Part shown: in pieces, positions 1 to 64,000 of the stretch
Position numbering within the stretch: position 1 is the first letter of the stretch
How the letters are laid out: every line of letters begins with the position of its first letter
From: Phycisphaeraceae bacterium D3-23
Lineage (GTDB): Bacteria; Planctomycetota; Phycisphaerae; Phycisphaerales; Phycisphaeraceae
Length of the DNA stretch: 64,000 nt
Reading direction: 5' to 3'
Assembly: GCA_039555135.1 (NCBI GenBank)
Contig: CP114179.1
Coordinates: 186,001 to 250,000, forward strand
Notes under the pieces: generated by a model
The model's database searches: none
Told to the model about the DNA's origin: nothing
The model's input: only the letters and a program-made list of their open reading frames with translations
Made by a program: the position numbers and the translations under genes

Positions 1-61
1 CCGGTTCCGGGCGGGCCACACGGCGGATTGATTTTGGGGGTACTTGATGGCTTGTGGACTC

Positions 62-94
62 GATCCGGGCCTTCGCGGACTCAGGCCTCGGCGT
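62..94 (+). repeat. Dispersed 33-nt repeat, copy H1
   Basis: These 33 nt lie about 30 nt past the stop codon of the minus-strand ugd gene. The same sequence recurs in inverted orientation at 55874-55906 with two differences (31 of 33), and a 14-nt core (CTTCGCGGACTCAG) recurs at 63826-63839. All three copies are outside genes. The rest of bases 1-124 shows no gene. The function is unknown. Confidence 0.7.
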
Positions 95-124
95 GGGGCG
101 TTGTCGCGCAGAAGCTGTGCTGGA

Positions 125-1501
125 TTAGCTTGCGGCAACGCCGGACTGGTTTACGACCTCGCGGCCTACGGAGTAGTACGAGAACCCGTCTTCGCGCATC
201 GCCTCGGGTCGGTAGAGGTTGCGGCCGTCGAAGATGACGGGGTGGTTCATGCGGGCTCGCATCTGGTCGAAGTCCGGCTGCTTGAAGCTGGGCCAGTCGG
301 TGCAGATGATGAGCGCGTCTGCGCCATCGAGGACGTCGTAGGGGTCATCGACGTAAGTGATTTTGTCGCCCATGCCGTGGTCCTGGCATGATTCGTGCGC
401 GACGGGGTCGTGCGCGGTGACGGTGCCGCCCTGTTTGAGAACGGCTTGCATCACGGTCAGCGAGGGGGCTTCGCGGATGTCGTCGGTGCCGGGCTTGAAG
501 GCGATGCCCCAGATGCCGATCTTCTTGCCCGCGAGCCCGCCGGGGCCGAAGTGGGTGTCGAGTTTCTGGAGGAAGCGGTCGCGTTGGGCCTGGTTGACTT
601 TATGGACGGCGTCGAGGAGCTGGGTCGGTCGGCCGCAGTCTTCGCCCATGGAGATGCAGGCGAGTACATCCTTGGGGAAGCAAGACCCGCCGTAGCCCAG
701 GCCGGGGTACAGGAACTTGTTGCCGATGCGGCTGTCGGTGGTCATGCCGCGCCAGACCTCGTCGACGTCGCTGCCGTAGGCCTCGCAGAGGTTGGCGATC
801 TCGTTGATGAAGCTGATTTTCGTGGCGAGCATCGCGTTGGCGGCGTACTTGACCATCTCGGCCGAGGGGATGTCCATGACGAAGACGGGGTTGCCGTTGC
901 GGACGAACGGGTCGTAGAGTTTGCGGAGTCGTTCGCCGGTGCCTTCGTCTTCTGCGCCGATGACCACTCGGTCGGGCTTGTTAAAGTCGTTGATCGCGGC
1001 GCCTTCTTTGAGGAACTCGGGGTTCGAGCCCATCTTGAACGGCTTCTTGGTGTGCTTGGCGATCTCGGCTTGCACCTTCTTATTGGTGCCGACGGGGACG
1101 GTGGACTTGACGACGATAATCTTAGCGCGGCGCTCTTCGTCGCCGCCACCCGTGGCGCCCGGCGCGGCTTCGATGGCCTTGCCGATGTCGGCGGCCGCGG
1201 CGAGGACGTACTTAAGGTCGGCGCGACCGTTGTCATCGCTGGGCGTGCCCACGCAGATGAAGATGACTTCCGCCGACTGGTAGGCCGGCGCGGCGTCGGT
1301 GGTAAAGTTGAGTCGGCCGGCCTTGTGGTTGCGGCTGATCATCTCGTCCAGGCCCGGCTCGTAGATCGGCGAGATGCCGTTGTTCAGCTTGTCGATCTTG
1401 TTTTGATCGATGTCCAAACACGTCACATCATTGCCGACGTTTGCAAAGCAGGTGCCCGTCACCAGGCCGACATAGCCGGTCCCAACCATCGTAAGGTGCA
1501 T
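125..1501 (-). CDS. ugd: UDP-glucose 6-dehydrogenase
   Basis: The 458-residue protein oxidises UDP-glucose to UDP-glucuronate with two NAD+, feeding capsule and exopolysaccharide synthesis in the cytoplasm. The N-terminal Rossmann motif GTGYVG is at residues 7-12, followed by STVPVGT (about 133-139) and NPEFLKEG (160-167). The active-site motif GGSCFPKD carries the catalytic Cys274. Length and domain order (NAD-binding, central helical, UDP-binding) match the family. The ATG has an AGGGAGA Shine-Dalgarno upstream. It is divergent from the sulfite reductase gene. The related UDP-ManNAc dehydrogenase family is an alternative, but the close match to bacterial UGDs makes Ugd the better call. Confidence 0.95.
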   Translation of the reverse strand: MHLTMVGTGYVGLVTGTCFANVGNDVTCLDIDQNKIDKLNNGISPIYEPGLDEMISRNHKAGRLNFTTDAAPAYQSAEVIFICVGTPSDDNGRADLKYVLAAAADIGKAIEAAPGATGGGDEERRAKIIVVKSTVPVGTNKKVQAEIAKHTKKPFKMGSNPEFLKEGAAINDFNKPDRVVIGAEDEGTGERLRKLYDPFVRNGNPVFVMDIPSAEMVKYAANAMLATKISFINEIANLCEAYGSDVDEVWRGMTTDSRIGNKFLYPGLGYGGSCFPKDVLACISMGEDCGRPTQLLDAVHKVNQAQRDRFLQKLDTHFGPGGLAGKKIGIWGIAFKPGTDDIREAPSLTVMQAVLKQGGTVTAHDPVAHESCQDHGMGDKITYVDDPYDVLDGADALIICTDWPSFKQPDFDQMRARMNHPVIFDGRNLYRPEAMREDGFSYYSVGREVVNQSGVAAS

Positions 1502-1630
1502 CGTTAGATCTCCCTGATCGTGGCCCGCGGGCCGAGTAAAACATTATCTTAGCACCGTTATCTTCGGCCAGCAGGGGCCTTCAATGCAGTCACACGGCGG
1601 ATTTCACGGGATACCCCTTACAAGAAACGC

Positions 1631-1658
1631 TTGCCCGGGTTTTCGCCCGCTCTACAAT
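1631..1658 (+). promoter_or_regulatory. Candidate sigma-70 promoter for sulfite reductase
   Basis: TTGCCC (1631-1636) and TACAAT (1653-1658) are separated by 16 nt and point toward the sulfite reductase start about 46 nt downstream. The spacing and the -10 fit a housekeeping promoter; no experimental support. Confidence 0.5.
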
Positions 1659-1704
1659 GGTTCGTTTTGCCCGACTCGGCCGATAACCCCGGAGCTCAAG
1701 CCCC

Positions 1705-3591
1705 ATGGCCCCCGCCAAGACCCCCGACCTCAACCTGCGCACCCCCGCCGACCAGCACAACAAGGTCGAGCAGTACAAGCGCGACTCCGCCGGCGTCGTC
1801 GGTGCCCTGCCCGAGCACGTGCGCGACCTGGACAACGGCAACCTTGCCGAGGACTCCGAGCAGCTCGCCAAGAGCCACGGCATCTATCTCGAGTACAACC
1901 GCGCGCAGACCGGCCGCGAGAAGGACTGGCTCTACATGGTCCGCGTGACCGTGCCCGGCGGCGGGTCGTTCACCGCCAACCAGTGGCGTGTCTTCGACCA
2001 GATCGCGGACAAGTACTGCGACCACAACCCCGACGGCGGCGCATCCCTCCGGCTCACCACGCGGCAGAACATCCAGTACCACTGGCTCAAGAAGCCCGAC
2101 CTGGTCAACCTCGTGCAGGACGTCGCGACGACCGGGTTCTACACGCTTAACGGCTGCGGCGACAATGTCCGAAACGTCATGGGATGCCCGCTGAGCAAGT
2201 TCAGCCCGATCTGCGACGCCAACAAACTTGCGCACGAGTACGGTGACTACTTCCGCCTGCCCGCCGCGCCGCACATCCAGGTCTTCGCCGTCGACCCCAA
2301 CCACATCGACGACCCGGCCCAGCAGTACGGCTACGGCAAACAACTGCTCAACCGCAAGTTCAAGATCGCGTTCGCCGCGGCGACGCGCGACGCCGAAGGC
2401 AACGTCGTCGGCGACAACTGCGTCGAGGCCCGCGCCTGTGAGATCGGCGTCGCGCCGGTCGTCGAGCACGAAAAAGTCGTCGCCTACGAGGTCTTTATCG
2501 GCGGGGGCCAGGGCGAGAAGAACGGCAAGCCGACCTTCGCGGGGATGGCGTTGCCGTTTGCCCGCGTCGCGCCGGAGAACCTGTTCCCCACGATGAAGGC
2601 CATCGTCGATGTGCACAAGGAATGGGGCGATCGGCAAAACCGGGTGTGGGCCCGCATGAAGTATGTCGTTCAGAAGCAGGGCATCGCGTGGTACCAGGAG
2701 CAGGCCCGCGCGCTGGGTGCCGAGTTCGAGCCGCCGGACCCCGGCTTCGATATCGGCCCGCGCCACATGCACCACGGCTGGCAGACGCTCGAAACCACGG
2801 GCAAGCTCGCCTACGGCGCTTACATCGAGAACGGCCGGCTGATCGATGTCGAGGACGCGGCGGGCAACGGCCGGCAGAAGGCGATGGTCCCCGCACTGCT
2901 CGACAAGTTCGGCTGCGAGCTGATGATCACCGCGAACCAGGACCTGCTGTTTACCGGCATCGACCCCGAGGCGAAAGCCGACTTCGACGCCGCGCTCGCC
3001 GAGTTCGGCTACGGGACGCGCAACGGCAAGGCGTTCTCGTCGCTGCGTGTGCTGTCGGGCGCCTGCGTCGGGCTGCCGACGTGCCGACTGGCGTACACCG
3101 ACTCCGAGCACTGGGAGCCCACGCTGATGGACGAGCTCGAAGCGCTGGGCTACGGCGACATGCAGGAATCCATCGGCGTCACCGGCTGCGAACGCCAATG
3201 CTTCCGCCCCGCCACCAAGACGATCGGCTGGGTCGGCCAGGGCCCCGACCAGTACGCGCTCAAGCTCGGCGGCTCCGAGGATGGACGCTACCAGGGCCAG
3301 TGGGTCACAGGGCCCAACCCGGACAAGCCCGAGCGCGGCGAGCAGTGGCTGCTGCGCCGCGTGAGCAAGAAGGACGCCGTCACCGTCACGGCCGCGCTGT
3401 TCGACTTCTATAAGTCCGGCCGCGAAGACGGCGAGGACATGGGCGCGTTCCACCGCCGTGTCGGCATGGACGCGATCGTCGCGCACCTGCGCGCACTCGA
3501 TACGACGAGCGGCCTCTTGAAGAAGACATTCCCCGCGCCGTTCCAGCCGTACGATGTGTATGCGAACCCAGTCGAAGACGCGCCGGCGTGA
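1705..3591 (+). CDS. cysI: Assimilatory sulfite reductase hemoprotein (siroheme/4Fe-4S)
   Basis: The 628-residue protein is a nitrite/sulfite reductase reducing sulfite to sulfide with six electrons. It has two ferredoxin-like half-domains and two siroheme/Fe-S domains. The cluster ligands are visible as Cys454-x5-Cys460 and Cys495-x3-Cys499 (TGCERQC). The siroheme-binding segment RLTTRQNIQYHWL lies near residue 115-127. No flavoprotein subunit (CysJ) is adjacent, so the electron donor (ferredoxin or an unlinked flavoprotein) cannot be told. A nitrite reductase of the same superfamily is an alternative, though the CysI-like overall sequence favours sulfite. A long open frame on the opposite strand is a GC-driven shadow. 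Confidence 0.9.
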   Translation: MAPAKTPDLNLRTPADQHNKVEQYKRDSAGVVGALPEHVRDLDNGNLAEDSEQLAKSHGIYLEYNRAQTGREKDWLYMVRVTVPGGGSFTANQWRVFDQIADKYCDHNPDGGASLRLTTRQNIQYHWLKKPDLVNLVQDVATTGFYTLNGCGDNVRNVMGCPLSKFSPICDANKLAHEYGDYFRLPAAPHIQVFAVDPNHIDDPAQQYGYGKQLLNRKFKIAFAAATRDAEGNVVGDNCVEARACEIGVAPVVEHEKVVAYEVFIGGGQGEKNGKPTFAGMALPFARVAPENLFPTMKAIVDVHKEWGDRQNRVWARMKYVVQKQGIAWYQEQARALGAEFEPPDPGFDIGPRHMHHGWQTLETTGKLAYGAYIENGRLIDVEDAAGNGRQKAMVPALLDKFGCELMITANQDLLFTGIDPEAKADFDAALAEFGYGTRNGKAFSSLRVLSGACVGLPTCRLAYTDSEHWEPTLMDELEALGYGDMQESIGVTGCERQCFRPATKTIGWVGQGPDQYALKLGGSEDGRYQGQWVTGPNPDKPERGEQWLLRRVSKKDAVTVTAALFDFYKSGREDGEDMGAFHRRVGMDAIVAHLRALDTTSGLLKKTFPAPFQPYDVYANPVEDAPA

Positions 3592-3604
3592 TGCGTGCAA
3601 TGCG

Positions 3605-4066
3605 TTACACGAAATAGTCAAACAACAACCAGGTCGACCAGATCACCGGCACCGATGCGATCCCTACCCCGACCACGGAGAGCGTTCGGCCCGAGCTGAG
3701 CTTGAGACGGCCCACCAACTCGCAGATCAGTACGAACACCAGTACCAGCACAAATTTATAGACAATCATCCCCTCGAGATCGAAGCGCTGGATCACCATC
3801 TCGGCGATCGCGTTGACCTCGCGGCCACCCTTGGTGAGGATCACCCAGGTCAGCATGATGTCCAGCGCCGAGAAGAGCAGCAGCCAGGTGTATGCGTTGG
3901 GGAACAGCATGGGCCGAGAGCCGAACAACCCGCGGACCGCTTCGCTGGCGTTCATCGCTTCGGGCTCTTGCTCCGCCGATCTCTCTACGGCTTCCACCGC
4001 TTGAGCCGTAGGCCCAGCCAGACCTTCGGGTTCGGCGGCGGGCTCGTGTTGTTCACCATCGGTCAT
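3605..4066 (-). CDS. Small membrane protein, DUF5658-like
   Basis: The 153-residue protein has an acidic, Glu/Ala-rich N-terminal stretch of about 50 residues followed by three hydrophobic segments (about residues 58-77, 103-118 and 128-150). The first contains a NAYTWLLLFSALDIMLTWVI pattern with an Asp inside the helix, and the loop has GGREVNAIAE. This resembles short planctomycete proteins annotated DUF5658; I know no biochemical role. It follows the beta-hydroxyacid dehydrogenase gene by 8 nt on the same strand and may be co-transcribed. Its 3' end faces the sulfite reductase gene. Confidence 0.6.
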   Translation of the reverse strand: MTDGEQHEPAAEPEGLAGPTAQAVEAVERSAEQEPEAMNASEAVRGLFGSRPMLFPNAYTWLLLFSALDIMLTWVILTKGGREVNAIAEMVIQRFDLEGMIVYKFVLVLVFVLICELVGRLKLSSGRTLSVVGVGIASVPVIWSTWLLFDYFV

Positions 4067-4074
4067 GTGAGATC

Positions 4075-5022
4075 CTAGGGGGACGCGTCGCCCGGGGGGC
4101 CGTCGGGATCGGTGAAGCTGAAGTCGGCGAGGGCTTCGAGGGCCTTGGCCATCGCCTGCGTCCCTAGTCTACCGCCACCCTGCGCCGCAACGCTGCGGAA
4201 ATACCCTTGTGCCGTCGCGGTCCCGGCGATCGGGAGCCCGACGCGCTGGGCCGTGTCTTGCACGATCCCCAAGTCCTTGAGTACCAAATCGACCATAAAC
4301 CCCGGGTCGTGGTCGCCCTGAGCGATCTTCGGCCCCAGGTTGCTGATCTGCCACGAGCCGCCCGCCCCGCCGGCGACGACCTCGATCATCTTCTCGACAT
4401 CGAGCCCGACCTTCTTCGCCAATGCTGCCGCCTCGCACACGCCGACGAGCGCATTGACCACCGCGACCTGGTTGCACGCCTTGCACGCCTGCCCCATGCC
4501 GGGGCCGCCCAGCCGCACCACGCTCTTGCCGACGACATCAAGCATCGGGCGCACGCGATCAAACGCCACCTCGTCCCCACCGCACATGATGCTCAGCGTC
4601 CCCTGCTGCGCACCGACATCCCCGCCCGAGACCGGCGCATCAATCAGCGTCACGCCGCGCTCGGCCAGGCGCTGCGCAAACCCCTGCGTCGCGATCGGCG
4701 CGATCGTCGAGTGGTCCACGACAACCAGCCCCTCGGCCGCGCCATGGATCAAGCCGTGTTTGTCTGAAAACAACACATGCTCCACGTCAGGTGTATCGGT
4801 GACGTTGATAAACACGAAGCCGCCCGCACCGACCTGCCGCGCGACCTCGGCCGGCGACTCGGCACGCTGCGCGCCGTCGGCGACCAGCGCATCGCCCTTC
4901 GATGCCGTGCGGTTGTAGACGACCAGTGGATAGCCGGCCCGCATCAGGTTGCGTGCCATCGGCTCGCCCATGATGCCCAGCCCGATGTAGCCGAGGGTGG
5001 GTGTATCTGTACTCGCTGTCAA
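4075..5022 (-). CDS. NAD(P)-dependent beta-hydroxyacid dehydrogenase
   Basis: The 315-residue protein belongs to the 3-hydroxyisobutyrate dehydrogenase / 2-hydroxy-3-oxopropionate (tartronate semialdehyde) reductase family. The N-terminal dinucleotide fold shows GLGIMGEPMARNL, followed by the substrate-binding motif DAPVSGGDVGAQQGTL. The catalytic lysine region is GQACKACNQV, where Lys is the expected acid. The C-terminal helical NAD-binding domain is complete. An AGGGAGCG Shine-Dalgarno precedes the ATG. The amidohydrolase lies directly upstream on the same strand. The substrate cannot be fixed from sequence; glyoxylate-derived or valine-derived hydroxyacids are both possible. Confidence 0.85.
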   Translation of the reverse strand: MTASTDTPTLGYIGLGIMGEPMARNLMRAGYPLVVYNRTASKGDALVADGAQRAESPAEVARQVGAGGFVFINVTDTPDVEHVLFSDKHGLIHGAAEGLVVVDHSTIAPIATQGFAQRLAERGVTLIDAPVSGGDVGAQQGTLSIMCGGDEVAFDRVRPMLDVVGKSVVRLGGPGMGQACKACNQVAVVNALVGVCEAAALAKKVGLDVEKMIEVVAGGAGGSWQISNLGPKIAQGDHDPGFMVDLVLKDLGIVQDTAQRVGLPIAGTATAQGYFRSVAAQGGGRLGTQAMAKALEALADFSFTDPDGPPGDASP

Positions 5023-5053
5023 GGGAGCGCTCCTTCAGTCGTTACGTACGTTA

Positions 5054-6310
5054 TCAGGTGAGGTCCAAAGGCTCGGCCCGCGCGTCTTTCGCCATCACTT
5101 GCTGAAGCGCATCTTCACCGCTGTCCGGTTCGATGTCGACCAGCGCGAATCTCGCGGGCGCGCCGGGCTGTAGTGTCGCGGTAACATCGGGCATGCGCAA
5201 CGCGCGAACGCCATTGATGGTAGCCATCCTGAGTAACGTGGCCGGATCGGCCCCGTCGCGCCGGTAGAGCAGCCGCATCGCGCCGAGCAGGCCCAACGGC
5301 TGCGGGTCGCCGGGGTCGCCACACACGATCGAGTCTGTGCCGAGTGTGACGTTGACTCCCGCACCGAGCATGTCACGGTAGCGGTGTGGCGGGTGGCCAT
5401 CGTGCGGGTGGCCGAAGTATGCGCTCGCGGCCGGGCAGTACGCGACAGAGGCGTTCGTATCAGCGAGCAGCGCGATGTCGTCGTCATCGACATAGTTGCA
5501 ATGCGCAAGCAGCCAGCCGCCGTCGCTTGCCGCGCGTTCGAGGTGCGGACGCATCCACTGCACCGGCGAAACGCCTTGGCCATAGCCCGATGCGAAGCGG
5601 TCCTGCCATCGGCCGATCGACCGGATAAAGTCCATCTTCGCGCCCGACAGCGACGCGACAAACGCGAGTTCGTCCAGCGTCTCGGCCAGGTGCGTCGAGA
5701 TCGGCCGTCCGGACTGTGCCGCCGCGGCGTACAGCGCGGGGCCCGCCGAGTAGGGCGCGTGGGGCTGGAGCCCGTCGCGCCCCAGCGCCGCCTCGGCCAA
5801 GCCCTCCGCGTCGTTGGGCGGACCGAGCCCGAACGCCTCGATATACGTCACCCCCGCCAGCCCCTCCGACCGCCTGGCCTCTGCGACCTGCGTGAATCGG
5901 CTGATGTCGCCCACTGCCTGCACGCCCGACGCGCGCGACATCGCCGCCCCGGCCTTGGCCGCCTCGACAAACCACCCCGCGTCGGGCGTTACCCCGGGCC
6001 CCGGGTCGGTGGGCCAGTGCGACCGCAGCATCTGGACCCAGCCGACAAATCCCCTGGCCGGGTCGTAGGGCTGCGGCCCTACGGCGGTCAGGTCGAGATG
6101 GGCGTGGGCGTTCACAAACGCGGGCAGCACCAGCGTCTCGGGCAGCTCGATCAGCGTCGCACGCTGCATCACCTCGACCGGGACGACGCCGGGGCCTCCA
6201 CTTGCGACAACTTGTCCACGTTCGACCCACACGACGCCGGGCGAAGCCGACACCCCCACCGCGTCCCGCACCGCCCCGGCCTGTATAACTGTAACTGGAC
6301 CTTGTTTCAT
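5054..6310 (-). CDS. Amidohydrolase-family metal-dependent deaminase/hydrolase
   Basis: The 418-residue protein has the TIM-barrel metal-binding set of the amidohydrolase superfamily: HxH in NAHAHLDLT, a His in STHLAET, a His in LLAHCNY and the catalytic Asp in LGTDSIVCG. The N- and C-terminal beta-sandwich segments are present. These features fit the TrzA/SsnA/aminodeoxyfutalosine-deaminase type of aromatic-amine hydrolase. Aminodeoxyfutalosine deaminase (menaquinone synthesis) is one candidate, but no other futalosine-pathway gene is in the window. GAAGAG precedes the ATG as Shine-Dalgarno. It is probably co-transcribed with the dehydrogenase that follows after 31 nt. Confidence 0.8.
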   Translation of the reverse strand: MKQGPVTVIQAGAVRDAVGVSASPGVVWVERGQVVASGGPGVVPVEVMQRATLIELPETLVLPAFVNAHAHLDLTAVGPQPYDPARGFVGWVQMLRSHWPTDPGPGVTPDAGWFVEAAKAGAAMSRASGVQAVGDISRFTQVAEARRSEGLAGVTYIEAFGLGPPNDAEGLAEAALGRDGLQPHAPYSAGPALYAAAAQSGRPISTHLAETLDELAFVASLSGAKMDFIRSIGRWQDRFASGYGQGVSPVQWMRPHLERAASDGGWLLAHCNYVDDDDIALLADTNASVAYCPAASAYFGHPHDGHPPHRYRDMLGAGVNVTLGTDSIVCGDPGDPQPLGLLGAMRLLYRRDGADPATLLRMATINGVRALRMPDVTATLQPGAPARFALVDIEPDSGEDALQQVMAKDARAEPLDLT

Positions 6311-6558
6311 GGCTCTTCAGTCGCGGACCCGATAATCAGTAGGCGGGTCGGCCCCCAAGCGCGGGTGGCCGGTTTCGCTGTCAGCAGTCAGCCGCTAAAC
6401 TCCACACCGGAGGCGGTGATTTTAGCCGTACCACACCCCCACCGCATCGGCCCCAAGCCGCTGCGGCGGATCACGCACAACTTACCGTTCATGGATCGAA
6501 CCCTAAGACCGCCCCGGCTCAACCAGCCGTTCGGGCTCCACCGGAAGGATACCCCCCG

Positions 6559-7482
6559 ATGACCCTCACCCGCCTGCTTACCACCGCCACCCTCCTCGTC
6601 GCCGCCGGGCTATCCACCGGCTGCGTGGCCAACTCGTCGCTTGACGACATGACCGAGATCAACCGCCGACTCGAAGAGCGCATCGTCGATCTCGAATCCC
6701 AGGTCGCACGCCTGCGTTCGACCATCGCGCAGAAGGACGAGACCATCGGCATGATGCGCGGCCGAGGTGATGCGAGCACTGCCATGGCCGCCCGTCTGGC
6801 CGAAGAAGAAGCCGCGCGCGCCCGACTCCAGGCCGAGCTCGACCGCGCGAATTTGCAGCTCGCCAACCTCGCCGACCAGCAGCCCGAGATCATCATCCGC
6901 GACGTCCTGCCGCCCGAAGTGAGCGACGCCTTGGCTGAGCTCGCCCGTGCCAACCCCGACCTGATGACGTTCGATGAGCAGCGCGGCATGATCCGCCTGC
7001 GCAGCGACCTGACGTTTGCGCTTGGCTCGGCGACTGTCAACGAAGGTGCACAGGATGCGCTCGCGCGGCTCGCCCGTGTACTCAACGACGGCCAGGCCCG
7101 TAACTTCGACATCATGGTCATCGGCCACACCGACAACGTGCCCGTCACCTCCGCCAACGGCCGGCAGCTGCACATCGACAACCGCGGCCTGTCGAGTAAC
7201 CGCGGCGACGCCGTCGCCCGTGTCCTCGAAGCCAACCAGATCGCCGCCGGACGCCTGACCTCCGGCGGCCGGGGCGAGACCCAGCCCATCGCCGCCAATG
7301 GCGAACGCGGCAACCAGCAAAACCGCCGCGTCGAGATCTTCCTCACCAAGGCCGGCGAACGCCCCGCCGCCAACAACGCTCCCGCCCCCGTCCAGCCCGT
7401 ACGCGGCAACGCCGAGACCGCGCCACGCCCCGGCGTCGTCGAAGGCCGGCCCGAAGTCGAAGACGACAGCGCCTTCAAGTAA
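6559..7482 (+). CDS. OmpA-family outer-membrane lipoprotein
   Basis: The 307-residue protein starts with a signal peptide ending in LSTGC (Cys22), a somewhat loose lipobox. Residues of about 35-110 are charged and heptad-like (RLEERIVDLESQVARLRS), predicting a coiled coil. The C-terminal OmpA/MotB peptidoglycan-binding domain shows GHTDNVPV and the NRGLSSNRGDAVARVL region. A Pro/Ala-rich tail of about 40 residues follows. It probably links the outer membrane to peptidoglycan. A rho-independent terminator follows at 7530-7555. The coiled coil plus OmpA arrangement also resembles soluble MotB-like proteins, but no motor partner is adjacent. Confidence 0.88.
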   Translation: MTLTRLLTTATLLVAAGLSTGCVANSSLDDMTEINRRLEERIVDLESQVARLRSTIAQKDETIGMMRGRGDASTAMAARLAEEEAARARLQAELDRANLQLANLADQQPEIIIRDVLPPEVSDALAELARANPDLMTFDEQRGMIRLRSDLTFALGSATVNEGAQDALARLARVLNDGQARNFDIMVIGHTDNVPVTSANGRQLHIDNRGLSSNRGDAVARVLEANQIAAGRLTSGGRGETQPIAANGERGNQQNRRVEIFLTKAGERPAANNAPAPVQPVRGNAETAPRPGVVEGRPEVEDDSAFK

Positions 7483-7529
7483 ACACAGCACCGCGATGTA
7501 ACAAGCCGTTACAGCCCCCGCCTTAGACA

Positions 7530-7555
7530 CAGCCCGCCCAGCGCGGGCTGTTTTT
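7530..7555 (+). terminator. Rho-independent terminator after the OmpA gene
   Basis: CAGCCCGC pairs with GCGGGCTG around a 5-nt loop, followed by TTTTT. It sits 48 nt past the OmpA-family stop codon. Confidence 0.85.
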
Positions 7556-7614
7556 CGTTTACATCCTGGCCACGTGTGCTACATTGGTTTGCTACCGACC
7601 CCAGGAAAATTCAC

Positions 7615-8751
<1,137 letters not shown>

Positions 8752-8810
8752 CAGGTACGGTGTGTGGGCGAGTCTGCGAGCGATCCCCACCAGGCCGATG
8801 ACGCAACGGT

Positions 8811-9638
8811 CTATTCAAAAAACTGCGGCGCGTACGCGGCGGCCTGCTTGATGTCGCCGATGCGGTCGTCGCCCGCCTCGCGTTCGATGACCATGTCGCC
8901 GGCGTAGCCCGCGTCCTTGAGGACACCGAAGAAGGCGTCCCAATTCACTTCGCCCGTGCCGACGGTGACTTCCGCGCCCCAGGCGCCGGGTTCAGGCGGG
9001 CGGGTCGCGTCCTTGAGGTGGACCTGGCGGATGTACGGGAGCAGGTGGTGCATCGCGGCGATGGGGTCGCCCATGCCGTAGAGGATCATATTGGCGGGGT
9101 CGAAGTTGACGCCGATGCGCTCGTCACTGGCGTGCGCGAGGAATCGACCCAGTGACTCTGCGGTTTCCTGGCCCGTTTCGAGAAGCAGCGATGCGCCGGC
9201 GGTATCGTGCAGGATCGATGCAAGCTGCTTGAGACGATCGACCATCTTGTCGTGTACGGCCTGGTCGTCCTCGGGGATAAACCCGGCGTGCAGCGAGACG
9301 GAGGGCAGCCCGAACTGCTTGGCGACGTCCGCAACCTTGCGGAAGTTTTCGACGTTGTTGTCCCAGTGTTCGTCGGGCACGACCCCGCCCGTGGCCATGA
9401 TGGTTGCGGGCGTGGTGTAGTCTTCACCGATCGGCGTGAACATGCCGGAGATGACAGTGACCCCCGCGTCGTCGAGCGCGGCCTTGGCGTCGGCCCACTC
9501 GGGCTGGAGCGCGACAGGGTCGAGGTGGAGCTGGACCCGATCGATCCCGATGTCGGCGGCGCTCTTGACGAGGCACTTGGGGCAGTTGGGCTGGGTCGAC
9601 CAGGAGCAGAAGGCGAGCGTGTCGGCGGAGAGGGTCAT
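8811..9638 (-). CDS. Sugar phosphate isomerase/epimerase-like TIM barrel
   Basis: The 275-residue protein has the AP-endonuclease-2/xylose-isomerase-like barrel. Likely metal ligands are the Glu in LLLETGQET, the Asp in NFDPANM, the His in QVHLKD and the Glu in MVIERE. In related planctomycete clusters such proteins act on keto-sugars as isomerases, epimerases or lyases. It is the last gene of a minus-strand block with a ROK kinase, a Gfo/Idh/MocA oxidoreductase and a second barrel protein, which suggests catabolism of a modified sugar. The exact substrate is unknown. Confidence 0.82.
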   Translation of the reverse strand: MTLSADTLAFCSWSTQPNCPKCLVKSAADIGIDRVQLHLDPVALQPEWADAKAALDDAGVTVISGMFTPIGEDYTTPATIMATGGVVPDEHWDNNVENFRKVADVAKQFGLPSVSLHAGFIPEDDQAVHDKMVDRLKQLASILHDTAGASLLLETGQETAESLGRFLAHASDERIGVNFDPANMILYGMGDPIAAMHHLLPYIRQVHLKDATRPPEPGAWGAEVTVGTGEVNWDAFFGVLKDAGYAGDMVIEREAGDDRIGDIKQAAAYAPQFFE

Positions 9639-9676
9639 GGTGGGGTTCCGGTTGGCGTTGCGGCGAACGCGATAGT

Positions 9677-10747
9677 CTAGCGTGATTCGGCCATGGCTTT
9701 GGCCAGCGCAGCTGCGCCGATGTAGCCGGCGTCGTTGCCCAAGGTGGTGACCTGCAGCGTGGGCTCGCAGGCGCCGGCGATGTTCCAGGTCTGGTCGAAG
9801 AAGGCCTGACGCAGCGGCGCGGCGAGCGCTTCGCCGGCGTTGGCGACGCCGCCGCCGATGACGATCATCTCGAGGTCGATGACCCTGCAGAGGTTGATGC
9901 AGGCGATGGCGAGGTACTTCGCGGCGTCTTCGATCAGCTTGTTGGCCATGCGGTCGCCCTGCTCGGCGGCGGCGAAGACGTGGCGCGTGGTGATCTTCTC
10001 CCCCGTGCCCAGCGCGAGCGCGAGGTGCGAGCGTTTGCCGGTGGCGATCAACTCGGTCGCGTCACGGATCATGGAGGTGGCGGAGGTGTACTGTTCGAGG
10101 CAGCCGCGTTGGCCGCAGGCGCAGAGGTGCCCGCCCGGGACAACGACCATGTGGCCGACCTCGCCCGCCATGCCGCCGCCGCCGTGGAACACCTGGCGGT
10201 TGAGGACGATGCCAGCGCCCACGCCGGTGCCGAGCGTGATGAGCGCGAGGTGCTGGAGGTCGGGGCTGTGCCGCATGGCGACAGAGAACTCGCCGAAGGC
10301 CGCGGCGTTGGCGTCGTTGTCGACCACGACGGACTTGCCGATCGCTTGAGCCGCGAGTTCGCGGAGCGGGACGTCGTGCCAGTCCTTCAAATTGACGCAG
10401 GCCTTAACGACCCCGGTCGCGCTATCGATCAACCCCGGCACACCGATACCGATCGCCGTAATGTCGTCCATCGACACACCGGCCTCCGACGCGACGCCGC
10501 GTGTGAGGTCCGACATGTGATGCACCACCGAGCCCGGTGTGCTGTCGGCGGGCGTATCGAACACGGCCGAGAGCAGCACCTTGCCCTGCGCATCGACGAG
10601 CCCGGCCTTGATATGCGTGCCGCCGAGGTCGAGCCCGATGTACTTGCGGTCGGCCGCGCCGGCATCGGCGGTGCTCGGGCCCGTGGGCTGGGTGGCTTGG
10701 GGGTTCAACGCGTTCTTCTCCGGGGGCCTGGGTCGCCCTACCATCAT
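9677..10747 (-). CDS. ROK-family sugar kinase (glucokinase-like)
   Basis: The protein phosphorylates a hexose or similar sugar with ATP. It shows the phosphate motif LDLGGTHIKAG, the catalytic DNDANAAA, GTGVGAG, and the ROK zinc-binding region GHLCACGQRGCLEQ (C-x-C-x4-C) with its GGGGMAGEVGHM segment. Length is about 356 residues from the ATG at 10747. A TTG at 10708, preceded by GGAGAAG at good spacing, gives a shorter N-terminus and is an equally reasonable start. It probably produces the phosphorylated form of the sugar handled by the surrounding barrel proteins and oxidoreductase. Confidence 0.9.
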   Translation of the reverse strand: MMVGRPRPPEKNALNPQATQPTGPSTADAGAADRKYIGLDLGGTHIKAGLVDAQGKVLLSAVFDTPADSTPGSVVHHMSDLTRGVASEAGVSMDDITAIGIGVPGLIDSATGVVKACVNLKDWHDVPLRELAAQAIGKSVVVDNDANAAAFGEFSVAMRHSPDLQHLALITLGTGVGAGIVLNRQVFHGGGGMAGEVGHMVVVPGGHLCACGQRGCLEQYTSATSMIRDATELIATGKRSHLALALGTGEKITTRHVFAAAEQGDRMANKLIEDAAKYLAIACINLCRVIDLEMIVIGGGVANAGEALAAPLRQAFFDQTWNIAGACEPTLQVTTLGNDAGYIGAAALAKAMAESR

Positions 10748-10794
10748 AGCGGGGAGGGGCTGGGGATTGGCCCGGCCGTTTGCGCATGGCCCGC

Positions 10795-11811
10795 TTATGC
10801 CAGCGTAACAGTCCCGCCATTGCGGACGCTCTGGACCTCGGCCTCAACGATCTTCACCGCGTTTGCCGCATCGGCCATCGTCACGCGCTCGGGGGCGGTG
10901 TTGTTCTTCACGCACTCCATGAAGTACGCGATTTCAAGTTCGTAGCCCATCGCGTCGTCGAGCTTGATGAACTCGGGCTCCTTACCTTCTTCGATCAGGC
11001 GTAGCGGCGTATCGCCTACTTCACCGAAGGTCGCGGTCGCCTTCTCGAAGTTCACAGTGTAGCGCATCGAGAAGCCGAAGCCCTCGGCCATCGCCCAGCC
11101 GCCCTCGGCCACGACCATCGGCACGTCGTCGTAGTGGTAGCGCGTGATGATGTGGTCTACCGCGTCGGTCGGCTTGGAGTAGCCGACGGACGTGACGGCC
11201 TTGGGCAGGCCGAACAGGTGCTGGATGAAGTCGGTGTCGTGGATGTGCAGGTCGAGCGCCGCGCCGCCGGAGGACTCGCCGCTCTGATAGAAGGCCCCGG
11301 CCGGGTGCGACGCAACGCGGCGGAAGTTGGCGGCGAGGACCTTGCCGTAGGTCTGCTGGTCGACCGCTTGCTTGAGCCAGGTCCACCCGGGCCAAAACCG
11401 CATACACATCGCGGGCATCGCGAGCTTGTCGCTGGCTTTCGCGGCGTCGACAAGCTTTTGCGCGTCATCGCTGGTGCGTGCCAGGGGTTTTTCCATGAGC
11501 AGGTGCTTGCCCTTGTCCAGCGCCATCAGCCCGAAGGGCACGTGCGCGGGCGTCGGCAGGCAGACGTCGACAACATCGACTTCGGGGTCGTCGATCAGAT
11601 CGGCGGCGTCTTCGTATCCCTTGACCTTGGCGATATCGAAGAGCCCCTGGGCTTGGCCCTCGACGTTGCCGCCGGGGCGGACCTTGCCGGTGAGGCGGTC
11701 CTTGTCGCGGTCGGCGACGGCGACGACTTCGACGCCCTCCATCTTGGCGTACACATCCAGATGGGTCCAGCCCATCATGCCCAGTCCGACGACGCCTACT
11801 TTGATTGCCAT
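10795..11811 (-). CDS. Gfo/Idh/MocA-family oxidoreductase (cytoplasmic)
   Basis: The 338-residue NAD(P)-dependent sugar or polyol dehydrogenase has an N-terminal Rossmann fold (GVVGLGMMGWTH) and the family EKP motif in LMEKPLA. The C-terminal alpha/beta domain has DLHIHDTDFIQHLFG, whose Asp/His residues are likely active-site groups. There is no signal peptide, in contrast to the Tat-exported relative at 12958-14334. AAGGA precedes the ATG. It lies between the ROK kinase and the second barrel protein on the same strand, consistent with oxidation or reduction of the sugar they share. Confidence 0.9.
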   Translation of the reverse strand: MAIKVGVVGLGMMGWTHLDVYAKMEGVEVVAVADRDKDRLTGKVRPGGNVEGQAQGLFDIAKVKGYEDAADLIDDPEVDVVDVCLPTPAHVPFGLMALDKGKHLLMEKPLARTSDDAQKLVDAAKASDKLAMPAMCMRFWPGWTWLKQAVDQQTYGKVLAANFRRVASHPAGAFYQSGESSGGAALDLHIHDTDFIQHLFGLPKAVTSVGYSKPTDAVDHIITRYHYDDVPMVVAEGGWAMAEGFGFSMRYTVNFEKATATFGEVGDTPLRLIEEGKEPEFIKLDDAMGYELEIAYFMECVKNNTAPERVTMADAANAVKIVEAEVQSVRNGGTVTLA

Positions 11812-11895
11812 GTGATTCGGTCCTTGGTTGAAAACTTATGGTTAGGGGGATTGTTCCGGGCCGCTGTCGCGGCACCGGCCGTGCCGAGTTGGGTG

Positions 11896-12738
11896 TCAGC
11901 GTTGGAGGATCTGGTCCATCGCGGTCGAGGTCTGTGCGAGCAGGTCGTCGGCGTAGGGCATCATCTCCGCGATGATTGTTTTGTCGTACCCGATGCGCTC
12001 GAGCGATGCGACGACCTGCCGCCAGGGGATGTCGCCTTCGAGCAGCCGACAGAACTTCCAAGCACTGCTGTCGGTATCGAAGCGGAAGCCCTTGATGTGG
12101 ACGCGTTTGATGCGGTCGCCCAGGAGCTCGATCCAGTGCGGCGGGTGCTGGTGGTACCCGACGACGTTGCCGACATCGAAGTACGCCCCGCAGTAGGGGC
12201 TCGCGAAGTGGTCGATAAACTCGGCGAACTCGATGGGTGAATAGAACATGCCGTTCCAGACGTTCTCGATGCAGATGTCGACTTCGAGCTGCTCGGCCGT
12301 TTCGAGCAGTTCGCCGACTAAACGTGTCGCGCGTTCGAGCGCGAGGTCGTAGCGGACCGCGTCGTTCACTTTCCACGGGTTGCACACCACGCCGGGCACA
12401 AGCAGGTACGACGAGCAGCCCAGCCAGGCCGCGCGTTCGATGGCCTGCCGGTTCTGCGTTATCGCCAGCGCCCGCTCGGCCGGGTCGTCGCTGACGGGGT
12501 TCACCTTCCAGCTCATGCCGCTGGCGAGCGTCTCGACGACAAGCCCCGACTCGTCGCAGTAGGCGCGGATATCGCTGCACTGCTCCTCGGTCGCATCGAC
12601 GGTGAGGTGGCCCTCGGTGCCGATGGCGAGTTCGAGCGCCTCGAAGCCCACCTGCTTGGCGTCTCTCAGAGCATGGGCGATGTCCGCCGAGCCGTCGGCC
12701 CCGCCCTTCACCGACCAGTAACTGATGCCTTTAATCAC
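11896..12738 (-). CDS. Sugar phosphate isomerase/epimerase-like TIM barrel
   Basis: The 280-residue barrel protein starts at a GTG at 12738 (VIKGISYWS); the upstream extension of 34 residues looks non-coding. Likely ligand positions are the Glu in DICIENV, the Asp in AYFDVGN, the His in RVHIKGF and the Glu in IIAEMMP. It is similar in kind to the protein at 8811-9638 but not a close duplicate. It is the first gene of the minus-strand sugar block and divergent from the Tat-exported oxidoreductase. Candidate activities are keto-sugar isomerase, epimerase or 3-keto-glycoside lyase. Confidence 0.82.
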   Translation of the reverse strand: MIKGISYWSVKGGADGSADIAHALRDAKQVGFEALELAIGTEGHLTVDATEEQCSDIRAYCDESGLVVETLASGMSWKVNPVSDDPAERALAITQNRQAIERAAWLGCSSYLLVPGVVCNPWKVNDAVRYDLALERATRLVGELLETAEQLEVDICIENVWNGMFYSPIEFAEFIDHFASPYCGAYFDVGNVVGYHQHPPHWIELLGDRIKRVHIKGFRFDTDSSAWKFCRLLEGDIPWRQVVASLERIGYDKTIIAEMMPYADDLLAQTSTAMDQILQR

Positions 12739-12852
12739 GCGTGTTCTCGCTGTTTGCGTAGTGCGAAGCGGCAAGTGTAGAGCGAAAACGGCGGAGTTGC
12801 ATCCGGACGCAAGCCGCTTGGACGGCAGGAATCGAGTCACGCGCGATGCGCT

Positions 12853-12858
12853 GTATAA
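12853..12858 (+). promoter_or_regulatory. Candidate -10 box of the Tat-oxidoreductase gene
   Basis: A perfect TATAAT lies about 100 nt before the start of the exported oxidoreductase gene. No convincing -35 hexamer is at 16-18 nt, so this is a weak call. Confidence 0.35.
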
Positions 12859-12957
12859 TCACAAACGGCAGGCCGACCCCGCGTAACCCACGCGACATAC
12901 GGGCGTCTTGTCCATGGCTGGGTGGAGCCGGCCAACCTCACGACAAGGACTTTCCCG

Positions 12958-14334
12958 ATGTTTGAACCCAGCTCCCCCCGGATGCCCGCCCATCTTACGC
13001 GCCGCCAGGTGATCCAGGCCGGCCTCGCCGCCGCCGCAACGATCCCCATGCTCGGCCCGCGCATCACGCACGGCCGGCAGGCCAACGAAACCCTCAACCT
13101 CGCCGCTGTCGGCGTCGGCGGCAAGGGCTGGTCCGACCTCATGCCCTCCAGCCAGGGCGAGAACGTCCGCGTCATTGCGCTCTGCGATGTCGACAGAAAC
13201 AATCTCGGCAACGCCGCCAACCGCTTCGAAGACGCCGGGACCTACACCGACTACCGCGTCATGCTCGACGAGATGGGCAATGACATCGACGCCCTGCTCG
13301 TCTCGACCCCCGACCATATGCACGGCCCGATCGCGATCGCCGCGATGCAGCTGGGTATCCACGTCCACGTGCAAAAACCGCTGGCACACAACATCGCCGA
13401 GCTGCGCACGATGATGCAGTTGGCTGAGTCGAACCACCTCGTCACCCAGATGGGCACGCAGATCCACAGCGACCAGGCCTACCGTACCGGCGCGGCGATG
13501 ATCCGCGAAGGCGCGATCGGCAAGATCAGCGAGGCCCACCTCTGGGTCAGCCGATCATGGGGCGGCCCCGCAGAAGGCCGACCCAACCGACGCGACGAAG
13601 TCCCCGCCCACCTCGACTGGGAAGAGTGGCTCGGCGTCGCGCCGGCACGACCCTACGTCAACGGGCTCTACCACCCGGGCAACTGGCGCGGCTGGATCGA
13701 TTTCGGCTCGGGCACGCTTGGCGACATGGGCTGCCACATCTTCGACCCCGTCTTCTCCTCTATCGATATCGGCACACCCACCAGCGTCATCTCCCGCGGC
13801 CCGCAACACCACCGCGAGACCTTCGCGCTCGACAGCGATATCAGCTACCAGTTCGAAGGCACGCAATACACGACCGACGAGCTGTTCTTCCGCTGGACCG
13901 ATGGCAATCGTGGCAGCCGCCCTGACCGCAATAAAGCCCAACTGCCTGAGGGCGTCAATCTCCCCGCCGCCGGCATGTTCCTGGTCGGTGAAGAAGGCGT
14001 CATGCTCCTCCCCCACTGGGCCATGCCGACGTTCTATAAGGATGGCGAACAGCTCGACATCGAAGTCGAGTCGCGCGGCAGCAACAACCACTACACCGAG
14101 TTCACCGACGCATGCCGCGGCGTCGGCGAAACCTCGACGCCGTTCTCATACTCGGGCCGTGTGACCGAGGCCGTGCTCGTCGGTACGATCGCCGGCCGGT
14201 TCAAGGACCGCCAGCTCGCGTGGGACTCCGAAAACCTCCGCTTCGACCACGACGCCGCGACGGCCGTCGTCCACCGCGAGTACGCCGACGGCCGAGAGCC
14301 CGAGGGCCTCGCGGGCCGCGCCGGTCAGAACTAA
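12958..14334 (+). CDS. Tat-exported Gfo/Idh/MocA-family oxidoreductase
   Basis: The 458-residue protein begins with a twin-arginine signal (LTRRQVIQAGLAAAATIPML) and continues with a Rossmann domain (AAVGVGGKGWSDL). The usual EKP is replaced by QKP in HVQKPLAHN. The C-terminal domain has a FGSGTLGDMGCHIFDP segment typical of planctomycete members. Export with a folded, NAD-bound cofactor implies periplasmic sugar oxidation or a self-recycling cofactor. I chose the ATG at 12958 because AAGGA precedes it; an ATG 36 nt upstream is less likely. The double DUF1080 protein follows on the same strand, suggesting one extracytoplasmic route. Confidence 0.9.
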   Translation: MFEPSSPRMPAHLTRRQVIQAGLAAAATIPMLGPRITHGRQANETLNLAAVGVGGKGWSDLMPSSQGENVRVIALCDVDRNNLGNAANRFEDAGTYTDYRVMLDEMGNDIDALLVSTPDHMHGPIAIAAMQLGIHVHVQKPLAHNIAELRTMMQLAESNHLVTQMGTQIHSDQAYRTGAAMIREGAIGKISEAHLWVSRSWGGPAEGRPNRRDEVPAHLDWEEWLGVAPARPYVNGLYHPGNWRGWIDFGSGTLGDMGCHIFDPVFSSIDIGTPTSVISRGPQHHRETFALDSDISYQFEGTQYTTDELFFRWTDGNRGSRPDRNKAQLPEGVNLPAAGMFLVGEEGVMLLPHWAMPTFYKDGEQLDIEVESRGSNNHYTEFTDACRGVGETSTPFSYSGRVTEAVLVGTIAGRFKDRQLAWDSENLRFDHDAATAVVHREYADGREPEGLAGRAGQN

Positions 14335-14367
14335 CGTGTGACAAGAGATTTGCCTGACATGTTCGAA

Positions 14368-14422
14368 TGAAGCCCACCCATTGCATGGGTGGGACCACAC
14401 GGATGAAATCCGTGGGCTTCGC
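14368..14422. repeat. BIME-like double hairpin, family A copy 1
   Basis: Two short hairpins lie side by side: CCCACCCAT/ATGGGTGGG around TGC, then an ACGGAT/ATCCGT hairpin around GAA. Outer GAAGCCCAC and GTGGGCTTC can also pair. A nearly identical copy is at 42309-42361 and a half copy at 38098-38127. It occupies the gap between the Tat-oxidoreductase and the DUF1080 gene. Confidence 0.85.
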
Positions 14423-14480
14423 TACACCAACCCCAACACCGCATATCAAGCGGCACCAACTCCACCCCCCGAATACCACC

Positions 14481-15797
14481 ATGCTCAACCTCAAGAAAAC
14501 CCTCCCCGCCCTCCTCGTCGCGTCGTTCTGCGTCGCCTTCGGTAACACCGCCGCTGCTCAAGAAAACAACACCCCGCCCGAGGGATTCACCGCCCTCTTC
14601 GACGGCCAAAACATCGACGACGGCTGGACCGGCGGCACGACCCGCAACCCCAAAGAGATCGACGCCCTCCCCGATGACCAGCGTGCCCAGTGGTTTGAAC
14701 AGCAAAACCGCGGCGTCGCCCAGCACTGGTCCGTCGACAACGGCGAGCTCGTCTCCGACGGCCACGAGCCCCACCTGGTGACCGTCAAGGACTACGGCGA
14801 CTTCGAGCTCTACGTCGACTACAAGATCCAGCCCGGCGGCGACTCAGGCATCTACCTCCGCGGCTGCCCCCAGGTCCAGATCTGGGACCCCGCACACGTC
14901 CCCGCCCACCGCAACGGCTCCAACCGCGGCTCGGGCGGGCTGTGGAACAACAACATCGACGCCAACAAGTGGCCCAGCGAAGTCGCCGACAACCCCGCCG
15001 GCCAGTGGAACCGCATGCACATCAAGATGGTCGGCCAGTACGTCACCGTCACCCTCAACGGCACCACCATCGTCGAAGACACCCCCCTCGAAAACTACTA
15101 CAACCGCTCCATCCCCGTCTTCATGACCGGCCCGATCCACCTCCAGACCCACGGCAGCGAGACCCGCTTCCGCAACGTCTTCGTCCGCGAGATCGGCGCC
15201 GAAGAAGCCAACGAATACCTCGCCGGCCTGACCGACGACGAAGACACCTTCACCCCCCTCTTCAACGGCGAAGACTTCGACGGCTGGATGGGCGCAACCG
15301 AAAACTACGAGGTCGTCGACGGCGCGATCCAGTGCAAGGCCGGCCACGGCGGCAACCTGCTCACCGAAGAGACCTACGACAACTTCACCGTCCGCCTCGA
15401 GTTTAAGCTCCCTCCCGGCGGCAACAACGGGCTGGCCATCCGCACCCCCAGTGCTAACGTTGACGCTGCCCACCAGGCCATGGAACTCCAGGTCCTCGAC
15501 AACACCGCCGACAAGTACGCCACCCTCGCCCCCTACCAGTACCACGGCAGCGCCTACACCATCGCCCCCGCCCACCGCGGCTACCTCCGACCCGTCGGCC
15601 AGTGGAACTACCAGGAAGTCACCGTCAACGGCGACCACGTCACCGTCACCCTCAACGGCTACGTCATCCTCGACACCCATACGAAGGAAGCCGCCCCCGA
15701 CCACCCCTTCAACTCACGCGACGAAGGCCACTTCGGCTTCTGCGGCCACAACGACCCCGTCCAGTTCCGAAACATCCGCATCCGCGAGATCGAGTAG
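14481..15797 (+). CDS. Secreted double 3-keto-disaccharide hydrolase-domain (DUF1080) protein
   Basis: The 438-residue protein has a signal peptide (LPALLVASFCVAFGNTAAAQ) and two consecutive DUF1080 domains. The first (about residues 30-235) opens with GFTALFDGQNIDDGW and contains GDSGIYLRG. The second (about 245-437) opens with FTPLFNGEDFDGW and contains GNNGLAIRT. Family members hydrolyse 3-keto-glycosides or bind carbohydrate in a jelly-roll fold. A single-domain protein is usual, so the tandem form is notable. The start is the ATG just before the signal peptide. A strong terminator follows at 15874-15911. Together with the upstream exported oxidoreductase it suggests oxidise-then-cleave glycoside breakdown outside the cytoplasm. 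Confidence 0.88.
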   Translation: MLNLKKTLPALLVASFCVAFGNTAAAQENNTPPEGFTALFDGQNIDDGWTGGTTRNPKEIDALPDDQRAQWFEQQNRGVAQHWSVDNGELVSDGHEPHLVTVKDYGDFELYVDYKIQPGGDSGIYLRGCPQVQIWDPAHVPAHRNGSNRGSGGLWNNNIDANKWPSEVADNPAGQWNRMHIKMVGQYVTVTLNGTTIVEDTPLENYYNRSIPVFMTGPIHLQTHGSETRFRNVFVREIGAEEANEYLAGLTDDEDTFTPLFNGEDFDGWMGATENYEVVDGAIQCKAGHGGNLLTEETYDNFTVRLEFKLPPGGNNGLAIRTPSANVDAAHQAMELQVLDNTADKYATLAPYQYHGSAYTIAPAHRGYLRPVGQWNYQEVTVNGDHVTVTLNGYVILDTHTKEAAPDHPFNSRDEGHFGFCGHNDPVQFRNIRIREIE

Positions 15798-15806
15798 CGC
15801 ATCCCT

Positions 15807-15868
15807 CAAGCCCAGGGCTTTGACGCGAGCAACGCGAGCGGCAACGCCGTGGGATCGACAACCCAGAG
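15807..15868. repeat. Dispersed about 60-nt repeat, family I copy 1
   Basis: This stretch begins 10 nt after the DUF1080 stop. Its reverse complement strongly resembles 23795-23851, sharing CTCTGG, ATCCCACGGC and the block CTCGCGTCAAAGCC...GGGCTT, with a few gaps. Both copies lie just past the 3' end of a gene and in the same orientation relative to that gene. It contains a small AAGCCC/GGGCTT palindrome. Confidence 0.65.
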
Positions 15869-15873
15869 ATTTG

Positions 15874-15911
15874 ACAAGGCGCTCACCCAAAAGGTGAGCG
15901 CCTTGTTTTTT
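15874..15911 (+). terminator. Rho-independent terminator after the DUF1080 gene
   Basis: A 14-bp stem (ACAAGGCGCTCACC with its complement) closes a 5-nt loop and runs into TTTTTT. Confidence 0.9.
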
Positions 15912-15938
15912 CGCATGAGAAGATGCCCCGTAGATTGC

Positions 15939-17078
15939 CTACTCACCACCCACCGCCACCCACCCGTTGTGCAGGTGTAGTCCGTTCTCATCTACTACCG
16001 ACCCATGGCGGAAGACCTCGGTGGAGATGACGTGGCCGTCCGAATCGTAGCGCACCACCGTTTTGCGTAGCCAGGCGTCAGCATCGCCACCCGCTGCGAT
16101 ACCGCCGGTATCGAGCGACTCATACCGGGCCGACAACATCAGCCCGCCGGTGTCGCGGTCGTACTGCCGCAGCGCGTACTCGTTGTACCGCTCCGACGAC
16201 AGCACCCACTCGGCGAGGAGCTTCCCGGTATGCAACTCCCGCGCGGTGCGGATGCGGTAGCCGTCGGCAGGCACACCGAAACGGTTGTCCGCCCGCAGCG
16301 TGACACGCGACATCGAATACAGCAGCATCGGCTCGCCCGTATCCGGGGCATCGACCGGGTCCATGTCATGGAACACGCCGTAGACCCTCAGCCCTGGATC
16401 GTCGTTGCCAAGTGCTGGATCGTTCGTGACCGTCTGCTCCCAGAGCAGTTCGCCGCCCTGTTTCACGATGAGCTTCCATTGCTCGGGCGACTCGATCGTG
16501 TAGCCGTAACTAACTTCTGTAGCTCTGTCGTACATCGGCCGCCAGTGAAACGCGTCGTTGTCGACCAGCTCGGGGATCATCGCCGGCGTCGCACGTTCTG
16601 GCCACCACGCCAGCATCCCCCTGGCGGGCTGATTGTCGGCCTGCGTCGTCGGCCCCAGCAGCATCCAATACGTCTCGCCCTGCCGCAGAAAATCGCGATC
16701 AAGCTCGGCCGCCACCACCGCGGGATCAATCCACTGCGCCGCGATGTGTGCCGGCACGTTCCCCCCCGAGTCGAGCGTGGCGTAGACCACTTCGTGCCGA
16801 TCGCCGCTCGATGACAGAATCTCCAAGTCGTAGATCCGAACGAGCGAGCCACACGCCGGCCGGCTGTCTTCCTCGCGGATGTCCACCACGCGGACACGCT
16901 GGACCGTTGACGACCTGTTGATGAGCGCCTGGAGCTCGGCCGCGTCTTCCGCATCCAGCACGATGTGATCGATCTGCCCCGGCCCGGCTTCGCCCCCCGG
17001 GCCCGCCGCCTGCGAAGCCCCCTCCCCACAACCGGCCATGACAACAGCAAATGCAAGCAGTAGCCGGGGGATTTGCAT
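15939..17078 (-). CDS. Lipoprotein of unknown function
   Basis: The 379-residue protein begins with a lipoprotein signal ending in VMAGCGEG, so it should be anchored to a membrane. I recognise no domain in the rest. Visible features are a charged helical stretch (DHIVLDAEDAAELQALINR), a Trp-rich segment around LAWWPERATP, and a C-terminal part rich in short beta-type segments with tyrosine/aspartate repeats (RTARELHTGKL, YNEYALRQYDRDTG) that could form antiparallel sheets. AAAGG precedes the ATG. It is 23 nt downstream of the YjbR-like gene on the same strand. Confidence 0.7.
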   Translation of the reverse strand: MQIPRLLLAFAVVMAGCGEGASQAAGPGGEAGPGQIDHIVLDAEDAAELQALINRSSTVQRVRVVDIREEDSRPACGSLVRIYDLEILSSSGDRHEVVYATLDSGGNVPAHIAAQWIDPAVVAAELDRDFLRQGETYWMLLGPTTQADNQPARGMLAWWPERATPAMIPELVDNDAFHWRPMYDRATEVSYGYTIESPEQWKLIVKQGGELLWEQTVTNDPALGNDDPGLRVYGVFHDMDPVDAPDTGEPMLLYSMSRVTLRADNRFGVPADGYRIRTARELHTGKLLAEWVLSSERYNEYALRQYDRDTGGLMLSARYESLDTGGIAAGGDADAWLRKTVVRYDSDGHVISTEVFRHGSVVDENGLHLHNGWVAVGGE

Positions 17079-17101
17079 GCCCTACCTTTCGCAATCGGGG
17101 C

Positions 17102-17542
17102 CTAGGTCTTCTTCGCCTTCTTCCCGGCGGTTTTCTTCTTCGCCGCCTCCTTCTTGACGGCCTTTTTCTTCGACGCCTTGGCGGGCTCCGAGTTCCCTGC
17201 CTGCTTCTTGGGCCCGGCGCTGAGTGCGTAGCTCTCGTCCAGCCACTTGCCCCACCGTGTCTTGGGCATCGGCTTGTCGGCCGAGAACCGGGCCGTCACC
17301 CAGCCGATGTTGCCCGCCTGGTAGTCCTCGGGGTGCTTCTCTGCCAGCTTCCGGGCTTCGGGCATCGACTTGTCGAGCTTGAACATCGCCTTGTACCGCC
17401 CGCCCTGCTCGCCGATGAACAAGAACGCCTTCTTGTTCGCCTTGAAGGAGCTCTGTGTGCAGGCCGTGCCTTCATCGACGCCGGGGTACTGGCTCGCCTT
17501 CAAACGGATCGGCTCGGTGGGGTCCTTGGGTTTCGTCGGCAT
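17102..17542 (-). CDS. YjbR/MmcQ-like protein with Lys-rich tail
   Basis: The 146-residue protein has a YjbR-like alpha/beta core (about residues 15-105: GTACTQSSFKANKKAFLFIG, YKAMFKLD, NIGWVTARF, KWLDESYAL). A tail of about 40 residues follows, made almost entirely of Lys and Ala with Thr/Glu, like histone-type DNA-binding tails. The tail suggests nucleic-acid binding; family function is not established. AGGAG precedes the ATG. It is separated from the pseudopilin gene by a minus-strand terminator, so it has its own promoter. Confidence 0.75.
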   Translation of the reverse strand: MPTKPKDPTEPIRLKASQYPGVDEGTACTQSSFKANKKAFLFIGEQGGRYKAMFKLDKSMPEARKLAEKHPEDYQAGNIGWVTARFSADKPMPKTRWGKWLDESYALSAGPKKQAGNSEPAKASKKKAVKKEAAKKKTAGKKAKKT

Positions 17543-17640
17543 ATGTAGCTCCTAAGCGGAGAGGCTTGGACGGACCAGGCCGGATGGGCCTGCGTACAAC
17601 ACACCTTGCCCGCAGCGAGCTCCGATTGCAAGGGTGATCC

Positions 17641-17675
17641 AAAAACAAGACGCTCACCATCGCGGGTGAGCGTCT
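17641..17675 (-). terminator. Rho-independent terminator after the pseudopilin gene
   Basis: Read on the minus strand, AGACGCTCACC pairs with GGTGAGCGTCT around a 5-nt loop and is followed by TTGTTTTT. It closes the minus-strand pseudopilin gene. Confidence 0.88.
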
Positions 17676-17709
17676 CGAAGCGGGTCTGGATTCTGTGAGT
17701 CAGCGTCGG

Positions 17710-18501
17710 CTAACGTTTAGGCATGTAGACCACCCAGCCCAGGCCGCTGTGGAACGACGGGAGTCGGACCAGCTCGTCGTAGCCGGTGTGGTTGTAGCTG
17801 ATGTTGCCGTAGGTCTCGACCGAGCCGTCGGTGTGGAGGTAGTTCTTATCGATGTTGCCCCGGCCCGTGCCGTCCCAGTTGTTCCATCGGGTGAGGGTCA
17901 GGTTGGGCGAGCCGTCCTCGGGGAAGGAGATCGCTTCGCCGTTGGCGAAGGGGTGCGGGCCTTCGGAGTAGGACGCGCCGTAGTTGATGGTGTCGTAGTC
18001 CATCGCGAGGATGTCGAATTCGTCGTCACGGTAGGTCATGACGTCGTCCTGCTTTTCGAGTTTCTGGTGGTTGTAGGGGCCAAAGTCGTCCCATTTCCAG
18101 TTCCAGTAGAGCCCGTAGGTCGTTTCGATCAGCGGTGTGGTGGCCTGGTTGTAGTCGAGTTGGCGTGGGGCGAGTGGGCACTGGACGAGATTCAGGTTGG
18201 CGTAGTCTTCGAACGTGTCGCGCAGGTCGAACCACTCGCCGGTGGTGCCGTCGAAGGCGCGGATGTCGGTGGGCTTCCCGGCGGGCGAGGCAGGCGGGAA
18301 GATGTCTTTGTTGTCGTTGGCGAAGGCCATCGCGCCGATGCCGACCTGGTGGAGGTTACTCCTGCACTGGGTCATCTTCGAGGCGTACTTGGCCTTGCCC
18401 AGGGCGGGCAGGAGGATGGCGATCAGCAGCGCAATGATCGAGATCACCACGAGCAGCTCGATCAGGGTGAATCCGTTGCGACGGGTGTGAGGGGTGTACA
18501 T
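17710..18501 (-). CDS. Prepilin-type (type II secretion pseudopilin-like) protein
   Basis: The 263-residue protein has the prepilin motif RNGFTLIELLVVISIIALL: cleavage is expected between Gly10 and Phe11, with Glu at mature position 5. The hydrophobic helix continues to about residue 34. The C-terminal part is a Tyr/Asp-rich globular domain of the H-X9-DG-like planctomycete kind, ending with HSGLGWVVYMPKR. These proteins form pseudopili or surface structures after PilD processing; no secretion machinery gene is in the window. GGAG precedes the ATG. It follows three PEP-CTERM genes on the same strand. Confidence 0.88.
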   Translation of the reverse strand: MYTPHTRRNGFTLIELLVVISIIALLIAILLPALGKAKYASKMTQCRSNLHQVGIGAMAFANDNKDIFPPASPAGKPTDIRAFDGTTGEWFDLRDTFEDYANLNLVQCPLAPRQLDYNQATTPLIETTYGLYWNWKWDDFGPYNHQKLEKQDDVMTYRDDEFDILAMDYDTINYGASYSEGPHPFANGEAISFPEDGSPNLTLTRWNNWDGTGRGNIDKNYLHTDGSVETYGNISYNHTGYDELVRLPSFHSGLGWVVYMPKR

Positions 18502-18608
18502 GGCGGACTCCAGAACAGAGGGGGAGGGTGAAAATGTGGGCAGTGCCCACGCACGGGAAAATGGCGCCCGGCCACGAAGCCGGGCACCACTGAAGGAGGA
18601 AGGCAGTG

Positions 18609-19259
18609 TTAGCGACGGCGACGCAGGAGCGCGAGGCCACCGAGGCCCAGCAGCGCGAGCGAGCCGGGCTCGGGAACCACATCGAAGCGGACTTCGGACA
18701 GGCCGGTGTGTGAGGCGCTGCCGTGGTTGGTGTCGGCCTCGAGGCGGACATACTGGATGCCGTTGGCCAGGCCCGCGACATTGACGACTTGAGCGGTTTC
18801 AGACGTCGTGCCGCTCGCCTGCGCGAGCGTTCCATCGGTGACGATCTGGGTGTAGGTGACGTTGTCCGAGGAAACGAACATGTCGTACTGGTTGAAGCCG
18901 CGGTCGGTTTCCGGGCCACCGCTGAAGGTAGCATTGAAGTTCCAGATCAGGACGGCGTTGAGGTCAACAATCGAACCCAGGTTGAAGGTGATCGATGCGT
19001 CGTCGGGGACCGAGCCCACCGCATCGTGCCAGAAGAAGCCCGAGCCGCCGCCTGCCGGGAAGCCGGTGTCGTGGGTCCAGTTGAGTGGGTTGGGGTCGGA
19101 CGTGTCCAGGCCCGTGCCGTCGATGGTGTGGTCGGGGCTGCGGTCGGGCCCGTCAAACGACGACGCCGCCTCGATCGTCGCGCCAACCACGGCTGCCGAG
19201 GCGCCTGTTGCTAAAAGCGCGCCTGCGCCCAGAGCCAGAAGGAAGTGTTTAGTCTGCAT
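18609..19259 (-). CDS. PEP-CTERM sorted secreted protein (discoidin-like)
   Basis: The 216-residue protein has an N-terminal signal peptide (MQTKHFLLALGAGALLATG) and a C-terminal sorting tail: VPEP, a Leu/Gly helix, and a terminal RRRR. This is the substrate signature of the exosortase/EpsH system. The middle resembles an F5/8-type (discoidin) carbohydrate-binding fold, with NWTHDTGFPAGGGSGFFW and a final YVRLEADTN strand. I chose the ATG at 19259 before the signal peptide. No exosortase gene is in the window. Exported, it would be attached to or released at the cell surface. Confidence 0.85.
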   Translation of the reverse strand: MQTKHFLLALGAGALLATGASAAVVGATIEAASSFDGPDRSPDHTIDGTGLDTSDPNPLNWTHDTGFPAGGGSGFFWHDAVGSVPDDASITFNLGSIVDLNAVLIWNFNATFSGGPETDRGFNQYDMFVSSDNVTYTQIVTDGTLAQASGTTSETAQVVNVAGLANGIQYVRLEADTNHGSASHTGLSEVRFDVVPEPGSLALLGLGGLALLRRRR

Positions 19260-19380
19260 AACTCGATTCTCCGAAAGAGGGTGAATGGCCGGAACAGCCG
19301 GCCCAAGAAATGCCAGATGCGAACAACGCATCCGCACTCGGCACCGGGCATTGACGCCGGCACCGGGAAAGCAGGCGGAG

Positions 19381-20067
19381 TCAGCGACGGCGACGCATGA
19401 ACGCCAGGCCGCCGAGTCCGAGCAGCGCGAGTGAGCCGGGCTCGGGGATGGGCGTGCCGTTGACCTCGCCGCCAAGGATCGTGTCGCCGGGTGCGAAGAC
19501 GCCGGTGCCGTTGTCGTAGAGCTGAACCTCGGCGATCTGCATGCTGTTGGCCGCGGCAGTCACATCGGGGAAGAACACGATGTAGCTCATGTAGGAATCC
19601 GAGTTAGCGAAGTTCACGGTCTGCGAGAAGGTCAGATCGACGGTGTTGCGTTCGATGGGCAGAGCCAGGTCGCCGGTCGCGATCTGGGTGAAGGTCGCCA
19701 GGTCGAGCTGTGTTTCGGCACCGGTCAGGGCGGTGTTGGAGCCCCAGATCTCGAAGTTCGACGGGTCGCGGGCGGGCTCGTCGTTGGCGGTCCAGATCTC
19801 CATCGAGGTGACGATTGAAGCGCCGCTGCTCGGCGTGACGGCGATGCCCTTGGCGAACGTAAAGTTTGTGTCGAAGTTGAGGTACTTGCTGACGGTGCCG
19901 TCAATGGCGTTCGCGGGGACTTCGCCCCCGGGCCACTGGTTGTTGCTGAAACCCTCGGAGCCGACATCGAAGGTCTGCTGGCCGAGCGCGGGGGCTGCGC
20001 AAACAGCAGCGACGACGAGCGCCGACATGCCACGGGCTGCCAGACGGAGTGGGTTAGATTTCATCAT
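19381..20067 (-). CDS. PEP-CTERM sorted secreted protein
   Basis: The protein (about 228 residues from the ATG at 20067; a second ATG follows immediately) has a signal peptide around GMSALVVAAVCAAPALG and ends with the PEP-CTERM tail IPEPGSLALLGLGGLAFMRRRR. The mature part resembles a beta-sandwich discoidin-like domain: YLNFDTNFTFAKGIAV, EIWTANDEPARDPSNFEIWG and YMSYIVFFPDV are its landmarks. The last 20 or so codons are nearly identical in DNA to those of the neighbouring PEP-CTERM genes. The function beyond surface exposure is unknown. Confidence 0.83.
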   Translation of the reverse strand: MMKSNPLRLAARGMSALVVAAVCAAPALGQQTFDVGSEGFSNNQWPGGEVPANAIDGTVSKYLNFDTNFTFAKGIAVTPSSGASIVTSMEIWTANDEPARDPSNFEIWGSNTALTGAETQLDLATFTQIATGDLALPIERNTVDLTFSQTVNFANSDSYMSYIVFFPDVTAAANSMQIAEVQLYDNGTGVFAPGDTILGGEVNGTPIPEPGSLALLGLGGLAFMRRRR

Positions 20068-20171
20068 GTTGAAGATACTTTCGTGGTTGACCGGCATTTG
20101 CCGGGGGTCGCAATCGAAACGGGTAGAGAAGGAGAACGGAGGAAGGTCGCGATGCGACCCGAAACGAAACG

Positions 20172-20987
20172 TTATCGCCGACGACGAAGCAGCGCGAGGC
20201 CGCCGAGTCCGAGCAGCGCGAGCGAGCCGGGCTCGGGGACGGTGTCGATATTGGCACCCAGGATGGCATAGGCCGCGCCGCCGGAGTGGTCCCCGTTCTG
20301 GAACGAGATCGAAACCACATCCTGACCGGCAAAGCCGCTGAGGTCGACCGTCTCCTCGGTCAGGGTCAGTGTCGCATCGGGGTTGGCGGTATCCACGCCG
20401 GCGGTGCCTGCGAAAGCGCCGATGTTGGGCTGGCCATCAAACGGTCCGAACCAGTCGGGCGCGGTCAGGGTCGCTGTCGTGCTGCCGCCGCCCTGGAAGC
20501 CGATGACAACGTCGAAGGTGCCGCCACCGTTGCTGGCCTGGAATAGGAAGCTGGCACTGGCACCCGCGCCAAGCGTCACTGGGGCACCAAGGGTCGTCGT
20601 CTGTGGGCCGGTCTGATCGACGACCGGCAACCAGTTGGGCTGGACGCCGATGTCGCCAGAGGGGTTTGCGCCCGGGCTCGCCTCGAACGTCCAGATCCCA
20701 CCGCTGGTTTGGTTGCGGTTGCCCAAGTGGACGATATCCAAGTCGCCTGCGGTACCGACCAGGTTGTAGTTGTTCAGGACCGCGTGGCTGGGGACGCCCG
20801 AAGAGAAGTCCAGACCACGGTCGGAGATCGACCGATAGCCGTTGGGATCGTCGGGAATACCGGCTTCGTTCGCATGGACGATGCCGTTGAAGTTGTAGTC
20901 CAGTGCGACCTGCGTGATGGCGGCGTTAGCCCCGAAAGTGCAGACGGCGGCGGACAATAGAGCGGCGGTGGTTGTTCGAATCATCAT
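20172..20987 (-). CDS. PEP-CTERM sorted secreted protein
   Basis: The 271-residue protein has a signal peptide (MMIRTTTAALLSAAVCTFG) and a terminal PEP-CTERM tail ending in RRRR. The middle is Gly/Asn/Thr-rich with beta-type repeats, including a GFQGGGSTTATLTAPDWFG segment, and matches no family I can name with confidence. GGAGG precedes the tandem ATGs. It follows the FecR/LamG gene by 59 nt on the same strand and may belong to the same transcription unit. Confidence 0.83.
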   Translation of the reverse strand: MMIRTTTAALLSAAVCTFGANAAITQVALDYNFNGIVHANEAGIPDDPNGYRSISDRGLDFSSGVPSHAVLNNYNLVGTAGDLDIVHLGNRNQTSGGIWTFEASPGANPSGDIGVQPNWLPVVDQTGPQTTTLGAPVTLGAGASASFLFQASNGGGTFDVVIGFQGGGSTTATLTAPDWFGPFDGQPNIGAFAGTAGVDTANPDATLTLTEETVDLSGFAGQDVVSISFQNGDHSGGAAYAILGANIDTVPEPGSLALLGLGGLALLRRRR

Positions 20988-21046
20988 GATAATCCTCCGT
21001 GGATTGGGGAAAGGGACCTGAATCCGCAGCCAACAAGGCCGCGATA

Positions 21047-22963
21047 CTATTGCTGATCGGAACGCCCGATCTGATACATGTCGTTGATTTCTTGGCGTGT
21101 CATCGCGCGGTCGAGGATGACGAGCTCGTCGATATCGCCCTGGAAGGCCTCGACCCGGCTGGTGCCGTTGAAGTTGGGCATGTACGGGTCAGTGCCCAGG
21201 AGCAGCGCGGCCGAGGGACGCGTCACCGCCAGTGGGCCCATCGAAGGCGATCGGCTGACCTGTGCGCCATCGAGGAAGAATGTCGCGCCGGATGGGTCAT
21301 AGACGACCACGGCGAGGTGCCAGTCATCCGCAGATACGGTGCGGGGGTCGGAGTACGTAAAGCTGTCGTTAGCATTTTCCACTGCTAACTCATTGCCTGT
21401 CCCGAACTGCAAGCGATTTGCGTAGGGGTCGCCACGCAGGAACAGAGAGAACTGGAACGACATATGCCGCACCGGTGTGTCGCGCAGCGAGACCAGCGTA
21501 CCCCCGCCGGAGGTGAATCTGCTCGCCGGGGTCCTGACCCAGACCGCGATCGTGAGCGTGTCGCCGAGGACCCGGCCGCCGAAGCCCTCGACCACGACAG
21601 TCCTTGCACGCGACTGGTCGACGACGCCGAATCGCAGCGCGCCTTTGTCGGGGAACCGGCCCTCAACCCATCGCGGCATCGTCATCGCGTTGTTGCCTTC
21701 GCCCAGCGTGCCGTCGAGTTCGCCGGCGGTGCGCATGGCACGGTTGAGCAGCTCGCGGGGGGCTTCGTCTTGGTGGTCGAAGGTGTAATAGGCGATTACG
21801 CCCGGGTCACGCCGGAGCTCGTAGCTATGGGCGAGCCAGCGACTGTAGGCGTCTCCGTCGACCGCAGCGGCACGGACCTCAAACTCTTCGCCAGAGACAA
21901 AACCGCTCGCGTCAGCGCGGACGACCCGGACGCTGCCCGCCTGGGCGGACGCACTGGAGCCCGGCCGGACCTGCGTAATAGAGCCCTCTAAGCTGCTGGA
22001 CAGCTCACGCGTATCGACCGTGAGCTCGCCGCCAAAAGCAACCGCCTGCGAGCCGGACCGGGGGTGGACGTAGACCCCGAAGTCGGCCTGTTGATTCGTC
22101 ACCACCATGTCCGGCGTATCGACACGGAAGCCCCCCGATTGCGCCGACGTCGAGCCGGACAGCCGGCCCGACACCAGCCGGAGACCACGCGGCCCGGTCG
22201 GCTCGATTGTCACCGGGCCTTCGAGGATCACCGTCGTCCCGTCCCGGAACACGACCTGAGCCAAGCCCGCCTCGAGCGAGACCGGCTGGCCCGATTTGAA
22301 GTTGAGTTCCTCGGGAATGTCGCTTCCCCAGCGTGCATCGATGCTGCCGCGGACGTAGGCCACGGTGTCGGCTTGTTCAAGCGGGTCGGCGGGCTGATTC
22401 TGCCGATCGGCACGGGGCTGTGGCTGGCTTGAATTCGTCTCAAGCGCGATCCCGACCCATGCCGCCAGGAATAGCGCCGCGGCCAGTGAGCCCCAGACCG
22501 CCCACGGTGGTGCGTGCCACGGGTGAGCCGAACGCTTGGCCTGCAGTGCATCGGCGCGGCGCTGGGCGAGCTGCAGTTCCTTGGAACGCGAGGCATCCAG
22601 CTCGCGCTGTGCACGCTCCTCGACTTCTTTCAGCCGGCGTGCTCGCAGCGCTTCTTCAATCAGCGACGCCATCACCGCACCGCTGGCGTCGACCTCTTCG
22701 CCCGCCTGCGCCTCCACATCGTCCGCAGCCAGCAGCACGACGTCCGGCGAGGGTGCCAGCAGCCGGTGCGTGATCTGGTCTTGCAGACAAACCTCGACAT
22801 AAACCCGTCGAAGCGCGGGCTCATCACGCAGCAAACCGTCCAGCACCGCACAGGCATCCTCGGTGAGCGTACCATCCAGGTGGGCCTCAACCATCAGCCG
22901 AAACTGCCGCTCATCGCGCGGGCTATTGGGTTTGTCTTGGCGGCGACCGCGGGAGTCAGGCAT
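21047..22963 (-). CDS. FecR/LamG-domain single-pass membrane protein, anti-sigma-like
   Basis: The 638-residue protein has a basic, helical cytoplasmic N-terminus (about residues 1-155), one membrane segment (AVWGSLAAALFLAAWVGIAL, about 157-176), a FecR-like domain (GTTVILEGPVTIEP, FRVDTPDMVVTNQQADFGVY), and a C-terminal LamG jelly roll (GVIAYYTFDHQDEA to the end). This layout is the usual planctomycete partner of an ECF-like sigma factor: signal sensed outside, sigma bound inside. Its start overlaps the sigma gene by 8 nt, supporting translational coupling. It lacks the classical zinc anti-sigma HxxxCxxC motif. Confidence 0.85.
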   Translation of the reverse strand: MPDSRGRRQDKPNSPRDERQFRLMVEAHLDGTLTEDACAVLDGLLRDEPALRRVYVEVCLQDQITHRLLAPSPDVVLLAADDVEAQAGEEVDASGAVMASLIEEALRARRLKEVEERAQRELDASRSKELQLAQRRADALQAKRSAHPWHAPPWAVWGSLAAALFLAAWVGIALETNSSQPQPRADRQNQPADPLEQADTVAYVRGSIDARWGSDIPEELNFKSGQPVSLEAGLAQVVFRDGTTVILEGPVTIEPTGPRGLRLVSGRLSGSTSAQSGGFRVDTPDMVVTNQQADFGVYVHPRSGSQAVAFGGELTVDTRELSSSLEGSITQVRPGSSASAQAGSVRVVRADASGFVSGEEFEVRAAAVDGDAYSRWLAHSYELRRDPGVIAYYTFDHQDEAPRELLNRAMRTAGELDGTLGEGNNAMTMPRWVEGRFPDKGALRFGVVDQSRARTVVVEGFGGRVLGDTLTIAVWVRTPASRFTSGGGTLVSLRDTPVRHMSFQFSLFLRGDPYANRLQFGTGNELAVENANDSFTYSDPRTVSADDWHLAVVVYDPSGATFFLDGAQVSRSPSMGPLAVTRPSAALLLGTDPYMPNFNGTSRVEAFQGDIDELVILDRAMTRQEINDMYQIGRSDQQ

Positions 22964-23483
22964 CCTGGTTCACCCCCATCTTCCCGGTCTCGACGCACTT
23001 TTTCAGCGCCACGCGCAGACGCGACAGGGCCATATACACCGCCTCGGTCTTTCGGCCGATGCGCTCGGCGATTGCCTTGCCCGACAGCCCTTCGCGGTAG
23101 CGCATCTGGATCAGACGGCGGCCCGACTCGGGCAAACGGTCGACGCAATACTCCAGCTTGCGCACCTGCTCGGCGAGATCGACCTGCTCGGCCTGGTCCC
23201 ACTCGTTCTCCAAGAGGTCCAGCGTCTGCTGGCTCAGGGAGTGGACCCGGTTGGCCTTCTTCTGCGCGGCGCTAAGCGCCTTGTGCCGAGCGGTCCGCCG
23301 AAGCCAATGGCTCAGGTGCATTTCGGATTCGAGCTCGGCCCGCGCCTGCAAGGCAAGCACCGAGACGTCCTGAAACACATCCTCGGCCAGGTGCTGGTTC
23401 GCGACGATCGAGCGGATGTACGCCAACAGCCGAGGCTGCTCTCGCAACAAAACACGCATCAGGTCGGCTTCGGCAACGGGCAT
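22956..23483 (-). CDS. ECF-like RNA polymerase sigma factor
   Basis: The 175-residue sigma factor has region 2 (about residues 10-85; AEDVFQDVSVLALQAR, HLSHWLRRTARHKALS) and region 4 (about 110-165; LPESGRRLIQMRYREGLSGKAIAERIGRKTEAVYMALSRLR). It resembles the Rhodopirellula/Verrucomicrobium-type sigma-70 family. It overlaps the downstream FecR/LamG protein, its probable regulator, and lies upstream of the three PEP-CTERM genes and the pseudopilin. They are candidate targets, though this is inference from position. Confidence 0.9.
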   Translation of the reverse strand: MPVAEADLMRVLLREQPRLLAYIRSIVANQHLAEDVFQDVSVLALQARAELESEMHLSHWLRRTARHKALSAAQKKANRVHSLSQQTLDLLENEWDQAEQVDLAEQVRKLEYCVDRLPESGRRLIQMRYREGLSGKAIAERIGRKTEAVYMALSRLRVALKKCVETGKMGVNQDA

Positions 23484-23562
23484 CGGCGGGCATCCGGCGA
23501 AAAAAAGAGACGGGACTACCCATCTATACCGGCACCGCTGGAAAACCTAACCTACTTTTTAC

Positions 23563-23596
23563 AAAAAAAAAAAAAGCCCCGGCGGTTGCCGGGGCT
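23563..23596 (-). terminator. Rho-independent terminator after tRNA-Asp
   Basis: Read on the minus strand, AGCCCCGGC pairs with GCCGGGGCT around a 4-nt loop and runs into thirteen T. It ends 18 nt past the tRNA 3' end. Confidence 0.9.
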
Positions 23597-23613
23597 TCTT
23601 GAGGGGGTCCAAG

Positions 23614-23687
23614 CGAGGGCGACGGGATTCGAACCCGCAACCTCCGGCGTGACAGGCCGGTGCTCTAACCAGTTGAGCTACGCCCCC
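23614..23687 (-). tRNA. tRNA-Asp (GTC)
   Basis: The 74-nt sequence folds as a cloverleaf. The acceptor stem is GGGGGCG/CGCCCTC with a G-T pair, and the discriminator is G. The D arm contains AACTGGTTAGA, the anticodon loop is CTGTCAC with anticodon GTC, and the T loop is TTCGAAT. CCA is not encoded. A perfect TTGACA promoter lies upstream and a hairpin terminator downstream, so it is an isolated single-tRNA unit. Confidence 0.96.
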
Positions 23688-23754
23688 TGCAGGGGCACTT
23701 GGTGGGCCGTTGGTGGGCCGCTTGCCTCGGCGGCCAAGGGCTGCCGAGCGGGGT

Positions 23755-23782
23755 AATTTAGCCGGTTGGCGGGGTGTGTCAA
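23755..23782 (-). promoter_or_regulatory. Sigma-70 promoter for tRNA-Asp
   Basis: On the minus strand TTGACA (23782-23777) and TAAATT (23760-23755) are 16 nt apart and lie about 67 nt before the tRNA 5' end. This is the best -35 box noticed in the window. Confidence 0.75.
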
Positions 23783-23794
23783 GTAGGGCCGTGA

Positions 23795-23851
23795 CTCTGG
23801 TTATCCCACGGCATCGCTGCTCACGGGGCTCGCGTCAAAGCCATGGGCTTT
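23795..23851. repeat. Dispersed about 60-nt repeat, family I copy 2
   Basis: This is the second copy of the element described at 15807-15868, in inverted orientation, immediately past the 3' end of the Gfo/Idh/MocA gene at 23876. It contains AAGCCATGGGCTTT. Confidence 0.65.
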
Positions 23852-23875
23852 CGATGGCTTTCGCGGGCTGGATCG

Positions 23876-25081
23876 CTACTTCACCTCGGACAGGGGCACC
23901 GGACAGCGGTTGCGTGCCGACTCAATCACGGCGTGGAGGACGCGTTGGGTCTGGTAGGCGTCCGCGAAGTCGCAGACCGGGACGACCGGCTTCTTGTTGG
24001 CGATGACACTCATCATATCCGCGGCCTGGTTCACGAAGCCGTGCTCGTACCCGATGATGTGCGATGCGGGCCACCAGTTGCCGACATAGGGGTGGCCTTT
24101 GGCCGAGCCGTCACCGCGGGTGACGTTGATCGTGTTCCAGCCCTGCATCTTGTCGGGAAGCGTGTTGTCGTACCACTCGATCTCGTTCATGCGCTCGAAG
24201 TTGAAGCGGATCGCGCCCTTCTCGCCGTGGATCTCGATGCGGTTGGCGTTCTTGTCGCCCGTCGAGAGCCGGCTGGCCTCGAAGGTGGCGATGGCACCCT
24301 TCTTGAACCGGGCGAGGAACATCACGGCGTCGTCCACCGTCGATCGGCCGTATCGCTTCTTGTCAGATTTCTTCGCGCCCTTGCCGGCGATCGCCCCACC
24401 ACTGCTCTCGATGATCTCACGCTTCTTGATGAAGGTCTCTTCGATCGCGCCGACGACCTCGGTGATCTCGTCGCCGGTGATGAACCGGGCCATGTCGATG
24501 ATGTGGGCGTTGAGGTCGCCGTGCGCCCCCGAGCCGGCCTCCTTGCCCTTGAATCGCCAGAGCAGCGGCGTGTCGGGCCCGCCCCAGTCCTGGAGGTACG
24601 CGGCGCGGACATGGTAGATCCGGCCGAGCTTGCCCTCGTTGACCAACTGGTGCGCGAACGCGATCGCGGGGACACGTCGGTAGTTGTACCAGACGAACGT
24701 CTTGGACTTGCGGGCGGCTTTCGCGGCCCCGAGCATCTGCCGGGCGTCGTCGAGCGTCCCGGCCAGGGGCTTCTCGCAGGCGACGTGCTTGCCCGCTTCG
24801 AGCGCGGCGATGGCCTGCTCGGCGTGGACATGGTTGGGTGTGCCAACATCGACCAGCCCGATGTTTTCGTCCTCGCACACGTCTTTCCAGCGCGTAGTGA
24901 ACTTAAGCCAGCCCCAGCGCGGCGCGAACTTCGCGAGGTCCTCGGCGTCGCGGGCCGCGATCGTGTGCATCACGGGTGTGATCGGTACATCAAAAAACTT
25001 CGCCACGTTGAGGTACGCGTTGGAGTGGGTCCGGCCCATGAACTTGGAGCCGATGAGCGCGATGTTGAGAGTCTTGGGCAT
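23876..25081 (-). CDS. Gfo/Idh/MocA-family oxidoreductase
   Basis: The 401-residue NAD(P)-dependent oxidoreductase has the Rossmann start IALIGSKFMGRTHSNAYL and the family motif CEKPLAGT. The YNYRRVPAIAFAHQLV segment and the C-terminal active-site region (GAHGDLNAHIIDMARF) match planctomycete sugar dehydrogenases. There is no signal peptide. I use the ATG at 25081; a 47-residue upstream extension is rich in Pro/Thr and crosses a palindromic repeat, so it is probably not coding. Its substrate is unknown, most likely a sugar or inositol-like polyol. Confidence 0.87.
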   Translation of the reverse strand: MPKTLNIALIGSKFMGRTHSNAYLNVAKFFDVPITPVMHTIAARDAEDLAKFAPRWGWLKFTTRWKDVCEDENIGLVDVGTPNHVHAEQAIAALEAGKHVACEKPLAGTLDDARQMLGAAKAARKSKTFVWYNYRRVPAIAFAHQLVNEGKLGRIYHVRAAYLQDWGGPDTPLLWRFKGKEAGSGAHGDLNAHIIDMARFITGDEITEVVGAIEETFIKKREIIESSGGAIAGKGAKKSDKKRYGRSTVDDAVMFLARFKKGAIATFEASRLSTGDKNANRIEIHGEKGAIRFNFERMNEIEWYDNTLPDKMQGWNTINVTRGDGSAKGHPYVGNWWPASHIIGYEHGFVNQAADMMSVIANKKPVVPVCDFADAYQTQRVLHAVIESARNRCPVPLSEVK

Positions 25082-25092
25082 GGGGTCGGGTA

Positions 25093-25210
25093 CCGGGTCT
25101 GGGGTCTCGGGTTCCGGATGTGTGAACAAGGTCGAAGCAGATGTAAAAAATGAGGTCAATCCAACTAATGGGGCACGTCTCGAATCCGAGACCCGAAACC
25201 CCAGACCCGG
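25093..25210. repeat. Interrupted palindrome, family G
   Basis: Arms at 25093-25118 and 25185-25210 are reverse complements at 24 of 26 positions, with a core CCGGGTCTGGGGT. They fill most of the 137-nt gap between the FabZ-like gene and the oxidoreductase. A less GC-rich spacer of 66 nt separates them. Confidence 0.8.
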
Positions 25211-25218
25211 CCCCGCAC

Positions 25219-25692
25219 TCACACCGGCATGCCGGTGATCTTCGCCTCGAAGACGAGCCGGTCGCCGACGATGCCCTGGGCGTTGCAGATGGATCGGCGG
25301 GGCTTCATGTTCGTCCCCTCGATGAGGATGTACAGCCGATCGCCGGGCACGACCGTCCCGCGGAACTTGACGGCGTCGACGCCGGCGAAGCCGAGGAAGT
25401 CGAGTTCCTCGAACAGCCGGAGGGTCAGGTAGGACGCGAGCTGCGCCGCCGCCTCGACCATGAGGACGCCTGGGAAGATCGGTCGCCCCGGGATATGGCC
25501 CGGGACCCAGAACTCGTCGTCACGGACATCCTTGTACGCGATGGCCCGCGAGTTTGGGATATCCTCCCAGATGATGCCATCAAGCAGCCGCATGTCCCCG
25601 CGGTGGGGGTTGACAGACTCGATGAACGCGACGTCCTGGACCTGCCGATTGAGGTCGTGCTGCGAGAGGTCGTAGAGGAGTGACGGTGCCAT
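25219..25692 (-). CDS. 3-hydroxyacyl-[ACP] dehydratase, FabZ-like
   Basis: The 157-residue hot-dog-fold protein contains GHIPGRPIFPGVLMVEAAAQ, which carries the catalytic His (GHxPGxP) and the Glu of FabZ. Preceding DMRLLDGIIW and following SYLTLRLFEELDFLGF match the family. It should dehydrate 3-hydroxyacyl-ACP in fatty-acid elongation. Other FAS genes are not adjacent, so a lipid-modification role or a FabA/FabZ paralogue is possible. It ends 8 nt before the palindromic element and faces the H1-like gene 98 nt upstream on the same strand. Confidence 0.88.
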   Translation of the reverse strand: MAPSLLYDLSQHDLNRQVQDVAFIESVNPHRGDMRLLDGIIWEDIPNSRAIAYKDVRDDEFWVPGHIPGRPIFPGVLMVEAAAQLASYLTLRLFEELDFLGFAGVDAVKFRGTVVPGDRLYILIEGTNMKPRRSICNAQGIVGDRLVFEAKITGMPV

Positions 25693-25790
25693 AGGCGTGC
25701 TACAGGGCGACCATGAACAGGGCCGTACGGGTCGATCAGGTGCGTTGTTGCTGCGTGCCGGGACACGGTGTCGCCGGGCCGAACGGGTGA

Positions 25791-25967
25791 TTAGTCGCTG
25801 TCGCGTGCCTCAAGGACCTTGGTACGCATATCCTGGGCGGCCTGCTTGATTTCCTGCATGTGCTTGCGGACGCGGGTGCCGGCGGCCTTGTTGCCCCCTG
25901 CTGCCTTGCGGACGTCGTCTTCGATGCCTTCGATGAGTGCTTTGAGCTGTTCGTATTGTTCAAGCAT
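25791..25967 (-). CDS. Histone-H1-like (Hc1-family) small protein
   Basis: The 58-residue protein starts at the ATG at 25967, preceded by AAGGAG at good spacing. It is predicted all-helical with the core GNKAAGTRVRKHMQEIKQAA, which matches the conserved part of Hc1/H1-like proteins of chlamydiae, bacteroidetes and planctomycetes. The Lys-rich tail of the chlamydial protein is absent; the C-terminus is RDSD. It probably binds DNA as a nucleoid protein. Confidence 0.8.
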   Translation of the reverse strand: MLEQYEQLKALIEGIEDDVRKAAGGNKAAGTRVRKHMQEIKQAAQDMRTKVLEARDSD

Positions 25968-26163
25968 GGGGGGCTCCTTGGTTTTGGTGGGTTGGGATAT
26001 CCAACGGAATGGTGGCGATAGCGTACCGCGACCCCCCGGCAGGGGCAACACAGGGGGGCGAAGCGGGGATTGAGGCCGCTGGCGAGGGCTGGGGGCGAGA
26101 TACCCGTGCCCAGCCGCGTCTAGCCGGGTGCCGCAGAACCGCCGGCAGGCAGCCCTGAGCCAG

Positions 26164-27768
26164 TTACTGCACGCTGCCGGCCAACGCGTCGATCAACCCG
26201 GCCACATCGTGGGGCTGGGCCTCGACGGTCGGCGGATAGCCCGCGTCGGCCAGCGCCATCGTCGTCTTGGGGCCGATCGAGGCGAGCTTGCACCGTGACA
26301 AGGCCGGGGCGTCGTCGCCGAGCAGCGCGACCAGGTTCGTCGCGGTCGAGGAGCTGGTGAAGGTGACCCAGTCGATGTCACCGGCGCGGAAGGCCTCGAC
26401 CACCGCGTCGGGCAACGACTCCACCGGCAGCGTGCGGTAGGCGGTGACTTCGTCGAGGTCCGCCCCGGCGTCGCGCAGACGCCGCGCGATCGCGGGCCCA
26501 GCGATATCCGCGACCGGCAGCAGCAGACGCACGCCAGCCAGGTCATGCGTCGCAGGGAACTCGGCGATGAACGAGTCCGACACGGCCCGGCTGGGGACAA
26601 AGTCGGCGACGATGTTCAATCGCTCGTGTAGGCGATCGGCCGTCGCGCCACCGATGCACGCGAAACGCACCCCCGCCAGCGACCGGCTGTCACGCCCCGC
26701 CCCCGCGATTGATTCCGCCAACGCATCGACCGCGTTCGCGCTGGTCAGGATCACCCAGCCGTAGCTTTCGATCTGCTCCACCGACGTTGCAAGCCGACGC
26801 GCGTCGGCCGCGCGGGGCTCCGCAATACGGATCGTCGGCGCTTCGAGCACTTCCGCGCCGAGGTCCTCGAGCTGTCGCTTCAAGGAAGAGGACTGCTGCC
26901 GGGTGCGCGTCACGACAACGCGCTGGCCAAACAATGGGCGGTTGGTGAAGTAGTCGAGCCCGGGCTCGTCGATCGCGGCGACTTCGCCGACGACGATGAT
27001 CGCGGGGGACGACAGGCCGGCGTCTTCGACGCGCTGCCTGATGTTGTCGAGCGTGCCGGCGACGTGGCGCTGCTTGGGCAGTGTGCCCCACTGCACCAGC
27101 GCGGCGGGCGTCGCGCGTGGCAGCCCGCACGCCGCGAGTTCATCGCAGATCGACTGCAGCCGGCCGACCCCCATGTAGAAGCAGGCGGTGCCGCCGCGCT
27201 CGATGAGCCGGGCCAGGCCTTGGTAGTCGACGGAGGTCGCGCCCTTGGTCGGGTCTTCGTGGCCGGTGATGATCGTCACGGTCGAGGCGATCTTACGGTG
27301 GGTCACGGGGATGCCCGCGGCGGCGGGCGCGGCGATGCCCGCGGTCACGCCCGGGACGACCACCACCGGGACGCCATGCTTCGCGCAGAACACGGCCTCT
27401 TCTGCGCCCCGGCCAAAGAGGTACGGGTCACCACCTTTGAGCCGGACGACGGTGCCGCCCGCGCCGACACGGCGGGCGCGATCGACCATCATCTGGTTGG
27501 TGTCGTCCTGCTTGACCAGGTGCTTTCGTGCGCGCTTGCCGACGTTGATCTTCTCGCAAGCCGGTGGGGCTTCATCAAGCAGGACCGGATTCGCGAGTGC
27601 GTCGTAGAACAGCACATCTGCCTTGCGGAGCGCGGCGAGCCCGGCCACGGTCATCAGCCCGGGGTCGCCCGGGCCGGCCCCCACCAGCACGACGGTCGCG
27701 GCCGACAGCGCGGCGTGCGGTGCTGGGGTCTGGGCGGAATTTTCGGATTTTGCGGTCGGATTCGTCAT
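26164..27768 (-). CDS. cobA-hemD: Fusion: uroporphyrinogen-III C-methyltransferase / uroporphyrinogen-III synthase
   Basis: The 534-residue bifunctional enzyme makes precorrin-2 precursors for siroheme and cobalamin. Residues of about 25-265 are the SAM-dependent CobA/SUMT domain: VGAGPGDPGLMTVAGL, then VRLKGGDPYLFGRG, then the C-terminal GRLQSICDELAAC part. Residues of about 275-530 are HemD, with TRTRQQSSSLKRQL and WVTFTSSSTATNLVALLG. The product supplies siroheme for the sulfite reductase far upstream at 1705. I chose the ATG at 27768. Precorrin-2 dehydrogenase is not in the window. Confidence 0.93.
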   Translation of the reverse strand: MTNPTAKSENSAQTPAPHAALSAATVVLVGAGPGDPGLMTVAGLAALRKADVLFYDALANPVLLDEAPPACEKINVGKRARKHLVKQDDTNQMMVDRARRVGAGGTVVRLKGGDPYLFGRGAEEAVFCAKHGVPVVVVPGVTAGIAAPAAAGIPVTHRKIASTVTIITGHEDPTKGATSVDYQGLARLIERGGTACFYMGVGRLQSICDELAACGLPRATPAALVQWGTLPKQRHVAGTLDNIRQRVEDAGLSSPAIIVVGEVAAIDEPGLDYFTNRPLFGQRVVVTRTRQQSSSLKRQLEDLGAEVLEAPTIRIAEPRAADARRLATSVEQIESYGWVILTSANAVDALAESIAGAGRDSRSLAGVRFACIGGATADRLHERLNIVADFVPSRAVSDSFIAEFPATHDLAGVRLLLPVADIAGPAIARRLRDAGADLDEVTAYRTLPVESLPDAVVEAFRAGDIDWVTFTSSSTATNLVALLGDDAPALSRCKLASIGPKTTMALADAGYPPTVEAQPHDVAGLIDALAGSVQ

Positions 27769-27881
27769 GTTGGGTAAACCCTGCCGGTCGTCGGGCCGAT
27801 GCCCATAGGCGTAGCCCCGCCCCGCCGGCCGGTCGCCGCGCGGAGCCCCGCATTGTACGCCACCCACTTTGGAGCGTCCCC

Positions 27882-28244
27882 ATGACTCAGCCACTCCGCC
27901 TCACCACCGACGACGCGAACTCGGACTCGTTGTTCTTTGAGCGCCGCCGCGCTACTCGCCGCCGCGCGTCAGGCAAGGTCACCGCCGTATACCAGGCCGC
28001 GACCGATAGCGATGGCCCGCAACGCCTGATCACACTGCAACTCAACGACCTCTCGGATACTGGCGTCGGCGTCACCGCGCCCGAGCCGATCTCCGTGGGC
28101 AGCAAGATCACCCTCTTCTTCCCGCCCCACGGCAACGAGCCGGGCTTCGATCTGAGCGGCACCGTCGTCCGCTGCCACAGCATCGACGACAGACACCGCC
28201 TCGGGATCGCGCTGAGCATGGCGGGCACGAAGATGGCCGGCTGA
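27882..28244 (+). CDS. PilZ-domain protein
   Basis: The 120-residue protein is essentially one PilZ domain, the c-di-GMP receptor fold. RRRATRRRASG near residues 22-32 provides the RxxxR motif, and LNDLSDTGVGV provides the D/NxSxxG motif. The remaining beta strands follow, with SGTVVRCHSI. GGAG precedes the ATG. It is divergent from the CobA-HemD gene and terminated by the hairpin at 28283-28306. A diguanylate cyclase lies much further along at 61735, so c-di-GMP signalling is represented in the window. Confidence 0.85.
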   Translation: MTQPLRLTTDDANSDSLFFERRRATRRRASGKVTAVYQAATDSDGPQRLITLQLNDLSDTGVGVTAPEPISVGSKITLFFPPHGNEPGFDLSGTVVRCHSIDDRHRLGIALSMAGTKMAG

Positions 28245-28282
28245 TCGGACGCCGCTTTTGAGACCCCCGAATTGGAGGAAGC

Positions 28283-28306
28283 CCGCGGCGCATGCTGCGG
28301 TTTTTT
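28283..28306 (+). terminator. Rho-independent terminator after the PilZ gene
   Basis: CCGCGGC pairs with GCTGCGG (one G-U pair) around GCAT and is followed by TTTTTT. Confidence 0.8.
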
Positions 28307-28454
28307 CGTGGACGCAACAGCGCGTTTTTTCATTACGATTCCGGTACAGACAGATTTGTAACGCTAGAGTGGACGCGCCCGGCTGACCGATGTATCCGGG
28401 GTATCGCGGGGGGTGTTTGGGCCGACAGCGGCCGGGATCGACCAGGGAACGTCA

Positions 28455-31244
28455 ATGGCCTCGCAATGGATAGTCTTACTCGCGGTGCTCGCGCCGGCCG
28501 CCGTTGGGCTGGTGACGCTGTTCCTGCCGCGCCGCTGGATCGAGCCGCGCACCCTGCTCGCGACGCTGGGCCCGGCGATCGCGTTTGCGCTGCTGGTCGG
28601 CGTCGCGCTCGACAACCGCGATGCGCTGCAGGCGCAGCATGACTACGCCGCAGCGCAGTCGCACGCTCATGACGAACACACCGGCGAGCACCCCGCGAAG
28701 CCGCAAGCGGCGGAGCACGGTGCGCATCACGATGACGACCACGCCGACGCTGAGCCGGGAGCGGCAGCGAGCGAAGAAGCGCCGGGGACGCATGCGCATC
28801 CCCCTGCGCCGCCGACCACCGGCGAGATCAAGTGGATGCCCTCGCTCCACATCAACATCGCCTTCCTCACCGACGGGCTCGGGCTCTTCTTTGGCCTGCT
28901 CGTCAGCGGCATCGGCACGCTCATCATGCTCTACGCCCGGGGCTACTTCGGCCGCGCGGGACCGACGAGCGCGGATGACCTCTACCGCTTCTACCCCACG
29001 CTCGGCTTCTTCACCACCGCGATGCTCGGCGTCGTGCTCGCCGACTTCACCATCCTCACGCTGCTCTTCTGGGAGATGACGTCGATCAGTTCGTTCCTCC
29101 TGATCGGGTGGGACCGCTACGACAAGAAGGCCGTGAAGCTCGCGATGCAGGCGTTCTTCACGACCGGGCTGGGCGGGATGGGGCTGTTCGGCGGGGTGCT
29201 GGTGTTTGGCAACGCGACGGTCGGCCTTGGCGCAGAGGGCGCAGGGATCTGGCGGTGGAGCGAGATGATCGCGCAGAGTGATGAACTGGTCCGCCGACTC
29301 GGCGAGATCGGGCAACACCCACAACTGCTCTGGGCCTTCGTCCTCATGTTCATCGGTGCCGGCACCAAGTCCGCGCAGTTCCCGTTCCACTACTGGCTGC
29401 CCGGCGCGATGGCGGCGCCGACGCCCGTCTCCGCGTTCCTGCACTCGGCGACGATGGTCAAGGCCGGCGTGTTCCTCGTCGGCCGGCTGTTCCCCGTCTT
29501 CGCCGCGCTCCCCTTGTTCCCCAAGCTCATCATCCCGCTGGGCGCGGTCACCATGCTCTACGGCGGGGTCGTCGCGCTCCAGCAGCACGACCTCAAACGC
29601 ATCTTCGCGTTCACCACCGTCAGCCAGCTCGGCCTGCTCATGGCGATGTACGGCGTCGGTGCGATCCAGTACCACGGCCAGTCCGCGATCGACTTCGACA
29701 TCACCCAGATCGCAAACCACGCGTTCTACAAGGCCCCGCTCTTCATCGCGGCCGGCGCGATCGGGCACGTCCTCTCGCGCGACATCACCAAGCTCAACGG
29801 CGCGTTCTACAAACACCCCGCGATCTGCGGCACGATGATGCTCGCCGCGCTCGGGCTCGCCGCGCTGCCCGGGACGATCAGCTTCCAGGCCAAAGAGCTC
29901 TTCCTTTACGGCGTCTACCACGGCATCGAGGCGGGCAACGCCGCGCTCTGGATCGTCCTCGCGATGACCGTCGTCACCGCCATCTGCAACGTCGCGATCT
30001 GCGTCCGCATCTGGACCACACTGCTGGGCCTGCCCGGCGGGATGCGCGAATCCGATGGCGAGCCGGACCACGGCCATCACCATGAACACGTCCACGAGCA
30101 CGGCCTGCTCGCGCACATGATCTGGGTGCCCGGCGCACTGATCGTCTCGCTCCAATTCATCGGCGGCATCTTCCCGACCCTCGCCTGGTCACGCGTCCTC
30201 GGCTTGTTCGAGCAGCCCGCCACCGCACACAACTACTTCAATAGCGGGGGTCACTACGAAGGCATCCCCAACCTCGTCGATATCGCCACAAGTCTCGCGC
30301 ATCCGAGCACTCCGCTGATCTGCTCGATCATCGCCATTGTCCTCGGCGTCACCGTCGGCCTTGCTAAACCATTGCGCGGTTCGATCGGCGACTTCGCCGA
30401 CCGCATCTACCCCGCGATGTACTGGCTCGCGGTCACGGGCGGCGGGCGGTGCTTCCGCGTGATCCAGACCGGCAACCTCAAGCACTACCTGCTGTTCGTC
30501 CTGGGCGCACTCCTGCTCGGGTTCGGCTGGGCGGTGCAGGTCGACCTCGCCAGCGACAACCCGGGCATGCTCGAAGTCTTCTCGGGCGACGCGGCGGGCA
30601 AGCTGTTCGAGTACTGGCCGGGCATCCTGCTCGGGCTGATCGTCTGCCTCACCGCGATCCTCATCCCGCTCACCGAGGTCCGCATCGTGCGCGTCCTGTT
30701 CCTGGGCGCTTGCGGCTTCGCGGTCGTCGGGCTCTACCTCGTCTACCAGGCACCCGACCTCGCGCTGACCCAGCTCATGTTCGAGATCATCTCGGTCATC
30801 CTGTTCGTCATCGTGCTGCGCCTGCTGCCACGCGAAAAACTTGCCGCGATCACACTGGGCAACAAGACCTGGCGCATCGCCGTGTCGTGCGCGATCGGCG
30901 GGCTGTTCGGCTGGATGACACTCATCGCGGCCACCACCGACCGGTCGCAGACCAACCCCGGTGCCGTGCCGCTTGGCCACACGCTTGCGCAGCACAGCTA
31001 CGGTAACGAGGCCGGGCTCGACACCGCGCTGGGCGCACCCGACGCGCCCAACACGCGTGGCGGCGGGGGCAACAACATCGTCAACGTCATCCTCGTCGAC
31101 TTCCGCGGATTCGATACGCTCGGCGAGATCACCGTCCTGGGCATCGCCGCGATGGGCGTCTGGTCCATGCTCCCCCACCGACGCCGACGCGTCGGCGGCA
31201 AGGTCGTCAACGACCCGCACACGGCCAAGGGGGTGGCGCTATGA
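28455..31244 (+). CDS. mnhA: Na+/H+ antiporter subunit A (Mrp/Mnh), histidine-rich
   Basis: The 929-residue membrane subunit is the ND5-like core of the Mrp cation/proton antiporter, with a C-terminal MrpB-like extension ([20 protein letters not shown], then the [16 protein letters not shown] motif typical of MrpA). The [20 protein letters not shown] helix carries conserved proton-path residues. Two unusual histidine-rich stretches stand out: residues 62-115 (11 His) between the second and third helices, and 539-549 (7 His). The start ATG at 28455 has AGGGAA upstream. It is the first of seven genes overlapping by 1 to 4 nt. Confidence 0.94.
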
Positions 31245-31663
31245 GTTCACTCATCCTCCGCAGCGCGATGGGATTGATCTTCCCGCTCACGTTCATCTTC
31301 GCGATCTACATGGCGCTCAAGGGGCACAACGCGCCGGGCGGCGGATTCATCGGCGGGCTCATCGCCGCCACCGCCATGGTGATGGTCCGCATGTCGCACG
31401 GCCAAGCCGCGATGGCGCGCCTGATGCCCTTCCACCCGCGCGTCCTGATCGCCACCGGCCTCGCGATCGCCACGCTGACCGGCATCATCCCGCTGCTTTT
31501 CGACCTGCCCATGCTGACCTCGCGTGCGCCGTACATCTACCCGCTCGGGCAGGAGGTCCATGTCCCCACCGCGTTTTTCTTCGACCTCGGTGTATTCCTC
31601 GTCGTCGTCGGTGTCGCGGCGGGGATGATCTTCCGGCTCGGTGAGGAGGTGGAAGAGGGATGA
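31241..31663 (+). CDS. mnhB: Na+/H+ antiporter subunit B
   Basis: The 140-residue protein has four hydrophobic segments and the MnhB motif GHNAPGGGFIGGLIAA near residues 28-43. It belongs to the seven-subunit Mrp antiporter, in which A and D resemble Complex I antiporter-like subunits. Start and stop overlap the neighbours in ATGA fashion, indicating coupled translation. Confidence 0.93.
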   Translation: MSSLILRSAMGLIFPLTFIFAIYMALKGHNAPGGGFIGGLIAATAMVMVRMSHGQAAMARLMPFHPRVLIATGLAIATLTGIIPLLFDLPMLTSRAPYIYPLGQEVHVPTAFFFDLGVFLVVVGVAAGMIFRLGEEVEEG

Positions 31664-32109
31664 CCTTTGTCCTCGCAATCTGTGTGGCGGTGACGTTTGG
31701 CGTGAGCATCTACCTGATGCTCGGGCGCGAGCTCAAGGGGATCGCCATGGGCGTGTTCCTGATGAGCCACGCGGCAAACCTCTCGATCATCGCGATGAGC
31801 GGCTCGCCCATCCAACCGAAGCAGCAGGTGCAACACGACGGCGCAGTCGCCGCCGAGCTGCTGCCCGCCGCGGTGAAAAAGCCGCCGGTCCTGGAGAGCC
31901 ACGAGCCGCTCGCCCAGCCGTTGGCGCAGATCGTCGACCCGCTGCCCCAGGCGCTGATCCTCACCGCGATCGTCATTGGCTTCGGCGTGATGGCCTTCCT
32001 GCTCACGCTCATCGTCGTGACCAGCCGGACCACGCAGACCATCGAGATCGAGGACCTCGCCAACGAACCCGGCAAACCCGCCCCCGACCAAGGAAACGCT
32101 GAAGGATGA
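31660..32109 (+). CDS. mnhC: Na+/H+ antiporter subunit C
   Basis: The 149-residue protein is the NuoK-like subunit: ICVAVTFGVSIYLMLGR, GVFLMSHAANL, and the family motif DPLPQALILTAIVIGFG. A hydrophilic insertion of roughly 40 residues between the second and third helices makes it longer than the usual 110-residue subunit. Coupled ATGA overlaps link it to mnhB and mnhD. Confidence 0.93.
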   Translation: MTFVLAICVAVTFGVSIYLMLGRELKGIAMGVFLMSHAANLSIIAMSGSPIQPKQQVQHDGAVAAELLPAAVKKPPVLESHEPLAQPLAQIVDPLPQALILTAIVIGFGVMAFLLTLIVVTSRTTQTIEIEDLANEPGKPAPDQGNAEG

Positions 32110-33860
32110 ACCCAAACCTCATCATCCTGCTCTGCGTGATCCCGCTCGTGGCGGGCGTGCTCAACGTGTTCCTGATTAACCGCAGGACCGCGTCGCGCAT
32201 CGTCGGCATCGCGAGCTACGTCGCGGTGCTCGGGCTCGCGCTACGCTTCCTGCTGTACACTGCGCCGCTCGACGGCGCGGCTTCGATCCTCGTCTCGCAG
32301 ATGGGCGACTGGCAAGCGCCCTTCGGCATCACGATCGTCTTTGACTCGCTCTCCGGGCTCCTCATCGCCGCGGCCGCAACGGTCGCGCTGTGCAGCTACA
32401 TCCACAGCTTCTCCTCGCTCGACCCCGCCGTCGAACGCCGCTACTACCACCCGCTGATGCAGATGCTTCTGTTCGGCGTCAACATGAGCTTCCTCACGGG
32501 CGACCTGTTCAACCTCTTCGTCGCCTTCGAGGTGATGCTCATGTCCAGCTACGCGCTGCTGGTCATCGGCACCGGGCTCAAGCAGATGCGCCAGGCCTAC
32601 AAGTACATCCTGCTCAACGTACTCGCATCGACCGTCTTCCTCATGGCGGCCGGCATGGTCTACGGCATGTTCGGCACACTCAACATCGCAGACCTCGCCC
32701 GCATCGTCGCGGAGATCGAGGCCGACCCGATGCGCTCGTTGCCCGCCGGTTTCACCGCCTTGTCGGTCATGTTCCTGCTGGTCTTCGGGCTCAAGGGCGC
32801 GTTCTTCCCGCTGTGGTTCTGGCTCCCCGACACGTACTACACCATCCCGATCGCCGTCGCCGGGCTCTTCGGCGGGCTGCTCACCAAGGTCGGCGTCTAC
32901 ACGGTCGCCCGCCTCTTCCCGCTCATCTTCGCGAGCGACGGCACGGGCTCGCTGATCGACGGCGTCTACACCGGCGGGATGTCGCAGACGATCCAGGTCA
33001 TCCTCATCGTCGCCGCCGCGTTCACCATGTTCCTCGCGGTCCTGGGCGCGGTCTCGCAGCACGAGGTCCGCCGCATCCTCTCCATCCACGTCATCAGCCA
33101 GGTCGGGTACATGGTCTTCGGCATCGCCGTCATGTCCGGCAACGCGCTGGCGGGCTGCGCGTTCTACATGGTCCAGCACATGGTCGTGAAGTGCGCGCTC
33201 TTCCTGTGCTGCGGTGTCATGGAAAAACACGCGGGCAGCGACGACCTCGACAAGCTCGGCGGGCTGCTCAAACGCGACTGGAAGCTCGGCGTCCTCTTCT
33301 TCATCGCCGCGATGTCGCTTGTCGGGCTCCCGCCGCTCTCGGGCTTCTTCGGCAAGATGGTCATCATCCGCGAAGGGTTCAGCGAAGGTCAGTGGTACCT
33401 CGCCGTCGTCGGGCTCGTCACCGGCGCGCTCACGCTGCTCTCCATGCTCAAGATCTGGAGCTACGGCTACTGGAACCCATCGCCCCAAGACGGCTACCCC
33501 GCGAAGACCGAGCCCGCGCGGGTCCGAAGCGGCAACCGCGCCGCGTACCTCGGGATCGCGATGCTCGTCGCGGCCGCGCTATTCCTGGGCTTCGGTGCCG
33601 AGCAGGTCTACACCGTCGCGTTCAAGGCCGGGGACCAGTTACAAAACCCCAAGGCCTACGTCACGGCCGTGCTGGGTGAGGACGCCTACGACCACGCCGA
33701 GCACCTGATCCTTGTGCACCACGAAGACACGCAGACGCCTGAAACCGCGGCAAAAACCGACGCCGACATCACGCCCGCCCCGCAACCGGCCGATACCGCC
33801 GAAGGCGCGGACGCGGTCGGACGCATCGCCCGCGCCAGCCAAGCGGAGGTGTCCCCATGA
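32106..33860 (+). CDS. mnhD: Na+/H+ antiporter subunit D
   Basis: The 584-residue protein is the ND2/ND4-like antiporter subunit with about 14 membrane segments. LKGAFFPLWFWLPDTYYTIP carries the conserved Lys and Trp-Leu-Pro-Asp, and LPPLSGFFGKMVIIREG is the usual late motif. A hydrophilic Ala/Pro/Asp-rich tail of about 60 residues contains several His (HAEHLILVHHED), a weaker echo of the histidine-rich loops in subunit A. Confidence 0.94.
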   Translation: MNPNLIILLCVIPLVAGVLNVFLINRRTASRIVGIASYVAVLGLALRFLLYTAPLDGAASILVSQMGDWQAPFGITIVFDSLSGLLIAAAATVALCSYIHSFSSLDPAVERRYYHPLMQMLLFGVNMSFLTGDLFNLFVAFEVMLMSSYALLVIGTGLKQMRQAYKYILLNVLASTVFLMAAGMVYGMFGTLNIADLARIVAEIEADPMRSLPAGFTALSVMFLLVFGLKGAFFPLWFWLPDTYYTIPIAVAGLFGGLLTKVGVYTVARLFPLIFASDGTGSLIDGVYTGGMSQTIQVILIVAAAFTMFLAVLGAVSQHEVRRILSIHVISQVGYMVFGIAVMSGNALAGCAFYMVQHMVVKCALFLCCGVMEKHAGSDDLDKLGGLLKRDWKLGVLFFIAAMSLVGLPPLSGFFGKMVIIREGFSEGQWYLAVVGLVTGALTLLSMLKIWSYGYWNPSPQDGYPAKTEPARVRSGNRAAYLGIAMLVAAALFLGFGAEQVYTVAFKAGDQLQNPKAYVTAVLGEDAYDHAEHLILVHHEDTQTPETAAKTDADITPAPQPADTAEGADAVGRIARASQAEVSP

Positions 33861-34447
33861 TGATCCGGCTGCTGCTCAACTGCGCGATGACGCTCCTCTG
33901 GATGCTGCTCTGGCAGAGCGCTTCGTTCCTCAACGGCGTACTGGGTTTTGTCGTCAGCGCACTCGTGATCACAATGACGGTCCGGATCCTCAACCTCGGG
34001 AACGCCGAGGACGACGCGCAGGCGGCATCTGTCGCCCCAAGGCGTGCGCTGCACGGCGTCAGCTACCTGCTGCGGCTGGTCAACGTGCTGCGCTTCGCGG
34101 TGTACTTCGTCTACATCCTCATCCGCGCGAACATCGACGTCGCGTGGGAGATCATCACGCCCGGCTTCCACATGAAGCCCCGCATGATCCGCTACCCCGT
34201 CGAGGGGCTCACCGCGGTACAGGTCACGACGCTGGCGAACACGATCACCCTGACGCCCGGCACGCTGAGCGCGGATGTTGACGACGCCGGCACGTGCCTC
34301 TACATCCATGCGATGTATGCTGAACACCGGCAGGACGCTATCGACCAGCTCGACGAGCTAAGAAACCGCCTGATGTGGCTGGTCTTTGGCCAGCGGCCCG
34401 AAGATATGGACCACGACGCGGCCCCGACCACCGCCCCGACGCTATGA
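33857..34447 (+). CDS. mnhE: Na+/H+ antiporter subunit E
   Basis: The 196-residue protein has hydrophobic segments in its N-terminal half and the conserved cytoplasmic domain KPRMIRYPVEGLTAVQVTTL, followed by TLTPGTLS, which are MnhE hallmarks. It is coupled by ATGA overlaps to mnhD and mnhF. The family subunit stabilises the antiporter complex. Confidence 0.92.
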   Translation: MMIRLLLNCAMTLLWMLLWQSASFLNGVLGFVVSALVITMTVRILNLGNAEDDAQAASVAPRRALHGVSYLLRLVNVLRFAVYFVYILIRANIDVAWEIITPGFHMKPRMIRYPVEGLTAVQVTTLANTITLTPGTLSADVDDAGTCLYIHAMYAEHRQDAIDQLDELRNRLMWLVFGQRPEDMDHDAAPTTAPTL

Positions 34448-34896
34448 GTGTGACGCTTGCCCCCATCCTGATCGCTGCGGCCGATGCGTCGCACAGCGCC
34501 GCCGAGTCCGCCGCCCCCAGCGCGGCGCAGCCCTGGCTGATGCTGCTCGTGCAGGTCGGCGTGGGCGTGCTGGTGCTGTCGATCCTGCTGTGTCTTTGGC
34601 GGATGATCCGCGGGCCGCACCTGGCCGACCGCGTGCTCGCGGGCGACACGATGGCGATGCTCGTGGCGGGGCTCGTAATCGTGCTGGCGATTAAGCTCGA
34701 CAGCGCGCTGTTCTACGACGCGGCGATCGTCGTTTCGATCCTCGGCTTCGCAAGCACCGTCGCCTTTGCGCAGTACATCGGCGCGAAGCACAAATCCAGT
34801 GACCGCGACGGCGAGCCGGGCGACGCGATCCACAACCGGCCGGGCCTGTTGCGTCCCACGCCCGGGCCAAACAAACCGCGCGGGGGGGACGCCTGA
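34444..34896 (+). CDS. mnhF: Na+/H+ antiporter subunit F
   Basis: The 150-residue protein has three membrane segments. The conserved RMIRGPHLADRVLAGDTMA and DSALFYDAAIVVSILGFAS motifs identify it as MnhF. N- and C-terminal extensions of about 35 residues each make it longer than the usual 90 residues. I chose the ATG at 34444, which overlaps the mnhE stop; an upstream extension would lie wholly within mnhE. Confidence 0.92.
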   Translation: MSVTLAPILIAAADASHSAAESAAPSAAQPWLMLLVQVGVGVLVLSILLCLWRMIRGPHLADRVLAGDTMAMLVAGLVIVLAIKLDSALFYDAAIVVSILGFASTVAFAQYIGAKHKSSDRDGEPGDAIHNRPGLLRPTPGPNKPRGGDA

Positions 34897-35324
34897 TGCA
34901 GCTCGTCCTCGACATCCTGGCCATCATCGCGCTCGCGATCGGGCTGTTCTTCATGCTCGTCGGCGGCATCGGCGTCGTCCGTCTGCCCGACACCTACCAC
35001 CGCCTGCACGCGGCGAGCAAGTGCTCCACGCTCGGGCTGCTCGGTCTCGTCGTTGCCGCGATGCTGCACGTCGGGACCCTGGCCGTCGTGACCAAGTCCA
35101 TCGCGGTCATCGCGTTCGCATTCGTCGCGGTCCCGGTGGGCTCGCACCTGCTGGCCAAGGCCGCGCACCGCGACAAGGCCCCGCTGTGGGAGGGCACGCT
35201 CAGCGACGAGCTGGCCGACTGCGAGGACGAAGGCGCGTGCAACGCCGACCTCGGCGGTGCGGGCGAGACGGATGAACCCGGTGAGCCCGCCTCAAAAAAA
35301 AAGCGTAAGTCCAGCGCCGCCTGA
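34896..35324 (+). CDS. mnhG: Na+/H+ antiporter subunit G
   Basis: The 142-residue protein has three membrane segments and the MnhG motif GGIGVVRLPDTYHRLHAASKC, here running from about residue 23. The C-terminal tail is acidic, then ends in Lys-rich KKKRKSSAA. It closes the operon; its start overlaps the mnhF stop by one nucleotide. No clear terminator hairpin follows. Confidence 0.93.
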   Translation: MQLVLDILAIIALAIGLFFMLVGGIGVVRLPDTYHRLHAASKCSTLGLLGLVVAAMLHVGTLAVVTKSIAVIAFAFVAVPVGSHLLAKAAHRDKAPLWEGTLSDELADCEDEGACNADLGGAGETDEPGEPASKKKRKSSAA

Positions 35325-35385
35325 GGCGTAGGCCAAGCCGACGCGCGGGTCGCCGCCGCCATCATGCGGCATCGTGCTTGCGTGG

Positions 35386-35400
35386 TACGATGCGGGCATG
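35386..35400 (+). promoter_or_regulatory. Leaderless-type start: TACGAT, 6 nt, ATG
   Basis: The TACGAT hexamer (35386-35391) ends 6 nt before the ATG at 35398, so a normal start site would fall on the start codon itself. No Shine-Dalgarno is present. One of eight starts with this geometry. Confidence 0.55.
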
Positions 35401-36480
35401 GGCAGCAAGCCGGCGGGCACTTCCGGGGCCTCGACGATCGCACGTTACTTCGCGTTCCGGTGGGCGTATCTGTTCCTGTCGTTTATCCTGCTCTGTGTGC
35501 TGATGTCGCTCCTGTTCATCGGCAACCTCTACTACAGCGATGCCGTGCCGTGGTGGAGCCCGTCGTTCCTGATCTACTCCGGCTGGCCCGGCTGGCCCGG
35601 CGTGATCGGCGAGACCGCGGCGTCCCGGCTGCACGGGTTCCTCGGGCTCGATTTCGATGCCTACGGCTGGCGGCGCGGCCCCGCGGCGTGGTGGATCCAG
35701 GAACCGCTCAACATCGCCGCCATCGTAGTCTCGGTCCTACTGATCGTTGCGACGGCGCTCTTCATCATCCCCGCGCAGGGCTCGGCCAAGAACCTGCCCG
35801 CCTCACGCCCGATCCCGCTGCGCGGCCGCATCACCGCCGCGCTGGTCAACGGCTTCATCGCCGCGGCGCTGTTCGCGGGTATCATCGAAACGACGGGGTT
35901 CGATGTCATCCCGGTGCTGGACAAGCTCGGCTGGCTCGTCCCCGCACAGCCGCAGAACATCAACAGCTACGGCTACTACTACCCGCCCCCCGACCGCCTG
36001 ATGCCGACCTGGGGCATCTGGTCGATGGCGTCCTGGCTCAGCACGAGTCTGATCGCGCTGCCGGTTGCGCCGGCCTCGATCGGGGTCGGCATCTTCTGGC
36101 CCCCACCCCGCGACCGCTACTGGCAGACCGAACGCCGGACGCTGATCTACACCGTGCTCGGCCTAGCGATGATCGCCGCGTCTAGCGCACTGTGCGACGA
36201 TGATCCCGACAACTACACCTACCACGAGCACTTCCTCGGCGGATGGTTCAGCGTCTGGCTCGTCGGCTGGTGGGTGCTGACATGGGCCTGGCTGTCGCGT
36301 ACGGCGCTGTTCTTCATGCTCCGCCGGCACGACCTCGCGCTGACCGACCCGGACAACCCCGCCTGCTTCGCCTGCGGCTACAACCTTCGCGGCAGCATCA
36401 TGGCCAAGCAGACCAAGTGCCCGGAGTGCGGCACGCCGATCTCGGAGCGGTTGATGGCAGTCGATTTTGAATCGGCTTAG
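35398..36480 (+). CDS. Membrane protein with C-terminal zinc ribbon
   Basis: The 360-residue protein has about six hydrophobic segments, the first at residues 19-42 (YFAFRWAYLFLSFILLCVLM). The C-terminal cytoplasmic tail carries a zinc ribbon, CFACGYNLRGS then CPECGTPIS, with four Cys. This tail is common on planctomycete membrane proteins of unknown function. Its stop codon overlaps that of the convergent small zinc-ribbon gene within a TTAG sequence. The start fits a leaderless -10 geometry. Function unknown. Confidence 0.78.
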   Translation: MGSKPAGTSGASTIARYFAFRWAYLFLSFILLCVLMSLLFIGNLYYSDAVPWWSPSFLIYSGWPGWPGVIGETAASRLHGFLGLDFDAYGWRRGPAAWWIQEPLNIAAIVVSVLLIVATALFIIPAQGSAKNLPASRPIPLRGRITAALVNGFIAAALFAGIIETTGFDVIPVLDKLGWLVPAQPQNINSYGYYYPPPDRLMPTWGIWSMASWLSTSLIALPVAPASIGVGIFWPPPRDRYWQTERRTLIYTVLGLAMIAASSALCDDDPDNYTYHEHFLGGWFSVWLVGWWVLTWAWLSRTALFFMLRRHDLALTDPDNPACFACGYNLRGSIMAKQTKCPECGTPISERLMAVDFESA

Positions 36481-36815
36481 GCGTCTTCGCTGCGTCCCCG
36501 CCAAACCTGGAAGCACCCGCACTCGGGGCAGGTCACGCCATCGCGAGAAGGATCACTCCCCGTCAGGTCGTAGCCGCACTCGATACAAAGCCCTTGGCGG
36601 TAGCGCCGCGTCGAGCGATTCGTTGGAGGACTGAAAACGAAGACCGCCCCCGCAGCCACCAGTAAGACCAGCATCGCCGAGGGCAACAGATCGTAAATCC
36701 AACTGAACGGGCCGTACCGCAAAAACTCTAAGAGCAGGGCGATCAGCATCAGACCGATGAGGACTGCGACGATCGCGGTCATCCGTGCCATCAGACTCGC
36801 TGGCCGCTTCGCCAT
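36477..36815 (-). CDS. Small membrane protein with zinc ribbon
   Basis: The 112-residue protein has two hydrophobic segments (about residues 10-28 and 43-61) and a C-terminal zinc ribbon, CIECGYDLTGS then CPECGC. It shares the ribbon type with the convergent 360-residue protein, and the two genes overlap by 4 nt at their stops. AGGGG precedes the ATG. It is the distal gene after nuoC on the minus strand. Function unknown. Confidence 0.75.
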   Translation of the reverse strand: MAKRPASLMARMTAIVAVLIGLMLIALLLEFLRYGPFSWIYDLLPSAMLVLLVAAGAVFVFSPPTNRSTRRYRQGLCIECGYDLTGSDPSRDGVTCPECGCFQVWRGRSEDA

Positions 36816-36821
36816 AGACCC

Positions 36822-37400
36822 CTACGCCGAGTCACGTTCGATCACGCGGTAGTCTTCGCGTTCGCCCCGGCCCTTGACGGGGTAGTCCTTGCGCAGCGGG
36901 TGCGCGGGGTACTTCTCCCACGTCAGGATCCGGCGGTGGTCGGGGTGCTGATCGAAGTGGATGCCGAACATATCGTAGACCTCGCGCTCGAGCCACTCGG
37001 CCCCTTCCCACAGGTCGGTCACGGACTGGATATGAAGCGCGGGGTCGTCCTCGATCCCGTCGGTCGGCAGGGTCGGGTCGAGCATCGCCTTGATGAAGAT
37101 GCGTTTGCTTTCTGGGCCGTTGTGCCCGGTGCCCAGCAGGTTGTAGACGACGCCGAATCGGCCGGTCGGCATGCCGTCGGGCTGGCCGCGCGGCGCGGGG
37201 TAGTTGAGGTAGTCCACGGCCGTGATGTCGCTCAGGAAGTCGTAGCAGCACGCCTCGTTAAGCTTGAGGAACGCGAGGACATCGTGTGCATCGTCTTTGT
37301 TGACCAGCACCGTCGTCTCGCCGCGGAACTCGGTGGCGAAGAGCTGGCGGTCGGCGAACGCGGCTTTGATCAGCGGGATCGTGGGGTGGTCGAGGTTCAT
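36822..37400 (-). CDS. nuoC: NADH-quinone oxidoreductase subunit C, orphan
   Basis: The 192-residue protein is the 30-kDa hydrophilic arm subunit of Complex I. The signature WLEREVYDMFGIHFDQHPDH is intact, followed by LRKDYPVKGRGER. An N-terminal part of about 90 residues with YLNYPAPRGQ is also family-like. No nuoB or nuoD is next to it, which is unusual. I chose the ATG at 37400; a longer in-frame extension would overlap the neighbouring coding sequence. It is followed by the small zinc-ribbon membrane gene 6 nt downstream. Confidence 0.92.
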   Translation of the reverse strand: MNLDHPTIPLIKAAFADRQLFATEFRGETTVLVNKDDAHDVLAFLKLNEACCYDFLSDITAVDYLNYPAPRGQPDGMPTGRFGVVYNLLGTGHNGPESKRIFIKAMLDPTLPTDGIEDDPALHIQSVTDLWEGAEWLEREVYDMFGIHFDQHPDHRRILTWEKYPAHPLRKDYPVKGRGEREDYRVIERDSA

Positions 37401-37443
37401 GGGCTTTGATTGATTTGTGATGACTGAATGCAGCGTGCGTGTG

Positions 37444-38058
37444 TCAGGCGCTGCCGGGGTTCTCAATGTGTTCGACCAGCGCGCCCAGCGCGGCGTCCCA
37501 GCGCTGGGTGGTCTCGGGCCATTCGTAGGCGAGCGCGTCGGCGAGGGCGACGTGGTCGTTGGCTTCGATGAGCCCTTTGAGCTCGACCAGGCGGGTGAGC
37601 AGTTCCTGCGTGCGGGCGGCGACGGTGTCGCCATCGACCGTGACCGCGGTGAGGTCGAGCCCGAGCAGCTGGGCGACGGCGGTCACGGCCTGCTGCGCCT
37701 GGATCCAGCCCTGGATCGACTCGCCCACCTGCGCGAGCGCCTCGGCGGTCTGGTCTTTCTGCAGGAGCGCTGCCGCGTCTTCCTGCTGCTGGCGGGCGGT
37801 GTCGATCATCGCGCGTGCCTGCTCGAGTGCGCCGACCGCGAGTTCGGCGGGCTTCGCGGAGTAGACCTGGACATCGGTCGTGGTGAAGTCGGCGGGGGTG
37901 TCGCTGTCGAGCGCATCATCGACGACCATCTCGCCGTCGACCTGCACCTGCACGACCATGCGGCCGGCAGGCGCGAGGTGCTCGCGCGCGGCGGCGAGGA
38001 GCGAGCGCAGCGAGTTTGCCTCGAGGGCAACCGGTTCGTCGTCGATGCGGACAGCCAT
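37444..38058 (-). CDS. Conserved hypothetical protein, helical
   Basis: I do not recognise this 204-residue protein. Its first part (about residues 1-80) reads as an alternating beta pattern (MAVRIDDEPVALEANSLRSL, MVVQVQVDGEMVVDDALD). The rest is almost entirely helical and Ala/Gln/Glu-rich (AVGALEQARAMIDTARQQQE, AQVGESIQGWIQAQQAVTAV), consistent with a coiled coil or adaptor. It ends before nuoC by 43 nt. The ATG at 38058 fits the leaderless geometry, TATCAT then 6 nt. Confidence 0.7.
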   Translation of the reverse strand: MAVRIDDEPVALEANSLRSLLAAAREHLAPAGRMVVQVQVDGEMVVDDALDSDTPADFTTTDVQVYSAKPAELAVGALEQARAMIDTARQQQEDAAALLQKDQTAEALAQVGESIQGWIQAQQAVTAVAQLLGLDLTAVTVDGDTVAARTQELLTRLVELKGLIEANDHVALADALAYEWPETTQRWDAALGALVEHIENPGSA

Positions 38059-38070
38059 ACGGGCATGATA
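38056..38070 (-). promoter_or_regulatory. Leaderless-type start: TATCAT, 6 nt, ATG
   Basis: On the minus strand TATCAT (38070-38065) is 6 nt before the ATG at 38058. One of eight starts with this geometry. Confidence 0.5.
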
Positions 38071-38097
38071 CGCGATGCGTGGGGGCGGGATCGTGCG

Positions 38098-38127
38098 ACA
38101 CCCACAGATGGAATCTGTGGGCTTCGG
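38098..38127. repeat. Half copy of family A hairpin
   Basis: This contains a single hairpin CCCACAGAT/ATCTGTGGG with a 3-nt loop, followed by CTTCGG, matching the right half of the double elements at 14368 and 42309. The two arm changes relative to those copies (G to A, C to T) preserve pairing. Confidence 0.7.
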
Positions 38128-38177
38128 GGGCTTGCTTACCGTGATAGGATGCCGAGCTAGCGGATCATGCACGCCCT

Positions 38178-38828
38178 ATGCAAGACCTGACCGGCTACAA
38201 CTCGATCCTGATCTTCGGCGGCAGCTTCGACCCGCCGCACGTGGCGCACACGCTGCTGCCGCGCTGGGTCGCGCACCAGCTGGACATTGAGGCGGTCGCG
38301 TTCATCCCCGCCGGGCGAGCGCCGCACAAGCTCGACCGCGAGCAGACCGACCCGCAGCACCGGCTGGCGATGGTCCGGCTGGCCCTCACGGACGAATCCG
38401 ACGCCGTCATGGGGCTGCCCGAGGCGGTCGTGCTCACCGACGAGATCGACCGCGACCCCGGCGAGCCCAGCTACACCGTCGAGACCCTGGCCCGGCTGCA
38501 CGAGCGCGTCGGCGACGACACCACGCTCCGCCTGCTCTTTGGCGGGGATCAGCTCCACATCTTTGGCCAGTGGCGTGAGCCCGAGCGCGTCGTCGCGCTG
38601 GCCGAGCCGGTGGTGATGGTGCGGCCGCCGGACACGAGCGCGTCGCTGCTCGCGGCGCTGCCCGATGACGACGCCCGCGCGTTGTGGGCACCCCGGCTGA
38701 TCGAGGTCCCGCGCATCGATCTCAGCTCGACCGATATCCGCCGGCGCATCGCGCAGGGTCAAGACACCGACGGCCTGGTCGCGCCGGGCGTCGCGGCATA
38801 CATCGAAGCGCATGGATTGTATCGGTAG
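38178..38828 (+). CDS. nadD: Nicotinate-nucleotide adenylyltransferase
   Basis: The 216-residue protein makes deamido-NAD from nicotinate mononucleotide and ATP in NAD synthesis. The nucleotidyltransferase motif GGSFDPPHVAHT is at residues 14-25, PAGRAPHK is the NadD segment, and the late LSSTDIRRRI matches the ISSTxIR motif. The length and order fit the family. It is convergent with the glutamate dehydrogenase gene. The preceding gap carries the half family A hairpin. Confidence 0.92.
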   Translation: MQDLTGYNSILIFGGSFDPPHVAHTLLPRWVAHQLDIEAVAFIPAGRAPHKLDREQTDPQHRLAMVRLALTDESDAVMGLPEAVVLTDEIDRDPGEPSYTVETLARLHERVGDDTTLRLLFGGDQLHIFGQWREPERVVALAEPVVMVRPPDTSASLLAALPDDDARALWAPRLIEVPRIDLSSTDIRRRIAQGQDTDGLVAPGVAAYIEAHGLYR

Positions 38829-38884
38829 CGCGATGGTGGGTATCGCTCGCGGACTCACTCCACCCACCCTACCGCTAACGCTCG

Positions 38885-40192
38885 TTACGGGAAGATCCCG
38901 CGGATCGCGTAGACCTCGCCGATGTGTTCCTGCGCGGAACAGAACGCGGCGGTACGCATGTCGCATTTGAGCTTGCGGGCCATGTCCTTGACCCGGTCGG
39001 CTGCGGCGTGCATGTGGCGACGTAGCTCGTCGTCGATCTCCGCCGCAGCCCAGCGCTCGGCCTGCCGGTTCTGCCGCCATTCAAAGTAGCTCACCGTCAC
39101 GCCGCCCGCGTTGCACAAGATCGCGGGCAGGACCTGGATCCCCCGCTCGTCGAGGATGCGGTCCGCGCCCGGCGTGTTCGGCGCGTTCGCTCCTTCCGCC
39201 AGGACCTTCGCGTTGATGATCTGCGCCTTCTGGCTGTCGATCATCTGCTCCAGCGCGGCGGGGACCATCACGTCCACCTCGGTCTTGTAGAAAGCGTCTT
39301 CGGTGATCTCGTCGGCCTCGGTGTAGCCCTTGATCCCGCCGGTCTTGCGGACATGCGCCGCGAGCTTCTCGGCGTCCATCCCGTTGTCGTTGCGGATCGC
39401 GCCGGTGTGGTCGATCACGGCCTTGAGCGTCGAGCCCCGCTCTTTCAGAAGCCGGGCCGTCCACGAGCCGACGTTGCCGTAGCCGACCACGCTGTAGGTC
39501 ATGTTGTTGAGCTCGATCCCCATCTCGGGCAGCAGGACTTCGATCACAAACACGAGCCCCTGGCCCGTCGCTTTTTCACGGCCTTCGGACCCGCCGAACG
39601 CGAGGGGCTTACCCGTCACGACCGCGACGCCGTCGCGCCGCTGGATCCGGCCGGTGATGTTGATGTAGGTGTCCGCCATCCAGCCCATGATCTGCGCGTT
39701 GGTGCCGACATCGGGCGCGGGGATGTCGTAGCTGGGCCCGATGTTGTCGCCCAGCGCGCTGATGAACCGGCGGGTCATGCGCATCAGCTCGCCCTCCGTG
39801 ATCGAGCGCGGGTCGATCTGCACCCCGCCCTTGCCGCCGCCGAACGGCAGCCGCACGAGCGCACACTTCATCGTCATCAGCATCGCGAGTGTTTTCACAT
39901 CGTCGAGCGAGACGTCTTCGTGGTAGCGGATACCGCCCTTGTACGGGCCCAGCAGGTTGTTGTGCTGCACGCGGTAGCCCTTGAACAGGCGGTACGTGCC
40001 GTCGTCCATACGGACGGGGTAGTGCACCATGATCTCGTTCTTGGGCTGGGCCATGATGAGCTGCAGGTGGCGCGGCAGCTTGAGCAGCTCGCCGGCGTTG
40101 AGTACCTGCGTCGCGACCTGCTGGTACAGGTTCGAGGGGTCGTAGCGGAAGCCGAGCTCGGAGAGGATGCCGTGTGAGGTCGTGTCTGCCAT
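38885..40192 (-). CDS. gdhA: Glu/Leu/Phe/Val-type dehydrogenase
   Basis: The 435-residue enzyme interconverts glutamate and 2-oxoglutarate plus ammonia, with NAD(P). The motif LPFGGGKGGVQIDPRSIT carries the substrate-binding and catalytic lysines, and APDVGTNAQIMGWMADTY follows. The dinucleotide fold in YSVVGYGNVGSW and the NAGGVTVSYFEW end are complete. AAGGA precedes the ATG. The hexameric NAD-dependent glutamate dehydrogenase is most likely; leucine dehydrogenase is usually shorter and less similar. Confidence 0.9.
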   Translation of the reverse strand: MADTTSHGILSELGFRYDPSNLYQQVATQVLNAGELLKLPRHLQLIMAQPKNEIMVHYPVRMDDGTYRLFKGYRVQHNNLLGPYKGGIRYHEDVSLDDVKTLAMLMTMKCALVRLPFGGGKGGVQIDPRSITEGELMRMTRRFISALGDNIGPSYDIPAPDVGTNAQIMGWMADTYINITGRIQRRDGVAVVTGKPLAFGGSEGREKATGQGLVFVIEVLLPEMGIELNNMTYSVVGYGNVGSWTARLLKERGSTLKAVIDHTGAIRNDNGMDAEKLAAHVRKTGGIKGYTEADEITEDAFYKTEVDVMVPAALEQMIDSQKAQIINAKVLAEGANAPNTPGADRILDERGIQVLPAILCNAGGVTVSYFEWRQNRQAERWAAAEIDDELRRHMHAAADRVKDMARKLKCDMRTAAFCSAQEHIGEVYAIRGIFP

Positions 40193-40326
40193 GCGCGTGA
40201 TCCTTATGCGGGTGGGCGGGCAAGCGTGTCGGTCGGCGCGGCTTGGCCTCAAGGAGTGGGTCTCGCGCGGCCGGGCTGGGAAGGATAATCCCCTAGCCGT
40301 CCCGCGTCGAACGGCGGCCCGCACGC

Positions 40327-40341
40327 TACACTCCCCACATG
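40327..40341 (+). promoter_or_regulatory. Leaderless-type start: TACACT, 6 nt, ATG
   Basis: TACACT (40327-40332) ends 6 nt before the ATG at 40339, with no Shine-Dalgarno. One of eight starts with this geometry. Confidence 0.5.
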
Positions 40342-40734
40342 ATTGTCTACTGCTGCGCCGACCTGATCTTCGCGACGAAAATCCAATCCACTTGCGATGC
40401 GCTCGGCCTCACCGCCCGGCCCGCACGCAACGAAGCGATGCTGCAAAAACGCCTCGACCGCGTCGAGGATGGCAAGCCCAACGGCGCCGTCGCGGCCGTG
40501 CTGATCGATCTCGACAGGGGTGACGAGGCGTTACCGCTGATCGCGCAGTGCAAGCAGCACGCGGTACCGCCGACCGTGGTCGCATGGGGGCCGCATGTAT
40601 TGGTGGACTTATTGAAGCAGGCCAAGAAAGCTGGGGCGGACGAGGTGATGACACGCGGCAGCTTCACGGCGAACCTGCCGGCGCTCTTGCAACAACTCTC
40701 GAGCGCTGCGGCGGAGACCAAGGGTGATGCGTAA
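40339..40734 (+). CDS. Receiver-like (pseudo-receiver) small protein
   Basis: The 131-residue protein has an alternating alpha/beta pattern like a CheY-type receiver domain: MIVYCCADLIF, AAVLIDLDRGD, PPTVVAWGPHVL, and KKAGADEVMTRGSFTANLP resembling the receiver's Lys loop. The acidic pair and exact phosphorylated Asp are not certain; the best candidate is the Asp in LIDLD. It may be a non-phosphorylated receiver-like protein. It is convergent with the homoserine dehydrogenase gene across the large family B palindrome. Confidence 0.6.
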   Translation: MIVYCCADLIFATKIQSTCDALGLTARPARNEAMLQKRLDRVEDGKPNGAVAAVLIDLDRGDEALPLIAQCKQHAVPPTVVAWGPHVLVDLLKQAKKAGADEVMTRGSFTANLPALLQQLSSAAAETKGDA

Positions 40735-40750
40735 ACAAGCGATTCTTTTC

Positions 40751-40912
40751 TAACGCCAAGGGGCCAAGGGCGGAAGAGGAAGCCAGAACATTGCATTGGC
40801 TACAAGAAAACACAGAAGGCACAAGAATCTGATTCAGAGTTTTGTGCCTTCTGTGCTTTCTTGTGGCTACGCCTCCTTAGCTTCCTCTGCCACCCTTGGC
40901 CCCTTGGCGTTT
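40751..40912. repeat. About 160-nt interrupted palindrome, family B
   Basis: Outer arms AACGCCAAGGGGCCAAGGG (from 40752) and CCCTTGGCCCCTTGGCGTT (to 40911) pair perfectly. Inner arms around 40798-40824 and 40842-40868 pair over about 27 nt with few mismatches, and a shorter GAGGAAG/CTTCCTC pair lies between. The element fills the gap between two convergent genes. Confidence 0.88.
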
Positions 40913-40920
40913 AGTCCTCC

Positions 40921-42237
40921 TCACCCCGGCAACTCCATCACCCGGATCACCACCGGCTCGGCCTGGATCGCTTCGAGCTGCGCGATCGCCTGGGCAGCGT
41001 CCTGCACATCGCCCCGCCGGGCGGTGTGGGTGGTGACGACGAGCGAAACAACCTCGCCCGAGCGCGACTCGTGCTGCAAGACCGCCGAGAGCGAGATGCC
41101 CCGGTCGCCGAGGAGGCGTGTGACCTGCGCCATCACGCCCGGCCGATCGACCGTCTCCATCCGCAGGTAGTACGCGCTCTCCGTGTCGGCCGGATCGACC
41201 AGCGCGGCGGGCTGGGCGAAGTCCGGTGTCAGCCGCATATTCAAAAACGCCATCGGCGCGCTGCCGTTCGCCACCGCAATCACATCCGCAATAACGGCGC
41301 TGGCGGTCGGCAACTGGCCCGCGCCCTGGCCGTAGAGCAGGACGTGGCCCACCGCGTGGCCATGGACCGATAGCGCGTTGTACGCGCCGCGCACCTGCGC
41401 CAACAGCTCATCCTTCTTCACAAAGCACGGCCGAACCTCCGCATTGACCCAACGCTGACCGGGCCAACGCTCCGCGCTCGCCAGCAGCTTGATGTCGTAG
41501 CCCAGCTCCCCCGCCGCCGCGATATCGCCCGGCGAGAGCTGCTCGATCCCCGTCGTCGGTACCTGCTCACCCGTCAGCCGAACACCAAACGCCAGCGAAG
41601 CCAGCACCGCGAGCTTCTGCGCGGCGTCCGCGCCCGACACGTCGGCCTTGGGGTCCGCCTCGGCGAAGCCCGCCGCCTGCGCCTCGGCGAGCGCGTCGGC
41701 ATACGACTTCCCGCCGCGCGTCATCTCGGTCAGGATGTAGTTGCACGTGCCGTTCAGGATCCCGTACAGCCCGTCGATCTGGTTGGCCATGAGCCCCTGC
41801 GTGAGCGCGGTGACGCACGGGATCCCGCCGCCGCACGACGCCTCGAACGCGATGCACACGCCGTGCTCACGCGCCAGCGCGAACAGCGCCGCGCCCCGCT
41901 CGGCCAGGAGCGTCTTGTTCGCCGTCACCACGTGCTTGCCCGCCTTGAGCGCCCGCTCGACGAAACCGCCGACCGGGTCTACCCCGCCCGCCACCTCGAC
42001 GACGACATCGATGCCATCATCATCCAGCAGGTCGTCGATCGTATCGGTCACGATCCCAGCATCGACCGCGCCCGACGCCTTGGCCTTGTCCACATCCCGT
42101 ACGCAGACCCGGCGAAGCTCGACCCCGCGCCCGCACCGCTCGGCATACAGCGTCGCCTCGTCACGCAGCAGCGCCGCGACCCCACGCCCCACCGTGCCCA
42201 GCCCGACCATCCCGACACCCAGCGGCTTGTTCGACAC
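40921..42237 (-). CDS. hom: Homoserine dehydrogenase with ACT domain
   Basis: The 438-residue NAD(P)-dependent enzyme reduces aspartate semialdehyde to homoserine in Thr/Met biosynthesis. The N-terminal dinucleotide fold is GMVGLGTVGRGVAALL, and the catalytic segment is GILNGTCNYILTEM. The substrate region AEADPKADVSGADAAQKL follows. A C-terminal ACT domain (about residues 355-435, YYLRMETVDRPGVMAQVTRL) suggests allosteric feedback. It starts at a GTG at 42237 preceded, at 6 nt, by TAGGTT. The family A element lies between it and the Fur-like gene. Confidence 0.93.
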   Translation of the reverse strand: MSNKPLGVGMVGLGTVGRGVAALLRDEATLYAERCGRGVELRRVCVRDVDKAKASGAVDAGIVTDTIDDLLDDDGIDVVVEVAGGVDPVGGFVERALKAGKHVVTANKTLLAERGAALFALAREHGVCIAFEASCGGGIPCVTALTQGLMANQIDGLYGILNGTCNYILTEMTRGGKSYADALAEAQAAGFAEADPKADVSGADAAQKLAVLASLAFGVRLTGEQVPTTGIEQLSPGDIAAAGELGYDIKLLASAERWPGQRWVNAEVRPCFVKKDELLAQVRGAYNALSVHGHAVGHVLLYGQGAGQLPTASAVIADVIAVANGSAPMAFLNMRLTPDFAQPAALVDPADTESAYYLRMETVDRPGVMAQVTRLLGDRGISLSAVLQHESRSGEVVSLVVTTHTARRGDVQDAAQAIAQLEAIQAEPVVIRVMELPG

Positions 42238-42249
42238 AGAAAAAACCTA
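42235..42249 (-). promoter_or_regulatory. Leaderless-type start: TAGGTT, 6 nt, GTG
   Basis: On the minus strand TAGGTT (42249-42244) ends 6 nt before the GTG start at 42237. This is the weakest of the eight hexamers. Confidence 0.4.
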
Positions 42250-42308
42250 TCGTTTGCATGCAGGAACACAGCACGGCACAGCCCGCGCCAAACCCCACAA
42301 GATACCAC

Positions 42309-42361
42309 GAAGCCCACCCATTGCATGGGTGGGACCCACGGATGCAATCCGTGGGCTTCGC
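42309..42361. repeat. BIME-like double hairpin, family A copy 2
   Basis: It is nearly identical to 14368-14422. Hairpins CCCACCCAT/ATGGGTGGG and CCCACGGAT/ATCCGTGGG each have a 3-nt loop, enclosed by GAAGCCCAC and GTGGGCTTC. It lies between two divergent genes, hom and the Fur-like gene. Confidence 0.88.
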
Positions 42362-42388
42362 GTCAAAACCGATCGATAACACTCCCCC

Positions 42389-42403
42389 TACAATGCCCCC
42401 ATG
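42389..42403 (+). promoter_or_regulatory. Leaderless-type start: TACAAT, 6 nt, ATG
   Basis: TACAAT (42389-42394) ends 6 nt before the ATG at 42401. One of eight starts with this geometry. Confidence 0.55.
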
Positions 42404-42928
42404 ACCGACACCCGCCAACGCCCCGCCGGCACGTACCCCGTCACGACCGTCAACGAGGACGACGGGCTCATCCTCCCGATGTGCGCGATCTTCCGCCGGT
42501 TCCTCAAACGACAGGGGCTCAAGTTCACCACCGAACGCGCGCTGATCCTTGACGCGGTGTTGAGCAAGCAAGGCGTGTTCGAGGCCGACGAGTTGCTTGT
42601 CGAGATGAAAGAGGCCGAGCACCGCGTCTCCAAGGCCACGATCTACCGCACGCTCAAGCACCTGCTCGAAGCCAAGATCATCAAAGAGGTCCTGATCGAT
42701 TCCTCCCGTGCCCACTACCAGCTCGCGTTCGGCCGAAAGGCCACAGGCCATCTCGTGTGCATGGAGACCGGCCAGATTATCGAGTTCCCCACCGAAGAGC
42801 TCAACGCCCTCATGGAACGCGTCTGCCAAGAGCATGGCTACGAACCCCTCAGCCACCGCTTCGTCATCTACGGCTCCAGCCCGGCGGCGCAAAAGATCGA
42901 ACAGGCGGAGGCGGGGGATGAGGGGTGA
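42401..42928 (+). CDS. Fur-family transcriptional regulator, reduced metal sites
   Basis: The 175-residue protein has the Fur winged-helix (about residues 25-100: KFTTERALILDAVL, HRVSKATIYRTLKHLLEA) and the dimerisation fold. Against the usual HHxHLIC...CG pattern it has KATGHLVCMETG, so the first two His and the second Cys of the CxxC are lost, and the C-terminal Cys pair is absent. It keeps the His before LVC, the Cys there, and later His residues in EHGY and LSHRF. Metal binding is probably changed. A zinc- or peroxide-responsive regulator remains possible. Confidence 0.85.
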   Translation: MTDTRQRPAGTYPVTTVNEDDGLILPMCAIFRRFLKRQGLKFTTERALILDAVLSKQGVFEADELLVEMKEAEHRVSKATIYRTLKHLLEAKIIKEVLIDSSRAHYQLAFGRKATGHLVCMETGQIIEFPTEELNALMERVCQEHGYEPLSHRFVIYGSSPAAQKIEQAEAGDEG

Positions 42929-43652
42929 AGTTTTTTAGCCGCAGATTTCGCAGATTAGATTAGAGACAACGAACCGACTCAGCCAACGATCCGCCATGTG
43001 GAACCAACTCCTAGTCACATTTGCGATTTACCCGATTCTCTACCTCGTACTCTGCATCGCCGTCAGGGGTGAGAGCCACAAAAATCAGAAATCGCGCCAA
43101 CTAAAACCGCTGGGTTGCGCCATCCGCTTAGCCATCGTGTTCGCTCTCTTCATCGGAATGTTTATGCCTGCGGGTATCCATCCGGGGCTCGCCCTACTCA
43201 TATTCTCAGCACTCCCAATCCTTACGTTTGATCTCTTCGGGTACTTTGGTTTGCTCGGCTTGCCAACAATCTTTGTTGCGGACTGGGTCGCACACGGGAA
43301 GCTGTTTGGCCATGCAGGGTCTTCAAAAAATCAGACGATTAACGAAACCGAACATCCATCAGTCCAAAGAACTGTTGTCTCTGGGCTTGTCGGAAAGTTC
43401 GGCAAGGCTCTGACGGTCTTACGCCCCATCGGACAGGTCGTTATCGATCAAAAGGCATACGAAGCTCGTGCAGAAAGCGGGATGATTCTTAACGGGGCCT
43501 CGATCCGTGTGATCGACAAGCGTGGCCCTGAACTGATCGTCCGTGAAGAGTTGCCAACCACAGGTTAGATTGACTGCTTGGCATTAGGATGGCTGATCGG
43601 CGCGATTTTCAAATCTAATCTGCGGCATCTGCGAAATCTGCGGCCAAAACTT
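42928..43652. repeat. Inverted-repeat pair bracketing a foreign-looking gene, family C
   Basis: Left arm 42928-42955 and right arm 43627-43652 share the perfect 18-nt core GCCGCAGATTTCGCAGAT in inverted orientation, with partial matches on both sides (AAGTTTT outside). The right arm carries an extra CTAATCTGCGG block that repeats part of the core. The pair encloses the gene at 42996-43568. I see no target-site duplication. Confidence 0.8.
42996..43568 (+). CDS. Hypothetical membrane protein within inverted repeats
   Basis: The 190-residue protein has three or four hydrophobic segments (LLVTFAIYPILYLVLCIAV, LAIVFALFIGMFMPAGIH, LALLIFSALPILTF, YFGLLGLPTIFVADWV). A hydrophilic C-terminal half follows, with VSGLVGKFGKALTVLRPIGQ, KAYEARAESGMILNGASI and VIDKRG. 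This end resembles the NfeD/OB-fold C-terminus of short membrane proteins, a weak similarity. By eye its codons are clearly less GC-rich than those of its neighbours. It lies between the family C inverted repeats, suggesting horizontal acquisition. Confidence 0.65.
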   Translation: MWNQLLVTFAIYPILYLVLCIAVRGESHKNQKSRQLKPLGCAIRLAIVFALFIGMFMPAGIHPGLALLIFSALPILTFDLFGYFGLLGLPTIFVADWVAHGKLFGHAGSSKNQTINETEHPSVQRTVVSGLVGKFGKALTVLRPIGQVVIDQKAYEARAESGMILNGASIRVIDKRGPELIVREELPTTG

Positions 43653-43658
43653 GCCCGC

Positions 43659-43850
43659 TCAATCTACACCCTCCTCCAGGTCGCGCTGCTCGATCGGGCG
43701 GGTGATCTTGTATTGGCCATCCGCCCAGCGGCCAAGGTCGATCGTCTGGCAGCGTTTCGAGCAGAACGGGTAGTGCGGGTTGTTGTGGTCCGCCACTGCC
43801 TTGCAGATCGGGCAGTGCGTCTTCACAGGGTGGGTCGTCTCGTTCTTCAT
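43659..43850 (-). CDS. yacG: DNA gyrase inhibitor YacG
   Basis: The 63-residue zinc protein shows CPIC then CSKRC (C-x2-C and C-x3-C) and the family motif LGRWADGQYKI. In E. coli YacG binds GyrB and inhibits gyrase. AAAGGAG precedes the ATG at 43850 at ideal distance. It lies downstream of tsaE on the same strand, across the family D palindrome. Confidence 0.85.
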   Translation of the reverse strand: MKNETTHPVKTHCPICKAVADHNNPHYPFCSKRCQTIDLGRWADGQYKITRPIEQRDLEEGVD

Positions 43851-43880
43851 CGCGCTGCTCCTTTCGGGTGGTGGGTTCTC

Positions 43881-44042
43881 GTAGGACAGGCATTCCTGCC
43901 TGTCACAGCAGAAGGCCTGCTGCCTCGGCGGAGCACGAAGCGTGAGCGAGTGATGATGAGCAGCGGGCCCGGTTGTCACTCGCTGACGCTTCGTGCTCCG
44001 ATATGGGCTGCGCCCCATGACAGGCGGGCATGCCTGTCCTAC
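43881..44042. repeat. BIME-like interrupted palindrome, family D
   Basis: Outer arms 43881-43905 and 44018-44042 are reverse complements except at two positions. Each begins GTAG and contains a GACAGGC/GCCTGTC hairpin. Inner arms 43930-43953 and 43976-43999 match at 23 of 24. The right end overlaps the tsaE stop codon. Confidence 0.88.
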
Positions 44043-44563
44043 GGGGCGAGGGCCTCGCGGACCTGCGCTATTCTAGCCCGCCAGCGGCCCTGGGCAATCA
44101 GTGAAAGGTGTCGGCAGTCGCTGGGCTCGTGTTCGATCCGGACCGCCAGCCGGTCGGCCGGGAGGGCGCTGCCCAGGAGCGACGCCCACTCGATCGCGAC
44201 GACGGCCCCTTCCCGCATCGCCGAGCCGTCGCCCTCCCAGCCGATCGATTCGAGGTCCTCGGCAGAGCGCAGGCGGTAGGCGTCGATGTGGATCAGCGCT
44301 TCGATCGCACTTTCTGTATCGCTCCCGGGGGCGGGCTGGTCGTACTCCTGCACGATCACAAACGTCGGGCTGCTCACCTGCCGCGGGTCAAGCCCGAGCC
44401 CCTGGGCCAGGCCGCGCACGAACTGCGTCTTGCCCGCGCCCAATTCGCCGTCGAGCGCGATGATATCGCCCGCCACGCAGCACGCGCCGATCGCCCGGCC
44501 GATGCGCATCGTGCCCTCGGCGTTCACCGATTCCAATTCCAGCGGTTCGCCGACGTCAGCCAT
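44039..44563 (-). CDS. tsaE: tRNA threonylcarbamoyladenosine biosynthesis ATPase
   Basis: The 174-residue P-loop protein is the ATPase of the TsaBDE complex, which makes t6A37 in tRNA. Walker A is GELGAGKTQFVRGL, and the next conserved strand gives SPTFVIVQEY, then HIDAYRL, with the Glu in AVVAIEWAS. The C-terminal portion is somewhat longer than in E. coli. It overlaps the thiL gene by 8 nt. Confidence 0.9.
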   Translation of the reverse strand: MADVGEPLELESVNAEGTMRIGRAIGACCVAGDIIALDGELGAGKTQFVRGLAQGLGLDPRQVSSPTFVIVQEYDQPAPGSDTESAIEALIHIDAYRLRSAEDLESIGWEGDGSAMREGAVVAIEWASLLGSALPADRLAVRIEHEPSDCRHLSLIAQGRWRARIAQVREALAP

Positions 44564-45485
44564 CGGTGTGCTCCCAGCCCAGGCCTGCGAGGTCGATCGG
44601 CTCGCCGGCCTGAGTCACAACGAGCCCGCCAGCGTCGGTAACGCGGCCGATGCAAGTCAGTCCGAGCGCATCGCTAGATAAAGCGTTCACCGCGTCGCGC
44701 TGCGCCGGATCAATCGCGAACAACAGCTCGTGGTCCTCGCCATCCCCTAATGCGTGGCGATTTTCGGGCTCGCCCGACTGTGTCGCGGCGGCGTGCGCGG
44801 CGGGTGCAACCGGCAGGTCTTCGGCGGCGATCTGGGCGTGGGCCGTGAGGTGCCGAACGTCACGCGCGAGCCCGTCGGACAGGTCGATCATCGCGCTGGG
44901 CCTCGTGGCCGCGTCACCCGCAAGGCGGCGGGCGATGCTTAGCCGCGGCTCGAAGTCGAGGTGTTTGGTTGTGCCGCGGTGCTCGATCTGCGTACCGCCG
45001 AGTTCGCCCGTGACATAAAGCAGATCACCGGGCTTTGCCCCCTGCCGCGTCACCGGCGCGATGCCGTCGGGCTCGGCGAGTACTGTCACGCTGAGTGTCA
45101 ACGGCCCGTCGTGCATCCCCGTGTCGCCGCCGACCAGCGGGCAGCCGTAGCGCTCGCCGGCCGCGCGCACCGCTTCGAGCAGGCGTTTGGCCTCGTGTTC
45201 GCCCATCGACCTGGGCAGCGCGGCGCAGCAGACCATCCCGCTGGGCTTCGCCGCCATCGCCGCGACATCGGAGAGGTTCCGGCACACGGCCTTGCGCCCG
45301 ACTTTTTCAAGTGAAGTATTGGCCGGGTCATAGTGCACGCCCGCGATCACCTGGTCCACGGCGATCAGTACCTCCGCCCCACCGATGCGAAGCACGGCCA
45401 TGTCGTCGCCCGGCGGGACAACGACATGGCTGGGCAGCTTCGCGTTGGACGCGACGATCGCGGCGATCAGTTCAAACTCTTTCAC
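44556..45485 (-). CDS. thiL: Thiamine-monophosphate kinase
   Basis: The 309-residue protein phosphorylates thiamine monophosphate to thiamine diphosphate. PPGDDMAVL opens the ATP-binding core, VDQVIAGVHYD follows the DxxxEGxHF pattern, GRKAVCRNLSDVAAMAA is the family helix, and GGDTGMHDGPLTLSVT and IDLSDGLARDV complete it. I use the GTG at 45485; an upstream extension lies in a repeat-rich, non-coding region. There is no room for a TPP riboswitch: the -10 hexamer is 6 nt upstream. Confidence 0.88.
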   Translation of the reverse strand: MKEFELIAAIVASNAKLPSHVVVPPGDDMAVLRIGGAEVLIAVDQVIAGVHYDPANTSLEKVGRKAVCRNLSDVAAMAAKPSGMVCCAALPRSMGEHEAKRLLEAVRAAGERYGCPLVGGDTGMHDGPLTLSVTVLAEPDGIAPVTRQGAKPGDLLYVTGELGGTQIEHRGTTKHLDFEPRLSIARRLAGDAATRPSAMIDLSDGLARDVRHLTAHAQIAAEDLPVAPAAHAAATQSGEPENRHALGDGEDHELLFAIDPAQRDAVNALSSDALGLTCIGRVTDAGGLVVTQAGEPIDLAGLGWEHTDG

Positions 45486-45497
45486 GGCGGTAGTGTA
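45483..45497 (-). promoter_or_regulatory. Leaderless-type start: TACACT, 6 nt, GTG
   Basis: On the minus strand TACACT (45497-45492) ends 6 nt before the GTG at 45485. One of eight starts with this geometry. Confidence 0.5.
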
Positions 45498-45544
45498 GGC
45501 CCACGCGGTGACAGGGTGTGTCACGGGTGCGGGATTGACTTCAG

Positions 45545-45651
45545 AGAATAGCCGCGTTGCTACGCAACGCCGGTGCTTGTATCCGTATGAATGAGGGGCG
45601 GGACGGGGGAGCGGAGCCGGGGACTGGCACTGCGTAGCAGTGCGGCTATTC
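45545..45651. repeat. BIME-like double hairpin, family E
   Basis: The left arm (from 45545, GAATAGCCGC then GTTGCTACGCAAC) and the right arm (to 45651) are inverted copies. Hairpin stems differ between the arms (GCGTTG/CAACGC versus GCACTG/CAGTGC) yet both still pair. The gap between thiL and the next gene holds it, and nothing else is seen there. Confidence 0.82.
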
Positions 45652-45678
45652 ATGGTGCAGGATGCGAGGAACGACCGC

Positions 45679-46140
45679 TTACTTCGCCAGCTTCGCGATC
45701 AAGCGCCAGACCGCGTGGCGATCGAGTTCGAGCCCCGCCTGGGTGTTGAAGCGGGTGCAGACCTGCTCGAAGCCGGGTGTATAGATCAGCTGGTCGCGTT
45801 TCGAGATCGCGCCGACCTCGTCTTCGACCAGCGAAATCAAGAGCGTCTCCTGCTCCGCGTTGATGCGTGGCCGTTGGCCAACCGCACGCCCAAGCCGTGG
45901 CAACTTCCCCGCCTTGCGCAGGTTGTGCAGCCGGTGGAATACCTGCGCCCGCGTGGGCTGCCCCGGCGCATCGCCGGCGTCGTCCAAGTCATCGGGCGCA
46001 TCCGCGTCGCCGTACATCGAGCGGTAGAGCGTCTCGAACTGCTCGGTGTAGGGCAGGTCGTCGAGCGTGCGGCCCTGCTTGTGGTACACGCTGATGAGCA
46101 GGTCGTCGTTCGAGATCGGGAACAGCGTCGGGTCTGTCAT
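45679..46140 (-). CDS. Hypothetical protein
   Basis: The 153-residue protein is not one I recognise. An N-terminal part (about residues 1-60) contains DLLISVYHKQGRTLDDLPYT, then an acidic low-complexity stretch (GDADAPDDLDDAGDAPG). The C-terminal half is helical (RAQVFHRLHNLRKAGKLPRL, RHAVWRLIAKLAK), possibly a winged-helix-like or TPR-like fold. It is downstream of the alpha-glucan phosphorylase gene on the minus strand, 35 nt apart. Function unknown. Confidence 0.6.
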   Translation of the reverse strand: MTDPTLFPISNDDLLISVYHKQGRTLDDLPYTEQFETLYRSMYGDADAPDDLDDAGDAPGQPTRAQVFHRLHNLRKAGKLPRLGRAVGQRPRINAEQETLLISLVEDEVGAISKRDQLIYTPGFEQVCTRFNTQAGLELDRHAVWRLIAKLAK

Positions 46141-46175
46141 GGCGGCACCATCCTACCCAGGCGCACCGCCGCCGA

Positions 46176-48791
46176 CTACAGCGCGGGTTCGAGGACGCGC
46201 TTGGGCTTGGGCTCGACGACCGGCTCGCCGTGCCAGCGGATGAGCCCCGGCTCGGTCACGCCCTGCAGGAGTTCGCCGCCCGGTACCACACGCAACGCAA
46301 CACCGAACCCGCCGCAGCGGTCGGTGGCAAGATCGAGCAGGTAGCGCGCATTGCCCTGGTCGCCGTCGGTGTAGCTCAGGTCGATGCACCGCGCGTCCTG
46401 GATCACGCCGGCGTCGTCGAGCGGGCCGACCAGCGCCTGCACGCGGACATCTTCGGGAGCGAGCCCCGCCAGCGCGACGGCGGCCTCAATGTGCATCGGC
46501 TGGCCCTGCTGGATCGGCACATCACCCTGGGTGTTGACCGACACGAACTTCACGCTCGGCCAGGCCGCGCGGAGCTTGTCTTTCTGCGCCGAACGCGCGA
46601 CGGACTTCTCGAGCCCGTCGGCCATCAGCGCGTGCTGGCGGCGCATCGCGGGCAGGTAGAACTGCTGGGCGTACTGGCCAACCATCCGGCTGGTGTTGTA
46701 GTCGCGGCCGAGCTTAGCAATACAGTCCTTCATCATCGCGACCCAGCGCCGCGGGACGCCCTGCGCATCGCGGTCGTAGAACATGGGGATGATCGTGTTC
46801 TCGAGCAGCGCGTAGAGCGAGCGCGACTCGATGTCGTCGGCGGTGTCGGGGTTGGGCTGGTCCTCGCGGTAGCCGATCGCCCAGCCGACCTCGGGGGTGT
46901 AGGCCTCGTCCCACCAGCCGTCGAGGATGGAGCAGTTGAGCACGCCGTTGAGCGCGGCCTTCATGCCGCTGGTGCCCGAGGCCTCCATGCCGCGGCGGGG
47001 GTTGTTGAGCCAGACGTCGCAGCCCTGCACGAGGTAGCGGGCGACGTGCATGTTGTAGTTTTCGAGGAACACGATGCGTCCGGCGAGGCCGTGCTCGTGG
47101 GTGAAGCGCACGAGCTGCTGGATGATCGCCTTGCCCCCGCCGTCCGCGGGGTGGGCCTTGCCGGCGATGACGAACTGGATCGGCCGATCGGTGTCGCGCA
47201 GCAGACGGACCAGGCGGTCGGCGTCGCGCAGGAACAGGTCGCCGCGCTTGTAGGTCGCGAAGCGACGCGCAAAGCCGATGGTGAGCGCATTGGGATCAAG
47301 GTCGTTGTCGGCGTGCCGGACGGGACCCAGCCGTGCGGGCCGGGTCGGATCGTCGCGTTTGGTGTAGTCGATGAGTTTGCGTCGGCGGTCCTCGTGGATC
47401 GACCAGAGGGCCTCGTCGGCGACATCGTGGATCCCGGCGAAGCGTTTTTCTTCGCTCTGGGCACTGAGCGTTTCGTCTGTTTGGCCTTGCGCATCGAGTG
47501 CCTGCGCGATCGGGCGGGCGAGCCAGGTGCCGGTGTGGACGCCGTTAGTGACGTGGCCGATGGGGACTTCCTGCGCCGGGACGCCGGGCCAGATGCGTTG
47601 CCACATGGTGCGCGAGACCTCGCCGTGCAGCGCGGAGACGCCGTTGCACCAGTCGCTGGTGCGGATGGCGAGGGTCGCCATGGAGAACGGCTCGTCCTTG
47701 TTGAAAACGTCGTCTCGGCCCAGCGCGAGGAGTCCTTCCATATCGAGCCGGAGAGAGTCGTGGTACTCGGCCATGTAGCTTCTTACCAGCTCGGCGGGGA
47801 AGCGGTCGATCCCGGCGGGCACCGGCGTGTGCGTGGTGAACACGTGGCTCGCCATCGCGGCCTGCCGGGCCTCATCGAAGGGCAGGTTGTGCTCTTCGAT
47901 CAGTCGGCGGATGCGCTCGAGCGCGAGGAAGGCGGAGTGGCCTTCGTTCATGTGGCAGACCTCGGGGCGGATGCCGATGGCTTCGAGGGCGCGGACGCCG
48001 CCGATGCCGAGGACGACTTCCTGCCGGATGCGCATATCCATGTCGCCGCCGTAGAGCTGCGCGGTGATCTCGCGGTCGGCCGATTCGTTCTCGGGCAGGT
48101 CGGTGTCGAGCAGGTAGAGCGGGACGCGGCCGACCTCGGCCTTCCATAGCGCGACGGTGACATCACGCTTGGGCAGGCGCACGGTGACGCGCACCGGCTC
48201 GCCGTTGTCATGCGTCACGGGCGTCACGGGGAGTTTGTCGAAGTCCTGGCGCGGGCGGTCTTCCATCTGCCAGCCGTCGGCGGTGAGGTACTGCTGGAAG
48301 TAGCCGTGGCGGTAGAGGAGCCCGACGGCGATGAGCGGGAGGCCGAGGTCGCTGGCGGACTTGAGGTGGTCGCCCGCGAGGACGCCGAGCCCGCCGGAGT
48401 AGATGCGGAGGGATTCGGTCAGGGCGAACTCGGCGCAGAAGTACGCGATGGTGCCGGCGCTGTCGTCGCCCGTGTGGTTGTTGCGCTGCATCCAGCCGGG
48501 CTGCCACTTGTGCTGCTCAAGGTTTTTGACGACGGCGTCGATCGCGGCGCGGTAGACGGTGTCGTTTGCCAGCTCGTCGAGGCGGTGCTGGTCCACCAGC
48601 TTGAGCATCGCCGACGGGCAGTGGCGCGTCGATCGCCAGAGCGTGGGGTCGAGCTGGATGAAGAGGTCCACGGCGTCGCTCTGCCACGACCACCAGAGGT
48701 TGTTGGCGATCATGCGCAGGCCTTCCAGCGATTCGGGCAGTCGGGGCTCGACATCAAAGCGTTCGATGCTGGCGAATTCGGGGGTCGACAT
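46176..48791 (-). CDS. glgP: Alpha-glucan (glycogen) phosphorylase
   Basis: The 871-residue enzyme releases glucose-1-phosphate from glycogen or maltodextrin with pyridoxal phosphate. The N-terminal DUF3417 segment (LPESLEGLRMIANNLWWSW) marks the archaeal/actinobacterial short-chain GlgP type. EASGTSGMKAALNGVLNCS carries the PLP-Lys region, and GLGVLAGDHLKSASDL and VFTTHTPVPAG are family blocks. A C-terminal extension of about 120 residues is additional. I chose the ATG at 48791. The enzyme works with storage-glycogen metabolism and with the transketolase nearby in sugar phosphate flow. Confidence 0.93.
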   Translation of the reverse strand: MSTPEFASIERFDVEPRLPESLEGLRMIANNLWWSWQSDAVDLFIQLDPTLWRSTRHCPSAMLKLVDQHRLDELANDTVYRAAIDAVVKNLEQHKWQPGWMQRNNHTGDDSAGTIAYFCAEFALTESLRIYSGGLGVLAGDHLKSASDLGLPLIAVGLLYRHGYFQQYLTADGWQMEDRPRQDFDKLPVTPVTHDNGEPVRVTVRLPKRDVTVALWKAEVGRVPLYLLDTDLPENESADREITAQLYGGDMDMRIRQEVVLGIGGVRALEAIGIRPEVCHMNEGHSAFLALERIRRLIEEHNLPFDEARQAAMASHVFTTHTPVPAGIDRFPAELVRSYMAEYHDSLRLDMEGLLALGRDDVFNKDEPFSMATLAIRTSDWCNGVSALHGEVSRTMWQRIWPGVPAQEVPIGHVTNGVHTGTWLARPIAQALDAQGQTDETLSAQSEEKRFAGIHDVADEALWSIHEDRRRKLIDYTKRDDPTRPARLGPVRHADNDLDPNALTIGFARRFATYKRGDLFLRDADRLVRLLRDTDRPIQFVIAGKAHPADGGGKAIIQQLVRFTHEHGLAGRIVFLENYNMHVARYLVQGCDVWLNNPRRGMEASGTSGMKAALNGVLNCSILDGWWDEAYTPEVGWAIGYREDQPNPDTADDIESRSLYALLENTIIPMFYDRDAQGVPRRWVAMMKDCIAKLGRDYNTSRMVGQYAQQFYLPAMRRQHALMADGLEKSVARSAQKDKLRAAWPSVKFVSVNTQGDVPIQQGQPMHIEAAVALAGLAPEDVRVQALVGPLDDAGVIQDARCIDLSYTDGDQGNARYLLDLATDRCGGFGVALRVVPGGELLQGVTEPGLIRWHGEPVVEPKPKRVLEPAL

Positions 48792-48926
48792 GGGTCTTTT
48801 CTCGTGGGGTCGTTGTTGTCTGATTATTGAGCAAACAGGGCGTCGCCACGGCGGGCGGGCACGCACCGTGTGAAGCCGAATCAGTTCAGTATATCGGTCG
48901 AATCGTCCTGCCGGCTTGGGCGAGAC

Positions 48927-49553
48927 TCAGCCGGCCTGGTCGGCCGTTCCGCCGCCGAGCCCGCTGGCGGCGAGGGATTCGAGCCGGGAGAGCGAGCGCT
49001 CGACCTGCCCGCGGAAGAGGTTGTAGGGGAAGAGCGTGACCAGTGCGACAACGAGCCCGGCGGCGGTGGTGATGAGGGCCTCGCCGATATCGCCCGAGAG
49101 GAGGTTGAGGTCGAGCTGTTCCCGCCCGCCCGAGAGCCGGTCGAACGCGCCGACGATTCCGATCACGGTGCCCAGGATGCCGAGCATCGGCGCGGCGGTG
49201 ATGATGGTTGAGAGCGTGGGCAGGAAGCGTTCAAGCCGGGCACGCTGGAGCTCGACGACTTCGACGGCCCCGGCCTCGGTCGGCGGCTCATCGAGCAGAC
49301 GCCTGACCGCGTCGCCATAGACGCTGCTGTCGGACGTTGCAAAGGAAGCAGCGCCGGCGCGGTCGCCGTGGCGGAGCTTTCGGGAGACGTCGATGACCCT
49401 GCCGCGCCGGCCCGCGCTGTTGGTCCGGGCAAAGAACCACGCGCGTTCGAGGATCAGCGTCAGCGCGACGACACTGATCACCAGCAGCACCCACATCACC
49501 GGCCCACCGCGGGACATGAGGTCGGGAAACGTGATGGCAAGGGTGTAGAGCAT
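48927..49553 (-). CDS. MotA/TolQ/ExbB-family proton channel
   Basis: The 208-residue protein has an N-terminal membrane segment (VMWVLLVISVVALTLIL, about residues 19-35) and two more near 110-135 and 160-180. FLPTLSTIITAAPMLGILGTVIGIVGAF and the DIGEALITTAAGLVVALV motif are ExbB/TolQ hallmarks. It should form a proton channel with an ExbD/TolR partner, which is not adjacent. The C-terminus is GLGGGTADQAG. It is likely single-gene here. Confidence 0.85.
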   Translation of the reverse strand: MLYTLAITFPDLMSRGGPVMWVLLVISVVALTLILERAWFFARTNSAGRRGRVIDVSRKLRHGDRAGAASFATSDSSVYGDAVRRLLDEPPTEAGAVEVVELQRARLERFLPTLSTIITAAPMLGILGTVIGIVGAFDRLSGGREQLDLNLLSGDIGEALITTAAGLVVALVTLFPYNLFRGQVERSLSRLESLAASGLGGGTADQAG

Positions 49554-49667
49554 GGCGTTGTCGATTGGCGCTTAGGTGATGAACGGCTGGGGATAGTGCA
49601 GCGTCGTGGTCGGTAGCGACTCGGCGTCCGGCTCCGCCACATCACCACTACGCAACCCGCCAGATGA

Positions 49668-51644
49668 TTACACCGGCGCCGCGTCCATCATCGCGATGGC
49701 TTTCTTCGCGATGTCATCCGCGCTGAGACCACAGTAGCGCATCAGGTCGTCGGGGCTCTTGCCGGACTTCGGGATACGCCTGACGAACATCTGCTCGACG
49801 CTGAAGCCGTCGCCGCTGGCAGCAACAGTACTCGCGATATGCGCGCCCATGCCGTTGCCGTAGTTGTCTTCCACAGTGAGTACAAGCCCGTTGCACTGGT
49901 TGGCGAGGTCAAGGATCGCGTCCTCATCATAAGGCAGCGAGTAGAGATCGACGACCATCGGCTCGATGTGGACATCGTCGAGCTGCTCGAGCGCCTTATT
50001 CACCTCGTGGACCATGTAGCCGCTGGCGATGATGAGCAGGTCGGTGCCCTCCATCAGGACCTGGTGCCCACCCAACGTGAATTCGTCGTCCTCGGCGTAG
50101 AGGAACTCGGTCTCGGGACGCAGCGTGCGGAGGTAGACCGAGCCGTCGTGCTCGGCCGCGGCGCAGGTCAGCGCGTAGCACGAGTACGCATCGGAGGGCG
50201 TCAAGACATACATGCCGGGCTTATCGTTGGTGTTGTGCCGCATCGTCGCGAAGCTGCTGAACCAGGCGACATCGGGCAGCGCCATCTGCGAGGGCCCATC
50301 CGCGCCCAGCGAGATGCCCGCGTGGCTGCCGGCGATCTTGAGCGGACAGCCCGAGTTGATCGCCATCTCGATCTGGTCGTAGCCGCGGGTCACGAACTTG
50401 GCGAATGTCGAGCAGAACGGTGTCTTGCCCGCCGCCGCGAGGCCGGCCGCGACGCTGAACATGTTCTGCTCGGCGATGCGGCACTCGAAGAAGCGGTCGG
50501 CCAGCGCACCGTCTTGGACGAACGCCTGCGTGAAGGTCGAGTTGTTGACATCGGCGTCGAGCGCGACGGTCTGTGGATAGGCGTGCCCAATCGCGCGGAG
50601 CGCGACGCCGTAGGCCTTGCGTGTCGCGTACTTGCCGCCGGCCAGCGCGTCTTCCTGGCCAAAGGCCAGCATCGCTTTCTCGAAAGACAGCGGCTTTTTC
50701 GCCTCGGCCTTGGCGCGGTCGGGGCGGGGCGACATCGTGCCGACCTTGAGCGGGGTGTCGGCGATCGCGCCCAAGGCGCGGCCCGTCTTGTCGAGTTCGG
50801 CGAGGACGTCTTTGAGTGCGTCGCCCTTGACGGCCGTGCCGTGGTGGCCGTTGCCCTGCTGCGAGTCCGCACCCCAGCCCTTGACCGTTTGGGCGACGAT
50901 CGCGACCGGTGCCGCGCCCGCGTCGTCCTGTGCCGCAGCGTGTTTTTCCAGCGCACCCACGATCTCACTGGGCTTATGGCCATCAACGACGATCGCTTCA
51001 TACCCGGCGGCTTCGAGTTTCTTCGCGGTCGTCTCGGCCGACTGCTGCGGGCTGACCTGCTGGGTCTGCGCGTAGGCGTTGCAGTTGAAGATCGGGCACA
51101 CGGCACGGAGGTCGTGGTCGCGCAGGAAATCGACCGCTTCCCAGACCTGCCCCTCGCGTGATTCCCCGTCGCCGATGATGCAGAAGATGCGTTTGTCAAG
51201 ACCATCGAGCCGCGCAGCAAGCGCGAGGCCCGCCGCGCTGCTGAGCCCCTGGCCCAGCGAGCCGGTGGCGGTGTCGAAGAAGGGGAAGCCCTCGATCGGG
51301 TTGGGGTGGCCGTCGATGCACGAGTCCATTTCGCGCAGCGTCATCGCGTCGGCGCGGGTCATCGGCTTCCAGCTCGCCCTGTCCTTGCCAAACGCGACGC
51401 CCTTGTCGGCACACGCGGCGTAGACGATCGGAACGGCGTGGCCTTCGGACAGCACGAGCCGGTCGGCAGCGGGGTGCGCGGGGTTGGTGGGCTCGTAGCG
51501 CATGTGCTTGTACATCAGCGCGGTCACAAGGTGCGCCAGCGACGCGGCCGTGGTCGGGTGGCCCGAGCCGGCGGCGGCGGTCATCTCGTACGCGAGCTTG
51601 GTGAGGTCTACGGCCTTGGCGTGGATCGTCGAATCAAGCGACAT
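49668..51644 (-). CDS. tkt: Transketolase
   Basis: The 658-residue thiamine-diphosphate enzyme moves two-carbon units in the pentose-phosphate pathway. GSGHPTTAASLAHLV is the N-terminal motif, FCIIGDGESREGQVWEA is the ThDP pyrophosphate site with its Asp and Glu, and the pyrimidine domain carries FFECRIAEQNMFSVAAGLA, the Glu of the second ThDP half. The length and two-domain order are usual. AAGGAAGG precedes the ATG at 51644, but at longer spacing. A C-terminal domain with ADDEFTLGG completes it. Confidence 0.93.
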   Translation of the reverse strand: MSLDSTIHAKAVDLTKLAYEMTAAAGSGHPTTAASLAHLVTALMYKHMRYEPTNPAHPAADRLVLSEGHAVPIVYAACADKGVAFGKDRASWKPMTRADAMTLREMDSCIDGHPNPIEGFPFFDTATGSLGQGLSSAAGLALAARLDGLDKRIFCIIGDGESREGQVWEAVDFLRDHDLRAVCPIFNCNAYAQTQQVSPQQSAETTAKKLEAAGYEAIVVDGHKPSEIVGALEKHAAAQDDAGAAPVAIVAQTVKGWGADSQQGNGHHGTAVKGDALKDVLAELDKTGRALGAIADTPLKVGTMSPRPDRAKAEAKKPLSFEKAMLAFGQEDALAGGKYATRKAYGVALRAIGHAYPQTVALDADVNNSTFTQAFVQDGALADRFFECRIAEQNMFSVAAGLAAAGKTPFCSTFAKFVTRGYDQIEMAINSGCPLKIAGSHAGISLGADGPSQMALPDVAWFSSFATMRHNTNDKPGMYVLTPSDAYSCYALTCAAAEHDGSVYLRTLRPETEFLYAEDDEFTLGGHQVLMEGTDLLIIASGYMVHEVNKALEQLDDVHIEPMVVDLYSLPYDEDAILDLANQCNGLVLTVEDNYGNGMGAHIASTVAASGDGFSVEQMFVRRIPKSGKSPDDLMRYCGLSADDIAKKAIAMMDAAPV

Positions 51645-51740
51645 CGAAAGCACCTTCCTTGGGTCTGGGTTGTGTAGGATGCCCCGGCGGATCGCACATG
51701 ATAACTGATCCAACGCCCCACGATCCGCCGACCCAGCCCC

Positions 51741-52235
51741 ATGACACCCACGCCCCCACCAACCATCGAACGCCACGCCGCCCGCGTGCTCCTGCTCGAT
51801 CCCGACGACCGGCTGCTGCTGTTCCGCTGCCAGGAGCCGGGCGCGGGCCGCTCGTTCTGGATCACGCCCGGCGGCGGGCTCGAAGGAGGCGAAACCCACG
51901 AGCAGGCCGCGCGGCGCGAGCTCAAGGAAGAGACAGGCCTCGACTGCACGGCGCTCGGCCCCTGCGTCTGGAAACGCACGCACACCTTCCCCTGGCTCAA
52001 ACAGACCTTCCGCCAGCACGAACGCTTCTACCTGCTGCGGTGCGACGGCCACGCGGTCGACCCCGCGCAGCAGACCCGTGAAGAGTTGATGGTCCTGGCC
52101 GAGTCGCGCTGGTGGCACGCCAACGAGATCGCGCAGGCGACACGGGAACACTTCGCGCCGTCGGGGCTGTCGCGCTGGCTCTTGCGACTGCTGCGCGAAG
52201 GCGCGCCGGGCGAGCCGTGGGATGTCGGGGTGTAG
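51741..52235 (+). CDS. Nudix hydrolase
   Basis: The 164-residue protein has the full Nudix box, GGGLEGGETHEQAARRELKE followed by ETGL, at about residues 43-67. HAARVLLLDPDDRLLLFRCQ and the RFYLLRCDGH strand fit the fold. The substrate (nucleotide sugar, oxidised nucleotide or diphosphate) cannot be read from sequence. It is divergent from tkt and convergent with the thioredoxin gene. Confidence 0.88.
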   Translation: MTPTPPPTIERHAARVLLLDPDDRLLLFRCQEPGAGRSFWITPGGGLEGGETHEQAARRELKEETGLDCTALGPCVWKRTHTFPWLKQTFRQHERFYLLRCDGHAVDPAQQTREELMVLAESRWWHANEIAQATREHFAPSGLSRWLLRLLREGAPGEPWDVGV

Positions 52236-52250
52236 CACTTGCAAATCAAA

Positions 52251-52282
52251 GAAAAACAGCCCCCGCCATTGAGCGGGGGCTG
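52251..52282 (-). terminator. Rho-independent terminator, thioredoxin gene
   Basis: Stem CAGCCCCCGC / GCGGGGGCTG with a 6-nt loop; on the minus strand it is followed by TTTTTC. It ends the minus-strand thioredoxin gene and may also stop the Nudix gene from the other side. Confidence 0.85.
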
Positions 52283-52331
52283 CTTCGGTTTCACATCACG
52301 GCCCATCCTCCGGGCCGGGTGGGCGTTGCGA

Positions 52332-53264
52332 TTACTCGCTGTCGCTGAAGAAACGCTCGAGCGCGCCCTGCAGCATCTGGCCCATCTCCGAGTCGGGGTC
52401 GATGGCGATGGCTTCTTCGAGCACGACCTTCGCGCCGGCCTGGTCTTCCATCACGAACATCATGATCTGCGACTTCATCGCGAGCGCTTCCTGGCGGATG
52501 GCGGGGACGAGCGCGTCGTTTTCGAGGAAGGTGTCGATGCCGTCGATGGTGCCTTGGGGGTCGCCCTGGACGTCACCGGACATCAGCGCGTTGAGGCCGG
52601 CACGCTGCTCTTCGGCCAGCGCGATGGCTTCGTAGTGGCCCTTGAGGCCGGCTTCGTTGTCGGCGTCGATCGTCATGATCTCCTCAACGATGCTGCCGTA
52701 GTGCTTGACGGCCATATCGTCGCCGAGGACCTGCATCGCGTCGTGCAAACGCTGGGCGCGTTCGATGCCTTCGGCGGCGTCCGCCGCGGCGAGATACTCG
52801 TCACGCTGCACGCGCTTCTGCTTGAGCTCTTCGAGGTGGGTGACGTAGGCCTCGGGGCCGCCGGCCTGGTAGCCGGTCTGGGCGTAGGGCCGGCCTTCTG
52901 CGTCGGCGAGGATGATGGTTGGGAAGCCCTCGACACCGAACTGCTCCTGGAGCGCCTGGTTCTGTTCGACGATCGCTTCGGGCAGTTCCTTCTGCGCGGG
53001 GAAGTCGAGCTCGACGAGGACAAAGTTCTCGCCGGCGTAGGTCTTGAACTCGTCGTGCGAGAAGACCTCTTCGTTGAGCTTGATGCACCAGCCGCACCAG
53101 TCCGAGCCGGTGAAGTCGAGCAGGACGTCCTGCTCGTTCGTCTCGGCCAGGGCGAGCGACTCTTCGTAGTTGTCGTGCCAGTCCTCGCCGCCCGCGAAGG
53201 CGGAAGTGGTGAGGACCGAGGCCGCAGCGACGGCGGTCAGGCAGCGGGAGAGGGAAATCGTCAT
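52332..53264 (-). CDS. Secreted thioredoxin-fold protein
   Basis: The 310-residue protein has a signal peptide (MTISLSRCLTAVAAASVLTT, cleaved after SAFA) and a thioredoxin domain with DWCGWCIKL, the CxxC redox pair, at about residues 50-58, followed by FGVEGFPTIIL with the cis-proline. The rest is helical, TPR-like (AGLKGHYEAIALAEEQRAGL, LEEAIAIDPDSEMGQML). It probably reduces or folds proteins in the periplasm. AAAGGT precedes the ATG. Confidence 0.86.
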   Translation of the reverse strand: MTISLSRCLTAVAAASVLTTSAFAGGEDWHDNYEESLALAETNEQDVLLDFTGSDWCGWCIKLNEEVFSHDEFKTYAGENFVLVELDFPAQKELPEAIVEQNQALQEQFGVEGFPTIILADAEGRPYAQTGYQAGGPEAYVTHLEELKQKRVQRDEYLAAADAAEGIERAQRLHDAMQVLGDDMAVKHYGSIVEEIMTIDADNEAGLKGHYEAIALAEEQRAGLNALMSGDVQGDPQGTIDGIDTFLENDALVPAIRQEALAMKSQIMMFVMEDQAGAKVVLEEAIAIDPDSEMGQMLQGALERFFSDSE

Positions 53265-53650
53265 CAGATACCTTTCGGTGGGTTGGGGGGAGCGGGCTGC
53301 CGGGTTCGGTGTGCCCTGTTCGGGGGGACAGATGATACGCCCAAGGGCTGGGCAGGGTTCGCTAATGTGAAGTAAAAACATCGCCCAGTGGTTAGGAAAG
53401 ACGCCTCGCCGCCGCTCGCGATACGCCGCCCCGGAGGAAAACACCGTCGCAAGCCGAGGCGGATGCAGCGTTTGCAGTCGTGCGTTTGTTTTGGGTCTAA
53501 CACCCCGGGCCTTCCACCCTAAGTCGTGGCCCGACCCGACTTTGAGACTCAGCCCGCAAACCGGGGTATCATGCATCTCGTAAGGCCGGGCACCCCGGCC
53601 CCCCACCGGGCCCCATCTTGGGCGTCCGGCACCCTCGGAGCCCCCGCCCC
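53265..53650. other. Intergenic stretch without genes (386 nt)
   Basis: No open gene is seen between the divergent thioredoxin and universal-stress genes. A minus-strand TATCAT (53337-53332) may serve the thioredoxin gene. On the plus strand TTGAGA (53542-53547) and TATCAT (53567-53572) with a 19-nt spacer may serve the stress-protein gene; the spacing is poor. Confidence 0.5.
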
Positions 53651-54073
53651 TTGAAGAGCCGTATCCTCGTTGCTGTGTCGTCCCCCTGGGCCAGTGAAAA
53701 ACTGGTCGGCCCGATCGCGGACATGGCCAACCGGCTCGACGCCGAGGTCTACGTCGCCCACGTCGCCACCCTCCAGGAAGCCGACGAGCACGAGGCGGAC
53801 GCGACCCAGCGCGGCGAGCAGACGCTTGCACTGCTGACCGAGGGGCTCCACGACGCGGGCGTCACCGCCGAAGGCATCATGCTCTTCTCCGACGACACCG
53901 CCAAGGCCATCCTCAACACCGCACACGCCCGCAACTGCACCCTCATCGTGCTCGGCCTCACCGGCAAGGGCGTCCTCAAACGCCTCATCGCCGGCGATGT
54001 CCCCGCCAACATCATCCGCGCCGCGGACATGCCCGTCATGCTCTGCCCCGCGAACTGGGACGGCAATATCTAG
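53651..54073 (+). CDS. Universal stress protein (UspA-like)
   Basis: The 140-residue single-domain protein has the UspA fold: ILVAVSSPWASEKLVGPIAD, YVAHVATLQEA, CTLIVLGLTGKGVLKRLIAG and NIIRAADMPVMLCPA. The ATP-binding GxxGxG-like element is partly kept as GLTGKG. I chose the TTG at 53651 (GGAG 9 nt upstream) over a TTG 33 nt earlier; no ATG is available. It stands alone between the thioredoxin and phytase-like genes. Confidence 0.8.
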   Translation: MKSRILVAVSSPWASEKLVGPIADMANRLDAEVYVAHVATLQEADEHEADATQRGEQTLALLTEGLHDAGVTAEGIMLFSDDTAKAILNTAHARNCTLIVLGLTGKGVLKRLIAGDVPANIIRAADMPVMLCPANWDGNI

Positions 54074-54158
54074 CGTGTCTGGCGAAATCCCTTGCCTTCC
54101 ACGATGAGCCGTCCATAATTAGAAGCCACCCGCAGGGCACACCGGAGCACGCTTTCCT

Positions 54159-55415
54159 ATGCGCCAACGAATCACCACACGCCTCGCGCTCGCCGCGGTC
54201 GCCTGCCTGAGCGCGGCCCCCGCGCTGGCAGATATCGAAATCTCCGCGGCCGGACAAAGCCAGACACAGGTCGCATTCGACGGCGTCCACGAGCTCAGCG
54301 GCATCACATTCCTCGGCGGCGACCAGTACCTTCTCGTCGCCGACCAGGGCGGCCTGCTCGTCAGCGCGACGATCGCCATCGACCTCGCCACCGGCCAATT
54401 CGCCACGACGCCCACGCTCGACTCCGTCACCGCGCTCGCCTTCACCGGCGGCCCCGACCTCGAGGGGATCGCTTACGACCCGCGCGACCACAGCATCCTC
54501 GTCAGCAACGAGGCCGACCACACCATCACCCGCTTCGACGCCGACGACGCCACGTTGCTGGGTTCGGTCGCGGTACCGGCCGTGTATCTCCAGGCCGCAG
54601 GCAACCGCTCGCTCGAAGCGCTCTCGATGGACCCGCACGGGCACACACTCTGGACATCCAACGAAGAAGCCCTCACCGTCGACGGCCCACTCGCCACCGA
54701 CAGCGAAGGCACGCTCGTCCGCCTCCAACAGTTCGACGCTCAGGGCGAAGCCAGCGCCCAGTTCGCCTACCGCACCGACCCCCACCGCGCCTCGGGCGCG
54801 TCCCAAGCCCGCAACGGCGTCGCCGACCTGATCGCCCTGCCCGATGGCCGAGTCATCGTGATGGAACGCGACCTGGGCGGCGGCATCCTCACCTTTCAGA
54901 ACCACTTCTACCTCGTCGATACCACCGACGCGACAGACACCAGCGACCTCGATGGGCTCATCGGCGAGACCTTCACCGCCGCCGAGAAGACCCACCTCTT
55001 CACCTACAGCGCCGGCTTCTCGAACTACGAAGGCGTTACGCTGGGCCCGCGCCTCGACAACGGCGACTACGCCCTCGTCCTCGTCGCAGACGACGGCGGC
55101 GGCGGCGGGTTCAACGCCCAGGCCCTCACCACCCTCCGGCTCTCGGGCATCAACCTGCCCGGCGACCTCGACGGCGACTGGCTCGTCGGCGCGGCCGACC
55201 TCGACATCATCCTCGCCCACTGGGGCCAAACCGTCGACGCCGGCGTCCTGCTCCAGGGCGACGCGGATGGCAACGCCACCGTCGACCAGCAGGACCTCGA
55301 CATCGTCCTCACCCATTGGGGCGACGGCGACCCCCCGGAAGTCGTCATCCCCGAACCCGCCGGCCTGCTCGGCCTCGGCGCGGGGCTGATGCTGTGCGGC
55401 AAACGGACACGGTAA
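54159..55415 (+). CDS. Secreted phytase-like PEP-CTERM protein with dockerin-like repeats
   Basis: The 418-residue protein has a signal peptide (TRLALAAVACLSAAPALA), an esterase-like/phytase-like beta-propeller domain (about residues 30-335: HELSGITFLGG, DPRDHSILVSNEADHT, FSNYEGVTLGPRL), and a C-terminal pair of dockerin-type repeats (GDLDGDWLVGAADLDIILAH and GDADGNATVDQQDLDIVLTH). Each has the calcium-loop D-x-D-G pattern. The tail VIPEPAGLLGLGAGLMLCGK plus RTR is a shorter PEP-CTERM variant. It is probably surface-attached. Substrate unknown; a phosphoester or lactone is possible. Confidence 0.8.
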   Translation: MRQRITTRLALAAVACLSAAPALADIEISAAGQSQTQVAFDGVHELSGITFLGGDQYLLVADQGGLLVSATIAIDLATGQFATTPTLDSVTALAFTGGPDLEGIAYDPRDHSILVSNEADHTITRFDADDATLLGSVAVPAVYLQAAGNRSLEALSMDPHGHTLWTSNEEALTVDGPLATDSEGTLVRLQQFDAQGEASAQFAYRTDPHRASGASQARNGVADLIALPDGRVIVMERDLGGGILTFQNHFYLVDTTDATDTSDLDGLIGETFTAAEKTHLFTYSAGFSNYEGVTLGPRLDNGDYALVLVADDGGGGGFNAQALTTLRLSGINLPGDLDGDWLVGAADLDIILAHWGQTVDAGVLLQGDADGNATVDQQDLDIVLTHWGDGDPPEVVIPEPAGLLGLGAGLMLCGKRTR

Positions 55416-55425
55416 AACGACGCCC

Positions 55426-55516
55426 TAGCCCGCAGCTAACAGCTGCGCGGTCCCCCCTTCACTCGAGCAGTCAGATAAGACCTCGCACGCTCCGCGCAGC
55501 TGTTAGCTGCGGGCTA
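55426..55516. repeat. BIME-like perfect inverted repeat, family F
   Basis: The 25-nt arms 55426-55450 and 55492-55516 are exact reverse complements. Each arm itself forms a GCAGCT-AAC-AGCTGC hairpin. Spacer 41 nt. It lies 10 nt past the phytase-like stop. Confidence 0.92.
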
Positions 55517-55584
55517 TTGGGACGAGTACCCCTCACAAGCCCCGCATTTGAAGCCGCCCCCGCCCGAGCGCCGATACCACCCCC

Positions 55585-55827
55585 ATGCACGGCCCCGACT
55601 ACATCCTCAACATCGACGGCATCGCCCCCGCCCACCCCCAGCCCACGCAAGCCCCCAAGGCCCGCGCCTGGATCGCCGTGAACTGGACCTGCTGCTCCGT
55701 CTACTCCCGCATCTACAAACACAAAGACGGCGACCGCTACGAAGGCCGCTGCCCCAAGTGCATGAAACACGTCAGCGCCCACGTCGGCCCGGGCGGAACG
55801 AGTCGGCGGTTCTTTGAGGCGGGGTAG
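55585..55827 (+). CDS. Small conserved hypothetical protein
   Basis: The 80-residue protein has WIAVNWTCCSVYSRIYKHKD then RCPKCMKHVSAHVG, so a CC and a CxxC with His pairs that could bind zinc. It ends GTSRRFFEAG. I recognise the type from planctomycete genomes but know no function. A family F element lies before it and the 33-nt repeat H2 after it. Confidence 0.6.
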   Translation: MHGPDYILNIDGIAPAHPQPTQAPKARAWIAVNWTCCSVYSRIYKHKDGDRYEGRCPKCMKHVSAHVGPGGTSRRFFEAG

Positions 55828-55873
55828 TCGAACGCGACTTCCTCGTTACCACGCCGCCGTCCCCCACCACAAT

Positions 55874-55906
55874 ACGCCGAGGCCTGAGTCCGCGAAGGTT
55901 CGGATC
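55874..55906 (-). repeat. Dispersed 33-nt repeat, copy H2
   Basis: Inverted copy of 62-94 with two differences, located 10 nt before the next start codon. Confidence 0.7.
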
Positions 55907-55916
55907 CGGTGACCCT

Positions 55917-56681
55917 ATGCAATCAAAACCAGCACAATACAAAACACCGCTCGTCGTCAAACACAAACGCCCGAGCAAACTGTCAGACCCATTCCAAGAC
56001 CACGGCGACCAGTATACCCGGGCATTGTTATCCAAACCCGACCATCAACTGACCTGGTCTGACTACCAATCGCTACTGGGGCCTTTCCTCCCGGCAGGCA
56101 CCTACGAAGAAAGTGTTTACTTCCTTCCCTTGGCGTTTGATTTGCTTCTCGCCGAAAAAGACCCCGGCTATGAACTCGATGTATCCGTCGTCTGGTTCGT
56201 GTCGGAATACGCAGATCAACTCAAGGCCGATGGGATTCTGGAGGCATGCCGCAACCGTATCTGTGAATTGCTGGCACACTGGACCGCAACATTTGTGGTC
56301 CATCACACCGACCAAGCCACCTGTCGCGAGAAGGGGTGGAACCTCGACTATGCTGATCATGTCCAGCATGTCGAAGCGATTTGCGAATGCACCAGCAGCT
56401 TGATTCGTTTTACCCGACACGCCGACTTGGCGGTCGGGTTCTACCAAGACCTGGCGCAGAGCGACAACGCCCCTGTCAAAGCGGCTTGGCTTCTTGAGTT
56501 ATCTCGCGCGCAGGCTTGTTCAATCAAAAACCCGCCGACACACCCCGAGATTGGACCAGCACTGAACGATCCCGCGACACTGCTGAATGCCTGCCGGGCC
56601 GTGCAAAAAACGCTCGCCGTGACACAGCCCTCTCCGACCTATTGGCGGGACCTGCTCGCTCAGTTTGACTATCTCGGATAG
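55917..56681 (+). CDS. Hypothetical protein, accessory-looking
   Basis: The 254-residue protein is not recognised. It reads as mostly helical: YQSLLGPFLPAGTYEESVYF, DVSVVWFVSEYADQLKADGI, ICELLAHWTATFVVHHT, AVGFYQDLAQSDNAPVKAAW. Several His, Cys and Trp residues are spread in the middle. By eye, the codons use more A and T than the neighbours, suggesting a recent arrival. No signal peptide. A role in a small accessory module is possible, but nothing points to a specific function. Confidence 0.6.
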   Translation: MQSKPAQYKTPLVVKHKRPSKLSDPFQDHGDQYTRALLSKPDHQLTWSDYQSLLGPFLPAGTYEESVYFLPLAFDLLLAEKDPGYELDVSVVWFVSEYADQLKADGILEACRNRICELLAHWTATFVVHHTDQATCREKGWNLDYADHVQHVEAICECTSSLIRFTRHADLAVGFYQDLAQSDNAPVKAAWLLELSRAQACSIKNPPTHPEIGPALNDPATLLNACRAVQKTLAVTQPSPTYWRDLLAQFDYLG

Positions 56682-56744
56682 CTGCATCGCCTACATCCCC
56701 AGCTGCTGACCGCCCTGTAGCGATGCACCATTGACGAGCATCGC

Positions 56745-56759
56745 TACGCTATCAACATG
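56745..56759 (+). promoter_or_regulatory. Leaderless-type start: TACGCT, 6 nt, ATG
   Basis: TACGCT (56745-56750) ends 6 nt before the ATG at 56757. One of eight starts with this geometry. Confidence 0.45.
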
Positions 56760-57098
56760 GATTCACCGAACACCACTGGTATCCAGAGGATCGAAACCGC
56801 AGCCACCTACGGCGCCGCTTCACTGGCGGCTTTCCTGATCGGTTCTTTGTGTCAGCTTGCCGTCGTTGACTGGCTAATATTCGGCTCACCCGACGGCCCG
56901 TTGTGGGTCGGGTTCTTCGCCCCGCTCGGGCTCCTCTTGTATGTAGCCGGCTGCGGCGTCGCGCTAATCGGCCGCTACCGAACCCGCTGTAGGAAACTCT
57001 CGTTCCTCGCTGCACTCAACGCCGCATTGATCTGCGCCTTTTTCGGTGCATGCTTTGCCTATGTCGTGTTCGCACTCAGCATCGAGCATCATGCGTGA
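56757..57098 (+). CDS. Small membrane protein
   Basis: The 113-residue protein has three hydrophobic segments: about residues 19-38 (AASLAAFLIGSLCQLAVVDW), 47-68 (GFFAPLGLLLYVAGCGVALI) and 79-102 (FLAALNAALICAFFGACFAY). No family is recognised. Lone between the unknown 254-residue protein and the convergent antiporter. Confidence 0.6.
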   Translation: MDSPNTTGIQRIETAATYGAASLAAFLIGSLCQLAVVDWLIFGSPDGPLWVGFFAPLGLLLYVAGCGVALIGRYRTRCRKLSFLAALNAALICAFFGACFAYVVFALSIEHHA

Positions 57099-57159
57099 AG
57101 ACCCATTCAGCGACGGTATCCAAATGATCGCAGCAGCTCCGCAGCGAAAAAAGAACGAA

Positions 57160-58950
57160 CTACATCCCCAACGTCTCATCATCATGATGCTGGCTCGCCG
57201 TCTCTTCGGCGGCGGCCTGGTTCAGGACCGCCCGCAGTTCGGTCGCGTTGTTCGCGGCGAGGCAGCGGGCGCGGACGGTGTCGCTGTCGAAGGTCTTGGC
57301 AACCAGCGACAACAGCTCCAGCTGCGTCTCGGGCTGGTCGGTCGGGGTGAGCAGCATAAAAATCAGCCGGGCGTTCATGCCGTCGGCGGCGTCGAAGTCC
57401 ACCCCGCGGTGTGAACGCGCGAGGATGACCGTCGGCTTCGCCAGCTCATCAAGCCGGGCGTGCGGCACAGCCAACCCATTGGGCAGCGCGGTGTGCATGA
57501 TGCGCTCGCGGGACCAGACCTCTTTGAAGATGACCTCCTCGTCGAGCCCGGTGACCTCGTTGGCCCGGCTGGACATCACACGCAGCAGCGACTCGATGTC
57601 CGACGTCTCGGGGTCCATCATGATCTGCCGGTCGGTCAGCATGTCGTTGAGGTGGCGCTGGGTCTTGAGCTGCAAGATACGCTGCATCACAGGCCCGGCG
57701 AGCATCGAGGTGCCCAGCGCCATGATGACGATGGCGACCATGAGCTCGTCGCTGATGAGGCCCGCCTTGTTCGCGAGCTGGCCGAGGATGATGCCCACCG
57801 CGCCCTGCGCCGCCATGCCGAAGCCGACCGCCCACGACTCGCGGTTGCTCATCTTCGCGATCTTCGCGCCGAGGTAGCAGCCGTTGACCTTGCCGATGAG
57901 GGCGATCGTGCAGACGATCAGGACCGTGTCCCACTTGAACGCGTCGACAAAGTCCACCCGCAGCCCGATGGACGCGAAGAACAGCGGCGCGAAGATGTTC
58001 ATGATGAACTGGTGGATCGTGTCGCGGGTGCGCTGGCGCAGGTGGTGCGAGTCGCCGATGACGACGCCGGCGATGAACGCGCCGAAGATCGAGTGGATGC
58101 CGAGGAACTCGGTAAACGCGCCGCAGACCATGGCGATGACGAAGACCAGCGAGATCACCCCGCCGGGCCAGGACCACCGGGCCTGGACCCATGGCAGGAC
58201 CCAGTGCGCGATCCATCGGCCGATTGTGAGCATCGCCGCGAGGAAGGCGAGGGTGATGCCGATCGTGGCGGGGACGCCGAGGTTGCTGCCCCCGTCTGCG
58301 CCGGTGGCGATGAGCGCGAGGACGACGGCGAACCCGATCCAGCCGACCAGGTCGTTGCACATCGCGGAACTGATGACCAACACCCCCATATCGGAGCGTG
58401 AGAGGTTGAGGTCCATGAGGATTTTGGCGATGACGGGCAGCGCGGTGATGGAGAGTGCGAGGCCGACGAAGATGCCAAAAGCGTAGGGGTTGTTGCCTGC
58501 GCTCTCGCCAGGGCCGAGCACTCCGGGCCAGAACCATGCGACCGTGAAGCCGATCGCGAGCGGGATGGCGATCCCGAACGCGCTGACCGAGACCATCGCC
58601 TTGCCCTGACGGATCACGGCCGAGAGGTCGACCTCGAGCCCGACGACGAACAGCAGCAGCGCGGCCGAGAGCGTGAACAGGCCCTCGGTCGCGATGAATG
58701 TAGCGCCCTCGCCGGGGAAGAGCCAACTGTAACCAGAGACGGAGATCGCCATGAACACCGTAGGCCCAAGGACGATGCCGGCGAGGATCTCACCCAGCAC
58801 GGCGGGCTGATTGAACTTCCGGCATAGCTCACCAAAGATGCGCGCAAAACCAAGCAGCGCGGCGATCGCGAGCAGCAGGCGCGTAATCTCGCCGGGCGTC
58901 AGCGCCGCACCAGCGGCGAGGAGGTTTGTTGAGGTGTCAAGCAGAGGCAT
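57160..58950 (-). CDS. CPA2 cation:proton antiporter fused to PTS-EIIA (Ntr-type)
   Basis: The 596-residue membrane protein has a Na+/H+-exchanger (KefB/CPA2-like) domain (about residues 15-400, QPAVLGEILAGIVLGP, SSAMCNDLVGWIGFAVVL with the Asp-pair site) followed by an EIIA type-2 domain (about 435-590). The phospho-His is His497 in GLAVPHARLDEL. The ATG at 58950 matches the start of the downstream paralogue; another ATG lies 7 codons earlier. It is adjacent to a similar gene on the same strand, so the two are a tandem duplication that has diverged. Confidence 0.88.
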   Translation of the reverse strand: MPLLDTSTNLLAAGAALTPGEITRLLLAIAALLGFARIFGELCRKFNQPAVLGEILAGIVLGPTVFMAISVSGYSWLFPGEGATFIATEGLFTLSAALLLFVVGLEVDLSAVIRQGKAMVSVSAFGIAIPLAIGFTVAWFWPGVLGPGESAGNNPYAFGIFVGLALSITALPVIAKILMDLNLSRSDMGVLVISSAMCNDLVGWIGFAVVLALIATGADGGSNLGVPATIGITLAFLAAMLTIGRWIAHWVLPWVQARWSWPGGVISLVFVIAMVCGAFTEFLGIHSIFGAFIAGVVIGDSHHLRQRTRDTIHQFIMNIFAPLFFASIGLRVDFVDAFKWDTVLIVCTIALIGKVNGCYLGAKIAKMSNRESWAVGFGMAAQGAVGIILGQLANKAGLISDELMVAIVIMALGTSMLAGPVMQRILQLKTQRHLNDMLTDRQIMMDPETSDIESLLRVMSSRANEVTGLDEEVIFKEVWSRERIMHTALPNGLAVPHARLDELAKPTVILARSHRGVDFDAADGMNARLIFMLLTPTDQPETQLELLSLVAKTFDSDTVRARCLAANNATELRAVLNQAAAEETASQHHDDETLGM

Positions 58951-59060
58951 AGAGTCTTCGTCGGCCTCCATTCACCGGATAGCCGTAGCAAGGGGAGGTG
59001 GGAGTGTAGCGGTGGCGGGCGGTGCCCGCGAATACGAAGCACCGGCGCGCGAGCCGGGCG

Positions 59061-60926
59061 CTAATGCTCGTCTGCATCCGACGAGCCGATCGTCAGCGCC
59101 GCGCGGAACTGCGTGTACCCCTGGGCCTCCACCGCCGAGCGCCGGGTCGCGCGGGTCTGGAACGCGTCGGCCACCATCCGCAACAACTCGATCTGGCTGC
59201 GCTGGTCGTCAGCGGGTGTCAGCAAGAGACAGATGATCTCGGCCGGCTGGCCGTCGCTGGCCTCAAAGTCGATCCCCGGCGGGCTGATCCCGACAAACAC
59301 CGCCGGCTCGGCGAGACCCGCGAGCCGGGCGTGCGGCACCGCAATGCCGTTGGCCAGCCCGGTCGAGACCAGCGCTTCCCGCGCGATCACGGCCTTGGCG
59401 ATCACGGCCGAGTCCAGCTTGACGGTGTCACTCGCAAATGCCGACAGCTCACGGATCGCCGCCTCACGCGTACCCGAACTCAGCGTGCCCGCGAAATGCT
59501 TACTCCCCAAGACATCCAGCAGCCGCTTATCCTGCTTGAGCCCGAGTGCTTTCTGCATCAAAGGCCCGGCAATCACACTGGTCACGATCGCCATCACAAC
59601 GACCGCCACAAACAGCTCCTGGGTGATCAGCCCGAAGTTCAGCGCGATCTGGCCGAGGATGATCTCCATCGCCCCGCGGGCCGACATCCCAAACCCCACC
59701 GCCCAGCTCTCCCGACGCGACATCCCGGCCCACTTCGCGCCGGCGTAGCACCCCACCGCCTTGCCGGCGATCGCGATCGATAGCACCAACAGCACCGCGA
59801 CCAGGTCGAAGTTCGCCAAGAAGTCAACCCGCAACGCCACCCCCGCAAAAAAGATCGGGGCAAAGATGTAGGTGACGATTTGCTCGATCGTCTTGCGCGT
59901 CTGTGGCTTGAGGTGCTTGGAATCGCCCAGCGCGACACCGGCCAAGAACGCCCCGAAGATCGCGTGGATCCCGATCCATTCCGTCAACGCCGCACACAGC
60001 AGCGCGAGCGTAAAGACAAACCCAAGGATCCCGCCCGGCCATGACGAATGCGCCTGCACCAGCGGGATCGCCCGGTCCGCAAGCCAGCGCCCCACCGTCA
60101 ATATCAGCCCGACAAACAGCAGGGTCGCGGGGATCACAAAGTGCAGCGGGATCGCCGACTCGCCCGGCGGCAGGATGAGCGACAAAACAATCGCAAACCC
60201 GACCCAGCCCAAGAGGTCGTTGATCATCGCCGACGACATGATCAGCATGCCCATGTCCGAGCGGAACATCTTAAGATCGAGCAGGATCTTCGCGATCACC
60301 GGCAGCGCGGTGATCGACATCGCGATGCCCAGGAACAAGGCGAAGGGGATGAGCTTGTCTGAATCGGAGTCGTAACCGATCAATCCCGGCACCGCGAGCG
60401 CCAGCGCAAACCCAAAAGCGAACGGCACCACCATCCCTGTGAGACTCACAAACCCCGCGGCCTTCCCCTGCCGGGTCACGATCGATAGATCAACCTCAAG
60501 CCCCGCGACCAGCAGAAGCAGACAGACGCACAGCACCGAAAAGGCATCGAGACCAACCAGCACCAAGCTCGGCGCGGGCTCGCCGGGCACAGCGATATGC
60601 AGCACTTCGCCGGTGACCGCGTCGACCTCCTCTTCATAGACGATGGCCTGTGTCTCGGGGTCGACCTGATCGTAGTAGACCTGTTCGCCCGAGGCGTGGT
60701 CATAGAGATACTTGGGGAACAGGTAGTCGTAGGCCGGCGGATATATATTGGCCAGCACCGTCGCGCCGAGCAACACCCCGGCCAGGATCTCCCCGAGCAC
60801 CGCGGGCTGACCCAGCTTTCGAGCGACCTCACCCAGCAGACGCGCCGTCCCCAGGAGCGCCGCAAGGGCCAAAAGAAACACCGTGATCTCAGAAGGGGTC
60901 AAAGACCCGGCGGCCAGCGGGAGCAT
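59061..60926 (-). CDS. CPA2 cation:proton antiporter fused to PTS-EIIA, paralogue
   Basis: The 621-residue paralogue has the same order: exchanger domain with QPAVLGEILAGVLLGATV, and EIIA domain with the phospho-His His532 in GIAVPHARLAGL. It differs by an insertion of about 45 residues after the second helix (YLYDHASGEQVYYDQVDPET to HIAVPGEPAP), probably extracytoplasmic. The likely role is pH/ion homeostasis under phosphotransfer control. I chose the ATG at 60926. Transcription is divergent from the upstream diguanylate cyclase unit. Confidence 0.88.
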   Translation of the reverse strand: MLPLAAGSLTPSEITVFLLALAALLGTARLLGEVARKLGQPAVLGEILAGVLLGATVLANIYPPAYDYLFPKYLYDHASGEQVYYDQVDPETQAIVYEEEVDAVTGEVLHIAVPGEPAPSLVLVGLDAFSVLCVCLLLLVAGLEVDLSIVTRQGKAAGFVSLTGMVVPFAFGFALALAVPGLIGYDSDSDKLIPFALFLGIAMSITALPVIAKILLDLKMFRSDMGMLIMSSAMINDLLGWVGFAIVLSLILPPGESAIPLHFVIPATLLFVGLILTVGRWLADRAIPLVQAHSSWPGGILGFVFTLALLCAALTEWIGIHAIFGAFLAGVALGDSKHLKPQTRKTIEQIVTYIFAPIFFAGVALRVDFLANFDLVAVLLVLSIAIAGKAVGCYAGAKWAGMSRRESWAVGFGMSARGAMEIILGQIALNFGLITQELFVAVVVMAIVTSVIAGPLMQKALGLKQDKRLLDVLGSKHFAGTLSSGTREAAIRELSAFASDTVKLDSAVIAKAVIAREALVSTGLANGIAVPHARLAGLAEPAVFVGISPPGIDFEASDGQPAEIICLLLTPADDQRSQIELLRMVADAFQTRATRRSAVEAQGYTQFRAALTIGSSDADEH

Positions 60927-61029
60927 CGGCGAAGTCCGGTCGGGGGTGCGAAGTGTTGTTCGCGGGCAGTGTATCTTTACGGCCGCAGTTGTATTGTTTA
61001 CACCGGCTTGGTTTGATCCCTCCGTGCAG

Positions 61030-61044
61030 TACAATTAGACGATG
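61030..61044 (+). promoter_or_regulatory. Leaderless-type start: TACAAT, 6 nt, ATG
   Basis: TACAAT (61030-61035) ends 6 nt before the ATG at 61042. One of eight starts with this geometry. Confidence 0.55.
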
Positions 61045-61731
61045 CCGGTCGATCCGACCCATGACGAGGAAGACACCGCGCAGCGCCGGTTTGACGGGCG
61101 ATGTGTCGTGCTGTCGCCGCCCGGCGCATCGATGCTCGGCGCGCTGATGCGCGCGTTGTCGGGGCGGTGGGCGTCGTTATCGGTCGTCGGCGACGAGCCG
61201 GGCGTGATGGTCGAGCTCGCCGGCGGCGGCGTGTCGATGATGGTTGTGGTCGAGCCGGATGGCTGGCCGGGGCTCAAGGCGCTCGCCTACGCGGTGGGCC
61301 GGCACTATGGGGATGTGCTGTGCATGCAGTTTGATGTCGAGCCCAGCAGCAGTTCGCCGCGCATCCGTGCGCTGGCGTCGCGCTGGCTGGACCCGAATGT
61401 CTTCGCGCTGGCGACACTCGAACAGTCCGCCCAAGACCGATCGGTCCTGCCGCCCTATCATCATGCGTCGGAGCCGGCCGGGGCGCTCAACGCAGAGGCG
61501 GCCCACAACCCACCCAACGGATCGGCCCAGGTGGGCACTGACACCGGCCCATCCTTAGGCGGGATTATCGTCGGCCCAGCGGGCCATGTCGCGGATCGAC
61601 GACGCAAGGTCCAGAACCTCGTGGTCCAGGCCCCGAAGACCGCCCGGAACGGTAACGCGATCGAGCAGCCACTCGTCACCGAAGAAGAACTCTCCATGCT
61701 CCTTGGACCACCCCCCGCGGAAACCGCCTGA
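61042..61731 (+). CDS. Hypothetical protein upstream of diguanylate cyclase
   Basis: The 229-residue protein is not recognised. Residues of about 17-115 read as a compact alpha/beta domain (CVVLSPPGASMLGALMRAL, MVVVEPDGWPGLKALAYAVG). The remainder is Ala/Pro-rich and probably disordered, ending TEEELSMLLGPPPAETA. Its stop is only 3 nt before the start of the diguanylate cyclase, so the two are surely co-transcribed and probably act together. Confidence 0.65.
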   Translation: MPVDPTHDEEDTAQRRFDGRCVVLSPPGASMLGALMRALSGRWASLSVVGDEPGVMVELAGGGVSMMVVVEPDGWPGLKALAYAVGRHYGDVLCMQFDVEPSSSSPRIRALASRWLDPNVFALATLEQSAQDRSVLPPYHHASEPAGALNAEAAHNPPNGSAQVGTDTGPSLGGIIVGPAGHVADRRRKVQNLVVQAPKTARNGNAIEQPLVTEEELSMLLGPPPAETA

Positions 61732-61734
61732 CCC

Positions 61735-63372
61735 ATGATGCCCGGTACCACGAACCCGAGAGCGTCGCAGACAAACGACGCGGCCGCCCAACCGTCGAAC
61801 CGCTGCGTGCTGGTGGTACGCAGCGACGACCTGCGCGACCGCGTCGGCGCGGCGCTCTTAGCCGCCGGGCTCGGCGAAGTCGCCGTCGAGTCGTCGCCCA
61901 GCTACCTCTCCGCGATGGGCCGGCTTGTCAGCGTCAACCCCGACGTCGTCATCGGCCCGGTCTCCGCGATGACCGGCATGGTCGCGTCCACGGCCCGCGC
62001 GCTGCGCAAGCTCTCCCCACACGCCCGGCTCGTCGTCCTCGCCCAGCCCCACGAACAACAAGAGGCCGACGCCGCGCTCGACGCGGGCTTCGACCAATGC
62101 CTCTACGAACCGGCGGAGGCGACCGAACTTCTCGCCGCGATTGAGGTCGCTGCAGCGGTGGATACGACCGCACCGGCGTCGCCGCACTTGACCAACGAAG
62201 CGCTCGATGCGCCCGAGCCATCGCCCACTCAGACGCCCGCAGACGGGACCGCCTCGGCCGTCGCGCTCGAAGCGTTCCCGCCGGTCATCGGCGATGCAGG
62301 GGAGTTGGATGATGCCTTCGACCTCCACGATGCCCCCGGTGCTTTTGGTGCAGACGACGGAACAACCGTCGATACGCCAGACCGCTCGGACGCCGACCGC
62401 GACGCCGAGGTGCCATCAGGGCTGAATGGATCGCCCGATGCGTCCTCACACGCCGTGCCACAGGACAGCCGGCCCCCTGCGGAACCCGCCGGCCAACTGG
62501 GTGATGTCGACCTGGTCGAGTCCGTCTTGCAAGGCTGTGGCGCACTACCACAACAGGCCGAGAAACTGCTCGTGCAGCAGTCCGGCATCGTGGGCGTCGC
62601 GCTCGCGCAGTCGGCGTGCGAAGTTGCGCCCGGCCACGCCGTCGTCGCCGTGCAGTGCAGCGGCCAACAGCTCGGCCTGCTCCACGCCCCGCCGCCTACC
62701 ACCGCGCAACAACTCGAGCCCTGGGCCGACTGGCTGGCGCGCTGGCTCGCGCTCGAGAAGCATGTCGCGCATCTCCACCAGCAGGCGATGACCGACGAGC
62801 TTACCGGCGTCTGGAACCGCCGATACTTCCAACGCTTCCTTCAGGAACGCCTCGACGCCGCAGCACGTGAACGCCAGCAGGTCACCCTCCTCGTCTTCGA
62901 CATCGACAATTTCAAGCAGTACAACGACAACTACGGCCACCCGGCGGGCGACGCCATCCTCCAAGAAACTGCCCGGCTGATCCAGTCGCTCGTCCGTGAC
63001 CACGACGTCGTCGCACGCATCGGCGGCGACGAGTTCGCCGTTGTCTTCTGGGACAAGGGCGAGCCCCGACACCTCGGCAGCCAGCACCCCGACAACGTCC
63101 TGGGCATCGCCCGACGTTTCCAGAAAGCCATCAGCGAACACAAGTTCCCCAAGCTCGGCACCGAGGCCGAGGGCACCCTTACCGTCAGCGGCGGGCTCGC
63201 CGGCTTCCCGTGGGACGGCCGCACGCCCGAAGAACTCATCGCCCAGGCCGACGCCATGGCCATCCAGTCCAAACGCAAAGGCAAGAACGCCGTCTGCTTC
63301 GGCCCAGGCTGCGCCCCTTTCAATAACGGGAACGGGAATGTTCAGGACACCGATGGCACCCCACACGCCTAA
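61735..63372 (+). CDS. Diguanylate cyclase (GGDEF)
   Basis: The 545-residue protein has an N-terminal receiver-like domain (about residues 20-130: CVLVVRSDDLRDRVGAALL, VIGPVSAMTGMVAST, ARLVVLAQPHEQQEADAAL), an acidic Pro/Asp-rich linker (about 140-270), a helical segment, and a C-terminal GGDEF domain (about 375-525). The catalytic motif GGDEF is at 430-434, with the I-site RDHD at 421-424 allowing product inhibition. DIDNFKQYNDNYGHPAGD is also intact. It makes c-di-GMP; the PilZ protein at 27882 could be a receptor. The receiver Asp is not clearly present. Confidence 0.92.
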   Translation: MMPGTTNPRASQTNDAAAQPSNRCVLVVRSDDLRDRVGAALLAAGLGEVAVESSPSYLSAMGRLVSVNPDVVIGPVSAMTGMVASTARALRKLSPHARLVVLAQPHEQQEADAALDAGFDQCLYEPAEATELLAAIEVAAAVDTTAPASPHLTNEALDAPEPSPTQTPADGTASAVALEAFPPVIGDAGELDDAFDLHDAPGAFGADDGTTVDTPDRSDADRDAEVPSGLNGSPDASSHAVPQDSRPPAEPAGQLGDVDLVESVLQGCGALPQQAEKLLVQQSGIVGVALAQSACEVAPGHAVVAVQCSGQQLGLLHAPPPTTAQQLEPWADWLARWLALEKHVAHLHQQAMTDELTGVWNRRYFQRFLQERLDAAARERQQVTLLVFDIDNFKQYNDNYGHPAGDAILQETARLIQSLVRDHDVVARIGGDEFAVVFWDKGEPRHLGSQHPDNVLGIARRFQKAISEHKFPKLGTEAEGTLTVSGGLAGFPWDGRTPEELIAQADAMAIQSKRKGKNAVCFGPGCAPFNNGNGNVQDTDGTPHA

Positions 63373-63429
63373 GCATGTGCAATAAACATCCTTGGTGCCA
63401 CTGCTGATCTGTATCGCGACCGCCGTGTG

Positions 63430-63795
63430 CTAATCGGCCTCGAACGCAAACCCCGCCTTGACCAGGTCCTTGACCGCCCTCTGCGCGGCCTCCTTTTCGC
63501 TGCAGATTTTGACGTGCCGGACCGCTTTGCCGGTGCCTTCGAGCAAGCCCTCGGGGTCGGCGAGCGATGCGCCCTGCATCAGTTGAAGGTTGACATGCGC
63601 CTTGTGCGGGATCACCGCGCAGACCATCTCCCCCATCTTCGGGCCGGTGCCAAAGGCCACGCACCGCCAGCCGGGCTTGACCGAGACATGCGCCTGCTTG
63701 GGCACGGCCTTCCGCACGGAGTCGATCAGCTTCAACGCGATCGCGCGGACTCTGTCCGTGCTCCCCGACAGCAGCGTGTCGACTTCGTCCTGCAT
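63430..63795 (-). CDS. DUF1801-family protein
   Basis: The protein of 121 residues has the DUF1801 pattern: KAVPKQAHVSVKPGWRCVAF, GEMVCAVIPHKAHVNLQLMQ, GTGKAVRHVKI and the C-terminal KDLVKAGFAFEAD. It is a small alpha/beta domain of unclear role, seen in many soil and marine bacteria. GGAGGG lies 7 nt before the ATG at 63795, which I prefer to the ATG at 63801 or a TTG further up. Confidence 0.82.
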   Translation of the reverse strand: MQDEVDTLLSGSTDRVRAIALKLIDSVRKAVPKQAHVSVKPGWRCVAFGTGPKMGEMVCAVIPHKAHVNLQLMQGASLADPEGLLEGTGKAVRHVKICSEKEAAQRAVKDLVKAGFAFEAD

Positions 63796-63825
63796 GGGCA
63801 TACCCTCCAATGGGGCGACCAGACG

Positions 63826-63839
63826 CTTCGCGGACTCAG
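63826..63839. repeat. Core fragment of repeat H
   Basis: This carries the 14-nt core CTTCGCGGACTCAG of the 33-nt element at 62 and 55874, in the gap between the DUF1801 gene and the truncated last gene. This short match may be coincidental. Confidence 0.35.
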
Positions 63840-63898
63840 CGTCGGCATAGGCGCTGCTTGGAGCGTATGAATCAGCGCCGGACTCTCACATCAGTATC

Positions 63899-64000
63899 CT
63901 ACTTGTCCGCGTCGTCGTCGCTGTCGCCGTCTTGATCCGCCGCGTTGTCTGCTTCCTCGCCGTCTTTCTTGATGACGCCCATCGCTTCCAGGACCAGTTG
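63899..64000 (-). CDS. C-terminal end of an acidic protein (partial)
   Basis: Read on the minus strand from the window edge, an open frame of 33 codons ends at a TAG at 63901-63899. The fragment (QLVLEAMGVIKKDG, then a run of Glu, Asp and Ala ending DDDADK) is strongly acidic, like the tail of many bacterial proteins. The gene continues outside the window. Identity unknown. Confidence 0.55.
   Translation of the reverse strand, partial: QLVLEAMGVIKKDGEEADNAADQDGDSDDDADK

Follow-up and report, generated by a model that had tools for sequence, protein, structure and literature searches.

A six-gene block joining an ECF sigma factor and a lectin-fold anti-sigma factor to three PEP-CTERM proteins and a prepilin: one of sixteen parallel cassettes in a Phycisphaeraceae genome

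The window, that is the whole 64,000-nucleotide stretch analysed from Phycisphaeraceae bacterium D3-23, carries on its minus strand a block of six genes, whose layout was confirmed from the sequence and its open reading frames. Genes and accompanying features are reported below, in the direction of transcription of the block.

23614-23687, strand not given: tRNA gene upstream of the block (RNA-family scan)
23571..23600, minus: terminator-like hairpin of 13 pairs (8 GC) with a long T run, closing the upstream tRNA gene
23523..23552, minus: promoter-like site upstream of the sigma gene, GGTTAGGTTT and GGTATAGA with a spacing of 12 nt, conserved in genome G002
22956..23483, minus: ECF sigma factor, 175 aa (Pfam and NCBIfam profile matches)
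21047..22963, minus: anti-sigma factor (FecR/LamG), 638 aa (Pfam, predicted structure, structural alignment)
20172..20987, minus: PEP-CTERM protein 1, 271 aa (PEP-CTERM tail, no other domains found)
19381..20067, minus: PEP-CTERM protein 2, 228 aa (PEP-CTERM tail; start at 20097 with an earlier ATG)
18609..19259, minus: PEP-CTERM protein 3, 216 aa (PEP-CTERM tail, weak F5/8 type C, or discoidin, match)
18546..18601, minus: RNA element at the junction of PEP-CTERM protein 3 and prepilin (covariation, genome matches)
17710..18501, minus: prepilin, 263 aa (N-terminal methylation motif, predicted structure)
17646..17677, minus: terminator-like hairpin of 13 pairs (8 GC) and T run after the prepilin

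As the sequence-only reading had it, the sigma gene (22956-23483) overlaps that of its probable regulator (21047-22963) by 8 nt, and three PEP-CTERM genes and a pseudopilin gene follow directly downstream on the same strand. The profile matches of these four genes are over the cut-off. The six genes, coding for an ECF sigma factor, a membrane anti-sigma factor, three PEP-CTERM proteins and a prepilin, look like one operon: the hairpin at 23571..23600 is the upstream border of the unit, that at 17646..17677 the downstream one. The terminator scan reports 6 terminator-like sites for the region, where shuffled sequences give 3.9 on average.

The sigma protein is placed among the ECF sigma factors by Sigma70_r2 (37.8 bits, cut-off 24) and Sigma70_r4_2 (31.9 bits, cut-off 25.7) in Pfam; it also matches TIGR02937 (69.7 bits, cut-off 42.9) in NCBIfam. 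For TIGR02989, which describes the sigma factors of the Rhodopirellula/Verrucomicrobium family, it scores 123.5 bits, 1 bit under the cut-off of 124.55, and is not counted as a member. Sixteen genes of the genome, this one included, match TIGR02989 at 110 bits or above, the next-best being at 80; 12 of the 16 pass the cut-off. Sigma genes of this type are linked with PSCyt/PSD1 proteins in Rhodopirellula.

For the regulator, Pfam reports Laminin_G_3 well over the cut-off (59.7 bits, cut-off 27.6) and FecR just under it (23.4 bits, cut-off 24); among 68 related regulators, FecR is matched at E 0.01 in 59. The predicted structure (pLDDT 86.9) features cytoplasmic helices (residues 15-85 and 94-144), a membrane helix (153-175) and an outer part, composed of a FecR beta domain (about 200-349) and a lectin-fold domain (about 386-633). 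The latter aligns best, among solved structures, with domain 4 of the arabinanase 5ho2 (VIA-align: Z 19.9, 2.8 A, 202 residues). In the model, the sensor is thus a concanavalin-like (LamG) lectin fold, in agreement with the Laminin_G_3 score. Foldseek ranks sialidases and neurotoxin binding domains among its top matches to the regulator; since these share a common jelly-roll fold, its function was not deduced from them. A lectin domain is found by Pfam in only 32 of the 68 regulators, so that other sensors may have other C-terminal parts.

The predicted layout, with an N-terminal helical domain, a membrane helix, an outer FecR domain and an adjoining sigma gene, is that of class I, or FecR-type, anti-sigma factors. 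It is shared with FecI/FecR signalling (PMC7406223), where the sigma gene lies beside that of a membrane anti-sigma factor built from N-terminal helices, a single membrane helix and a FecR domain on the outside. Unlike the Fec type, the block has no TonB-dependent receptor among its six genes and four neighbours (Pfam/NCBIfam), and its FecR domain is fused to a lectin-fold domain.

The tails of the three exported proteins score 28.0, 29.7 and 27.3 bits for PEP-CTERM in Pfam (cut-off 20.7) and, together with three genome matches over the cut-off for exosortase (PF09721), assign them to PEP-CTERM/exosortase sorting, for which tails and exosortases are likewise described in PMC1569441. That paper reports PEP-CTERM operons of mostly one gene, in Proteobacteria with a sigma-54-type site; the units found here begin instead with an ECF sigma gene and combine their PEP-CTERM genes with one for a prepilin. 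Discoidin-like folds had also been proposed for the exported proteins and, along with the LamG domain, taken to suggest glycan binding. Such a fold is indicated for one of them, PEP-CTERM protein 3 (18609-19259), at 25.6 bits for F5_F8_type_C, below the cut-off of 28.2, while proteins 1 and 2 have no Pfam match over the cut-off besides the tail; the glycan-binding idea is plausible for the regulator, by its lectin fold, while for the exported proteins it depends on that sub-threshold match. PDB sequence searches with proteins 2 and 3 returned nothing significant. Among the cassettes compared, protein 2 has a relative in a PEP-CTERM protein next to L110 of genome G001, protein 3 has relatives in L079 and L107, and protein 1 has none.

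The last gene codes for a type IV prepilin or pseudopilin, as indicated by N_methyl PF07963 in Pfam (33.9 bits, cut-off 21.2) and TIGR02532 in NCBIfam (30.5 bits, cut-off 16.3); DUF1559 (SBP_bac_10), at 13.9 bits, is below its cut-off of 23.3. Its model (pLDDT 76.3) features a long helix (residues 13-63), followed by a beta-rich C-terminal part. A Foldseek search with the model gave a known pilin as best match (E 0.5, 59 columns), and an assignment of the C-terminal part on this ground was rejected. The genome contains 68 prepilin matches, 14 matches to the T2SS/pilus ATPase family and at least 131 PEP-CTERM matches (best 150 of 191 candidates scored).

The block is not isolated. Each of the 16 sigma genes of this type in the genome adjoins a FecR-type gene; in 14 of the 16 cassettes a PEP-CTERM gene is the next after FecR, and in 13 both PEP-CTERM and prepilin genes follow. 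Given about 3900 genes (an assumed number) and at least 131 PEP-CTERM matches, the binomial probability of such a placement by chance is about 3e-19. The cassette order recurs in three congeners: over the four genomes of the genus, PEP-CTERM adjoins FecR in 53 of 67 cassettes. The sequence-only reading, which staked its proposal on the order being kept in relatives, is borne out here by both counts. In another family of the same order, by our own reading of the listing, 14 out of 20 pairs show the same gene order with a different sorting tail. By our own gene calls, which start the FecR gene of the window too late, 59 of the 71 cassettes have overlapping sigma and FecR genes. The PEP-CTERM sequences of the cassettes fall into 41 groups; one cassette, L083, lacks both PEP-CTERM and prepilin genes. 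The stretches compared were sampled from the listed sigma matches (19 for 26 in G001, 17 for 23 in G002, 20 for 53 in G003, and 13 from five other genomes); gene calls and PEP/prepilin labels in them were made by our own script, which labelled a sulfatase of L081 as PEP. The pair and nearest-cassette tests exclude two cassettes, L140 and L143, in which the called FecR genes are short and distant from the sigma gene.

Comparison of the cassettes with each other indicates, at the sequence level, that they are mosaic, heads and tails having been recombined between them. The head would consist of the sigma factor and the cytoplasmic anti-sigma domain, the tail of the lectin sensor, the PEP-CTERM protein and the prepilin, as separate units apparently joined inside the anti-sigma gene. 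The same cassette is closest for the sigma factor and the anti-sigma N-terminal part in 15 of 47 cases, for sensor and PEP-CTERM protein in 20 and for sensor and prepilin in 14; across the proposed joint the figures are 5 out of 47 (sigma and sensor) and 4 out of 47 (sigma and prepilin). A tree-based version of this comparison was put through permutations. The trees of sigma factor and sensor are in supported conflict, while those of sensor and PEP-CTERM/prepilin agree for several pairs; by nearest-cassette and tree comparison alike, the sensor domain tends towards co-inheritance with the PEP-CTERM and prepilin genes. The trees took in 39 of the 71 cassettes (30 for the prepilin), bootstrap values referring to the sigma tree only; trees were also built with FastTree. 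AU tests also count in favour of exchange; on the sigma data, two of five tail pairs, picked after the trees had been seen, were not rejected (p 0.22 and 0.40). In one case head/tail recombination can be seen at a single chromosomal locus: between L090 and L108 the flanks and the sigma factor are preserved, but the sensor and the prepilin are not alike. Deep co-evolution was addressed by matrix correlations over all distances, which are mostly null, with the exception of ECF against the FecR N-terminal part in G003 (r 0.67, p 0.003) and of a weak correlation for all cassettes (r 0.14, p 0.02). For one anti-sigma group, PMC7406223 reports a striking conservation of the domains fused to anti-sigma domains; the cassettes described here, in contrast, combine similar heads with different outer parts.

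A promoter motif common to the exported genes, to which the earlier reading had also looked, was not found by motif search of the upstream regions. Before the first PEP-CTERM gene only the Shine-Dalgarno site emerged; before 53 prepilins, nothing emerged beyond the final part of the PEP-CTERM gene and the CTCCTTC following its stop. The scan for Sigma-70 promoters found 0 in the block. The site at 23523..23552 is promoter-like and may be regarded as a putative promoter of the unit: both blocks and their spacing are kept at the same-locus cassette L107 of G002. Allowing up to 3 mismatches, the genome has no second copy, though the backwards control pattern also gave 1 match. A two-box EM search for a common -35/-10 in the 71 sigma upstream regions reached a log-likelihood of 86.8, against 46-54 in four mononucleotide shuffles; the resulting pattern, diffuse and A/T-rich, was not accepted as a promoter. 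Upstream DNA is more alike for pairs with similar sigma factors (mean score 10.94 versus 8.23 for the rest, p 0.002) and slightly so for tail-only pairs (8.92, p 0.03), the difference between head and tail pairs being not significant (p 0.16). The promoter probably belongs to the head, with weak backing from these sequence scores.

The RNA element is composed of CTCCTTC (18592-18598), a 14-pair hairpin (18560-18591) and a short T run. At least 23 matches are found in the genome, 18 of them between PEP-CTERM and prepilin genes; the number is a lower bound, as 56 of 8305 first-look candidates were scored (150 of 10120 in another scan). Covariation is strong in ten equal-length sequences and in a model-fitted alignment: in the former, 96.9% of pair cells are paired, against 34–45% when slid, a choice of equal hairpin length leaning towards pairing; in a fixed-register count, 72% of the cells are canonical, against 41–55% after sliding. 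RNAalifold, run on a plain MAFFT alignment, predicted no pairs, and Rfam 15, scanned over 17600-23700 up to E 1, has no family match at 18546-18601. The genome contains 27 PEP-CTERM/prepilin pairs within 350 nt, some away from any such sigma gene.

The element probably acts either as a leaky terminator or as a hairpin that stabilises the mRNA. That it is, taken by itself, a plain intrinsic terminator, with a separate prepilin promoter behind the hairpin, falls somewhat short of an even chance: the hairpin is GC-rich and followed by T, most of the model matches inspected outside the genus are simple, strong terminators, with CTCCT preceding the stem in several of them, and some cassettes have more than 80 nt separating hairpin and prepilin. 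Yet the T run in the window is short, the element is absent from the list of the terminator scan, and the 53 prepilins share no promoter motif. In addition, CTCCTT lies within 45 nt of the stop at 14 of 15 PEP-to-prepilin junctions of the genome, and at only 1 of 118 junctions after other genes (next gene also of another type, or not on the strand), so that terminators in these stretches do not usually take this form.

Taken together, the data somewhat favour a single self-switching unit, sensing at the surface and displaying proteins there, as one of 16 parallel circuits whose heads and tails have been recombined. The ECF sigma factor would be held at the membrane by the anti-sigma factor, until a signal, most likely a polysaccharide, is taken by the outer FecR and lectin-fold domains. 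The released sigma factor would switch the unit on from the promoter before its own gene, the target that we infer, and the unit would thereby amplify itself. PEP-CTERM products would reach the surface, sorted by exosortase, and the prepilin would enter a pilus or type II-like fibre, while the CUCCUUC-hairpin that separates the last PEP-CTERM gene from the prepilin gene would make the cell produce less prepilin than PEP-CTERM protein. The 16 circuits would run in parallel, evolution recombining head and tail units.

Polysaccharide sensing is plausible, given the lectin fold and the sulfatases and esterases in sister cassettes. Enzyme genes lie downstream on the same strand in 9 of the 16 cassettes of the genome (sulfatases, endonuclease/phosphatase-family, metallophosphoesterase, sulfotransferase, PSCyt/PSD1), and fit a signal from an outside polymer. 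The window's own cassette, without a degradative enzyme gene, would agree with a lectin-fold domain that watches the cell's own products: by binding the partner PEP-CTERM protein or prepilin, it would let the sigma factor follow the state of the surface layer or fibre, as feedback or envelope-stress control. The closest-cassette counts and the trees agreeing for several pairs also speak for this reading, which is nevertheless unlikely: besides the enzymes, co-inheritance of neighbours follows from linkage alone as well. It is improbable that an ordinary sigma/anti-sigma pair came to stand beside surface-protein genes by duplication history, the order having no functional meaning. PEP-CTERM and prepilin genes are indeed abundant, and some of their pairs occur apart from such sigma genes; but PEP-CTERM directly follows FecR in most cassettes of the genome and genus despite the 41 sequence groups, the order is kept where tails are replaced, and it is found again in a second family, combined with a different sorting tail.

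The self-switching unit may be part of a combinatorial sense-and-display repertoire, an extension that is put forward tentatively. Specificity units of sensor, surface protein and prepilin would be passed between sigma heads inside the anti-sigma gene, giving new circuits without cross-talk; the previously undescribed RNA element would set the ratio of display protein to prepilin; and the whole would represent a pilus-based Phycisphaerae counterpart of Bacteroidota polysaccharide loci. No such cassette, head/tail exchange or RNA element is described in the available portions of the open-licence literature (PMC7406223, PMC12078418, PMC8999054, PMC1569441). Sixteen parallel sigma/anti-sigma circuits in one genome, within a genus with apparently swapped input and output halves, form a natural set, which makes testable both the origin of new sigma circuits without cross-talk and the sensing and catching of polysaccharides by planctomycetes without the systems known from Bacteroidota; the RNA element offers a simple handle on surface-protein versus pilin amounts.

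The polysaccharide utilisation loci of Bacteroidota are alike in outline, with a regulator beside surface proteins, many parallel loci and some sulfatases. They differ in that the cassette genes scanned here include none of SusC/SusD type, and in that the surface proteins of the cassettes end in an exosortase tail and come together with a prepilin. For the planctomycetes Planctopirus and Gemmata, PMC12078418 suggests dedicated pilin-like proteins as 'fishing rods' for polysaccharide uptake; the hypothesis concerns species other than the present one, whose prepilin may or may not form such a fibre.

The genome holding the window is a single contig of 4.62 Mb. The block under study is arranged as follows:

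23483 down to 17710, minus strand: genes for an ECF sigma factor, a FecR/LamG regulator, three PEP-CTERM proteins and a prepilin, in that order

The 8 nt overlap between the sigma and FecR-LamG genes, claimed by the sequence-only reading, was borne out, as was the presence of the three PEP-CTERM genes and the prepilin gene downstream on the same strand. The block is bordered upstream by a tRNA with a terminator-like hairpin and downstream by a second such hairpin: the terminator scan returned 6 sites, vs a mean of 3.9 in shuffled sequences, and the two bordering hairpins have the longest stems. Since the gaps past the regulator are only 59 to 121 nt, the six genes look like one unit.

Two genes adjoin this cassette on the plus strand (12922-15797): one is GFO/IDH-type oxidoreductase-like, the other encodes a 3-keto-disaccharide hydrolase (277.9 bits). 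Their orthologues in the congener G002 (85 and 87% identity) have kept their place next to the cassette. A YjbR-family gene (17102-17542, -) follows the cassette in the window and precedes it at the same G002 locus (cassette L107); the next two neighbours, unlike this gene, do not change sides.

The structural model of the regulator, of good confidence at pLDDT 86.9, predicts cytoplasmic helices and a long helix, then a membrane helix at 153-175; it also comprises a FecR beta domain and one of lectin fold. Among solved structures, domain 4 of the arabinanase AbnA gives the best alignment (Z 19.9, rmsd 2.8 Å, 202 aligned, 17% identity). Because other lectin-fold chains align from Z 19.0 downwards, this alignment shows the fold only, not a function. 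The earlier suggestion of glycan binding by a LamG domain is supported as to the lectin fold, but the alignment does not extend to function.

Sixteen sigma genes of this type are present in the same genome at 110 bits or more (next match: 80 bits), each adjoined by a FecR-type gene. PEP-CTERM is the next gene in 14 of the 16 cassettes, and a prepilin follows too in 13. In L088 the PEP-CTERM/prepilin pair lies beyond two opposite-strand genes, in L077 the prepilin is placed before the sigma gene, and L083 has neither. Counting four genomes of the genus together, 53 of 67 cassettes have PEP-CTERM in first place and 48 feature both genes; 8 of the 19 without both run off the end of a contig or stretch. 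The single sigma/FecR pairs of four further relatives (G004, G018, G022, G047) are followed by both genes in one case (G018), one of the four being cut. When used as a query, the regulator has matches in 26 of 101 relatives. In two genomes from another family of the order (G059 and G071), a sorting-tail protein and a prepilin follow 14 of 20 sigma/FecR pairs, as read from the listing; the tail (cassettes L164-L181) is mostly VPTPAALPAGL...RRR in place of PEP-CTERM, and resembles the VPLPA-CTERM motif. The gene order, which was to be looked for in relatives, does recur there.

The cassettes are of mosaic ancestry. The sigma factor and the cytoplasmic N-part of the anti-sigma protein (the head) tend to go together, as do the lectin-type sensor, PEP-CTERM protein and prepilin (the tail). 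By BLAST on 47 complete cassettes, the closest cassette is identical in 15 cases for sigma/N-part, 20 for sensor/PEP-CTERM, and 14 each for sensor/prepilin and PEP-CTERM/prepilin; across head and tail the counts are 5 (sigma/sensor), 4 (sigma/prepilin) and 6 (sigma/PEP-CTERM). Tree-based counts are 12 for sigma/N-part, 15 for sensor/prepilin, 7 for sigma/sensor and 4 for sigma/prepilin, where permutations give chance means of about 1 and maxima of 5-9. The sigma tree joins L089+L107, L079+L095, L090+L108 and L082+L112, all with support 100; the sensor tree groups otherwise (L079+L107, 0.985; L080+L100, 0.987; L082+L103, 0.979; L086+L099, 0.996). The pairs L084+L096, L087+L101, L077+L094 and L088+L105 agree in all trees holding them. 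In AU tests, on pairs chosen after the trees had been seen, sensor data reject all five head pairs, and sigma data reject three of five tail pairs, L080+L100 (p 0.22) and L086+L099 (p 0.40) not being rejected. Since the correlation across all distances between parts is mostly null, the mosaic signal sits in close pairs.

The clearest set comprises the window's cassette, L107, L079 and L095. The sigma factors of the window and L107, at the same locus, are 67% identical (neighbours: 83, 85 and 87%). L107 shares 53% identity in the sensor and 74% in the prepilin with L079, a cassette of the window's genome. The sigma factor of L079, however, has 26% identity with that of L107 and 67% with that of L095; the sensors of L079 and L095 are unlike (31%). 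L090 and L108, which also occupy one locus, have flanks with identities of 84, 75, 92 and 69% and sigma factors with 59%, but the values are 30% for the sensors and 26% for the prepilins; the L108 tail matches L078, at a different locus of the window's genome (PEP-CTERM 80%, prepilin 53%). Identity profiles put the changeover within the anti-sigma gene, starting at roughly the membrane helix. In the congener G003, the FecR domain alone reaches 76-78% identity between cassettes with differing sensors or sigma factors (L129, L134, L144), which suggests gene conversion, as if the domain had been homogenised.

Upstream of the window's sigma gene, GGTTAGGTTT and GGTATAGA are both kept, with an equal 12-nt gap, at the same G002 locus; no second such site occurs in the genome at up to 3 mismatches (backwards control pattern: 1 match). 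The idea of a common promoter motif before the exported genes was not borne out: upstream of the first PEP-CTERM gene (57 cassettes) only the ribosome-binding site was found, and upstream of 53 prepilins only the PEP-CTERM gene end and CTCCTTC. One autoregulated promoter is accordingly the simplest reading. Upstream DNA is more alike in 18 pairs with similar sigma factors (mean score 10.94 vs 8.23, p 0.002) and slightly alike in 18 tail-only pairs (8.92, p 0.03); as the difference between the two is not significant (p 0.16), it is only likely that the promoter belongs to the head.

Prepilins are mostly one family (47 of 59 in a single group); the 84 PEP-labelled proteins form 41 groups, of which the biggest has 23 members. 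Enzyme-type or PSCyt/PSD1/DUF1501 genes lie downstream, on the same strand, in 9 of the 16 cassettes of the window's genome, according to a domain scan of 20 chosen proteins:

Sulfatases: L081, L085, L087 (two), L091
Endonuclease/phosphatase-family or metallophosphoesterase genes: L077, L084, L086
Sulfotransferase: L077
PSCyt/PSD1 and DUF1501 genes: L076, L080

None of these types is found downstream on the same strand in the window's cassette. At L077 (1908000-1922500 of the genome), what follows the cassette is a TPR-sulfotransferase together with three consecutive PEP-CTERM-tailed endonuclease/exonuclease/phosphatase-family proteins. Product machinery in this genome includes three exosortase matches and 14 T2SS/pilus ATPase-family matches.

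The cassette works like FecI/FecR signalling and like Bacteroidota polysaccharide loci, but is filed under neither, since the scans returned no TonB-dependent receptor or SusC/D-type gene. According to a hypothesis presented in a review (PMC12078418), planctomycetes take up polysaccharide by means of pilin-like 'fishing rods', with which the prepilin pairing would fit. PMC7406223 reports that the fusion partners of class I anti-sigma domains are strikingly conserved within groups; the cassettes depart from this by head/tail exchange. They are also unlike the PEP-CTERM operons reported in PMC1569441, mostly single-gene and with a sigma-54-type site in Proteobacteria. In the accessible parts of the open-licence literature, no description of the cassette, the head/tail exchange or the RNA element was found.

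This RNA element follows the last PEP-CTERM stop and consists of CTCCTTC, a strong hairpin and, after it, a short T run. In the stretches taken from the window's genome, 14 of 15 PEP-to-prepilin junctions have CTCCTT no more than 45 nt from the stop, as do 11 of 13, 8 of 8 and 10 of 15 in G002, G001 and G003 (congeners); among other junctions in the stretches of the window's genome, 1 of 10 PEP-to-PEP and 1 of 80 other-to-other junctions have it. When ten sequences are aligned without gaps, pairing holds in 96.9% of pair cells (34-45% when slid), and 10 of 13 pairs show two-sided changes; for 49 distinct model-fitted sequences, whose alignment leans towards the model, the values are 96.4% and 13 of 13. 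The window copy has a folding energy of -30.7 kcal/mol (z -4.06), and no Rfam 15 family matches it up to E 1. The likeliest role would be a leaky terminator or a stabilising hairpin.

The stretches contain 50 matches, 36 between PEP-CTERM and prepilin; three (L093, L097, L106) lie between FecR and prepilin, with no called PEP-CTERM gene. With the refined model at E 0.01, the window's whole genome has at least 23: among the 23 listed, 20 follow a PEP-CTERM gene, 18 of them before a prepilin, so that at least 18 of its 27 PEP-CTERM/prepilin junctions within 350 nt carry one. Among the matches listed, G001 has 28, G002 14, G003 5 and G004 none. Other genera have few matches, mostly weak ones; all told, at least 50 of 101 genomes have one at E 0.01, and of eight outside loci inspected, one lies behind a PEP-CTERM gene and none in front of a prepilin. 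In L076, L078, L080, L082, L090, L103 and L104, a further inverted repeat (CGATCGTCCGC...GCGGGCGGTCG type), absent in the window, was seen by eye between the CTCCTTC hairpin and the prepilin. In G071 and G059, prepilins are preceded by hairpins without CTCCTT, several of them with a GAAA loop.
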